From a virus: DNA of 30,965 bases. The stretch's first letter is position 1. Each line of letters begins with the position of its first letter. The stretch is from positions 1 to 30,965 of IMG/VR virus record IMGVR_UViG_3300034167_000745. The stretch is one strand, 5' to 3'. The position numbers were made by a program, and so were the translations under genes. Under the pieces are notes generated by a model, which worked only from the letters and a program-made list of their open reading frames with translations, was not told the origin of the DNA and searched no databases. Positions 1 to 30,965 of the stretch are shown here, one piece after another.

Positions 1-23
1 GATTCGTGATGCAGGAAATCAAA

Positions 24-31
24 CTAAATAC
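24..31 (+). promoter_or_regulatory. T4-late-like promoter box CTAAATAC before tail tube gene
   Basis: CTAAATAC lies 16 nt before the ATG at 48, with an AAGGAG ribosome site between. The same octamer (or CTAAATAT) recurs before other structural genes at 6501, 7972, 29090 and, on the minus strand, 14978-14985. It resembles the T4 late box TATAAATA. Its role as a promoter is inferred from recurrence and position. Confidence 0.6.
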
Positions 32-47
32 TCATAAGGAGTCCTAA

Positions 48-674
48 ATGTCACAATTCAGTATCGACGCATTTCGCGCTAATCTCATCAACGGTATTGC
101 AAGAAACAATCTGTTTCTTGTTCAAGGTAACTTTCCAGGTGGAAGCACCCAATCAATTCAGGGTGCTGCCGCTGTAGCGGGTTCTCTTTTCGGTGGAGCC
201 GTTGGTGGGGCAATCAATGCTGTTGCAGCAGCAGTTGGTGGTGGAAATCCTTCTTCACAGGTTTCGTTCCTGTGCAAGGCTTCTAAGATTCCATCATCTA
301 CCATTAACATCAACCAAGCCTACTATATGGGTCGCCCATTTAAGTATCCAGGAGATCGTACCTTTGCAGATTGGTCGATCTCTTGCTACAACGATGGAAC
401 CTATGGTCTTCGTAAGTCGTTCGAGGCATGGATGAATCTGATAAATACCAACCGTACTAATGTTGGTACCAATGCACTGAATCAGTTTATGACTGATTGG
501 ACAATTACACCACTTACCCGTGAGGGAAATCCGATTGCTCGGTATAAGATGGTAGGTTGCTGGCCAACAACGATTTCAGAAACATCGATGGACATGGGTG
601 CACAATCAGAGGCATCGTTCTTTGATACAACAATTGCATACCAGTACTTTGAAGTTGAAGGCGTAACCACCTAA
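48..674 (+). CDS. 19: Tail tube protein, T4 gp19 family
   Basis: This 208-residue protein is the monomer of the inner tube of a contractile tail, through which DNA passes. The conserved gp19 core is visible at about residues 76-125: LCKASKIPSS, then a GRPFKYPGDRTFADW block, then YNDGTYGLRKSFEAWMN. A Gly/Ala-rich insertion (about residues 31-72) interrupts the N-terminal part, which makes it longer than T4 gp19 (about 163 residues). The start has AAGGAG 8 nt upstream. It sits directly before the portal gene, exactly as gene 19 precedes gene 20 in T4. Two more distant structural paralogues lie at 7985 and 8530. Identification is secure from motif and gene order. Confidence 0.94.
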   Translation: MSQFSIDAFRANLINGIARNNLFLVQGNFPGGSTQSIQGAAAVAGSLFGGAVGGAINAVAAAVGGGNPSSQVSFLCKASKIPSSTININQAYYMGRPFKYPGDRTFADWSISCYNDGTYGLRKSFEAWMNLINTNRTNVGTNALNQFMTDWTITPLTREGNPIARYKMVGCWPTTISETSMDMGAQSEASFFDTTIAYQYFEVEGVTT

Positions 675-700
675 TTGAAAGGTCATGAGGAATCTACATA

Positions 701-2203
701 ATGGAAATTTTCGGCTTTCGCCTAGAGCGATCTAAAAAAGAGAAGGAGCAGGATAAGGCTCTCAAGTCGTTTGTCGTACCGACATTCGATGACGGAGCCA
801 TTCCTGTTGAAGCGGGAGGCTTTTACGGTCAATATGTTGATCTTGATGGCACCGTTCGTAATGACTTTGAACTAACGATGAAGTATCGTGAGATGGCTCA
901 AGATCCCATTGTTGAAGTCGCAATCGATGATGTTGTCAATGAGGCTATTGTGGTGGGAGAAAAGAAATCTCCTGTCAAGATTGTATTGGATCGTCTCAAG
1001 GCAAGTGATAATGTCAAAGAGCGAATCCATGAAGAGTTTCGCAATATGATGCGAGTAATGCAATTTGAAACCAAGGGAACTGAAATCTTCAGACGATGGT
1101 ATGTTGATGGAAAGATCTTCTTCCATCTGATCATCGATGAAGATAACCCTCAAAAGGGAATTCTTGAATTGCGATATGTTGATCCGATGAACATTCAGAA
1201 AATTCGTGAGTACACCAAAGAGACTCTGCAAAACGGTACTAAGATTATTACGGGATACAAGGACTTTTACTTGTACAACAAAGACAATCCCCGTTCGGGT
1301 GGAAATCCATCGGGCATCAAGATCAGTGAAGATGCAATCGCATTTTGCTCATCGGGATTGATGGATAGCCGATACAAGCGAACCGTGGGATTTTTGCAGA
1401 AGGCAATTAAGCCCCTCAATCAACTTCGAATGTTGGAAGATGCAATTGTAATCTATCGCATCAGCCGTGCACCTGAACGCCGCATCTTCTATATCGATGT
1501 CGGTAATCTCCCAAAGACCAAGGCAGAACAGTATGTCAAGGATCTCATGAATCGCTATCGCAATCGTCTCGTCTATGACGCAGCAACGGGCGAAGTTCGT
1601 GACGATAAGAAGCATATGTCTATGCTTGAGGACTATTGGCTCCCCCGCCGCGAAGGCAGCAAGGGAACCGAAATTACAACTCTGCAAGGTGGACAAAATC
1701 TTGGAGAACTCACCGATGTCATATATTTTCAGAAGAAACTATATCGGGCATTGTCGGTTCCTGTGAGTCGTTTGGAGCAAGACAAGCAATTCATGCTTGG
1801 TCGTTCTACGGAAATCACTCGCGATGAAGTAAGATTCACAAAGTATATCCACAGACTTAGAATTAAATTCTGTGAATTCTTCTTTGATGTTCTCAAAAAG
1901 CAGTTGATCCTCAAAAAGGTGATCACCCATGAAGAGTGGGACAATGTCAAGGAATCAATCTACTTTGATTTCTTGAAGGATAATCTCTTCACCGAACTCA
2001 AGAATGCAGAGGTTCGAAAGTCGCAGGTAGAGGAGTTGGGTAACATCAAACCCTACATAGGTAAGTATTATTCTCATGAATGGGTGCGTAAGAATGTGCT
2101 TGGATTCAATGAAGCCGAGATCAAGCAAATGGATCGGGAAATTGAAAAAGAGCGCAATCAGGGCAAAATCGAACCAGACAATGCACAATTTGGCTTGGTA
2201 TAG
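701..2203 (+). CDS. 20: Portal vertex protein, T4 gp20 family
   Basis: This 500-residue protein forms the dodecameric portal at the head vertex. It nucleates prohead assembly and is the channel for DNA packaging. The length is close to T4 gp20 (524). Family-typical segments include the N-terminal EVAIDDVVNEAIV block, the central FLQKAIKPLNQLRMLEDAIVIYRISRAPERR stretch (written here from separate overlapping pieces of the alignment core, about residues 226-255), and VPVSRLEQD followed by FMLGRSTEITRDE. A GAGGA ribosome site lies before the ATG. It is followed 8 nt later by the 2212 gene and is co-oriented with the entire head module. Confidence is high. Confidence 0.95.
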   Translation: MEIFGFRLERSKKEKEQDKALKSFVVPTFDDGAIPVEAGGFYGQYVDLDGTVRNDFELTMKYREMAQDPIVEVAIDDVVNEAIVVGEKKSPVKIVLDRLKASDNVKERIHEEFRNMMRVMQFETKGTEIFRRWYVDGKIFFHLIIDEDNPQKGILELRYVDPMNIQKIREYTKETLQNGTKIITGYKDFYLYNKDNPRSGGNPSGIKISEDAIAFCSSGLMDSRYKRTVGFLQKAIKPLNQLRMLEDAIVIYRISRAPERRIFYIDVGNLPKTKAEQYVKDLMNRYRNRLVYDAATGEVRDDKKHMSMLEDYWLPRREGSKGTEITTLQGGQNLGELTDVIYFQKKLYRALSVPVSRLEQDKQFMLGRSTEITRDEVRFTKYIHRLRIKFCEFFFDVLKKQLILKKVITHEEWDNVKESIYFDFLKDNLFTELKNAEVRKSQVEELGNIKPYIGKYYSHEWVRKNVLGFNEAEIKQMDREIEKERNQGKIEPDNAQFGLV

Positions 2204-2211
2204 GACAGCAT

Positions 2212-2922
2212 ATGGAAACAGAAGCAGAAAAAATCCTCAAGTCTGTTATTGAGACACTCATTAAAAAAGAGGCTCCGAAGTTTAAGAGCCTCATTCAAAA
2301 GGAGTTGGCTTCTCGCATTCATACCAAAGTTGAAGAACTCAAGAAGGCTCTTTCAGGAGAAATTGTCACAGGGGTAGCAGATAAAAAAGCAGAACCTGTT
2401 GCATTACCTGAAAATCTTCCTGGTGCACCATCTGCTCCTCCTGCAACTGCACCAATGAATGCGGGAGATATGAAGATTGTTCCGACTGCTGCGGGATCTG
2501 CTAAGGACGATATGTCCCTCGATCCAAACTTCGAAAAGGAGTTTTACCATTCGACTGAGAAGTATAAGGGACAGGATATCCTAGTCAAGCAATTGGGAAC
2601 GGGTTTTGGTAAGCCCGTTCGTGTGTATATCAATGGGCGTAGATGGGAATTCTTTCCTGGCCCCAAGGCTGCGGTTAAGGCAACGAGAGACTACATCGAT
2701 GGAATGTTGAAAGATGCGAAGAAAGACCCTACACTCGGTGCAAATATGACTGCACAGATCAATAAGGATAAGAACGCAGGAGTTTCTCAAGTTGCTGCAC
2801 CTGTTGATGCGGGTAAACCAAATGAGGTCGCTGATGCAGATCTCAAGAAGAAGGAACTTGTAACAGGAAAACCGCCTGAAGGAAAAGGCAAACCCCCCGT
2901 AAAAAAATCTTTAAAGAAATAA
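2212..2922 (+). CDS. Head-module protein of unknown function, between portal and gp21
   Basis: This 236-residue protein is not recognised. It has a charged, helical N-terminus (residues 1-50), a Pro/Ala-rich linker (about 63-85), and a compact central segment around KPVRVYINGRRWEFFPGP (about residues 139-156) that looks like a small folded domain. It ends in a Lys/Pro-rich tail (KGKPPVKKSLKK). AGGA lies 6 nt before the ATG. The position, directly after gene 20 and before gene 21, matches the place of T4 genes 67 and 68, which encode prohead core proteins. A core or scaffold-associated role is therefore inferred from position only. The basic tail could contact DNA or acidic scaffold protein. 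Confidence 0.75.
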   Translation: METEAEKILKSVIETLIKKEAPKFKSLIQKELASRIHTKVEELKKALSGEIVTGVADKKAEPVALPENLPGAPSAPPATAPMNAGDMKIVPTAAGSAKDDMSLDPNFEKEFYHSTEKYKGQDILVKQLGTGFGKPVRVYINGRRWEFFPGPKAAVKATRDYIDGMLKDAKKDPTLGANMTAQINKDKNAGVSQVAAPVDAGKPNEVADADLKKKELVTGKPPEGKGKPPVKKSLKK

Positions 2923-2931
2923 GGATCCACT

Positions 2932-3420
2932 ATGTCTGAAGATAACCTAAACGAAAAAGTAGATATTGATGGTCGCACCCGCATGTATCGAGAAACGACA
3001 ATGAGACTTGAGCAATCTAGAAAATTAAGAGAACAAAGGAATAAAGCCATGCAGGAAAATAAATTTGGCGGTTTATATGACGATGGTAGCGGCAAGGGAG
3101 CAATCATTCCTGCCCCTGTCGATATTAATTTTCATGAGGCAATGAAGATCATTGAAAAATATAAGGCTCTTCGCGAAAAGAAGAAAATTCTCATGGGTGC
3201 TCCTAAAAAGGAACAGGCAGATACTTCTGTTGAGGCTGCTGTTGTTATGAAGGGCGACAAATATTCCATGACCGAAGAAGAACTCAGCCCAAAGCAAAAG
3301 GAATATCGTAAGTTTTTTAATAGTGCATTAAAGAGATTTGATGCCAAGTCTCCTGCAAGTCTTGACGATACCAAGAAGAAGAAGTTCTTTGACTATGTCA
3401 AGGCGAACTGGAAGGGCTAA
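2932..3420 (+). CDS. Putative prohead core protein sharing a motif with gp22
   Basis: This 162-residue, highly charged and largely helical protein sits in the gp67/gp68 slot of the T4 head operon. Residues 45-64 carry a block (core GLYDDGSGKGAIIP) that reappears almost unchanged in the scaffold protein at residues 75-94 (GLYKDGTGKGAIIP). The two flanking regions are otherwise dissimilar. The shared block suggests a common docking element or protease-processed segment in the prohead core. The C-terminus (about 120-162) is Lys-rich. AAGGATCC provides the ribosome site, and the stop overlaps the next ATG by one base (TAATG). A core-protein role is inferred from context and the shared block. Confidence 0.72.
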   Translation: MSEDNLNEKVDIDGRTRMYRETTMRLEQSRKLREQRNKAMQENKFGGLYDDGSGKGAIIPAPVDINFHEAMKIIEKYKALREKKKILMGAPKKEQADTSVEAAVVMKGDKYSMTEEELSPKQKEYRKFFNSALKRFDAKSPASLDDTKKKKFFDYVKANWKG

Positions 3421-3854
3421 TGGCAAAGGTAACGATTAAGTTTAAGACTGATGTGGCTGCGGAAGAATTCGCTGCCAATTTTTCTATGCTTAATGATACT
3501 GCTACTGTCAAGATTAATGAATCCACCGCAGCAGTATATTCTGATGATCCTCGTACTATCCGATTCATTAAACACACAACCGATAGACTTACTGAGAATA
3601 CACAGTGCAGAAACATTGCAACCAAACTGCTAAAGACAATTACTGAATGCATCTCTGATGGAGAAAGCAAGAATATCAATCTTATGAATAATGATATTCA
3701 AATCGTAAGTGTTAAACATGCAGAGGCATTTGCTAATGTATATGACAAATTGAACGAGGAAAATCAAACTGCATTTCTTGTTCTTGCATCTGAAAATAAA
3801 CACACATATGAACATGCAGTCAACTTTGCTAAAGCAAACGAGGAGAACGAATAA
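3420..3854 (+). CDS. Small head-module protein of unknown function
   Basis: This 144-residue protein is not recognised by sequence. It has a mixed alpha/beta start (AKVTIKFKTDVAAEEFAANF) and a later helical region, no signal peptide and no membrane segment. Its size is close to T4 gp68 (141 residues) and it occupies the same place, just before the gp21 region. That is positional evidence only. Both ends are translationally coupled: its ATG overlaps the preceding stop, and its own stop overlaps the next ATG at 3854. GGAAGG precedes its start and GAGGAG precedes the next gene. It is certainly part of the head operon. Confidence 0.72.
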   Translation: MAKVTIKFKTDVAAEEFAANFSMLNDTATVKINESTAAVYSDDPRTIRFIKHTTDRLTENTQCRNIATKLLKTITECISDGESKNINLMNNDIQIVSVKHAEAFANVYDKLNEENQTAFLVLASENKHTYEHAVNFAKANEENE

Positions 3855-4240
3855 TGGCATATCAAGAACAAACCATAGTAGGAACGCAAAAGAGATTAGT
3901 TAAGAAATTTCAGTTGAATGCTCACCCAACTGCGATTAATTTTGGTATCACAGGTTCGGCATTTGCAAATGGTCTCACAGGAGATGTTATTGCGATGACC
4001 GAAGGCATCACCGCCGCTACCGCAAAACTTGCTTCGATCAAGTCCTCATGCTCGGCGAGATATACGCTCACATGGGGGGGAACTCCTGGTGCTACTGCAT
4101 TTGATTCGGCAGCATTAGGAAATATTGACTTCATGTTTGAGCGATTTACAATCCCAAACAATGCAACGACACCTACAGGCGTGATGACGATCACACCATC
4201 AACTGTGACTGGAACAATCATTCTTGAATTCGTACTCTGA
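3854..4240 (+). CDS. Small beta-rich virion protein, paralogue 1 of a tandem pair
   Basis: This 128-residue protein is rich in Thr, Ala, Gly and Ile and has the alternating pattern of an all-beta fold. It shares its opening (TIVGTQKRLVKKF) and its ending (GTIILEFVL) with the next gene, which opens DIVRTNKRYVTKI and ends GTIILEFTL. The two are therefore tandem paralogues. They sit between the core-protein genes and gp21, inside the late head operon, which suggests a capsid decoration or other surface protein. That role is inference. GAGGAG lies 8 nt before the ATG. The stop overlaps the next start by one base (TGATG). Confidence 0.7.
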   Translation: MAYQEQTIVGTQKRLVKKFQLNAHPTAINFGITGSAFANGLTGDVIAMTEGITAATAKLASIKSSCSARYTLTWGGTPGATAFDSAALGNIDFMFERFTIPNNATTPTGVMTITPSTVTGTIILEFVL

Positions 4241-4683
4241 TGCCCCTCTTCAAACAAGACATTGTCAGAACGAATAAACGCTATGTCACTAAGATTGTGG
4301 CAAGTAATGTTGCTACTTCAAGCACAGAAAGTATAACGATTGGACTGACGGCATCGGCATTTATGAATGCGGATGGGATTGGGTTAGAAACCGTTAAACT
4401 TCATTCCGTTATGTCAACTGCCAACCCGAGCAATACCGCAGGGTGGGATTGGATTGCCCGATGGGGCAACACATACACAGGTGGGCAATATGGGCAGAGT
4501 ACAGGTGACTGTCTTTATCTTCACGGACTTTTTAATCAACCGTACTTTGAGCCTCAGTTTTCACACAGCCGCACAGGCTCAAAGACTCAATTGGAGTCTG
4601 GCACAATAACGATAAGCCTAGATAATAGTGGAAATGTATTCAGCACAGCAAACGGAACCATTATTCTTGAGTTCACGCTTTAA
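4240..4683 (+). CDS. Small beta-rich virion protein, paralogue 2 of a tandem pair
   Basis: This 147-residue protein is a paralogue of the upstream gene, with the same KRYVTKI-type opening, a central LTASAF segment (GITGSAF upstream) and the same GTIILEF ending. The middle (about residues 66-105) is Trp/Tyr/Gly-rich (GWDWIARWGNTYTGG) and diverges from paralogue 1. There is no obvious Shine-Dalgarno, so translation probably depends on coupling through the TGATG overlap. The composition suits a compact virion surface domain. The function is not known, and a capsid-decoration role is inferred from location in the head operon. Confidence 0.7.
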   Translation: MPLFKQDIVRTNKRYVTKIVASNVATSSTESITIGLTASAFMNADGIGLETVKLHSVMSTANPSNTAGWDWIARWGNTYTGGQYGQSTGDCLYLHGLFNQPYFEPQFSHSRTGSKTQLESGTITISLDNSGNVFSTANGTIILEFTL

Positions 4684-4695
4684 AAGGACATTCAT

Positions 4696-5340
4696 ATGAA
4701 ACTCATCTGCGAAGTCAACGAAAGTATTGAAATTTTAACTGAAGAGAAGGACGGTCAAAAGCAATACTTCATCGAAGGTACCTTTCTTCAGGGAGATATC
4801 AAGAATCGCAATGGTCGAGTGTATGAGTTCAAGATGCTCAAGGACAAGGTCGAGCAATACCGTAAGGACTTTGTAGCACAAAAGAGAGCATTTGGCGAAT
4901 TGGGACATCCCGAAGGCCCAACCATTAATCTAGAGAGAGTATCTCATATGATTAGTGAACTGTCGCCTGATGGTAAGAATTTCTATGGCAAAGCAAAGAT
5001 CATGGATACCCCTTACGGCAAAATCGTAAAGAATTTAATGGATGAGGGTGCCAAGTTAGGCGTTTCGTCCCGTGGTGTTGGCTCAATTGAAGAGAAAAAC
5101 GGTGCCAATTATGTCAAAGATGACTTTCGGCTATCAACAGCCGCCGATATTGTAGCAGACCCATCCGCTCCTGAGGCATTTGTCCGAGGAGTGATGGAAG
5201 GTCGCGAGTGGATCTTTGAGAATGGTCTGCTTGTTCAAAGAGAAATTGATGAAATCAAAGAAACCATTCGAAAGACTTCTTCCCGTAAATTGGAAGAACA
5301 GATGGTTAGTGCATTTAAGCGTTTTATCAATAAGTTATGA
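4696..5340 (+). CDS. 21: Prohead core protease, T4 gp21 family
   Basis: This 214-residue serine protease (peptidase S80 family) cleaves scaffold, core and major capsid proteins during head maturation. Visible family motifs are GELGHPEGP with the probable catalytic His71, GVSSRGVGS with the probable nucleophile at Ser124 or Ser125, and the downstream DIVADPSAP segment (151-159). The length matches T4 gp21 (212). An ILTEE sequence at residues 13-17 fits the T4 cleavage rule (I/L-x-E) and could be a self-processing site. AAGGA precedes the ATG. It is located immediately before the scaffold gene, as in T4. Confidence 0.93.
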   Translation: MKLICEVNESIEILTEEKDGQKQYFIEGTFLQGDIKNRNGRVYEFKMLKDKVEQYRKDFVAQKRAFGELGHPEGPTINLERVSHMISELSPDGKNFYGKAKIMDTPYGKIVKNLMDEGAKLGVSSRGVGSIEEKNGANYVKDDFRLSTAADIVADPSAPEAFVRGVMEGREWIFENGLLVQREIDEIKETIRKTSSRKLEEQMVSAFKRFINKL

Positions 5341-5357
5341 ACCGAGTTTTGTGACAG

Positions 5358-5365
5358 TATAAATA
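5358..5365 (+). promoter_or_regulatory. T4 late promoter TATAAATA before scaffold gene
   Basis: An exact match to the T4 late promoter consensus TATAAATA stands 22 nt before the scaffold ATG (5388), in the 47-nt gap after gp21, with AAGGAG between. Late promoters in T4 need a gp55-like sigma factor; no such gene is in this window. Confidence 0.7.
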
Positions 5366-5387
5366 AACAGTACCTAAGGAGAATCCC

Positions 5388-6488
5388 ATGGATTATCAGA
5401 ACGAAGAAATTGAAGAAGTCATTCTAGATGAAAACGAAGTCGCTGAAGAAGAGACTGATTCAATCGAAGAAGAAGCCCCATCAAGTGCCCAACAGAAGCA
5501 AATGAAAAATGTTGCTGCTAAGAAAGGCATGGCAGAAGAAGAAGAGGAAGAGGAAACCTCCAAGGTTGCCAACACTTCTGCTCTCGCCAAGGGTTCGGGT
5601 AAGGGCAAGTTTGCAGGTCTTTACAAGGACGGCACAGGCAAGGGAGCAATCATCCCTGATCCTGTTGATGTTGGTGCCGCAGGTGGCGATGCCAAGTCGA
5701 AGTTCAATTCGAGCATCAAGTCCAAGAAGGCAATGCGCGAAGATGTTGATGTTCATATGACTGCCATGTTTGATGGCGAAGAACTCAGCGAGAACTTCAA
5801 GACCAAGGCATCGACAATCTTTGAAGTTGCTCTCAATGAGCGAACCGAAGAAATCCGATCCGAATTGGAAGAGGAGTACAGCAATCGCCTTACTTCTAGC
5901 ATCGATGAGAACAAGACCGCTCTTACCGAGCAGTTGGATTCATATCTCTCATATGTCATTGAAGAATGGCTCGGAGAAAACCGTATTGCTATCGAGAAGG
6001 GTATTCGTACCGAAGTTGCTGAAGAATTCATGAGCAGTCTTCGCAACCTTTTCCTTGAGCACGATATCAATGTTCCTGAGAACAAGATTGATCTCGCAGA
6101 TCAGATGGCTGAGACTGCCGAAAACCTCAAGACTCGTCTTGATGAAGAGATCATGAAGAATGTTCAGTTGACCGAAGCGGTCAAGGACTATCGCAGAGAA
6201 CAAATTCTTGATGAAATGGCATCCGATCTTACCGTTACACAAAAGGAGCGTTTCCGTACTCTTACGGAAGGCGTAACCTTTAGTGCCGATGAAGATGATG
6301 TTCGCAGCAAGTTAGAAATCATCAAGGAATCATATTTCAGTGGCAAGCCTAAACTCAACCACACGGAAGAGAATGCTGCTACTGCCGAGGAAAGTATCGA
6401 TGAGGTCTCCATTGGAGGTCAAATCGAAAATCTTAGCGAATCGATGAAGGCTTATACCGACACGCTTCGCCGTATTGCAAAAAGGTAA
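5388..6488 (+). CDS. 22: Prohead scaffold protein, T4 gp22 family
   Basis: This 366-residue protein forms the main internal scaffold of the prohead and is degraded by gp21. The first 60 residues are extremely acidic, including a run of glutamates near residues 50-56. The central part (about 120-290) is almost entirely charged, coiled-coil-like helix. The C-terminus (MKAYTDTLRRIAKR) matches the basic, helical end seen in gp22 proteins. Residues 75-94 repeat a block also found in the 2932 gene. The start has AAGGAG 8 nt upstream and its own late box. It lies between gp21 and gp23, as in T4. Confidence 0.88.
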   Translation: MDYQNEEIEEVILDENEVAEEETDSIEEEAPSSAQQKQMKNVAAKKGMAEEEEEEETSKVANTSALAKGSGKGKFAGLYKDGTGKGAIIPDPVDVGAAGGDAKSKFNSSIKSKKAMREDVDVHMTAMFDGEELSENFKTKASTIFEVALNERTEEIRSELEEEYSNRLTSSIDENKTALTEQLDSYLSYVIEEWLGENRIAIEKGIRTEVAEEFMSSLRNLFLEHDINVPENKIDLADQMAETAENLKTRLDEEIMKNVQLTEAVKDYRREQILDEMASDLTVTQKERFRTLTEGVTFSADEDDVRSKLEIIKESYFSGKPKLNHTEENAATAEESIDEVSIGGQIENLSESMKAYTDTLRRIAKR

Positions 6489-6500
6489 ATAGCATTAACG

Positions 6501-6508
6501 CTAAATAT
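6501..6508 (+). promoter_or_regulatory. Late-like promoter box CTAAATAT before major capsid gene
   Basis: CTAAATAT lies in the 60-nt gap between scaffold and capsid genes, 40 nt before the ATG, leaving room for a leader with AAGGAG. It belongs to the same set of boxes as those at 24, 7972 and 29090. This gives the capsid gene its own late promoter, which suits its high expression. Confidence 0.58.
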
Positions 6509-6548
6509 CTTGTTCGTTTCAACAAAGCACTATTAAGGAGAATCCATA

Positions 6549-7895
6549 ATGGAACTCACAATCTCAGAAGCACTTCAGAAGAAGTGGCAACCCATTCTTG
6601 AACACGCAGATCTTCCTGCAATCAAGGATAATTATCGCAAAGTAGTTACAACCATGCTTTTGGAAAACCAAGAGCAGTATCTCAAGGAAACAGCCCCAAC
6701 CAACTTCTCTGGTGCCACCATCGGTGGTCAAGACGGTGGTGGTAATGTTGCTCGTTGGGATCCGATCCTCATCTCTCTCGTTCGTAGAGCGATGCCGAAT
6801 CTGATTGCATATGATATCTGCGGAGTGCAGCCAATGAGCGGCCCAACAGGGCTTATCTTTGCAATGCGTAGCCGTTATATCAATCAGAACGGTGGCGAAG
6901 CACTGTATCAGGAAGCAGACACCGCCTTTGGTGGTTCGGGTTCTACTGGTACAACTGCACAGGGTGTTTTCAGCACCGATCCGTTTGAAGCATCGGGTGT
7001 TGATCCTGTTGGTGCAGGTACCTCAATGAGAGGCACCGTTGGTATGAACACCTATCAGGCAGAAGGACTTGGCGATACTGAACGGAATCCGTTCCCACAG
7101 ATGGCATTCAGCATTGAGAAGACAACAGTCGAGGCTAAGACTCGCGCTCTCAAGGCAGAATACACGATGGAACTTGCTCAGGATCTGAAGGCGATCCATG
7201 GTCTCGATGCCGAAACCGAACTCGCCAACATCCTGTCGAGTGAAATCCTTGCTGAAATCAATCGCGAAGTTGTTCGCGTGATCTACAGCAATGCCAAGTT
7301 GGGTGCTAAGAGTGGTACCACACAGACACAGGGTGTCTTTGACTTGAATGTTGACTCCAACGGTCGTTGGTCTGTCGAGAAGTTCAAGGGTCTGCTCTTC
7401 CAGATTGAGCGTGAGTGCAATCAGATTGCTAAGGAAACCCGCCGTGGAAAGGGCAATTTCATTGTCTGCTCTTCGGATGTTGCCTCTGCTCTCGCAATGG
7501 CAGGAGTGCTTGACTATGCTCCTGCTCTCAGCACCAATCTGAATGTTGATGACACGGGCAATACATTTGCAGGTGTTCTTAACGGCAAGTTGCGTGTGTA
7601 TATCGATCCTTATTCGTCCATGACAACTGCCCATGACTTCTTCATGGCAGGATATAAGGGTTCGAGTGCATATGATGCAGGTATGTTCTACTGCCCGTAT
7701 GTTCCGCTACAGATGGTACGCGCAGTCGGCGAGAATTCGTTCCAGCCGAAGATTGGTTTCAAGACCCGTTACGGTCTTGTTAACAATCCTTTTGCTACGA
7801 TTGCAAATAATGCATCGGTTTCTGACCCATATGCCGCCGCTGCTGCTCGTAAGAACATTTACTACCGCATTGTTAAGGTAACTAACCTGTTCTGA
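6549..7895 (+). CDS. 23: Major capsid protein, T4 gp23 family
   Basis: This 448-residue protein is the hexameric HK97-fold subunit of the head shell. The strongest family blocks are RRAMPNLIAYDICGVQPM (about residues 78-95), MELAQDLKAIHGLDAETEL, INREVVRVIYSNA and the C-terminal KIGFKTRYGLVNNPFA. The N-terminal delta region contains YLKETAP: L-K-E at residues 45-47 fits the gp21 cleavage rule and stands in the same region as the T4 cleavage site before the IGG block. It is shorter than T4 gp23 (521), as in marine T4-like phages, because loop insertions are missing. AAGGAG precedes the ATG, and a strong terminator follows. No separate gp24 vertex gene is seen here. Confidence 0.97.
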   Translation: MELTISEALQKKWQPILEHADLPAIKDNYRKVVTTMLLENQEQYLKETAPTNFSGATIGGQDGGGNVARWDPILISLVRRAMPNLIAYDICGVQPMSGPTGLIFAMRSRYINQNGGEALYQEADTAFGGSGSTGTTAQGVFSTDPFEASGVDPVGAGTSMRGTVGMNTYQAEGLGDTERNPFPQMAFSIEKTTVEAKTRALKAEYTMELAQDLKAIHGLDAETELANILSSEILAEINREVVRVIYSNAKLGAKSGTTQTQGVFDLNVDSNGRWSVEKFKGLLFQIERECNQIAKETRRGKGNFIVCSSDVASALAMAGVLDYAPALSTNLNVDDTGNTFAGVLNGKLRVYIDPYSSMTTAHDFFMAGYKGSSAYDAGMFYCPYVPLQMVRAVGENSFQPKIGFKTRYGLVNNPFATIANNASVSDPYAAAAARKNIYYRIVKVTNLF

Positions 7896-7933
7896 TTTGT
7901 ACAAATTCACTGCATATTGCAGTAAAATTCATG

Positions 7934-7970
7934 GAGACTGTAGGAAGAAATTCCTACAGTCTCTTTTCTT
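7934..7970 (+). terminator. Rho-independent terminator after major capsid gene
   Basis: A perfect 13-bp stem (GAGACTGTAGGAA / TTCCTACAGTCTC) closes a GAAA tetraloop at 7947-7950 and is followed by TTTTCTTTCT. It ends transcription 38 nt past the capsid stop. The next late box (7972) starts within its T-rich tail, so terminator and promoter are back to back. Confidence 0.9.
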
Positions 7971-7971
7971 T

Positions 7972-7979
7972 CTAAATAC
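7972..7979 (+). promoter_or_regulatory. Late-like box CTAAATAC abutting the 7985 start codon
   Basis: CTAAATAC ends only 5 nt before the ATG at 7985, and no Shine-Dalgarno exists between them. If initiation occurs at the usual distance from a late box, the message would begin at or next to the AUG and be leaderless. The same arrangement is seen at 29090. Confidence 0.55.
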
Positions 7980-7984
7980 TATCG

Positions 7985-8530
7985 ATGACAGTACCTAAGA
8001 TACCTGATGATATTGTTGCTGGCAGTCTTAACAGACAGCCTATTAATACGAATCCTGCATTCTCAACCAATTTTAGGTTGATGATTCCTAAGGTTCGTAA
8101 TGCCGTGTATTTTTGCACCGAGGTATCATTTCCGTCTTTGAGTATGGAACCCATTCGGGTTTCTGTACCAATGGCATCTCCGATAAAGTTTTTCGGCAAC
8201 AAAATTGACCATGGAGAATTGGTAGTCAAGTTCATCATCAATGAAGACTTCAGTAATTACTTTGAGATGTCGGATTGGTTTAAGAAATCTCTCAACTACT
8301 ATGGATTCTTCAATGATAACTCTCAGGCAAGAATGATGAATCTCATTTCCGATTCGGGGCAATTGCTAATACTGAACAATAAGAAAACCCCTGTAGCACG
8401 AATTGTTTTTGATGGACTTATGATTACGGGTCTTGGAAACATTCCGATGAATTCTTCTGTTGCTGATGCACCGATCATTATATGTGATGCAACATTTCAG
8501 TTTACCTCTTATGACATAAAGGATCCTTAA
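7985..8530 (+). CDS. Tail-tube-like virion protein, paralogue 1
   Basis: This 181-residue protein shows a pattern common in marine T4-like phages: an LNRQPINTN opening, a PKVRNAVYFC strand followed by SFPSLSMEP, then VVKFIINEDFSNYFEMSDW. It resembles the gp19/gp54 tail-tube fold family more than any enzyme. The exact role (tube, tube initiator or terminator) cannot be fixed here. It is paralogous to the next gene (shared YFCT, FIINEDF/FIIDENF, NNKK positions). It has its own late box and no Shine-Dalgarno, so leaderless translation is likely. Its stop overlaps the next ATG by one base. Confidence 0.78.
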   Translation: MTVPKIPDDIVAGSLNRQPINTNPAFSTNFRLMIPKVRNAVYFCTEVSFPSLSMEPIRVSVPMASPIKFFGNKIDHGELVVKFIINEDFSNYFEMSDWFKKSLNYYGFFNDNSQARMMNLISDSGQLLILNNKKTPVARIVFDGLMITGLGNIPMNSSVADAPIIICDATFQFTSYDIKDP

Positions 8531-9081
8531 TGACATCACCTAGCGTCAAGAATTGGCTTCCTGAACTGACAAACTTTGGTGCATTAGGAAACAATCCTCT
8601 CAACACAAATCTTGCTGCAAGCACCAATTACAGATTTATATGTGAGAAGGTGCCCACTGTTACATACTTCTGCACATCGGTACAGACACCGAATCTTACA
8701 TCAACCCCAACAGTTCACAATCATCTGTTTGCTGCAAACGATATCAAATCTCCAGGTGGTAGGGCATCATCTGATATCTCATTGAGATTCATCATCGATG
8801 AGAACTTCCGCAACTATATGGAGATGGTTAAGTGGATGCGATCAGGAGTTCCATATCGCGACTTCAAGGAGATTGTCCCCGAGTACAAGGGAAATGTAAA
8901 CCATGGCAAGTTGTTCTTCTTAAACAACAAGAAGAACCCCATACTCATGATGACATTTTCCAATCTGATTCCTACTCAGATATCAGGATTTACTTTAAGC
9001 CACAGTGAAAATGAACCATCGGTGATGAGTGCAACAGTCAATTTTGTATTCGACACATATGATATCGTCAAGGTTTCATAG
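8530..9081 (+). CDS. Tail-tube-like virion protein, paralogue 2
   Basis: This 183-residue protein is a tandem paralogue of the preceding gene. Matching blocks are NNPLNTNLAASTNYRF, TVTYFCTSVQTPNL, LRFIIDENFRNYMEMVKW and FFLNNKKNPILMMTF. The two probably form successive rings or alternative subunits in the tail. AAGGATCC supplies a ribosome site, and the start overlaps the previous stop. The last residues (FVFDTYDIVKVS) mirror the end of paralogue 1 (FQFTSYDIKDP). Its 3' end overlaps a small minus-strand reading frame by 14 nt. Confidence 0.78.
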   Translation: MTSPSVKNWLPELTNFGALGNNPLNTNLAASTNYRFICEKVPTVTYFCTSVQTPNLTSTPTVHNHLFAANDIKSPGGRASSDISLRFIIDENFRNYMEMVKWMRSGVPYRDFKEIVPEYKGNVNHGKLFFLNNKKNPILMMTFSNLIPTQISGFTLSHSENEPSVMSATVNFVFDTYDIVKVS

Positions 9082-9190
9082 GCTTTTGAGTAGCCTTGGG
9101 TGGTATTGGCTTCTGTGTGCCTGATGGCTTGGTGGATGAAGAAGGCTTTTGTGGTCTTTTCGGACGAGTAACTGCTTGTCTTCGTGGCAT
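9068..9190 (-). CDS. Small Lys/Pro-rich basic peptide (40 aa), tentative
   Basis: A 40-codon frame begins MPRRQAVTRPKRPQ and continues with repeated KPS/QKP units to a TGA. About a quarter of its residues are Pro and another quarter are Lys/Arg, so it is strongly basic and disordered. It starts 2 nt after the stop of the minus-strand gene at 9193, which suggests translational coupling. There is no good ribosome site. Its end overlaps the 3' end of the plus-strand gene by 14 nt. It could be a nucleic-acid-binding peptide or simply a chance frame. Confidence 0.4.
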   Translation of the reverse strand: MPRRQAVTRPKRPQKPSSSTKPSGTQKPIPPKATQKPMKP

Positions 9191-9192
9191 AG

Positions 9193-9408
9193 TTATATCT
9201 TTTCGGTAGGGATACCCGTGTATCGAACACTTAATTTTTCACCGATATGTTGAAACGATACGAGTACCTCAGCCCATCCTACATCACGCAAACGATTGCA
9301 TTCTTTCATCGTGACATGGTATAGGATTGTTGGAGAGATTTCCGTTCCCATCATATAGACCATTGTAATAATATACTCACGATTTTTAGATGAGGTGGTA
9401 TTGGTCAT
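9193..9408 (-). CDS. Small protein of unknown function
   Basis: Predicted at 71 residues from the ATG at 9408; a longer start at 9456 (87 residues) is possible, and neither has a clear ribosome site. The sequence (REYIITMVYMMGTEISPTILY, then ECNRLRDVGWAEVLVSFQHIG) reads as a folded alpha/beta protein, unlike antisense noise. It fills a gap of about 400 nt between two plus-strand genes and is the first of two coupled minus-strand frames. No family was recognised. Confidence 0.5.
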   Translation of the reverse strand: MTNTTSSKNREYIITMVYMMGTEISPTILYHVTMKECNRLRDVGWAEVLVSFQHIGEKLSVRYTGIPTEKI

Positions 9409-9470
9409 ACTAGTGTTTATGGTATGAGTCTTTTCATGCCATTTTATGAACAGCATGGATCGGTGATCCG

Positions 9471-9478
9471 TATAAACA
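9471..9478 (+). promoter_or_regulatory. Late-like box TATAAACA before the subtilase gene
   Basis: TATAAACA differs from the T4 late consensus TATAAATA by one base. It lies 15 nt before the subtilase ATG, with AGGAG at 9482-9486. Late timing of the secreted protease is inferred. Confidence 0.4.
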
Positions 9479-9493
9479 TATTAGGAGAACACT

Positions 9494-10921
9494 ATGAATA
9501 TGAAAGCAATCTTATCACTTCTCACAAGCATGATCATACTCAGTGGCGCAAATGGCATTCGTAAGACAGAACCACAGCCGACTGCGATAGACACCTTCTT
9601 CGTACAGTGGAAGAATGACACAGACAAGGATACAATCCTTTCAGTCATATCGGGAATTGAAAGCACAGAGCACTACTCTCATATTCCAAACCTCACGCTT
9701 ATCAATATGAACAGTGTTGCCTCGATGAATCATGCAATGTCGGTTCTTGCTGCAAATCCGAATATCGAATTTATAGAAGGAGATCAAGTGTTCACTGCGA
9801 CTCGCCATGAGGTGATTCCAAATGATGTAGGGTTTTCTCAGTGTTGGGGGCATCGCAATACAGGAACATCGGGAGGACTTGTCAACTTTGACATGAATAC
9901 CTCGAACGCATGGTCGATCACACAGGGATCATCGGCTATTAAGATACTCATTTTCGAAACAGGCATACAGCAAAACCATCCCGACATCAATCAATTGACA
10001 GGGCGTGACTTCACCACAAGTGTAGTCAATGGTGTTGCGGGTGGAGATCCAAGCAACTCATGCGACAATCACGGAACAGCAGTTGCAGGATGTGTTACGG
10101 GCATCATCAACAATTCTATAGGAACTGTTGGTGTTGCTCCAAATTGCAAAGTTATATCTGCAAAGGTGGGTGTATCAATCACTCCATGTAATGGATCATG
10201 GCAGGGACAGACATCATGGACGGTAAATGCCATCAATTGGGGCATTGCAAACGGTGTTCGTGTTACCAACAACAGCAATGACTATGGAACAGTATCGACC
10301 GCAATGGCAACTGCATACACAGCAGCACGAAATGCAGGGGTAGTAAACTTTGCGTCTTCGGGCAATTCAGGAAATACAACTATAGGTTTTCCTGCAAGCA
10401 CATCGAGTGTTAATGCAGTTGGTGCAAGCAGCCGAAATGGACAGAAAGCATCGTTCTCATCATATGGCTCAAAGATTGCCTTTGTCGCAGCAGGACAATC
10501 GATCTACACCACCGATAGGACAGGAACAAATGGATATGGATCGGGAGACTACACCACAATTGACGGCACATCATTCTCTTCGCCGTATGCTGCGGGTGTT
10601 GCTGCACTAATCCTCTCTGCAAATCCATCCCTTTCTGCTGCACAGGTGGAGACAATCATGAAGACTACATGCAAAGACATGGGAACCGTTGGCTTTGATA
10701 CCCTCACGGGATGGGGAATGCTGAACGCAGAAGCCGCCGTAATTGTCGCTTCTCCCCTTCCATGCGTATCCGATCTTAATGGTGATAGGGTTGTGGATGG
10801 AAGTGATTTGGGCAAACTCTTATCTTCATGGGGAACAGCATCATCAGACATCACGGGAGATATGACTGTAGATGGGCAGGACTTGGGGGTACTGCTTGCT
10901 GCATGGGGATCATGCCCATAA
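9494..10921 (+). CDS. Secreted subtilisin-like (S8) protease with C-terminal dockerin repeats
   Basis: This 475-residue protein has four parts: a signal peptide (1-21), a probable I9-type propeptide (about 30-102), an S8 domain (about 140-415) and a dockerin-like pair (425-473). Conserved S8 positions seen are His193 (NHGTAVAG), the oxyanion Asn291 (SSGNSGN) and nucleophile Ser360 (GTSFSSPYAAG). The usual catalytic Asp in the DTG motif is Glu155 (IFETGIQQNHPDI, codon GAA). The tail repeats DLNGDRVVDGSDLGKLLSSWG-type units, written with Ca-binding Asp positions; the second unit begins DITGDMTVDG. Such tails are typical of planctomycete exported proteins. It could degrade host envelope proteins at lysis or entry. 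Reduced activity is possible because of Glu155. Confidence 0.9.
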   Translation: MNMKAILSLLTSMIILSGANGIRKTEPQPTAIDTFFVQWKNDTDKDTILSVISGIESTEHYSHIPNLTLINMNSVASMNHAMSVLAANPNIEFIEGDQVFTATRHEVIPNDVGFSQCWGHRNTGTSGGLVNFDMNTSNAWSITQGSSAIKILIFETGIQQNHPDINQLTGRDFTTSVVNGVAGGDPSNSCDNHGTAVAGCVTGIINNSIGTVGVAPNCKVISAKVGVSITPCNGSWQGQTSWTVNAINWGIANGVRVTNNSNDYGTVSTAMATAYTAARNAGVVNFASSGNSGNTTIGFPASTSSVNAVGASSRNGQKASFSSYGSKIAFVAAGQSIYTTDRTGTNGYGSGDYTTIDGTSFSSPYAAGVAALILSANPSLSAAQVETIMKTTCKDMGTVGFDTLTGWGMLNAEAAVIVASPLPCVSDLNGDRVVDGSDLGKLLSSWGTASSDITGDMTVDGQDLGVLLAAWGSCP

Positions 10922-10924
10922 ATA
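10917..10924 (+). promoter_or_regulatory. Late-like box CATAAATA before the lipoprotein gene
   Basis: CATAAATA followed by AGAGT lies 5 nt before the ATG at 10930, overlapping the subtilase stop. The same CATAAATAAG string stands before the dockerin trypsin-like gene on the minus strand (19338-19345). This repetition supports a late-promoter variant, though coupling to the upstream gene is also possible. Confidence 0.4.
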
Positions 10925-10929
10925 AGAGT

Positions 10930-11796
10930 ATGAAATCAATATGCAATCTTATTGTCGGAACACTTCTTGCAATCAACATAACAGCCTGTAAGACCGCACC
11001 GATTGTTGAACCATCAAACGGCACTTCATCGGCTACTTTGAATGCTATCGTAGAACACACAAACGATAATGCAAATTCGATTAGGAAAGATGCCCTTGAT
11101 ATTAAGAAAACCACCAAGGCTGCTACTGTAAGTGATAAAGTAACATCAGAAAAAATCAATAGTAAGGCAGACAATATCATCGAATCTGCCGATGCAGTAG
11201 TAAAGCAAACGGACAAACTGAAAGACCTTACCTCTGAGGTTTCTAAACTTGAAACCTCGTTGTCCAATTTACGAATTGCTATGGACGGGGCAAAGGTTGC
11301 CGCGATGGAGCGGCTCTATGGTTATATCACCATGTTTTGGGTTATCGGCTTCATTTTAATCGCCACAGGAGCCGCCGTAGCGTTCTTCTTGAACAAGGGG
11401 TATGGTGGAGCACTTGTACTGCTCGGTGCCCTTATGCTTGGCTTTGCATCGGCATCACAGCGATATATGGATGAGATCGCAATGGTGGGTGCAATCCTAC
11501 TCATAGGTGCCTTTGTATGTGCAGTTGGAATGATCGCATGGTCTACAATCAATAGCAAACGCAATAGTATTGCGATTCGGGAAATCGTGGAAATGATTGA
11601 GATTCTTAAAGAGACCATGACCGAAGATGAACAGAAAAGAATCTTTGGTGCTGATGGTATTGCAGCAAATCTACAATCTGATTTGACAAAAGAGATTGTT
11701 GCCAAAATCAAAGAAAAAAATGGATTTAAGAAATTGGAAGAGGAAAAGAAGAAAGCCGCCGCAGCGGCTTCTGTGTCCGTACCTCCAACAGGATAA
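10930..11796 (+). CDS. Putative lipoprotein with coiled coil and three membrane spans
   Basis: Taken from the ATG at 10930 (288 residues); an ATG at 10912 adds six residues. The N-terminus is a lipoprotein signal ending in the lipobox ITAC, with Cys20 as the acylated residue. Residues about 30-125 are a Ser/Thr/Lys-rich coiled coil. Three hydrophobic spans follow at about 132-154, 157-177 and 183-204, then a charged helix ending in a Lys/Glu/Ala-rich tail. A lipid anchor plus several inner spans is an unusual combination. Directly after a secreted protease, a role in envelope disruption (spanin- or holin-like) is conceivable. No family was recognised. Confidence 0.72.
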   Translation: MKSICNLIVGTLLAINITACKTAPIVEPSNGTSSATLNAIVEHTNDNANSIRKDALDIKKTTKAATVSDKVTSEKINSKADNIIESADAVVKQTDKLKDLTSEVSKLETSLSNLRIAMDGAKVAAMERLYGYITMFWVIGFILIATGAAVAFFLNKGYGGALVLLGALMLGFASASQRYMDEIAMVGAILLIGAFVCAVGMIAWSTINSKRNSIAIREIVEMIEILKETMTEDEQKRIFGADGIAANLQSDLTKEIVAKIKEKNGFKKLEEEKKKAAAAASVSVPPTG

Positions 11797-11801
11797 TCAA
11801 A

Positions 11802-12011
11802 TCATTGCTTCTTTTTCATCTTGATCGCTGCACTCAAAATTCCTAGGGTTGTCGAAACGGAAGTATAGAGCAGTACCACCTGCCAAAAGGTAATTCCCGT
11901 ATCACGCAGGTATTGATAGAGTGCCAAGTAACAGCCCGTTAGAACAAATACAATAAAGAATGCGGAAATGGTTGCAACCGATAAGATGCTGATATAGTCT
12001 TTGGTGTTCAT
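11802..12011 (-). CDS. Small two-span membrane protein
   Basis: This 69-residue protein starts at the ATG at 12011, which has AAGGA 7 nt upstream; the longer frame from 12050 lacks a ribosome site. Two hydrophobic helices are seen at about residues 5-32 and 42-62, ending in KMKKKQ, so the C-terminus should be cytoplasmic. It is the last gene of a minus-strand operon and converges with the lipoprotein gene, from which it is only 5 nt away. Holin-like size and topology are compatible, but nothing specific identifies it. Confidence 0.65.
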   Translation of the reverse strand: MNTKDYISILSVATISAFFIVFVLTGCYLALYQYLRDTGITFWQVVLLYTSVSTTLGILSAAIKMKKKQ

Positions 12012-12027
12012 AGGGTTCCTTGTGAAG

Positions 12028-12432
12028 TTATTGCAGATACATGATCCCATAGGGTTCGATCATCGAAGTACCATTCCATTGATCAAAGATATTACCTCGG
12101 GCATGCTTGGCGGGTTTCTTATAGCCAGCAGCCCGTAGGATGTCTCCATTCGTCTTGTCGATGAATGCATAGACTGATCGCCTATCCGAATGCACCTTGT
12201 CAACACGAATGTATCTGCGACCATCATACATCTCAAGAACAGGCAGCATCATTCCAACATAACTGAAGTTTGGATTCGAATAGGGCGAGATTACAACTTT
12301 TCGAGCAGCCTCTAGCCAATCAAGCAGTTTCAATACTGCCGCATCCTTATCTCCCCATACCGCTGTTGGCAGATTCACTTTGTCAAAAGTCAGTCGATTG
12401 ATTGTGCTATTGAATATTGGGTTTTTGTTCAT
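12028..12432 (-). CDS. Conserved phage protein of unknown function
   Basis: This 134-residue soluble protein has a C-terminal half matching a pattern widespread in phages of aquatic bacteria: RRYIRVDKV, then SVYAFIDKTNGDILRAAGYKKPAKHARGN-type residues, in which Phe-Ile-Asp-Lys and Lys-x-Pro-Ala-Lys are the recurring positions. The biochemical function of that family is not known to me. The N-terminal half is helical (KLLDWLEAARKVV). It belongs to the operon driven by the promoter at 12722-12750. The ribosome site is weak. Confidence 0.7.
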   Translation of the reverse strand: MNKNPIFNSTINRLTFDKVNLPTAVWGDKDAAVLKLLDWLEAARKVVISPYSNPNFSYVGMMLPVLEMYDGRRYIRVDKVHSDRRSVYAFIDKTNGDILRAAGYKKPAKHARGNIFDQWNGTSMIEPYGIMYLQ

Positions 12433-12456
12433 CTTATTGGGTGTCCTGTAATGGCA

Positions 12457-12690
12457 TCAACAATTGATTGCTCCCGTTGCGAGAACTAATCCATAATGAC
12501 TACTTGTTCCATGTGGTTGGAGTATGACTTTGTACATATCCTGATTGGTTACGGCATCATACCACAGAACAGTGCGAATCTGTCCCTTGAACGATTGTGT
12601 TACGGTTTCGATTCCCGTTGAACGATGACCCCGCGCCGTAGGTGTAGTCTTACGCGCAGATTTTGAGATAGCAGCATAGAAGTGACTCAT
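12457..12690 (-). CDS. Conserved small phage protein with MSHFY opening
   Basis: This 77-residue protein begins MSHFYAAI and contains ARKTTPTARGHRSTGIET, then a VLWYD and DMYKVIL segment. The order MSHFY, then T.RG..STGI, then a tryptophan/tyrosine beta stretch, is a recurrent small-protein pattern in many unrelated tailed phages; its role is not established. It is the first gene after the sigma70-like promoter at 12722-12750, so it is probably expressed early. AAAGGATCC precedes the start. Confidence 0.75.
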   Translation of the reverse strand: MSHFYAAISKSARKTTPTARGHRSTGIETVTQSFKGQIRTVLWYDAVTNQDMYKVILQPHGTSSHYGLVLATGAINC

Positions 12691-12721
12691 TCGAATGGGA
12701 TCCTTTCAGTTGTATACTTCA

Positions 12722-12750
12722 ATTGTACAGTATCCCACATCAATTGTCAA
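12722..12750 (-). promoter_or_regulatory. Sigma70-like promoter, TTGACA-17-TACAAT
   Basis: Read on the minus strand, TTGACA (12750-12745) is followed after 17 nt by TACAAT (12727-12722). The start of transcription would fall about 25 nt before the 12690 start codon. It drives the three genes down to 11802. The consensus match suggests use of host RNA polymerase early in infection. Confidence 0.82.
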
Positions 12751-12786
12751 TGCAGATGGTCATCAATAAGCGACCAATAATCATTT

Positions 12787-13062
12787 TTATTGCTGTCGTG
12801 TCCATCCAAGATCGAGAAGTGCGTTCCAAATTTCCCTTGCATATTCGATGCCTAGGCTAGTGGAAGCATTCTCGTTATCTAAATCAAGTGTCCATGTTCC
12901 TCGGGAGGTATTGTGAACTACTGCCTTCGGTGGTGGATCATCAAGCCCCTGAAAGCCTGTGCCCCATATCAATACCTGTGGATGATGCATTGTGAATATG
13001 ATTGTCTTTGTGGGGTGCTTATCCCATCGAAGAATCCATTGTCCTGTTGTGGTGTCGTTCAT
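12787..13062 (-). CDS. Member of a four-copy small-protein family (divergent copy)
   Basis: This 91-residue protein has the pattern GQWILRWDKHPTKTIIFTMHH followed later by REIWNALLDLGW at its C-terminus. The same framework (an F/L-x-W beta strand, a V-V/I strand with a HS/HH end, then R-x-I/V/M-W-x-x-L near the end) is found in the genes at 22115, 22450 and 23041. This is the most distant of the four. AGGAA lies 8 nt before the ATG. No function is known to me. It is last in a tight minus-strand run from 14947. Confidence 0.68.
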   Translation of the reverse strand: MNDTTTGQWILRWDKHPTKTIIFTMHHPQVLIWGTGFQGLDDPPPKAVVHNTSRGTWTLDLDNENASTSLGIEYAREIWNALLDLGWTRQQ

Positions 13063-13088
13063 TATAAATTCCTATGCCAATTATGGCA

Positions 13089-13388
13089 TTACTTCTTTTT
13101 TGCGGCTTTGGGAGAATTTGCTTGAAGTGAAGTTACTGTCGATTGGAGGACAGCATTATGAGTCTTCAATTCAAACATCAATTTGTTAAGGCGAATCACT
13201 TCTGCTTCTGCTGCTGTGCTATTCCCCGAGCCACTCATCAATTGCTGAGAGTACAGTGTCCCATTTCGAGATATGTGATTGCCCTTCATCACAGATTCAT
13301 GAAACTCTTCGAGCCTATGATAGTCATTGACAAGTGCATGAAGACTTGCATAGAACTCTCCTATTTTATTTTGATCAAATGGTGTCAT
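13089..13388 (-). CDS. Small coiled-coil protein
   Basis: This 99-residue protein starts at the ATG at 13388, with AGGAG 8 nt upstream; an earlier ATG at 13418 is less likely. The sequence is mostly helical, with heptad-like stretches (EAEVIRLNKLMFELKTHNAVLQ, read in separate halves at about residues 60-81) and a basic tail SPKAAKKK. It has no membrane segment. It starts 5 nt past the stop of the 13394 gene, as part of the gmd-headed operon. Not recognised. Confidence 0.65.
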   Translation of the reverse strand: MTPFDQNKIGEFYASLHALVNDYHRLEEFHESVMKGNHISRNGTLYSQQLMSGSGNSTAAEAEVIRLNKLMFELKTHNAVLQSTVTSLQANSPKAAKKK

Positions 13389-13393
13389 GTGTA

Positions 13394-13660
13394 TTACTCC
13401 TGCATTGCATTCTTCCACAGAAGAAAGTCTTCCACACTAAAGGCAGCAATCGTAGAATAGAGTTCTTCATATTCTGCCCTCCATGTTCTTCCATCTGAAA
13501 GATACGGTTCGAATTTCGGATATGCATATACAAGTCCTTGTAGTTTGTGTATCTCATCTCGTGCATCTCGAATAAGGACTGATGTATTTTGCGGATCATG
13601 ATCAGCCATTTCTAGTGCGAGTGTTAGACGATCAACGATGTTCATTTCCTGTGACTCCAT
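13394..13660 (-). CDS. Small helical protein of unknown function
   Basis: This 88-residue protein is taken from the ATG at 13660, which has AAGGA 8 nt upstream; ATG 13645 is an alternative. It is acidic and helical ([30 protein letters not shown]), with a Trp/Phe-rich end. It overlaps the upstream gene by 29 nt, or 14 nt from the alternative start. No family recognised. It is one of several small genes following gmd. Confidence 0.62.
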   Translation of the reverse strand: MESQEMNIVDRLTLALEMADHDPQNTSVLIRDARDEIHKLQGLVYAYPKFEPYLSDGRTWRAEYEELYSTIAAFSVEDFLLWKNAMQE

Positions 13661-13922
13661 CGAATACTTCCTTCTGATAAATGGGATCGAATGCCTCAAC
13701 GGGATCATGAATTGCAGAATCGGAATCTACTCCAAGCCATTCTGTATGAAGGCATCGAAGTAGGATGTCTGCATCATAGTCTGTTGGGAAATGCCTAAGC
13801 AATTGACATGCAGTAGTTCTAATTGTGCGAGGAACCTTAGGAGTCTTCTTTGGATCCATCAGGGAGTAGAGAAATTCCTTGGTCTGAATTATTGCACGAT
13901 GTTGTTCATCGGGTAATGTCAT
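13632..13922 (-). CDS. BPSL0761-like small protein
   Basis: This 96-residue protein starts at 13922, where ATG overlaps the gmd stop (ATGA). The N-terminal half, [30 protein letters not shown] and a [12 protein letters not shown] segment, matches the BPSL0761 family of small proteins found across proteobacteria and their phages (consensus PDERTRAVL.TREFLLDLLDPKKTPRVP...LRHYP). The function of that family is unknown. The C-terminal extension ([15 protein letters not shown]) is extra. Family assignment is from remembered consensus, so it is good but not certain. Confidence 0.75.
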
Positions 13923-14947
13923 GGGGTTATGCCCACATTCATTTGCTTTGTCAACTCTGCCATATCGCTCTTGTACATCATTCGCGCAAGCAACTTCATA
14001 TCTACCTTGGGTTGCCAACCAAGTTTCTCTTTTGCCTTGGCAGGGTCTCCTAGCAAGAAGGGCACCTCGTTCGGACGGAAGTACTTGGGATCAATGATCA
14101 CATGCTTGTGCCAATCAAGTCCTGCTTCTTCGAACACAACATCAAGGAACTCGCGGACTGTATGAGTCTGCTGTGTGGCAATCACATAGTCATCCCCCTC
14201 GGGCTGTTGAAGCATGAGCCACATGGCTTCTACATAGTCACCTGCGAATCCCCAATCACGCTTGGCATTCAGGTTACCTAGATGCAGTTCCTTCTGAAGA
14301 CCCATCTTGATTCGTACTGCTGCCATGGTAATCTTTCGAGTCACGAATGTCTCGCCACGGCGTGGACTCTCATGATTGAATAGAATACCTGACGATGCAT
14401 GAATACCATATGCATTTCGATATACACGAGTCATATGATGGGCATGAAGTTTTGCTACTGCATATGGAGACACGGGCATCATTCGACTGTGTTCGTCATA
14501 TCCAAACGAAGGATGGTAATCCTTGCTGTCGCCGTACATTTCCGATGATGATGCTTGGTAGTATCGAGTCTGTGGACTAACACTGCGGATTCCCTCAAGA
14601 ATCTTAAGAGTGCCACCTGCAATACCATCCGATGTGTACTCAGGAATTTCAAAGGACACTGCAACATGCGATTGAGCCGCCAAGTTATAAAACTCGTCAG
14701 GCTTGTATTGTGCAAGGATATGCAGCACCGATGCGCCATCAGTCAAATCATAGTGATGTAACTTGAACAGTGGGTTTTCATATAGATGGTCGATGCGACC
14801 TGTGCTGATGGTTGAAGTTCTGCGCTTGAGACCAACGACTTGGTATCCCTTAGCGAGAAGCATATCTGCAAGATATGATCCATCCTGTCCATTCACCCCT
14901 GTGATGACAGCCATTTTACCATTCCACTCAACATTTAAATTCTTCAA
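13919..14947 (-). CDS. gmd: GDP-mannose 4,6-dehydratase with N-terminal extension
   Basis: This 342-residue short-chain dehydrogenase converts GDP-mannose to GDP-4-keto-6-deoxymannose, the precursor of fucose, rhamnose and perosamine sugars. Visible motifs are the Rossmann [10 protein letters not shown] (17-26), the catalytic SSSEMYG (133-139) and YAVAK (162-166). The start is a TTG at 14947 with GAGGA 6 nt upstream. The ATG at 14914 would give a normal Gmd start but has no ribosome site. The TTG start adds 11 residues, [11 protein letters not shown], which resemble the first ten residues of the 29102 and 30243 proteins. No partner sugar genes lie nearby, so it must work with host enzymes. 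A CTAAATAT box stands upstream. Confidence 0.92.
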
Positions 14948-14977
14948 TATAAGTCCTCATTGTAAAGAAGTGTGTCA

Positions 14978-14985
14978 ATATTTAG
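14978..14985 (-). promoter_or_regulatory. Late-like box CTAAATAT before gmd
   Basis: Read on the minus strand, CTAAATAT (14985-14978) is identical to the box before the major capsid gene and lies 30 nt before the TTG start. Late expression of gmd is inferred. The following bases TTGACA also resemble a -35 element, but no -10 fits at the right distance. Confidence 0.5.
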
Positions 14986-15420
14986 TCATGCTTCAAGAGC
15001 ATAGTTGCTGTTGATCTTATCGATGGGAGGGGTGTACGAACAATTGAGGTTTCGTACCACGGGATTCAAAGTGATATTCTTCCTTAAGAAGATCGACCCC
15101 ACATGATAGTCATGCCTTGGATAATGAGCATGGAATGTAGTCGGGGTCATTTCAAACCATGGGTTCCCACATAGACGAGTCCATATCACGCGACCCTCAT
15201 ATAATGAAAGCGATACACCGATATCATTCTTGTGGACATACGATCCCAATTCTGTCATTGAGAGTTGTGGTAGACCATTTGGATCTGCTAGAGGATGTAG
15301 CATCACATATGGAAAGATCTTCACAGTATCTGTAATTCCATCAATACAGAATGCTACAAGAACAGGAGAACCAAATTGATTTCTTCCAATGAGAAAGTGA
15401 TGAGTCCATATTTCATTCAT
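14986..15420 (-). CDS. Protein of unknown function
   Basis: This 144-residue soluble protein is not recognised. It is beta-rich, aromatic and His-rich (MNEIWTHHFLIGRNQFG, FHAHYPRHDYHVGSIFL). No signal peptide or membrane segment is seen. AGGAG is present but 16 nt from the ATG, so initiation may be weak. Upstream genes on the same strand are small, and gmd follows after its own late box. The frame is clean and has no competing frame on the other strand. Confidence 0.6.
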   Translation of the reverse strand: MNEIWTHHFLIGRNQFGSPVLVAFCIDGITDTVKIFPYVMLHPLADPNGLPQLSMTELGSYVHKNDIGVSLSLYEGRVIWTRLCGNPWFEMTPTTFHAHYPRHDYHVGSIFLRKNITLNPVVRNLNCSYTPPIDKINSNYALEA

Positions 15421-15431
15421 AGTAATATTTG

Positions 15432-15629
15432 TTACACTCCTACGGCAACACGATCTCGTTGCTTATTGCGATTACTCAACGCACGATGCTTATTGAGTCC
15501 TTCAACAAACCCTTCGTGATGTCCCTTATCAAATCCTTGTTGGTGTGCAAACCGATACAACCAAAGATAAGATGCGGACAGAAACGAAATAATAGACACC
15601 GTTGTCATTGTAGAAATAAGAAGTTCCAT
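15432..15629 (-). CDS. Small single-span membrane protein
   Basis: This 65-residue protein (from ATG 15629; 15635 is also possible) has one hydrophobic helix at about residues 2-26, then a His/Gly/Glu segment (GFDKGHHEGFVEGLNKH) and a basic tail (RNKQRDR). The predicted topology is N-out, C-in. It is one of six very small membrane proteins in the minus-strand regions. No family or function is recognised. Confidence 0.6.
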   Translation of the reverse strand: MELLISTMTTVSIISFLSASYLWLYRFAHQQGFDKGHHEGFVEGLNKHRALSNRNKQRDRVAVGV

Positions 15630-15678
15630 GGACAAGTATATTGGAAAATTGGAATCCTGAATTGAATCTTAATAATTC

Positions 15679-15906
15679 TTACTCAGTCTTCTTGCCCAAA
15701 GTCCAATCTAAGATCGGGTGATCATGTGCATGAATACGAGCACGAATATATCCCGCGACATCTTCGATATCATCGGGGACTTCGATTTCCTTGCAGTCAG
15801 ACACTGCATCAAATGTCTTACCATCACTCAAGACAACATATCGAGTAAAGGTGCGGTGACGATGAGTAGGAACAAAGTCTTCTTCTTGATCAATCTTCTT
15901 GGGCAT
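15679..15906 (-). CDS. Small acidic soluble protein
   Basis: This 75-residue protein (MPKKIDQEEDFVPTHRHR opening) contains a TRYVVLSDGKTFDAV strand pair and an acidic helix IEVPDDIEDVAGYI. AAGGA lies 11 nt upstream of the ATG. It is the first gene after the near-consensus promoter at 15939-15966, so it is expected to be well expressed early. Not recognised. Host-takeover proteins are often found in this type of setting, but there is no direct evidence for that here. Confidence 0.65.
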   Translation of the reverse strand: MPKKIDQEEDFVPTHRHRTFTRYVVLSDGKTFDAVSDCKEIEVPDDIEDVAGYIRARIHAHDHPILDWTLGKKTE

Positions 15907-15938
15907 TTCTTATAATTTCCTTGTTATGGATTATGCTA

Positions 15939-15966
15939 ATTGTAACCTAGGCAGTACGGCTGTCAA
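15939..15966 (-). promoter_or_regulatory. Sigma70-like promoter, TTGACA-16-TACAAT
   Basis: On the minus strand, TTGACA (15966-15961) and TACAAT (15944-15939) are separated by 16 nt. Transcription would begin about 25 nt before the 15906 start. Hexamers are identical to those of the promoter at 12722-12750. Confidence 0.82.
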
Positions 15967-15967
15967 G

Positions 15968-16123
15968 TTATTTTTTGAGATTAATGATGTGGGATGTGAT
16001 ATCGTAAAGGATGATTATGCCAATGAGCATAACAACCACAACTACGAGATTGCATATACCATCAACGATTCGGGTAAACCCTAAAGTCTGTGTCTTCGGT
16101 TTGATTTTCTTCTTGATTGCCAT
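15968..16123 (-). CDS. Tiny single-span membrane protein (51 aa)
   Basis: From the ATG at 16123, with TAAGG 6 nt upstream, the protein is 51 residues: a basic start (MAIKKKIKPKTQTLG), then one very hydrophobic helix (CNLVVVVVMLIGIIILYD, about 24-41) and a short tail. The positive N-terminus predicts N-in, C-out. It follows the 46-residue membrane protein by 8 nt. Function unknown. Confidence 0.62.
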   Translation of the reverse strand: MAIKKKIKPKTQTLGFTRIVDGICNLVVVVVMLIGIIILYDITSHIINLKK

Positions 16124-16131
16124 ACGGTGCC

Positions 16132-16272
16132 TTAGAGAATGTGTTTCTTGAGTGCAACCCATATCACTACGATGAATGTGGGGATTGATACGAGAATGGT
16201 GGTGGCGAGGGGATGATCCCATACCCAATTCAGAATTTTTGTTTTTGCTTTACTGACTGTTGACATATTCAT
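16132..16272 (-). CDS. Tiny single-span membrane protein (46 aa)
   Basis: A 46-codon frame from the ATG at 16272 has AAGGA 6 nt upstream. It encodes a Lys-rich amphipathic start (MNMSTVSKAKTKILNW), a hydrophobic helix (ATTILVSIPTFIVVIWVAL, about 23-41) and KKHIL. It was found by direct reading because it is short. The pair with the next gene, each with a proper ribosome site, makes a small two-gene membrane unit. Confidence 0.62.
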   Translation of the reverse strand: MNMSTVSKAKTKILNWVWDHPLATTILVSIPTFIVVIWVALKKHIL

Positions 16273-16304
16273 AGTGTGTCCTTATGAGAAGATTAGATTG
16301 TAAT

Positions 16305-16333
16305 GAATCTGTCCTTATGACAAGGACAGATTC
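16305..16333. promoter_or_regulatory. Perfect 12-bp inverted repeat between minus-strand genes
   Basis: GAATCTGTCCTT and AAGGACAGATTC flank the 5-nt loop ATGAC. It lies between the stop of the 16357 gene and the start of the 16272 gene. No T-run follows on the minus strand, so it is not a classical intrinsic terminator. A weak TTGTCA-15-TACAAT promoter for the two tiny membrane genes overlaps it. It could be an operator, a processing site or an attenuator. Confidence 0.5.
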
Positions 16334-16356
16334 GAAGAGAGAATTGTTGTGTTAGA

Positions 16357-16665
16357 TTAGTCGGGGACGGTCTGATCGTAGTAGTGTTGCCCTTGCTCAG
16401 TCAAGTTGTAGTGGGGGTCACCCTGCTCGTCCCATACGGTGACCTCGACCATCTTGCCATCGGTTCCCGTAGGCAATGTTGCGTTCTCTTCCATGGCACC
16501 CATCAAGACAGAGACTGCCATAGACGGGTTATTGGTGATCATCCATACTGCCATCTCTTGCAAAGTCATGGTCGCAGGGCGATCCTTATAGGACATCCAA
16601 TGGTTCTCGGCTGTCTCAGTGACGGGGGCGGGAGGGTTCATGACGGCGGTGGCTGTCTGTTTCAT
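16357..16665 (-). CDS. Small soluble protein of unknown function
   Basis: This 102-residue protein starts at the ATG at 16665 (MKQTATAVMNPPAPVTE). A longer frame to 16905 runs into the promoter and is rejected. It has a Pro/Thr-rich start, a helical middle (LQEMAVWMITNNPSMAVSVLM) and a beta-like end (KMVEVTVWDEQGDPHYNLTEQG). It is transcribed from the promoter at 16688-16715, whose initial leader (CAAGTG, then GAGAGAAC) resembles that of the CobT-like gene. Not recognised. Confidence 0.65.
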   Translation of the reverse strand: MKQTATAVMNPPAPVTETAENHWMSYKDRPATMTLQEMAVWMITNNPSMAVSVLMGAMEENATLPTGTDGKMVEVTVWDEQGDPHYNLTEQGQHYYDQTVPD

Positions 16666-16687
16666 AGGGGGTTCTCTCTTCACTTGA

Positions 16688-16715
16688 ATAGTACCACAAT
16701 CTGCCCATAAGTCAA
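16688..16715 (-). promoter_or_regulatory. Sigma70-like promoter, TTGACT-16-TACTAT
   Basis: On the minus strand, TTGACT (16715-16710) is followed after 16 nt by TACTAT (16693-16688). The transcribed leader begins TCAAGTG...GAGAGAAC, nearly the same as the leader of the CobT-like gene (27114-27141 promoter), which suggests a shared early promoter type. Confidence 0.7.
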
Positions 16716-16720
16716 TGGGG

Positions 16721-16735
16721 AGGACGCAGATTCTG
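16721..16735. repeat. 15-bp direct repeat, left copy, flanking the methyltransferase gene
   Basis: AGGACGCAGATTCTG is identical to the sequence at 17618-17632, and both copies continue with a near-identical T-rich stretch ending TTTTTG. The two copies enclose only the plus-strand methyltransferase-like gene and its upstream region. Confidence 0.75.
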
Positions 16736-16777
16736 AGATTTTTGTGAGATTTAAATTGGATCAACTTCCCCCTATAT

Positions 16778-16801
16778 ACAGTACTGTCGTGTAATTTACA
16801 C
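16778..16801. promoter_or_regulatory. Two adjacent palindromes upstream of the methyltransferase gene
   Basis: ACAGTACTGT (16778-16787, perfect) is followed immediately by GTGTAATTTACAC (16789-16801, 6-bp arms around a central T). They lie 27-50 nt before the ATG. Such spacing suits repressor operators, although a clear plus-strand promoter is not visible. Regulation is inferred. Confidence 0.45.
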
Positions 16802-16827
16802 TCAAAAACGACAAAAGGAGATATATT

Positions 16828-17601
16828 ATGAGTCGTGGTGAACAACTTGTTGCTGCTGTTCGAAAAGCATGGAATGATACTGCACATGGGGGCACAGAAA
16901 AGCACAGGGACATTTCCCTGTTTGACCCCAATACACTAAAACGCATTCAATATACTACGCGACTGGATCCTCGTCTACTTACTATGGATGGAATGTCGGG
17001 GGCAATGTTTCGCAGTTTTACTAACAATTTAATGGCACAGCCACAGATATCGTCTTATATGGAGATTGGTTGTTGGACAGGATCCACAGCAATTTCGGCA
17101 TTGTATGACAACGACAATATACAAAGACATTGGCTAATTGACAATTGGTCTGAGGCATGGGGAACTGTAGACAACACTAAAAACAAATTCTTCGAAAACT
17201 GGAATATGTTTATGAAAAACAAGACTCCTGTATTAATCGATACCGACTGCTTCAAAATTAATCTTTCAGAACATTCAATGAAAAACATCGATGTATGTTT
17301 TTGTGATGGGGGAAATGATGAGAAGGGTGATCGAAATGTGCACAAATCATTGTCACATTTTTATGATGCGATGGGCGATCAATTCATTTTCATGGTTGAT
17401 GATTGGCTTACCTATGCTGCACATGATACGACTTTTGGTGCCAGAATAAGAAGCAATGTTGACCAAGCAATTGCAGACCTCGGACTAAAGGTTTTGTTTC
17501 ATGCTGCGGCTCCAACGAACAACAACACAGGATATCTGGACGGATCAGGAGATAAGTTCGGATGGTGGAATGGCTGCGGAATCTTTGTCTTTAGTAAATA
17601 A
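16828..17601 (+). CDS. Class I SAM-dependent methyltransferase-like protein
   Basis: This 257-residue protein has a class I methyltransferase layout. Motif I is MEIGCWTGSTA (78-88), followed by an LIDNWSEAW strand end (103-111), a DVCFCDGG acidic strand (155-162) and FMVDDWLTY (188-196). The pattern is closest to the FkbM/Methyltransf_24-type enzymes that act on sugars or small molecules. The substrate cannot be told. AAGGAG lies 8 nt before the ATG. It is the only plus-strand gene between 11802 and 27084, stands inside two identical 15-bp direct repeats, and has palindromes in its promoter region. It looks like an inserted, self-regulated cassette. Confidence 0.68.
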   Translation: MSRGEQLVAAVRKAWNDTAHGGTEKHRDISLFDPNTLKRIQYTTRLDPRLLTMDGMSGAMFRSFTNNLMAQPQISSYMEIGCWTGSTAISALYDNDNIQRHWLIDNWSEAWGTVDNTKNKFFENWNMFMKNKTPVLIDTDCFKINLSEHSMKNIDVCFCDGGNDEKGDRNVHKSLSHFYDAMGDQFIFMVDDWLTYAAHDTTFGARIRSNVDQAIADLGLKVLFHAAAPTNNNTGYLDGSGDKFGWWNGCGIFVFSK

Positions 17602-17617
17602 ATATACACATTCACTC

Positions 17618-17632
17618 AGGACGCAGATTCTG
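17618..17632. repeat. 15-bp direct repeat, right copy
   Basis: AGGACGCAGATTCTG, identical to 16721-16735, 17 nt after the methyltransferase stop. It is followed by the inverted repeat TAGTTTTT-G-AAAAACTA (17633-17649), which sits between two convergent genes and could serve as a weak bidirectional terminator. Confidence 0.75.
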
Positions 17633-17649
17633 TAGTTTTTGAAAAACTA

Positions 17650-18048
17650 TTAAACTTTGTATGTTGTTCGGAGCAACAATATCGATGCAAATACATCAGT
17701 AAGCGTTAGATTATTGCCCGTCCAATTTAGTACGATTTTTGCAGATCCTGCGCCCTGATACAGATGGCTTCCTGCCCATCGATAGAGGGGCATATCGGTT
17801 CCTGCACCCTTAAAGACGATTCCCTTCTCATAATGAAAGACACAGTTCGATGTTGATGCACCACTGAATGCCTTTGTTCCGACAATTGTCAACAGTGCTT
17901 TACTGTTTGATGCACCCGCCCATACCTTCGATCCTTTGACATTACATACAGGGAGTCCCATGCTCGTTTGGTCATAGAATATCGTTCCATACTTTTTGAA
18001 GATGGGGGTCGATGTTCCTGCGCCTTTATATAATTGTGTTAGTCCCAT
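17650..18048 (-). CDS. Six-fold 18-residue repeat protein
   Basis: This 132-residue protein is made of a 5-residue start, six contiguous 18-residue repeats (residues 6-113) and a 19-residue hydrophobic/basic tail. Repeat openings are LYKGAGTS, FYDQTSMG, VWAGASNS, AFSGASTS, VFKGAGTD and LYQGAGSA; each repeat ends near a Gly-x-x. The consensus is hydrophobic-aromatic-x-Gly-Ala-Gly/Ser-Thr/Ser, then about 9 residues, then Gly. An 18-residue period with alternating aromatics suits a beta-solenoid or a toroid of beta hairpins, as in surface or tail proteins. It follows the dockerin trypsin-like gene in the same putative late operon. No known family recognised. Confidence 0.75.
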   Translation of the reverse strand: MGLTQLYKGAGTSTPIFKKYGTIFYDQTSMGLPVCNVKGSKVWAGASNSKALLTIVGTKAFSGASTSNCVFHYEKGIVFKGAGTDMPLYRWAGSHLYQGAGSAKIVLNWTGNNLTLTDVFASILLLRTTYKV

Positions 18049-18071
18049 TTTAGTCTTTTGGTTGGTGAGTA

Positions 18072-18260
18072 CTACTCGTCACTACCTTTACCCCATCCCG
18101 TTCCATGCTTGTATGCATTGATGATATCGTCTGTGTATTTACCTGATGCTTTGAGTACTCGAATTTCTTCAGCAGCATCACGACAGATATCATAAATCTC
18201 TTGGTTTACTGTGCGCCACTTGTCAGCCATATTTCGCAGCCTTGTTTCTATGTCGTTCAT
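18072..18260 (-). CDS. Small helical protein
   Basis: This 62-residue protein is helical and charged (MNDIETRLRNMADKWR, DAAEEIRVLKASGKY), with a Gly-rich end (HGTGWGKGSDE). Its ATG overlaps the stop of the dockerin trypsin-like gene by four bases (ATGA), so the two are translationally coupled. The LR.MA..WR...QEIYDICRDAA.EI pattern is like small phage proteins with a single helical hairpin. Function unknown. Confidence 0.65.
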   Translation of the reverse strand: MNDIETRLRNMADKWRTVNQEIYDICRDAAEEIRVLKASGKYTDDIINAYKHGTGWGKGSDE

Positions 18261-19330
18261 AGTCTTTTAGGTGTTCCTCTGATTGATTTTGTTGTATTAA
18301 CAGTTGGTGGTGGAGCAACAGGCACAGGAACATTTCGAGCCATTGTGTATGCTCCCCATGCTGCTTGTAGTTGAGCAACATCTGCTCCATCTACTTTGCC
18401 GTCTCCATTAATATCCATGAAGATGTTTCCATTACCCCATGCGCCGAGAAGCATTGCCAAGTCTGCACCATCGACTTTACCGTCATCGTTCAAGTCTTCA
18501 ATCTTAGATGACAGCATAACATGAGTTACGGTATAACCATGTGATTGAATTTGAGCATTGATCGCACGAATCTCAGGAGCATTCACCTGCATCCCGCCGT
18601 TCATCAATCCAACAAATATAGTATGCCCACCACCATCAATGACGAATGCAGGACTGCCACTATCGCCACCCCAAATGACTGGCCATCCTCCTGCCTGTGC
18701 GCCTTCATTGATACCATCCTTGATCGGCATAACACCAAACCCATTACACACATCAGCGTTGTTCACGAAAGACTTATCCATGTCCATCTTGTATGCCTTA
18801 CCTTCACACTCATGTACCCACACAGGGTGTTTGAGTGGAATGTATCGCGCATCAGCGATATGATCATAAATGCAGACATCATCCTTAGGGAACTCTGACT
18901 CAAACTCTAATAGAGTGTGATCAGGCCCAATCGAGAAAGTTACCTTTACAACTTTGCGAGAGTGTCTTGTCCCAGACTTACCTAAGAATGTGTAGGCTTC
19001 ATACTCTCCGACAGGGCGACCTGGCCCACGGTAATGCTCACAGATAAGAGCATGCTTGGGTGATATGAGAACAGCAGCAGGATTGGTTGTGTTCCAAAAA
19101 TTAATACTCTCCGCAATATACGGAGTGGTGAGATTGCCTCTTAGTAATTTAGAGTACTCTCGCGCAAATGCACGGGGGCGTAAACTTACACCCGACCAAT
19201 CAACTGCTGCTCCTTGACAAGAAGGGTTGAATCCCTTCTGCTCACCACCAACAAGTGGTACGAGTGTTGCGGGGGCGTGATAGGTATGAATGTCATGAAC
19301 GGTGGGATTGTAGTTTTTGAGTATTGCCAT
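18257..19330 (-). CDS. Trypsin-like serine protease-fold protein with dockerin repeats
   Basis: This 357-residue protein has an S1/chymotrypsin-like domain (about 80-275): a probable His in ISPKHALICEHY (His93 or His99), Asp137 in GPDHTLLEF, and the nucleophile Ser224 in GGDSGSPAF. Two dockerin-type units follow: DLNDDGKVDGADLAMLLGAWG (279-299, given in consensus form) and DINGDGKVDG (306-315) onward. A Pro-rich basic tail ends the protein. There is no signal peptide, so unlike planctomycete exported proteins of this type it is probably a virion component or cytoplasmic. A CATAAATA late-like box and AAGGG lie before the start. Protease activity is likely but unproven. A tail-adhesin role is inference. 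Confidence 0.83.
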   Translation of the reverse strand: MAILKNYNPTVHDIHTYHAPATLVPLVGGEQKGFNPSCQGAAVDWSGVSLRPRAFAREYSKLLRGNLTTPYIAESINFWNTTNPAAVLISPKHALICEHYRGPGRPVGEYEAYTFLGKSGTRHSRKVVKVTFSIGPDHTLLEFESEFPKDDVCIYDHIADARYIPLKHPVWVHECEGKAYKMDMDKSFVNNADVCNGFGVMPIKDGINEGAQAGGWPVIWGGDSGSPAFVIDGGGHTIFVGLMNGGMQVNAPEIRAINAQIQSHGYTVTHVMLSSKIEDLNDDGKVDGADLAMLLGAWGNGNIFMDINGDGKVDGADVAQLQAAWGAYTMARNVPVPVAPPPTVNTTKSIRGTPKRL

Positions 19331-19337
19331 AGTCCCT

Positions 19338-19345
19338 TATTTATG
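19338..19345 (-). promoter_or_regulatory. Late-like box CATAAATA before the dockerin trypsin-like gene
   Basis: On the minus strand CATAAATA (19345-19338) is followed by AGGGACT and the ATG at 19330. The CATAAATAAG string is also found before the lipoprotein gene at 10917. One base differs from the T4 late box TATAAATA. It would give this gene and the next two a late, virion-type timing. Confidence 0.45.
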
Positions 19346-19352
19346 GCAAGGC

Positions 19353-19631
19353 TTACTGTGAGTGTCGTTCCTTCAACCAAAATGCTTCATCTGCTTCACG
19401 ATGTGTATCCTTGGCATAGAATGTCATCTTCATCTCATAGAAGTCTCGTTCCTTTGTGAGAAACTGAATTCGTTCTGATGCCTCACGCATAAGATCACGA
19501 ACTACCTTGTGAGCAAAGTCTGAGTGTTCCTCAAGACGAGCCACAAGAGTGGATGCATCGTTGATCGGTGCATTATCGTTTGTCATTGTCATTGCAATCT
19601 TTTCTCCGAGTGTGTGTGGTTTAATTCTCAT
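19353..19631 (-). CDS. Small coiled-coil protein
   Basis: This 92-residue protein begins at the ATG at 19631, which has GAGGAG 7 nt upstream and overlaps the preceding gene by 11 nt. Later ATGs (19592, 19586) are less well supported. It is charged and helical throughout (ARLEEHSDFAHKVVRDLM, SERIQFLTKERDFYEMKM) and ends WLKERHSQ. No membrane segment. Not recognised. It is the last gene of the long operon coming from 22752. Confidence 0.65.
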   Translation of the reverse strand: MRIKPHTLGEKIAMTMTNDNAPINDASTLVARLEEHSDFAHKVVRDLMREASERIQFLTKERDFYEMKMTFYAKDTHREADEAFWLKERHSQ

Positions 19632-19860
19632 TAGCGTTCTCCTCTTGTGCTAACTTCTCAAAAGTGGCATGATATTTGGTGGCAATCTTTTCGTAACTCT
19701 TTGCTACAGATTCATCGTGTTTATATAACGCTTGGAGTTCGTTGAGTTCATGGGCAAGATGCACAACATCCTCACGGAGTAGTTTAATCGTTTGCAATAG
19801 AACATCAGTAGGTGGAACTGCATCACCGTGATCATTGTCTCCGACAAATATATCACTCAT
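19621..19860 (-). CDS. Small acidic coiled-coil protein
   Basis: This 79-residue protein has an acidic start (MSDIFVGDNDHGDAVPP) and a long helix (LLQTIKLLREDVVHLAHEL onward) with heptad-like leucines. AGGAG lies 7 nt before the ATG. It follows the pseudopilin gene by 32 nt and overlaps the 19631 gene. The two coiled-coil proteins could be partners, but this rests only on position. Not recognised. Confidence 0.65.
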   Translation of the reverse strand: MSDIFVGDNDHGDAVPPTDVLLQTIKLLREDVVHLAHELNELQALYKHDESVAKSYEKIATKYHATFEKLAQEENANEN

Positions 19861-19892
19861 GTGTTTCTCCTAAAAGTACAATATTAATCATA

Positions 19893-21035
19893 TTAGTCTC
19901 CGATACGAAGCATATCACGACCAAGGATACCATCAACAGTTAGAACACCCGCGCTGCACGAACCGTTACCAACGGTGAGCATATCGTAAGCAGCCGTAGA
20001 GTAGTACGAGTTTACTCCACCCGAAGCAACAAACCACAAACTGCCACTAGCGACCGAAGATCCATTGGCGTTCTCTGTCTGAGCAAGTGCCAAGTCATTG
20101 TCCTGCTGAATACCCGCAATTGACACCACCTGAGTGTGTCCATCAAAGCAGAGAGTTGCAGGTGCGCTGTTGTAGCCTTGGTTGTAGAACCACGGAGTTG
20201 GTGTTGAGAACGCAGGATTCACTTCGCCGCCTTCCATGTTCTGAAGCCATTGATGCTCCCACATACGCCACTTCAGCGAAGGGTACTGTGCAAGACCTGC
20301 GCCTGGACTCTTGAAAGCACCAGGCATGGTTGCCTTGGTTGGCTTTCCACCAAACACCGCAGAACTACCACTACCTGTCTTACGCGACCATGCCATCACA
20401 TCTGGCGACCACATGGCAGACGGACTCCAACAGTAAGTGGGGGTTTCAAAGTCACCATTCGTAAAGTTGAACTCCACGGGAGTGGAAAAATACTTGTCAA
20501 TCTTGGCAAGGGTAATCTTGTCCTTTGGTGCCCAAAAAACCTTGTCATAGAATTTGCCACCAACATAACTGTTGAATGCCTTACAATTGGTGAGCCGCCA
20601 TGAGCCTTCCCACCGTGCAGATGCTCCCCAAAAATCACAGGCTTGATATGTCACAAAGTTATTGCAACCTCCTAACCATGCAGCACATCGTGCAGGAGAA
20701 CCACTAACCCAATATCCCCACAGACCACCAGTAGAATCCCAACCAAGAAGCATTTGCGGAATACATTGCGTAGCAGTAATTGCAGTACACGCAGGAGTAA
20801 TGGCATCACCGTACATTCCAATCTCATCAGGAACAGCAGTAAACTGCCTGTCGTTGTAGTCAGCCCCGTATGCATTATTCGCAGCACTCAGGTTGCGAAG
20901 ATTGCCTAGACTCTGTGTGATGAGTGCAGCGTCTCGTGCCTTACCAATCGCAGGTAACAGGATTGCAATAAGCAAAGCGATGATCGAAACGACCACCAAC
21001 AGTTCAACAATAGTAAAGCCCTTTTTATTTTTCAT
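19893..21035 (-). CDS. Planctomycete-type prepilin-like (pseudopilin) protein
   Basis: This 380-residue protein opens with a textbook type IV prepilin signal: MKNKKG / FTIVELLVVVSI, with cleavage after Gly6, methylated Phe7 and Glu at mature position 5 (residue 11). A 20-residue hydrophobic helix follows. The large globular part is Trp- and Cys-rich (about ten Cys) and contains an LCFDGHTQVVSIAG segment (about 307-320) like the C-terminal FxDGHV of the DUF1559 protein family that is massively expanded in planctomycetes. AAGGAA precedes the ATG, which overlaps the phosphoesterase stop (ATGA). It lies in an early-type operon, not the late module. It would be processed by the host prepilin peptidase. 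Its role is unknown: pilus interference, surface masking or receptor change are possible. Confidence 0.88.
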   Translation of the reverse strand: MKNKKGFTIVELLVVVSIIALLIAILLPAIGKARDAALITQSLGNLRNLSAANNAYGADYNDRQFTAVPDEIGMYGDAITPACTAITATQCIPQMLLGWDSTGGLWGYWVSGSPARCAAWLGGCNNFVTYQACDFWGASARWEGSWRLTNCKAFNSYVGGKFYDKVFWAPKDKITLAKIDKYFSTPVEFNFTNGDFETPTYCWSPSAMWSPDVMAWSRKTGSGSSAVFGGKPTKATMPGAFKSPGAGLAQYPSLKWRMWEHQWLQNMEGGEVNPAFSTPTPWFYNQGYNSAPATLCFDGHTQVVSIAGIQQDNDLALAQTENANGSSVASGSLWFVASGGVNSYYSTAAYDMLTVGNGSCSAGVLTVDGILGRDMLRIGD

Positions 21036-21589
21036 ATGGTTTCCTTGTGGTGGAGTGCGGCAACACGGTTTCTAATCTCATCAATACTAATAGGAGTGTA
21101 TCCGATTCTCTCCACACAGCAAGAGAAATATCGTAGATCGGTCACTCCTTCTGCAAGCATTACTTCTTCGGCGTGAAGATGTGCGTGAATATTTAGCCAA
21201 GACGCATTCCGTTTTGCTCTCCAAAGGGACACGGGATGAATTGGAATATGCGAAAGAATTTCATTGTCTAACTTATGATATGCACGAACATCTTTAAAAT
21301 ATTTTGCGTACTGCGAGAGTTGCAGAGTGTCGTGGTTGCCTTTGATTAGAATCTTTGTGCCGTTCAAGTACCCAAGGATTTTTAAATCTTTTGGTGTGAA
21401 TGCCACATCACCCATGACATATACCTTGTCACCCTTGGAAACGGTGTTGTTCCAATTCGCTGCCATTATGGCATCACCTTCTGCTGCCGAAGCCCACGGA
21501 CGAACCCGTGTGCCGTCCGCACGAAGGAATCGGTACATGGCTTCATGTCCGAAGTGAGTACAACCAATGAAGTATGTGCATGCACTCAT
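21032..21589 (-). CDS. Calcineurin-like metallophosphoesterase
   Basis: This 185-residue phosphoesterase has the family motifs in order: CTHFGH (10-15), GDVAF (60-64), GNHD (84-87), SHIPIH (113-118) and NIHAHLH (133-139). Size and layout match the small phage metallophosphoesterases (usual first motif D-T-H-F-G-H). Here the first metal ligand Asp is replaced by Cys10 (codon TGT), which may alter metal preference. The substrate is unknown; a nucleotide or phosphate-ended nucleic acid is plausible. Both ends overlap neighbours by four bases (ATGA), so it is tightly coupled with the 47-residue membrane protein upstream and the pseudopilin downstream. Confidence 0.87.
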   Translation of the reverse strand: MSACTYFIGCTHFGHEAMYRFLRADGTRVRPWASAAEGDAIMAANWNNTVSKGDKVYVMGDVAFTPKDLKILGYLNGTKILIKGNHDTLQLSQYAKYFKDVRAYHKLDNEILSHIPIHPVSLWRAKRNASWLNIHAHLHAEEVMLAEGVTDLRYFSCCVERIGYTPISIDEIRNRVAALHHKETI

Positions 21590-21729
21590 GGTTTACTTTT
21601 CTTTCTGAAACGGGGTGATGGGCTAATCCCTGTTGCGGCATCCCATAGAAGGACGATCCACAATACAAATAGAGATATGCCTGTGATGAATGTTAGTACG
21701 GGTATGAGATGCAGTGCAATATGGCTCAT
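21586..21729 (-). CDS. Tiny single-span membrane protein (47 aa)
   Basis: A 47-codon frame, found by direct reading, overlaps both neighbours by ATGA. It encodes a short start (MSHIALHLIPV), a hydrophobic helix to about residue 29 (LTFITGISLFVLWIVLLW) and a basic tail (PRFRKKSKP). The topology should be N-out, C-in. Coupling on both sides makes translation very likely. Function unknown. Confidence 0.65.
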   Translation of the reverse strand: MSHIALHLIPVLTFITGISLFVLWIVLLWDAATGISPSPRFRKKSKP

Positions 21730-22118
21730 CGATTCATTTCCAATGAATGGGTTAGCAGTTCAGAGATACCACTACCCGTGGTGTAGTAAATCCTATCGAA
21801 TACTTCATAACACCATGGGAGACACTTCGGACAGGGGCGACTGAGTCGTTCATTACCGAAACGATTGAATCGAAAGTTCCAAAGTTCAAGCCCAATGCGT
21901 TCATTACACTTACGAAAGGCATCGAGTTCCGAATGCAGTTCGTCAAACAGATATCCATACTTCTTTGCCATGGGATGAGTCTTCATCTTATTTGTACCGA
22001 TTGAGATGATGCGACCCTTTCGAATGATGATGCTGCAATGCCGCTTGGGGCGATCAATATGCAGACAGAGTTCCTTGGCAAGGCTATAGATGTTGCACGG
22101 AGACTCAATGTGTTTCAT
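21726..22118 (-). CDS. Cytidine/deoxycytidylate deaminase-like protein
   Basis: This 130-residue protein has the zinc-site arrangement of the deaminase superfamily: LHSELDAF (His62, Glu64) and RPCPKCLPWC (Cys96, Cys99). The preceding SIIIRKGRIISIGTNKMKTHP (about 29-49) is the usual strand-strand-GxN opening of phage members. The common H-A-E triplet is H-S-E here. Predicted reaction is hydrolytic deamination of a cytosine nucleotide, which would feed dUMP/dTMP synthesis or alter a modified base; the substrate is not determined. It is coupled by ATGA overlaps at both ends. Confidence 0.72.
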   Translation of the reverse strand: MKHIESPCNIYSLAKELCLHIDRPKRHCSIIIRKGRIISIGTNKMKTHPMAKKYGYLFDELHSELDAFRKCNERIGLELWNFRFNRFGNERLSRPCPKCLPWCYEVFDRIYYTTGSGISELLTHSLEMNR

Positions 22119-22450
22119 GAGTTTACTGCCTCTTCTAGAAGGGGGACTCCCTGTTCTGCAATCTGTATAGTATCAGAAGGGGGATTACCAACAATGTTTG
22201 AAGATTTCCAACCTTCATCTCTTTCGATAAGGGCATTCCACATGTTTCTTGCTAGGTTCTTCTCCACATGCACGGGTTTCCTATTTTCGAATATATTGAA
22301 GAGCACACCGATGTAATCGATTGCGGGTGCACGGAGCATCTTGGAACTATGAAAGCATACTATCACATAATCACTCGTACTCCATGCGAACTCCATCGTC
22401 CCCTGTGAGGGATGGTGCAGAAATACTGATGTTCGTGTGGCATGGCTCAT
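22115..22450 (-). CDS. Four-copy small-protein family, copy B
   Basis: This 111-residue protein starts at the ATG at 22450, overlapping the upstream stop by one base (TAATG). It is clearly paralogous to the upstream gene: TRTSVFLHHPSQGTMEFAW matches TRTTSHLHHPSFGTMEFGW, then VIVCFHSS/VVVCFHSA, KPVHVEKNLARNMW/KPMTVEKNMARNIW and a GWK motif. It has a longer tail (IQIAEQGVPLLEEAVNS). The fold looks alpha/beta, soluble. The recurring His-His-Pro-Ser and Arg-Asn-x-Trp positions may mark a functional site. Function unknown. Confidence 0.72.
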   Translation of the reverse strand: MSHATRTSVFLHHPSQGTMEFAWSTSDYVIVCFHSSKMLRAPAIDYIGVLFNIFENRKPVHVEKNLARNMWNALIERDEGWKSSNIVGNPPSDTIQIAEQGVPLLEEAVNS

Positions 22451-22752
22451 TATGGAGTCGCTCCCTGTTCTGCAAGAATGGGGTTGGTGGGTGTTAATGA
22501 TACTTTCCAACCTCTATCCGCTGCCGTAAGACCAATCCATATATTCCTTGCCATGTTCTTCTCCACGGTCATGGGTTTCTTATCTTGGAATACATGGAAG
22601 CGCAAAGAGACATCGCTTGCTATGTTTGGATAGGCACTGTGAAAGCATACTACCACCCAATCGCTGCTATCCCATCCGAACTCCATTGTTCCAAAGGAGG
22701 GATGGTGCAGATGTGAGGTTGTTCGTGTGCCGTTGTTTTGGTATGCATTCAT
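22450..22752 (-). CDS. Four-copy small-protein family, copy A
   Basis: This 100-residue protein is the first gene after the promoter at 22833-22861, with a strong GGAGGA ribosome site. It is about half identical to copy B over the shared core (HHPS.GTMEF.W, VCFHS, VEKN.ARN.W..L, GWK, AEQG). Tandem duplication is the simplest explanation. Neighbour copy 23041 and the distant 12787 gene share the core pattern. No function recognised. Confidence 0.72.
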   Translation of the reverse strand: MNAYQNNGTRTTSHLHHPSFGTMEFGWDSSDWVVVCFHSAYPNIASDVSLRFHVFQDKKPMTVEKNMARNIWIGLTAADRGWKVSLTPTNPILAEQGATP

Positions 22753-22788
22753 TTAGATATCCTCCAATTTCTTATTATCAGGTGTCTA

Positions 22789-22806
22789 GCCCAAGCGAAC
22801 TTGGGC
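22789..22806 (-). promoter_or_regulatory. 5' leader hairpin with UUCG loop
   Basis: On the minus strand GCCCAAG-TTCG-CTTGGGC forms a perfect 7-bp stem with a UUCG loop, inside the leader between the promoter (22833-22861) and the 22752 start. No T-run follows, so it is not a terminator. It may stabilise the message 5' end or affect translation. Confidence 0.55.
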
Positions 22807-22832
22807 AAGGACGAATCCCTTTCGACCCATGT

Positions 22833-22861
22833 AGTATACCATCAATCGATCACAAATGCAA
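22833..22861 (-). promoter_or_regulatory. Sigma70-like promoter, TTGCAT-17-TATACT
   Basis: On the minus strand TTGCAT (22861-22856) and TATACT (22838-22833) are 17 nt apart. It drives the operon of copies A and B, deaminase-like, tiny membrane protein, phosphoesterase and pseudopilin. A tandem GGGCTTATT-type repeat lies directly upstream of and touching its -35 element. Confidence 0.72.
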
Positions 22862-22901
22862 GCCCTAATAAGCCCCACAATAAGCCCTAATAAGCCCCAA
22901 T
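22860..22901. repeat. Four tandem 10-12 bp repeats AAGCCC[CT]..AAT
   Basis: Units AAGCCCTAAT, AAGCCCCACAAT, AAGCCCTAAT and AAGCCCCAAT follow without gaps from 22860 to 22901. They abut the -35 hexamer of the 22833-22861 promoter and end at the stop codon of the 47-residue frame. The position suggests an activator or repressor array; it could also be a simple replication-slippage repeat. Confidence 0.7.
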
Positions 22902-23044
22902 CAGTAGGGATGACCACTTGCAGGAGAGTCAAAGAGAGAAGGAATCATGTACTGAAGAGCAAGAGTAAAGAGTGTAATCGCAAGGATGCTCCATACAATG
23001 ATATAAATGTTTAGCCATATGGCATCTCGTAGATCATGATTCAT
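22901..23044 (-). CDS. Tiny single-span membrane protein (47 aa)
   Basis: A 47-codon frame overlaps the upstream family gene by ATGA. It encodes MNHDLRDAIWLN, a hydrophobic helix (about 11-33: IYIIVWSILAITLFTLAL in its core) and a polar end (DSPASGHPY). Its stop coincides with the tandem repeat before the next promoter. Found by direct reading; start coupling and clean hydrophobic profile support it. Function unknown. Confidence 0.6.
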   Translation of the reverse strand: MNHDLRDAIWLNIYIIVWSILAITLFTLALQYMIPSLFDSPASGHPY

Positions 23045-23316
23045 GCTGCTTCGCAGTATCCTCTCTCTAGCAAATCATCCCATACCTTGCGACAAAGATC
23101 CTTGGGTAGGGTGGTTGGAACATTCTTATAGAATTCCCAACCCTCTGATTTAATCATATCAAAGGGAAGATGTGACTTGACCACAATCCATCGATCAGTC
23201 GTAAACCATGAAAAGTTCAGATGTCCAATTCCTTCAGGATGCGACAGTGTTGCCGTCATTGGACTTTTATCTGTAGGGTCTGGGTGCCTAAGGGCTGCGA
23301 GTTCTTGTTCATTCAT
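23041..23316 (-). CDS. Four-copy small-protein family, copy C
   Basis: This 91-residue protein shares the family frame: SHPEGIGHLNFSWFTTDRWIV (compare HHPS.GTMEF.W.SSDWVV), KSHLPF, a FYKNVPTTLPKDL stretch, then CRKVWDDLLERGY at the C-terminus. It lies 3 nt after the stop of the 23320 gene. Its stop overlaps the tiny membrane gene. More divergent than copies A and B. Function unknown. Confidence 0.68.
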   Translation of the reverse strand: MNEQELAALRHPDPTDKSPMTATLSHPEGIGHLNFSWFTTDRWIVVKSHLPFDMIKSEGWEFYKNVPTTLPKDLCRKVWDDLLERGYCEAA

Positions 23317-23319
23317 ATG

Positions 23320-23910
23320 TCACAGTCTTTCCAAAAAGAGGCGTTGCATTCTGCGCTTGGATTCAAGATAGTCAAACGGAATTATTGGAATCCCGACATG
23401 ACCCGCATTTGCTACTATCGCAAAGCATGAGTATGGAACCCTTTCGGCAGATAGTCCATCCCCCTTTGCTTTCACATACATGGCAAGGGTAGACCTATCC
23501 ACAATTCCAACAGTCGTGGAGTCGGACAGGAGAAGGAAGTCTGCATAGTCGGGAGGAAGGGATGAGTGAGAGCATGTACCCAATGAGTTCATGAGACGAA
23601 TGTTGGGGATGCACTTGCGTGTCCTGCCGTTCTTGCCACGAAAGCAACCACCCATGAACTTCATCTCTAATGTCCTTCCGTCCATGAGTTGAAGATCCCG
23701 TCCGATGAGGTTGATCCATTGAATCTTACCATCACTGTATGACTCAATCGATTGCTCCAATAGGTCGCTTTTGTCAAACCGATCCTTGTGTGAGTTGAGG
23801 GTATTACCGATAGCAGAGACAAGAATAAAGTATCGATTCCAATTCATATCCCGCTGAAGTATAGCAGCGGCTTCATGAGTGGGAGATAGTGGAATATCGG
23901 TGAAGAGCAT
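23320..23910 (-). CDS. Possible PD-(D/E)xK-type nuclease-like protein
   Basis: This 196-residue protein is not firmly recognised. Its middle reads LIGRDLQLMDGRTLEMKF, in which Asp72 and Glu82-x-Lys84 have the spacing of a PD-(D/E)xK nuclease core (D, about 9-20 residues, E-x-K on two strands), preceded by a helix with Glu residues and followed by a strand-helix-strand (ADFLLLSDSTTVGIVD). The Cys/Arg-rich segment around residue 90-100 is unusual. A defence, anti-host or DNA-processing role is speculative. The ATG at 23910 has no ribosome site. It is the first gene after the promoter at 23998-24026. Confidence 0.62.
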   Translation of the reverse strand: MLFTDIPLSPTHEAAAILQRDMNWNRYFILVSAIGNTLNSHKDRFDKSDLLEQSIESYSDGKIQWINLIGRDLQLMDGRTLEMKFMGGCFRGKNGRTRKCIPNIRLMNSLGTCSHSSLPPDYADFLLLSDSTTVGIVDRSTLAMYVKAKGDGLSAERVPYSCFAIVANAGHVGIPIIPFDYLESKRRMQRLFLERL

Positions 23911-23997
23911 GAAAATTGGAATTCAAAAGGGAGTAAAGTGCCATTACCCCGTGTGGGGAAGGGTGGGGAGAAGTGGGGAAGTGTGTGAGTGTTAGCG

Positions 23998-24026
23998 AGA
24001 ATAGCCTGAACGCCGCATTGCGTCAA
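23998..24026 (-). promoter_or_regulatory. Sigma70-like promoter, TTGACG-17-TATTCT, with C-rich leader
   Basis: On the minus strand TTGACG (24026-24021) and TATTCT (24003-23998) are 17 nt apart. The leader of about 80 nt before the 23910 start is strongly pyrimidine-rich on the mRNA strand (repeated CTTCCCCAC units) and lacks a ribosome site. An upstream inverted repeat AAATCT-CGAA-AGATTT is at 24030-24045. Confidence 0.72.
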
Positions 24027-24081
24027 GTTAAATCTCGAAAGATTTCTACCAATTCCAATTTTGCTATAACTCTTTGCTAAT

Positions 24082-24420
24082 TCATGGCTTACCTCTCTGC
24101 TTACTCATGTGCTGAACGATTTCATGCGCGATGAGTTGGTCAAAACATGAAAGTTCTTCGTGAGAAGTCTGATCGGAATCATAGATGTGTGCAACGATTT
24201 GTGTGGCAGGATCTATGAGTGCGATGTTCCCCGAATATGACTGAGACATAAGTTCGTTCTTATGCCATTGATCAGTGGTGAGCGCAACAAAAGTATCAGA
24301 GTCGATGCAGTGATACTGTCGAGTGTATAAGTCCTGCGCCATGAGAATGGGATTGCCTGTGAGATATCCCTGTGGAATACCTAACTGCTGCAAGGACATG
24401 TAAGAAGTGGTGATCGTCAT
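24082..24420 (-). CDS. Protein of unknown function
   Basis: This 112-residue soluble protein (MTITTSYMSLQQLGIPQGYL opening) has an alpha/beta look with a DLYTRQYHCIDSDTFVALTT segment and a C-terminal helix with AHEIVQHMSKQ (an H-E-x-x-x-H, not a zinc HExxH). GAGGAGG lies 8 nt before the ATG and is encoded by the last codons of the acidic gene upstream, whose stop is immediately adjacent. Not recognised. It is co-transcribed with the CobT-like and acidic genes. Confidence 0.66.
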   Translation of the reverse strand: MTITTSYMSLQQLGIPQGYLTGNPILMAQDLYTRQYHCIDSDTFVALTTDQWHKNELMSQSYSGNIALIDPATQIVAHIYDSDQTSHEELSCFDQLIAHEIVQHMSKQRGKP

Positions 24421-24657
24421 TTAAAGATCCTCCTCTTCATCTTCTTCAACCACGGGGGGATACCCGTCATCGTCCTCATCATAGACGAAGTCATCATCCT
24501 CATCGGTCTCCACACTATCATCATCGGAGATGTCATCCCCCTCATCGTTCCACTCATCGTCCTCGTCATAGTTGTCGGGGTCGTTGGGGTCGAGGGCGAG
24601 GAGGTCATCGTAGGCTTCGTCATTCTCGGGGTCATATGGCATTGGCATGGAAGTCAT
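24421..24657 (-). CDS. Extremely acidic small protein
   Basis: This 78-residue protein consists of more than half Asp and Glu after the first dozen residues (DEDDEWNDEGDDISDDDS, DEDDDFVYDEDDDGYPP, EEDEEEDL) and has almost no basic residues. Such composition is seen in DNA-mimic inhibitors and in histone- or restriction-blocking phage proteins, but also in plain disordered tails. AAGGA precedes the start closely; an ATG three codons later would have better spacing. It lies between the CobT-like gene, which has its own acidic stretch, and the 24420 gene. Confidence 0.68.
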   Translation of the reverse strand: MTSMPMPYDPENDEAYDDLLALDPNDPDNYDEDDEWNDEGDDISDDDSVETDEDDDFVYDEDDDGYPPVVEEDEEEDL

Positions 24658-24663
24658 ATCCTT

Positions 24664-24675
24664 TCTATTGGAATC
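24664..24675 (+). repeat. TTCTATTGGAAT element (also in the CobS and CobT promoters)
   Basis: The 12-mer TTCTATTGGAAT is identical to the spacer start of the CobS promoter (27326-27337) and, inverted, of the CobT promoter (27124-27135). Here it lies between the CobT stop and the acidic gene's start, without an obvious promoter. It may be an operator for the same regulator. Confidence 0.5.
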
Positions 24676-24681
24676 TTAAGA

Positions 24682-27084
24682 TTACTTACTGATCAGTTCA
24701 GCAACACGGGTGAGTAGCGGGCGGTTAGCGCGACCTGCTGCCATCTTGGCAGTGAAGATCTTGCGAAGATTATTGATTGCTTTCTTATCATTGATATCGT
24801 TCACATCGGTGAGCATGAGGTGTTCATCGGTGTTGGTTGGTTGCGAGTTGATCATGATGTACTCGACATACCCGCGACTGTTCTTCAGGTTTGCCCAACC
24901 CTCAGAAGCGAACTTCTTGAGCATGGCGGCAATAGCAACCTGATCGTAAGGATCGGGACTGTATCGAGGAATCAGAACCTTAGCATCAGACTTGTTGGTC
25001 AAGTGAATGCAGATTTGGTTTCCACCAACCCGATCACGAATGATCTTGAGAAGCACTTCGGACTGTTCGGTGCGACCAAGAGCATAAGTGCCGTAGTGAG
25101 ACTCCTTCGACATCTTATAAGTTTTCTTACTCTTGGGATCGCGCCATACGATAGGACGGCGGCGATTCTGAGCATTGTTGCTGTTCACTTGGTGAAGACT
25201 AGCCAAGTCATCGGAAGACTCGCCATCGGTCAGCACGATCAGATTCATAATCTCGACCCGCTTGTTCTTCTTGAACTCAGCCATCAGTTGAGGCATTCCA
25301 ACCAATGCACCGTTGGTCGGCGTATTGTCAAGAGTCATCCATGCAACGGGTGGGCCATAGGCAGAGTACATATCCTTGACAGCCTGACTTGTTGGATGCA
25401 CGGCACTCAATCCTCCACCCGCAGTAGCAGAGGCAAGCAGCAGAAGACTGCAAACCTCAACGAACTCGGAGGTTCGCATACCATCCTGAAGCAGGGTGAC
25501 GAGACGAGTATGAATTTCGTTACCGTTGAAAGTACCCGCCTTGAAGGAAGGCTTGTCGTTACCAACACCCTTTGCTTGATCCGTGAAGCCATAGAAGGTG
25601 AACGGGATGTTCACGCGGCGGCAGAAGTGAGCAAGGGTCACGAGTTGAATCATCGTATCGTGGAACTGAGCCGCCATGGAACCCGACATATCGAGGACGA
25701 GCATGAGACCATGGTTCTTGCCATCCTTCACATATGCATTCTGAAGGAAGATATCCTCAGCGATACGGTAGGCATGGAGACGATTCGGATCGATGCTGCC
25801 CGTCTCAGCGACTGCTGTACGCTTGTGGGCATCAGCGGCTTTACGGCGGTCGAACTCAGTAGCAAGAGACTGAACCGAATTCATATGATTGGTTTTCCAT
25901 GCGGCATAGACGGCAGGAAGAACCGTTGCGACTCGCGGATCCTTATTCATCCAATTCGTAAGAGTCTGACGCATATCCTTGAGAGAGACCACATATCCCT
26001 CATCGATCACGGGAAGATCGGCATAGACGGTATGAACGGCATTCTTATCAATCAGATTCTTAAGATTGTCTTCGACAGAGGACTGCGTCTTACTTCTAGG
26101 AGCAGGAGCATCATCGTCTTCGGTGTTCTTTTCGGTCTTCTCGGACTTGTTACTAGCGGTTTCTTCGCCCTCACCGTCCTCACCATCACCATCTTCGGCA
26201 TCGTCATCGGAGTCGGTGCTGTTCTCTCCACCCTCAGTGCTATCCTCAGCATCCTCGTTATCTTCGGATTCTTCACCCGACTTGGAATCCTCAGAATTCT
26301 CATCGGAGTCATCATCGGTAGGCTTGGACATTGAGTTGTCCTCAGCATCATCACTATCCTCACCGTCATCCCCATCAGTAGGGTCTGTTGGGACGGACTC
26401 GGCATCGGTATCATCTTCGGATTCGGCACCGTCAGGAGAACCTTCATCCCCCTTCTCTTCTTCCTTATCCTTCTGATCCTTAGCCTGTTGCTTGGCGAGA
26501 TCGTAAATCTCTTTGGACAGTTTGACCACATCGTCCCATGACGAAGTAGTCGCGACTCGCTGAACCAAACTCAATTCTTCAGCGGTGAAGGGGATGGTCT
26601 TGAGCCAACCGATTTTGTATTGTAGATTGATTCGATCAACGAGCGGAAGTTCAGCAAGATCGGAAATCTTCTTGAGACCAAACAGATCGCGCTCTAGCAG
26701 ATCGCGGTAACCCGCAACGAATGACTTACGCAAGCCAGGGAAGCGGGTCTTGATCATTCGTTCGATTCGTGCGTCTTCGACCACATTCAAGTAGTCTTTC
26801 GCATTCATCATATGCTTCTTGTCAATGTACTCACAGGCAGACATAAGAGGTTCGCGCCCCGCAGGTGTATGCAAGGCATGACTTACTTCATGACCGATGA
26901 GAAGATCAAGAGTATCGCTGCTGAGATCTTTCCATACAGGCAGGGTCAAGACTCGCTTCTCCATATCGAACATCGCGGTCTGAGCAGACGGACTATGCTC
27001 GACAGTAATGTCTTCGGTAGCCATCAGTTTGGCTAAGAGGTTCTTGGCTTCGAGGTTCGTTGAGGTTGGTAAAGTCATTGTCAT
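24682..27084 (-). CDS. CobT-like protein: HExxH metalloprotease-like plus vWA domain
   Basis: Taken from the ATG at 27084, just after the promoter leader, giving 800 residues. Order of parts: LIGHEVSHALHTP (His65-Glu66, His69) with downstream NVVEDARIER (100-109), a zinc-site arrangement; a low-complexity acidic linker (about 204-325); and a vWA domain with the MIDAS motif DMSGS (465-469) followed by Thr and Asp positions further on. This is the CobT-like partner of the CobS-type AAA+ ATPases found in T4-like phages. It is related to cobaltochelatase CobT but is probably a MoxR/vWA-type chaperone or assembly factor. The CobS-like gene is divergent, 289 nt away. Confidence 0.85.
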   Translation of the reverse strand: MTMTLPTSTNLEAKNLLAKLMATEDITVEHSPSAQTAMFDMEKRVLTLPVWKDLSSDTLDLLIGHEVSHALHTPAGREPLMSACEYIDKKHMMNAKDYLNVVEDARIERMIKTRFPGLRKSFVAGYRDLLERDLFGLKKISDLAELPLVDRINLQYKIGWLKTIPFTAEELSLVQRVATTSSWDDVVKLSKEIYDLAKQQAKDQKDKEEEKGDEGSPDGAESEDDTDAESVPTDPTDGDDGEDSDDAEDNSMSKPTDDDSDENSEDSKSGEESEDNEDAEDSTEGGENSTDSDDDAEDGDGEDGEGEETASNKSEKTEKNTEDDDAPAPRSKTQSSVEDNLKNLIDKNAVHTVYADLPVIDEGYVVSLKDMRQTLTNWMNKDPRVATVLPAVYAAWKTNHMNSVQSLATEFDRRKAADAHKRTAVAETGSIDPNRLHAYRIAEDIFLQNAYVKDGKNHGLMLVLDMSGSMAAQFHDTMIQLVTLAHFCRRVNIPFTFYGFTDQAKGVGNDKPSFKAGTFNGNEIHTRLVTLLQDGMRTSEFVEVCSLLLLASATAGGGLSAVHPTSQAVKDMYSAYGPPVAWMTLDNTPTNGALVGMPQLMAEFKKNKRVEIMNLIVLTDGESSDDLASLHQVNSNNAQNRRRPIVWRDPKSKKTYKMSKESHYGTYALGRTEQSEVLLKIIRDRVGGNQICIHLTNKSDAKVLIPRYSPDPYDQVAIAAMLKKFASEGWANLKNSRGYVEYIMINSQPTNTDEHLMLTDVNDINDKKAINNLRKIFTAKMAAGRANRPLLTRVAELISK

Positions 27085-27113
27085 GGGAAGTTCTCTCTTT
27101 CTCTTACACTTGA

Positions 27114-27141
27114 AGTATAGGGTATTCCAATAGAATTGCAA
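27114..27141 (-). promoter_or_regulatory. Promoter for CobT-like gene, TTGCAA-16-TATACT
   Basis: On the minus strand TTGCAA (27141-27136) and TATACT (27119-27114) flank the 16-nt spacer TTCTATTGGAATACCC, which is nearly identical to that of the divergent CobS promoter. The leader resembles that of the 16665 gene. Confidence 0.75.
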
Positions 27142-27319
27142 GGCGTTTAGAGCATCTGGATGCCGTTTTCTCAAATATATTTGACTTTCCGTACCCATAA
27201 CCTTCTCATAGAAATTCCTTAGGGAAAGGTCATGACCCCCCTCTACTATAGGGGAATGCCGTACCCTGTCCGATAACAAATATCTGATACAACTTTCTTA
27301 CTTTGTGACCCCCTAGGGG
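27142..27319. promoter_or_regulatory. Divergent intergenic control region with palindromes
   Basis: No gene is seen in the 178 nt between the two promoters. It holds the perfect palindrome CCCCTAGGGG (27310-27319) touching the CobS -35 element, and a second GC-rich run near 27233-27254 (CCCCCC...TAGGGG). These are candidate operator sites. The longer upstream reading frames into this region are ignored because they run through both promoters. Confidence 0.5.
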
Positions 27320-27347
27320 TTGAATTTCTATTGGAATACCTTATACT
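27320..27347 (+). promoter_or_regulatory. Promoter for CobS-like gene, TTGAAT-16-TATACT
   Basis: TTGAAT (27320-27325) and TATACT (27342-27347) flank the spacer TTCTATTGGAATACCT. It is a mirror image of the CobT promoter, so both genes are likely co-regulated. Transcription would start about 20 nt before the ATG at 27374. Confidence 0.75.
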
Positions 27348-27373
27348 TCAGATGTGAAAGAAAGGAACTTTAT

Positions 27374-28618
27374 ATGACGCATCTCACTTCAAAACAAAAA
27401 GCATTCGTCTCTGCCGCTCGTAAGGCATATCCGACTGCTACCGTCTTATCCCGTTCGCAAGTCGAGTCTGTTGCATCAATGGCAGGTTTAAACCTCCCAC
27501 AATGGCTCACCAACGATCCTGCCTATCGGGCGGGTCGAGGGTTATATACTCTGCCCGATACGGATGGCGGTACCCCTGCTGCCAAGCCTGTGAAGGTATC
27601 AGCACCTGCTGCTGTTGCTCCTCCGACCGATGTTCCCGTATCGGTGGTCAAGACTGTTTCCGCTACTCCAACTGCCGATATGAGTTTGGCATTTATGGGT
27701 GGCGGTACTCTTGTTCCTGAGCGTATGGAAACATATGTTCCCTTCGGAGCACATAAGGATGTAACCGCAGTGGTGAAGAGTCGCAAGTTCTACCCCGTCT
27801 ACATTACGGGTCTGAGTGGTAACGGTAAGACAACTACGATTGAACAAGCCTGTGCGGAAAACAATCGGGAATTCTTCCGTGTGAACATTACACCCGAAAC
27901 CTCTGAGGACGATCTGCTTGGTGGATTCCGACTCGTGGGTGGAGAGACCGTATGGGTTGACGGGCCTGTCATCGTTGCAATGAAGCGTGGCGGCATTCTT
28001 CTCCTTGACGAGGTCGATCTCGGTACAGTCAAGATCATGTGCTTGCAGCCTGTCCTAGAAGGTAAGGCGATCTTTCTCAAGAAGACCAATACATGGGTCA
28101 AGCCTGAAAAGGGATTCAATGTCTTTCTGACGGGTAACACAAAGGGTCGCGGAGACGATACGGGTAAGTTTGTGGGTACGAATTCCATGAATGAAGCCTT
28201 TCTTGATCGTGTTCCTGAGACCGTTGAACAGGACTATCCATCCGAAGTGGTGGAGACAAAGATTGTAAAGGGTGTTCTGAACTACCTCGGTGTTACCGAT
28301 CAGGATGACTTTGCCGTTGTCATCGTCAAGTGGGCACAAGCAATTCGTAAGTCTTATGCTGAAGGTGCCGTTGAAGATGTAGTGACTACTCGCCGACTTG
28401 TTCAGGCGGCTAATGCACTCGCCATCTACGGTGATCGGGCTAAGGCGATTGAGAAGGTGACTACTCGGTTCGATGTTGCGACTCGTGCTGCCTTCATCGA
28501 CCTGTATCAGAAGATGGATGCATCGAATAGTCCGACTGAGGATATCGCTGCTGCTCCGACTGCTGCTACTCCAAAGAAGAGTGATACTTCTACTGTGAAG
28601 GGGAACTGCCCTTTCTAA
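27374..28618 (+). CDS. CobS-like AAA+ (MoxR-type) ATPase
   Basis: The ATG at 27374 with AAGGAA gives 414 residues. The first 60 residues form a small helical domain ending in GRGLYTLPD. A Pro/Ala/Val-rich linker (65-100) follows, then the AAA+ core with Walker A GLSGNGKTT (146-154), Walker B ILLLDEVD (208-215), sensor-like LTGNTKG and the FLDRVPETVEQDYP segment typical of CobS. The C-terminus is disordered. CobS-type ATPases work with CobT-like vWA partners; here that gene is divergent. No cobalamin genes are present, so a phage-specific remodelling job is likely. Confidence 0.9.
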   Translation: MTHLTSKQKAFVSAARKAYPTATVLSRSQVESVASMAGLNLPQWLTNDPAYRAGRGLYTLPDTDGGTPAAKPVKVSAPAAVAPPTDVPVSVVKTVSATPTADMSLAFMGGGTLVPERMETYVPFGAHKDVTAVVKSRKFYPVYITGLSGNGKTTTIEQACAENNREFFRVNITPETSEDDLLGGFRLVGGETVWVDGPVIVAMKRGGILLLDEVDLGTVKIMCLQPVLEGKAIFLKKTNTWVKPEKGFNVFLTGNTKGRGDDTGKFVGTNSMNEAFLDRVPETVEQDYPSEVVETKIVKGVLNYLGVTDQDDFAVVIVKWAQAIRKSYAEGAVEDVVTTRRLVQAANALAIYGDRAKAIEKVTTRFDVATRAAFIDLYQKMDASNSPTEDIAAAPTAATPKKSDTSTVKGNCPF

Positions 28619-28669
28619 GTATGGGATATGTGTTGTGATGCTTCGTTAACAATCTTTCTTTCATGTAAG

Positions 28670-28703
28670 CCCCTGCCTCTCTATGAGTGGTGGGGGTTTT
28701 CTT
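28670..28703 (+). terminator. Rho-independent terminator after CobS-like gene
   Basis: CCCCTGCC (28670-28677) pairs with GGTGGGGG (28689-28696), eight pairs including two G-T wobbles, and is followed by TTTTCTT. It is 51 nt past the stop. Confidence 0.78.
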
Positions 28704-28737
28704 ATATGAGAGTTGTAGAAAAATTATGGAAATAGTT

Positions 28738-28764
28738 TTGAAATATGTCGGCCCACTTTATAAT
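28738..28764 (+). promoter_or_regulatory. Possible promoter, TTGAAA-15-TATAAT
   Basis: TTGAAA (28738-28743) and a perfect TATAAT (28759-28764) are 15 nt apart, a little short. It would read into the gene-free C-rich region and, beyond it, the 29102 gene. Confidence 0.4.
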
Positions 28765-29089
28765 TCTGCGGTACATGCCATGGAGCCTCGGTGTGGCGAA
28801 GACCCCCCCTACCCTTGTATGCCGAATCCAATTCCAATTTCCCAATGCCCCATATCCCCCTTCTCTCCCAATACACTTACAGGTTCCCCAAAACACATAC
28901 AGGAATACTTCTTTATCCCAAAACATATACAGAGAGGTTCTCCCATCAAAACAAAGTGGCCCCCCCCACCCCCTTTCCCTTTTCATATTTCGGTATTCCC
29001 CATTTTCAAAAAAATTTCCCGATGGCCACAGAGCCTTTTACAGGTCGAGGCCGATGTGCCCCTTGTGAATTGCATAGGACTATAGTATA
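28765..29089. other. Gene-free C-rich region with phased repeats
   Basis: About 325 nt without a convincing gene. The plus strand is strongly C-rich and G-poor from about 28800 to 28990 (runs such as ACCCCCCCTACCC and GGCCCCCCCCACCCCC). The overlapping frames here have low-complexity Pro-rich products and no ribosome sites. The region contains three 17-bp repeats (separate entry) and a CCAATTCCAATTT motif like that at 24051. It could be a replication origin or an untranslated control region. Confidence 0.55.
28867..28933. repeat. Three helically phased 17-bp repeats (iteron-like)
   Basis: CCCAATACACTTACAGG (28867-28883), CCCAAAACACATACAGG (28887-28903) and CCCAAAACATATACAGA (28917-28933) start 20 and 30 nt apart, which is two and three DNA turns. 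They lie in the C-rich gene-free stretch. The phasing is what iterons or cooperative operator sites show. Confidence 0.65.
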
Positions 29090-29097
29090 CTAAATAC
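29090..29097 (+). promoter_or_regulatory. Late-like box CTAAATAC abutting the 29102 start codon
   Basis: CTAAATAC ends 4 nt before the ATG at 29102, with no ribosome site between. The arrangement equals that at 7972-7985 (CTAAATAC-TATCG-ATG versus CTAAATAC-CATC-ATG). Confidence 0.55.
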
Positions 29098-29101
29098 CAT
29101 C

Positions 29102-30232
29102 ATGAAAAACTTCAACGAAAATTGGGACGGCAGACTTCCCCGCAAGAACAACAACACCAACGGCATCAATACTCTCTCCGAGGCATCTCAGCAAGTCATC
29201 GGTAAGTATCGCTTTACTCCCTTTATGGAGGACACGAATAGTGAAGGTGTTGCAGGATGGACGATCAGCATTCAGAACAAGGGAGTGGTTGCATATATTG
29301 CAGAACCTAAGATTAAATCAGGCACCTCACCCTATCAGATCTTTCGTACCAAAGGCTTATCCTTCAAGAATTTCTTTCCAGGGGAACTGAAGATGTCGGC
29401 ATACCCTGGCAAAGAGAACCGAGTTGTCAGCGAGAAGGAGATTCGTTTTGTTCCCCGTCAGTTGCTCAAGGCTGTTGCCATGTGGATGGACAAGTATGGC
29501 ACCAAGGCATTGACAGAGATGCTGACACCCGCACAACCTATCATCGAGGCACATGACGATCTGACGGGGTATTACGATGGTGCGCGTGGTGGTGGCGGTG
29601 CAGGAAATGCAAAGTACTTGGATAAGGCAATTGCAGATTTTGCAAAAGATATGAAGGCTCTTGCAGCAAAAGGCGATCCTCGTAAAGATCTCAAAGCATT
29701 CAAGGCATATATTCCAATCATTCACAAGATTGAGTATGGAATGGATGCAGGTGGCGGGTTGACATGGCCATATGAAACATCAACGGGCAAGACCAAGGCA
29801 TCGTTCCTTAAGGGATTCTCTCCTGAACAGAAGAAGGCAGATAAGGCTCTCCGTAGCATCTCGACATGGTGGTCGCAGTCGGGTCTTCAAAGAATCACTC
29901 CAAGATCAGAGAAGATTTGGAATGACGGATGGAATAGTTATAGAAAGTATATGGGTGAACGGGTCACAGAGGAGACAGCCGCAGCGGACGGGGCGCAGTC
30001 CCTTGACGAAGTGCAGTTCATCACCCCGAAGGTGCCATTGACGGGCGGCAGCAACACCAAAGAGAAGACTGATTACAAACTATATGTCGAACTCAAAGAT
30101 GTTGTAAATGATGTAATCAAGAAATTGGAACAGGCAGAATCAATGATTCGAAGTCCAAGTAAGAATTCCAATCTGAGCATCTTGCAGACAGTTACTCAGG
30201 CAAAGCAGAAACTCAAGATCGCGGTCAAGTAA
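29102..30232 (+). CDS. Putative internal head protein with MKNFNENWDG tag
   Basis: This 376-residue protein is of unknown fold. It opens with MKNFNENWDG, nearly the same decapeptide as the next gene and close to the Gmd extension. At about residue 25-28 it contains LSEA, which fits the gp21 cleavage rule (L/I-x-E before A/G/S). The body is mixed, with a Gly-rich loop (DGARGGGGAGN, about 159-169) and a C-terminal helical coiled segment. Late box, tag and cleavage-like site together suggest a protein packaged in the head and trimmed, like T4 internal proteins. No enzyme motif is visible. Confidence 0.72.
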   Translation: MKNFNENWDGRLPRKNNNTNGINTLSEASQQVIGKYRFTPFMEDTNSEGVAGWTISIQNKGVVAYIAEPKIKSGTSPYQIFRTKGLSFKNFFPGELKMSAYPGKENRVVSEKEIRFVPRQLLKAVAMWMDKYGTKALTEMLTPAQPIIEAHDDLTGYYDGARGGGGAGNAKYLDKAIADFAKDMKALAAKGDPRKDLKAFKAYIPIIHKIEYGMDAGGGLTWPYETSTGKTKASFLKGFSPEQKKADKALRSISTWWSQSGLQRITPRSEKIWNDGWNSYRKYMGERVTEETAAADGAQSLDEVQFITPKVPLTGGSNTKEKTDYKLYVELKDVVNDVIKKLEQAESMIRSPSKNSNLSILQTVTQAKQKLKIAVK

Positions 30233-30242
30233 AAGGAACTAT

Positions 30243-30806
30243 ATGAAACAGTTCAATAAGAATTGGGATGGTGTTCATCACAACCACATCGCCGAGGCAA
30301 TGGCACAGTATGAGGCGAATAAGGCAATGACACATTATGAGGCGAATAGTCGTTTCCCCATGAGTAATATTGGTAATGTTGGAAATCTAGGTAGAGTCAG
30401 CATGGGGAGTCCTATGGGAACTCCTGCTAAGGAGGATACTTCTAATTCGGAAGCCAATGCAAAGACCTTTGTTGAGATTCTCTGTCAGCGAACAGGCAAG
30501 ACGGGTATGGTCTTTCGTCTGATGACCGCAGGACATCCGATGCATTTCCTTCAGATGGAAACCATCCCCACAAAGAACGGTGAGACAGAGCAGTCTTGGT
30601 ATGTGTTCTTTGAGATGAAGAACTTTAATGGTGGACTTGCAGATAAGACGATGGCAGGGCGAGGAACCTTTGTACGGCGCAATGATAGTGCAAATTGGAC
30701 GGATATGATGTTCGCCGTTCAGAGTGTTTCTATGGCACGAACAAAGTGGGATACTCTAAGGAAGTCCGCAGTATGGGACAAGACCATGGCTACGGGTAGG
30801 GTTTAA
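30243..30806 (+). CDS. Putative internal head protein with MKQFNKNWDG tag
   Basis: This 187-residue protein opens MKQFNKNWDG (8 of 10 identical to the upstream protein) and has IAEA at about residues 16-19, another gp21-type site. A short internal repeat (QYEANKAM / HYEANSRF) follows, then a Gly/Met/Pro linker, then a beta-rich domain from about residue 73 (KTFVEILCQRTGKTGMVFRL, SWYVFFEMKNF). AAGGA precedes the ATG. Packaging into the head is inferred from the tag and site. Function unknown. Confidence 0.72.
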   Translation: MKQFNKNWDGVHHNHIAEAMAQYEANKAMTHYEANSRFPMSNIGNVGNLGRVSMGSPMGTPAKEDTSNSEANAKTFVEILCQRTGKTGMVFRLMTAGHPMHFLQMETIPTKNGETEQSWYVFFEMKNFNGGLADKTMAGRGTFVRRNDSANWTDMMFAVQSVSMARTKWDTLRKSAVWDKTMATGRV

Positions 30807-30830
30807 ATTAACTTTAAGGAAACAGGAAAC

Positions 30831-30965
30831 ATGACAGACTCAAATGCATCTCGTATTCGTTCTTTGACAGAAGCCGCTAACAGCATCACCAACCCTATCA
30901 CGGAAGCACGAACAAGTCCCAAAGAGCATGAATGGCTTTCGGACATGAAGGCTAAGGATGTTGCT
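30831..30965 (+). CDS. Putative internal head protein, truncated by window end
   Basis: The frame begins at the ATG at 30831, with AAGGAAA upstream, and runs off the window after 45 codons. Two gp21-type sites are close together: SLTEA at about residues 11-15 and PITEA at about 22-26. The MKxFNxNWDG tag is absent (it starts MTDSNASRIR). It lies 24 nt after the previous gene in the same operon. Only the N-terminus can be judged. Confidence 0.6.
   Translation, partial: MTDSNASRIRSLTEAANSITNPITEARTSPKEHEWLSDMKAKDVA

Follow-up and report, generated by a model that had tools for sequence, protein, structure and literature searches.

A T4-like phage operon carries a pseudopilin gene that appears to be a captured and selectively maintained Phycisphaerales gene

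The window analyzed here comprises the 30,965 bases of an IMG/VR virus record and is a fragment of a T4-like myovirus. Matches to PHROGs 45 (tail tube), 213 (portal), 207 (head maturation protease), and 138 (major capsid protein) identify the phage as T4-like, and its major capsid protein shares ~64% identity with the capsid proteins of Melnitz-type methylophages and pelagimyophages. The structural genes lie on the plus strand. The gene under study, an open reading frame (ORF) for a 380-amino-acid pseudopilin, lies on the minus strand and away from them, as anticipated in the original prediction, which placed it outside the virion genes (Table 1). This location and orientation, together with a prepilin leader and membrane helix that would route the protein to the inner membrane, argue against its being a virion component, e.g., a fiber or decoration protein imitating the pilus of the host; nothing specific speaks for such a role, which ranks among the worst-fitting explanations and which we consider very improbable. 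The proposed coupling of the gene with a phosphoesterase and a tiny membrane protein was confirmed at both junctions: the membrane protein gene overlaps the phosphoesterase start, and the phosphoesterase gene ends in ...AAGGAAACCATATGA (ATGA), so that the pseudopilin ATG overlaps the phosphoesterase stop.

Signals bearing on the proposed early-type character of the operon were weaker and do not suffice for a claim about timing. The late-promoter-like motif MTAAATA occurs at 11 sites versus 6.9 ± 2.6 expected, a count reached by 10 of 100 shuffles, and shuffled sequences contain more sigma-70-like sites than the window does. CTAAATA/TATAAATA is found at 24, 5358, 6501, 7972, and 29090 on the plus strand, shortly upstream of several structural or plus-strand genes; these sites are possible T4-like late promoters, with a total in the window that is not above chance. 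Elsewhere in the neighborhood, a relative of the 357-residue dockerin protein also adjoins the pilin in phage L104. Dockerin proteins related to those of the window occur in many relative phages (L187 to L189, L196, L197, L104, and L195), and host genomes contain dozens of dockerin-repeat matches.

Table 1. Features of the window discussed in the text
Feature	Position	Strand	Basis or remark
Phage pseudopilin gene, host derived, 380 aa, ATG start	19893..21035	-	ORF call, profile matches, orthologs, tree
Class III prepilin leader MKNKKG; predicted cleavage before F7, mature FTIVE	21018..21035	-	Inferred from sequence and profiles
N-terminal hydrophobic assembly helix, residues 7-52	20880..21017	-	Protein identical to host L006 despite synonymous changes
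FDGH motif, residues 297-300	20136..20147	-	Short likeness to ADGH of host DUF1559-like proteins
AAGGAAA at end of phosphoesterase gene; probable ribosome site for whichever cargo comes next	21040..21046	-	
Upstream gene for a calcineurin-like phosphoesterase of 185 aa, overlapping the pseudopilin gene by 4 bases	21032..21589	-	PHROG 547, 2.6e-42
Single-pass membrane protein, 47 aa	21586..21729	-	Overlaps phosphoesterase start
Small conserved phage protein, 79 aa	19621..19860	-	Directly behind phosphoesterase in pilin-less relatives
Protein of 357 aa without signal sequence; protease-like middle (GGDSGSP) and, at the C terminus, a dockerin type I domain with planctomycete-type repeats	18257..19330	-	
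6-fold beta flower protein (Bflower_3)	17650-18048	-	41 vs cut-off 34 bits; 100% identical in L192
GDP-mannose 4,6-dehydratase, complete gene	13919-14947	-	437.8 vs curated cut-off 415 bits; 83% identical in L104
Subtilisin-like protease, apparent signal sequence, planctomycete-type C-terminal dockerin repeats	9494-10921	+	

The N terminus of the protein reads MKNKKG/FTIVELLVVVSIIALLIAILLP and has the residues that characterize the type IV pilin-like/pseudopilin superfamily (G or A at −1, F or M at +1, and Glu at +5; leader MKNKKG/FTIVE), along with the long N-terminal hydrophobic helix of that superfamily, which is evident both in the sequence and as a modeled helix (residues 9 to 56). The first 27 residues matched the Pfam N_methyl profile (PF07963) at 31.1 bits (curated cut-off, 21.2), and NCBIfam TIGR02532 was matched at 24.7 (cut-off, 16.3). 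Because full-length orthologs with 91 to 94% identity exist, the ORF is far beyond chance. The profile matches and the Phycisphaerales orthologs described below thus bear out the suggestion that the phage encodes a planctomycete-type pseudopilin with a prepilin signal. An AlphaFold2 model, for which 16 relatives served as input, had a mean pLDDT of 32.9; helix 9 to 56 alone was moderately confident, and the model outside this first helix was discarded as unusable.

Likeness to known families is concentrated at the N terminus. Assignment to the GspG major pseudopilins (TIGR01710) was rejected at 28.5 bits, far under the cut-off of 88.85. The phage protein shares its N-terminal signal and helix with GspG and with type IV pilins such as PilA and geopilin (TIGR01710 E value of 1.3e-6; PDB matches to geopilin and PilA), whereas its globular part has no sequence match to them. 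The prepilin signal and helix are likewise shared with phrog_3433, annotated in PHROGs as "pilin" (moron/host takeover), and with phrog_27437, but those matches span the first 40 to 88 residues, and both families, at 127 to 140 positions, lack the ~300-residue C-terminal region. The FDGH segment had been likened to host DUF1559 proteins, and membership in that family was not sustained: none of 16 family members matched DUF1559 (PF07596, SBP_bac_10) or H-X9-DG at an E value of ≤10, and hhalign profile alignments to host DUF1559-like proteins were confined to the first ~104 columns, at the N terminus. What the phage protein has in common with planctomycete DUF1559/SBP_bac_10 proteins is the N-terminal prepilin helix and, toward the C-terminal part, a short DGH motif. 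Among GenBank phages no full-length relative was found, and a search there with the first 64 residues gave no match, for which the low-complexity filter is perhaps responsible. PADLOC gave no match for the pilin, and a literature search of open-licence papers did not find a phage-encoded pseudopilin of this kind.

Host relatives of the window protein were sought by scanning one genome per species. Full-length relatives share 91 to 94% amino acid identity with it in freshwater Phycisphaerales metagenome-assembled genomes, 83 to 85% in sister species, and 68 to 73% further out, and L016 carries two tandem relatives with ~49% identity. A Chitinophaga label on one contig is probably wrong, since both the pilin and the genes around it correspond to the Phycisphaerales locus. 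At the chromosomal locus of the 91 to 94% relatives, the gene order (with names assigned by reading of the sequences) is a Der-like GTPase, upp, pduO (cobalamin adenosyltransferase), the pilin, and a secreted peptidase-like protein. Each searched host genome contains 6 to 15 prepilin-type genes and a single close ortholog, at the pduO locus; within the wider host family, the pseudopilin family is present in 74 of 101 genomes, often as tandem arrays. Host genomes also hold matches to T2SSE-type ATPases, secretins, and prepilin peptidases, the peptidase scoring above its curated cut-off in four of eight genomes. The pduO-adjacent pseudopilins (L006, L003, L007, and L004) are colinear with the phage protein over their full length, are 91 to 93% identical to it, and share its leader type, helix, and invariant cysteines. 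They differ in setting, as they occupy a conserved chromosomal locus and have a GC3 of ~0.68, whereas the phage copy, with a GC3 of 0.45 like that of other phage genes, sits in a phage operon. In the tree, the phage copy is nested within the Phycisphaerales host clade, as is characteristic of a host-derived auxiliary (moron) gene. On sequence evidence, the window gene goes back to the pseudopilin next to pduO in a freshwater Phycisphaerales host; it entered a variable phage slot directly behind the phosphoesterase gene and has acquired phage codon usage.

The variability of that slot was apparent in related phages, which we located through the phosphoesterase gene that adjoins it. They have the same operon without the pilin, which is present at 0 of 25 phosphoesterase loci, several of them incomplete. 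In L187 and L189, whose phosphoesterase is 98% identical, the slot is empty and the next gene lies directly behind the phosphoesterase. Elsewhere the slot is occupied by a putative secreted protein (L188), a 62-amino-acid membrane protein (L191 to L193, L195, and L196), or small soluble proteins of a coiled-coil type (L200 to L202), the last of which rule out the idea that all slot cargo is envelope protein. An AAGGAA ahead of the cargo start is conserved in all relatives read, whether the cargo differs or is absent. Since the slot is empty or carries other cargo while the AAGGAA is conserved, the pilin is an optional insertion for which translation coupling is already in place; being embedded in a phage genome and optional among relatives is a further characteristic of moron genes. 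Some putative secreted proteins have PEP-CTERM-like C termini, namely, one in the pilin's slot of L188 (6630-7295) and three in L104 (3442-4122, 4122-4583, and 6673-7305), with PEP-CTERM profile matches that are weak, below cut-offs, or lacking.

Pseudopilins in other planctomycete phages, for which a check had been proposed, were indeed found. A profile scan of viral contigs recovered two further full-length genes, in L103 (123 kb), a T4-like phage with a gp32-type SSB and a baseplate hub, and in L104 (120 kb). These two pilins are 97% identical to one another and each ~47% identical to the window protein, and they share 80 to 82% identity with proteins of another Phycisphaerales clade (G065, G105, G163, G029, and others). 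The corresponding host genes again neighbor pduO and upp, in an array of three genes of which they are the one nearest to pduO. Strongly supported branches of the tree force two phage origins. These relationships indicate that the L103/L104 gene is a second, separate capture from the corresponding locus of a different Phycisphaerales clade, with capture by phages having happened at least twice. The L104 capsid protein is 84% identical to that of the window; thus, close phage kin hold pilins of different host origin. Between L103 (9934-11084) and L104 (1103-2253), similarity (92% nucleotide identity) does not extend beyond the pilin and the 61 bases preceding it: the gene moved between phages alone. 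The scans were queried with this pseudopilin family, and other pseudopilins may be captured too.

To what extent the captured gene is maintained can be read from its substitutions. Compared with L006, the window gene has 84% nucleotide and 93% amino acid identity (dN, 0.05; dS, 0.95). At sites where all four close hosts agree, changes on the phage branch comprise 95 synonymous and 14 nonsynonymous substitutions, 83 of them towards A/T and 14 towards G/C, whereas ~69 to 77% nonsynonymous changes would be expected under neutrality (p of ~1e-33 to 1e-46 across the mutation biases tried). Before capture, an unsampled host lineage could already have accumulated part of this synonymous divergence. 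The comparison of the L103 and L104 pilins, in which no host lineage takes part, yielded 10 nonsynonymous and 78 synonymous differences (dN, 0.0145; dS, 0.385). Over the assembly helix (residues 3 to 52), 17 nucleotide differences between the window and L006, and 45 between L103 and its host, change no amino acid. The cleavage site, Glu5, and every family-invariant residue are conserved in the phage protein. Collectively, these patterns indicate that the phage copies are under strong purifying selection, that is, maintained by selection in phages as moron genes are.

Purifying selection, phage-like codon use, and the unchanged helix argue against both a neutral passenger and a poison subunit. 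That few phages have the gene, and that relatives leave the slot empty or fill it otherwise, would be consistent with a chance passenger without function; however, codon adaptation, the purifying selection acting on each captured gene, the two captures themselves, and the movement of a single gene between phages make this as poor a fit as a virion part, and we give it hardly any credence. The original prediction had also raised the possibility of a phage protein that jams the pilus or the secretion system of the host. A dominant-negative subunit would be consistent with the pilin-type signal and operon position, and one that is strongly expressed could upset stoichiometry. Yet the cleavage site, Glu5, helix, and family-invariant residues are without defect, and a poison need not keep the whole host protein at a dN/dS of ~0.04 to 0.06. 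Jamming therefore fits poorly and has become an improbable explanation.

A protein that retains its leader, helix, Glu5, and invariant residues is most simply read as a functional subunit joining the host's own fiber. Our best explanation, in which we place about even confidence, is that the phage uses a captured host pseudopilin as a functional pseudopilin that co-assembles with host machinery to sustain or boost a host fiber. The protein would be made from the operon via translational coupling, placed in the inner membrane, and cut by the host prepilin peptidase; a host type IV pilus or type II secretion-like machinery would then co-assemble the phage subunit into the fiber served by the host gene. 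T4-like phages shut down host expression, and the phage copy would therefore sustain the fiber, which is how we infer a benefit to the phage: subunit supply as host gene expression falls would keep or increase fiber work, whether secretion or polymer capture, until lysis. In the planctomycetes Planctopirus limnophila and Gemmata obscuriglobus, pili-like fibers bind dextran and may join in macromolecule uptake (PMC5394234), although these fibers are not known to consist of this pseudopilin. Against fiber upkeep stands the optional nature of the gene, which most related phages lack.

A serious rival, which fits nearly as well as fiber upkeep and which we hold to be possible if rather unlikely, is receptor replacement for superinfection exclusion, in which a working fiber subunit outcompetes or covers the pilin that serves as the receptor of rival phages. 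The many pseudopilin-type genes of the hosts would make a swap of fiber composition possible, the amino acid differences from L006 all fall outside the assembly helix, and a protein that has to fit the fiber for exclusion would likewise retain the host sequence. Pilus-based exclusion has a precedent in PfsE of Pf phage, which binds PilC and blocks pili (PMC8764522), but PfsE is an inhibitor and not a pilin. Moreover, no segment of the phage protein has an excess of amino acid change, and overall constraint is strong.

Among known systems, comparison can be made with the curli pore genes csgGF of pelagimyophages and the methylophage Melnitz, which are also T4-like aquatic phages with a surface-secretion gene. 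The curli genes belong to a different system, and the phage pseudopilin has an intact host ortholog, unlike the curli genes in OM43, a host that lacks them (PMC9004378). We tentatively propose, with somewhat less confidence than in the role of the window gene itself, that lytic T4-like Phycisphaerales phages repeatedly capture one particular pseudopilin of their hosts and, during infection, operate it as a functional part of the host fiber machine. If so, a pilus or secretion fiber would be a phage-maintained host function, like the photosynthesis genes in cyanophages, and some phages would need a host surface fiber kept working, whereas known pilus-acting phage proteins, such as PfsE, are mostly inhibitors. 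The captured pseudopilin ties uncultured phages to their hosts, and it singles out one specific, otherwise unstudied Phycisphaerales pseudopilin as important to the cell or the phage.
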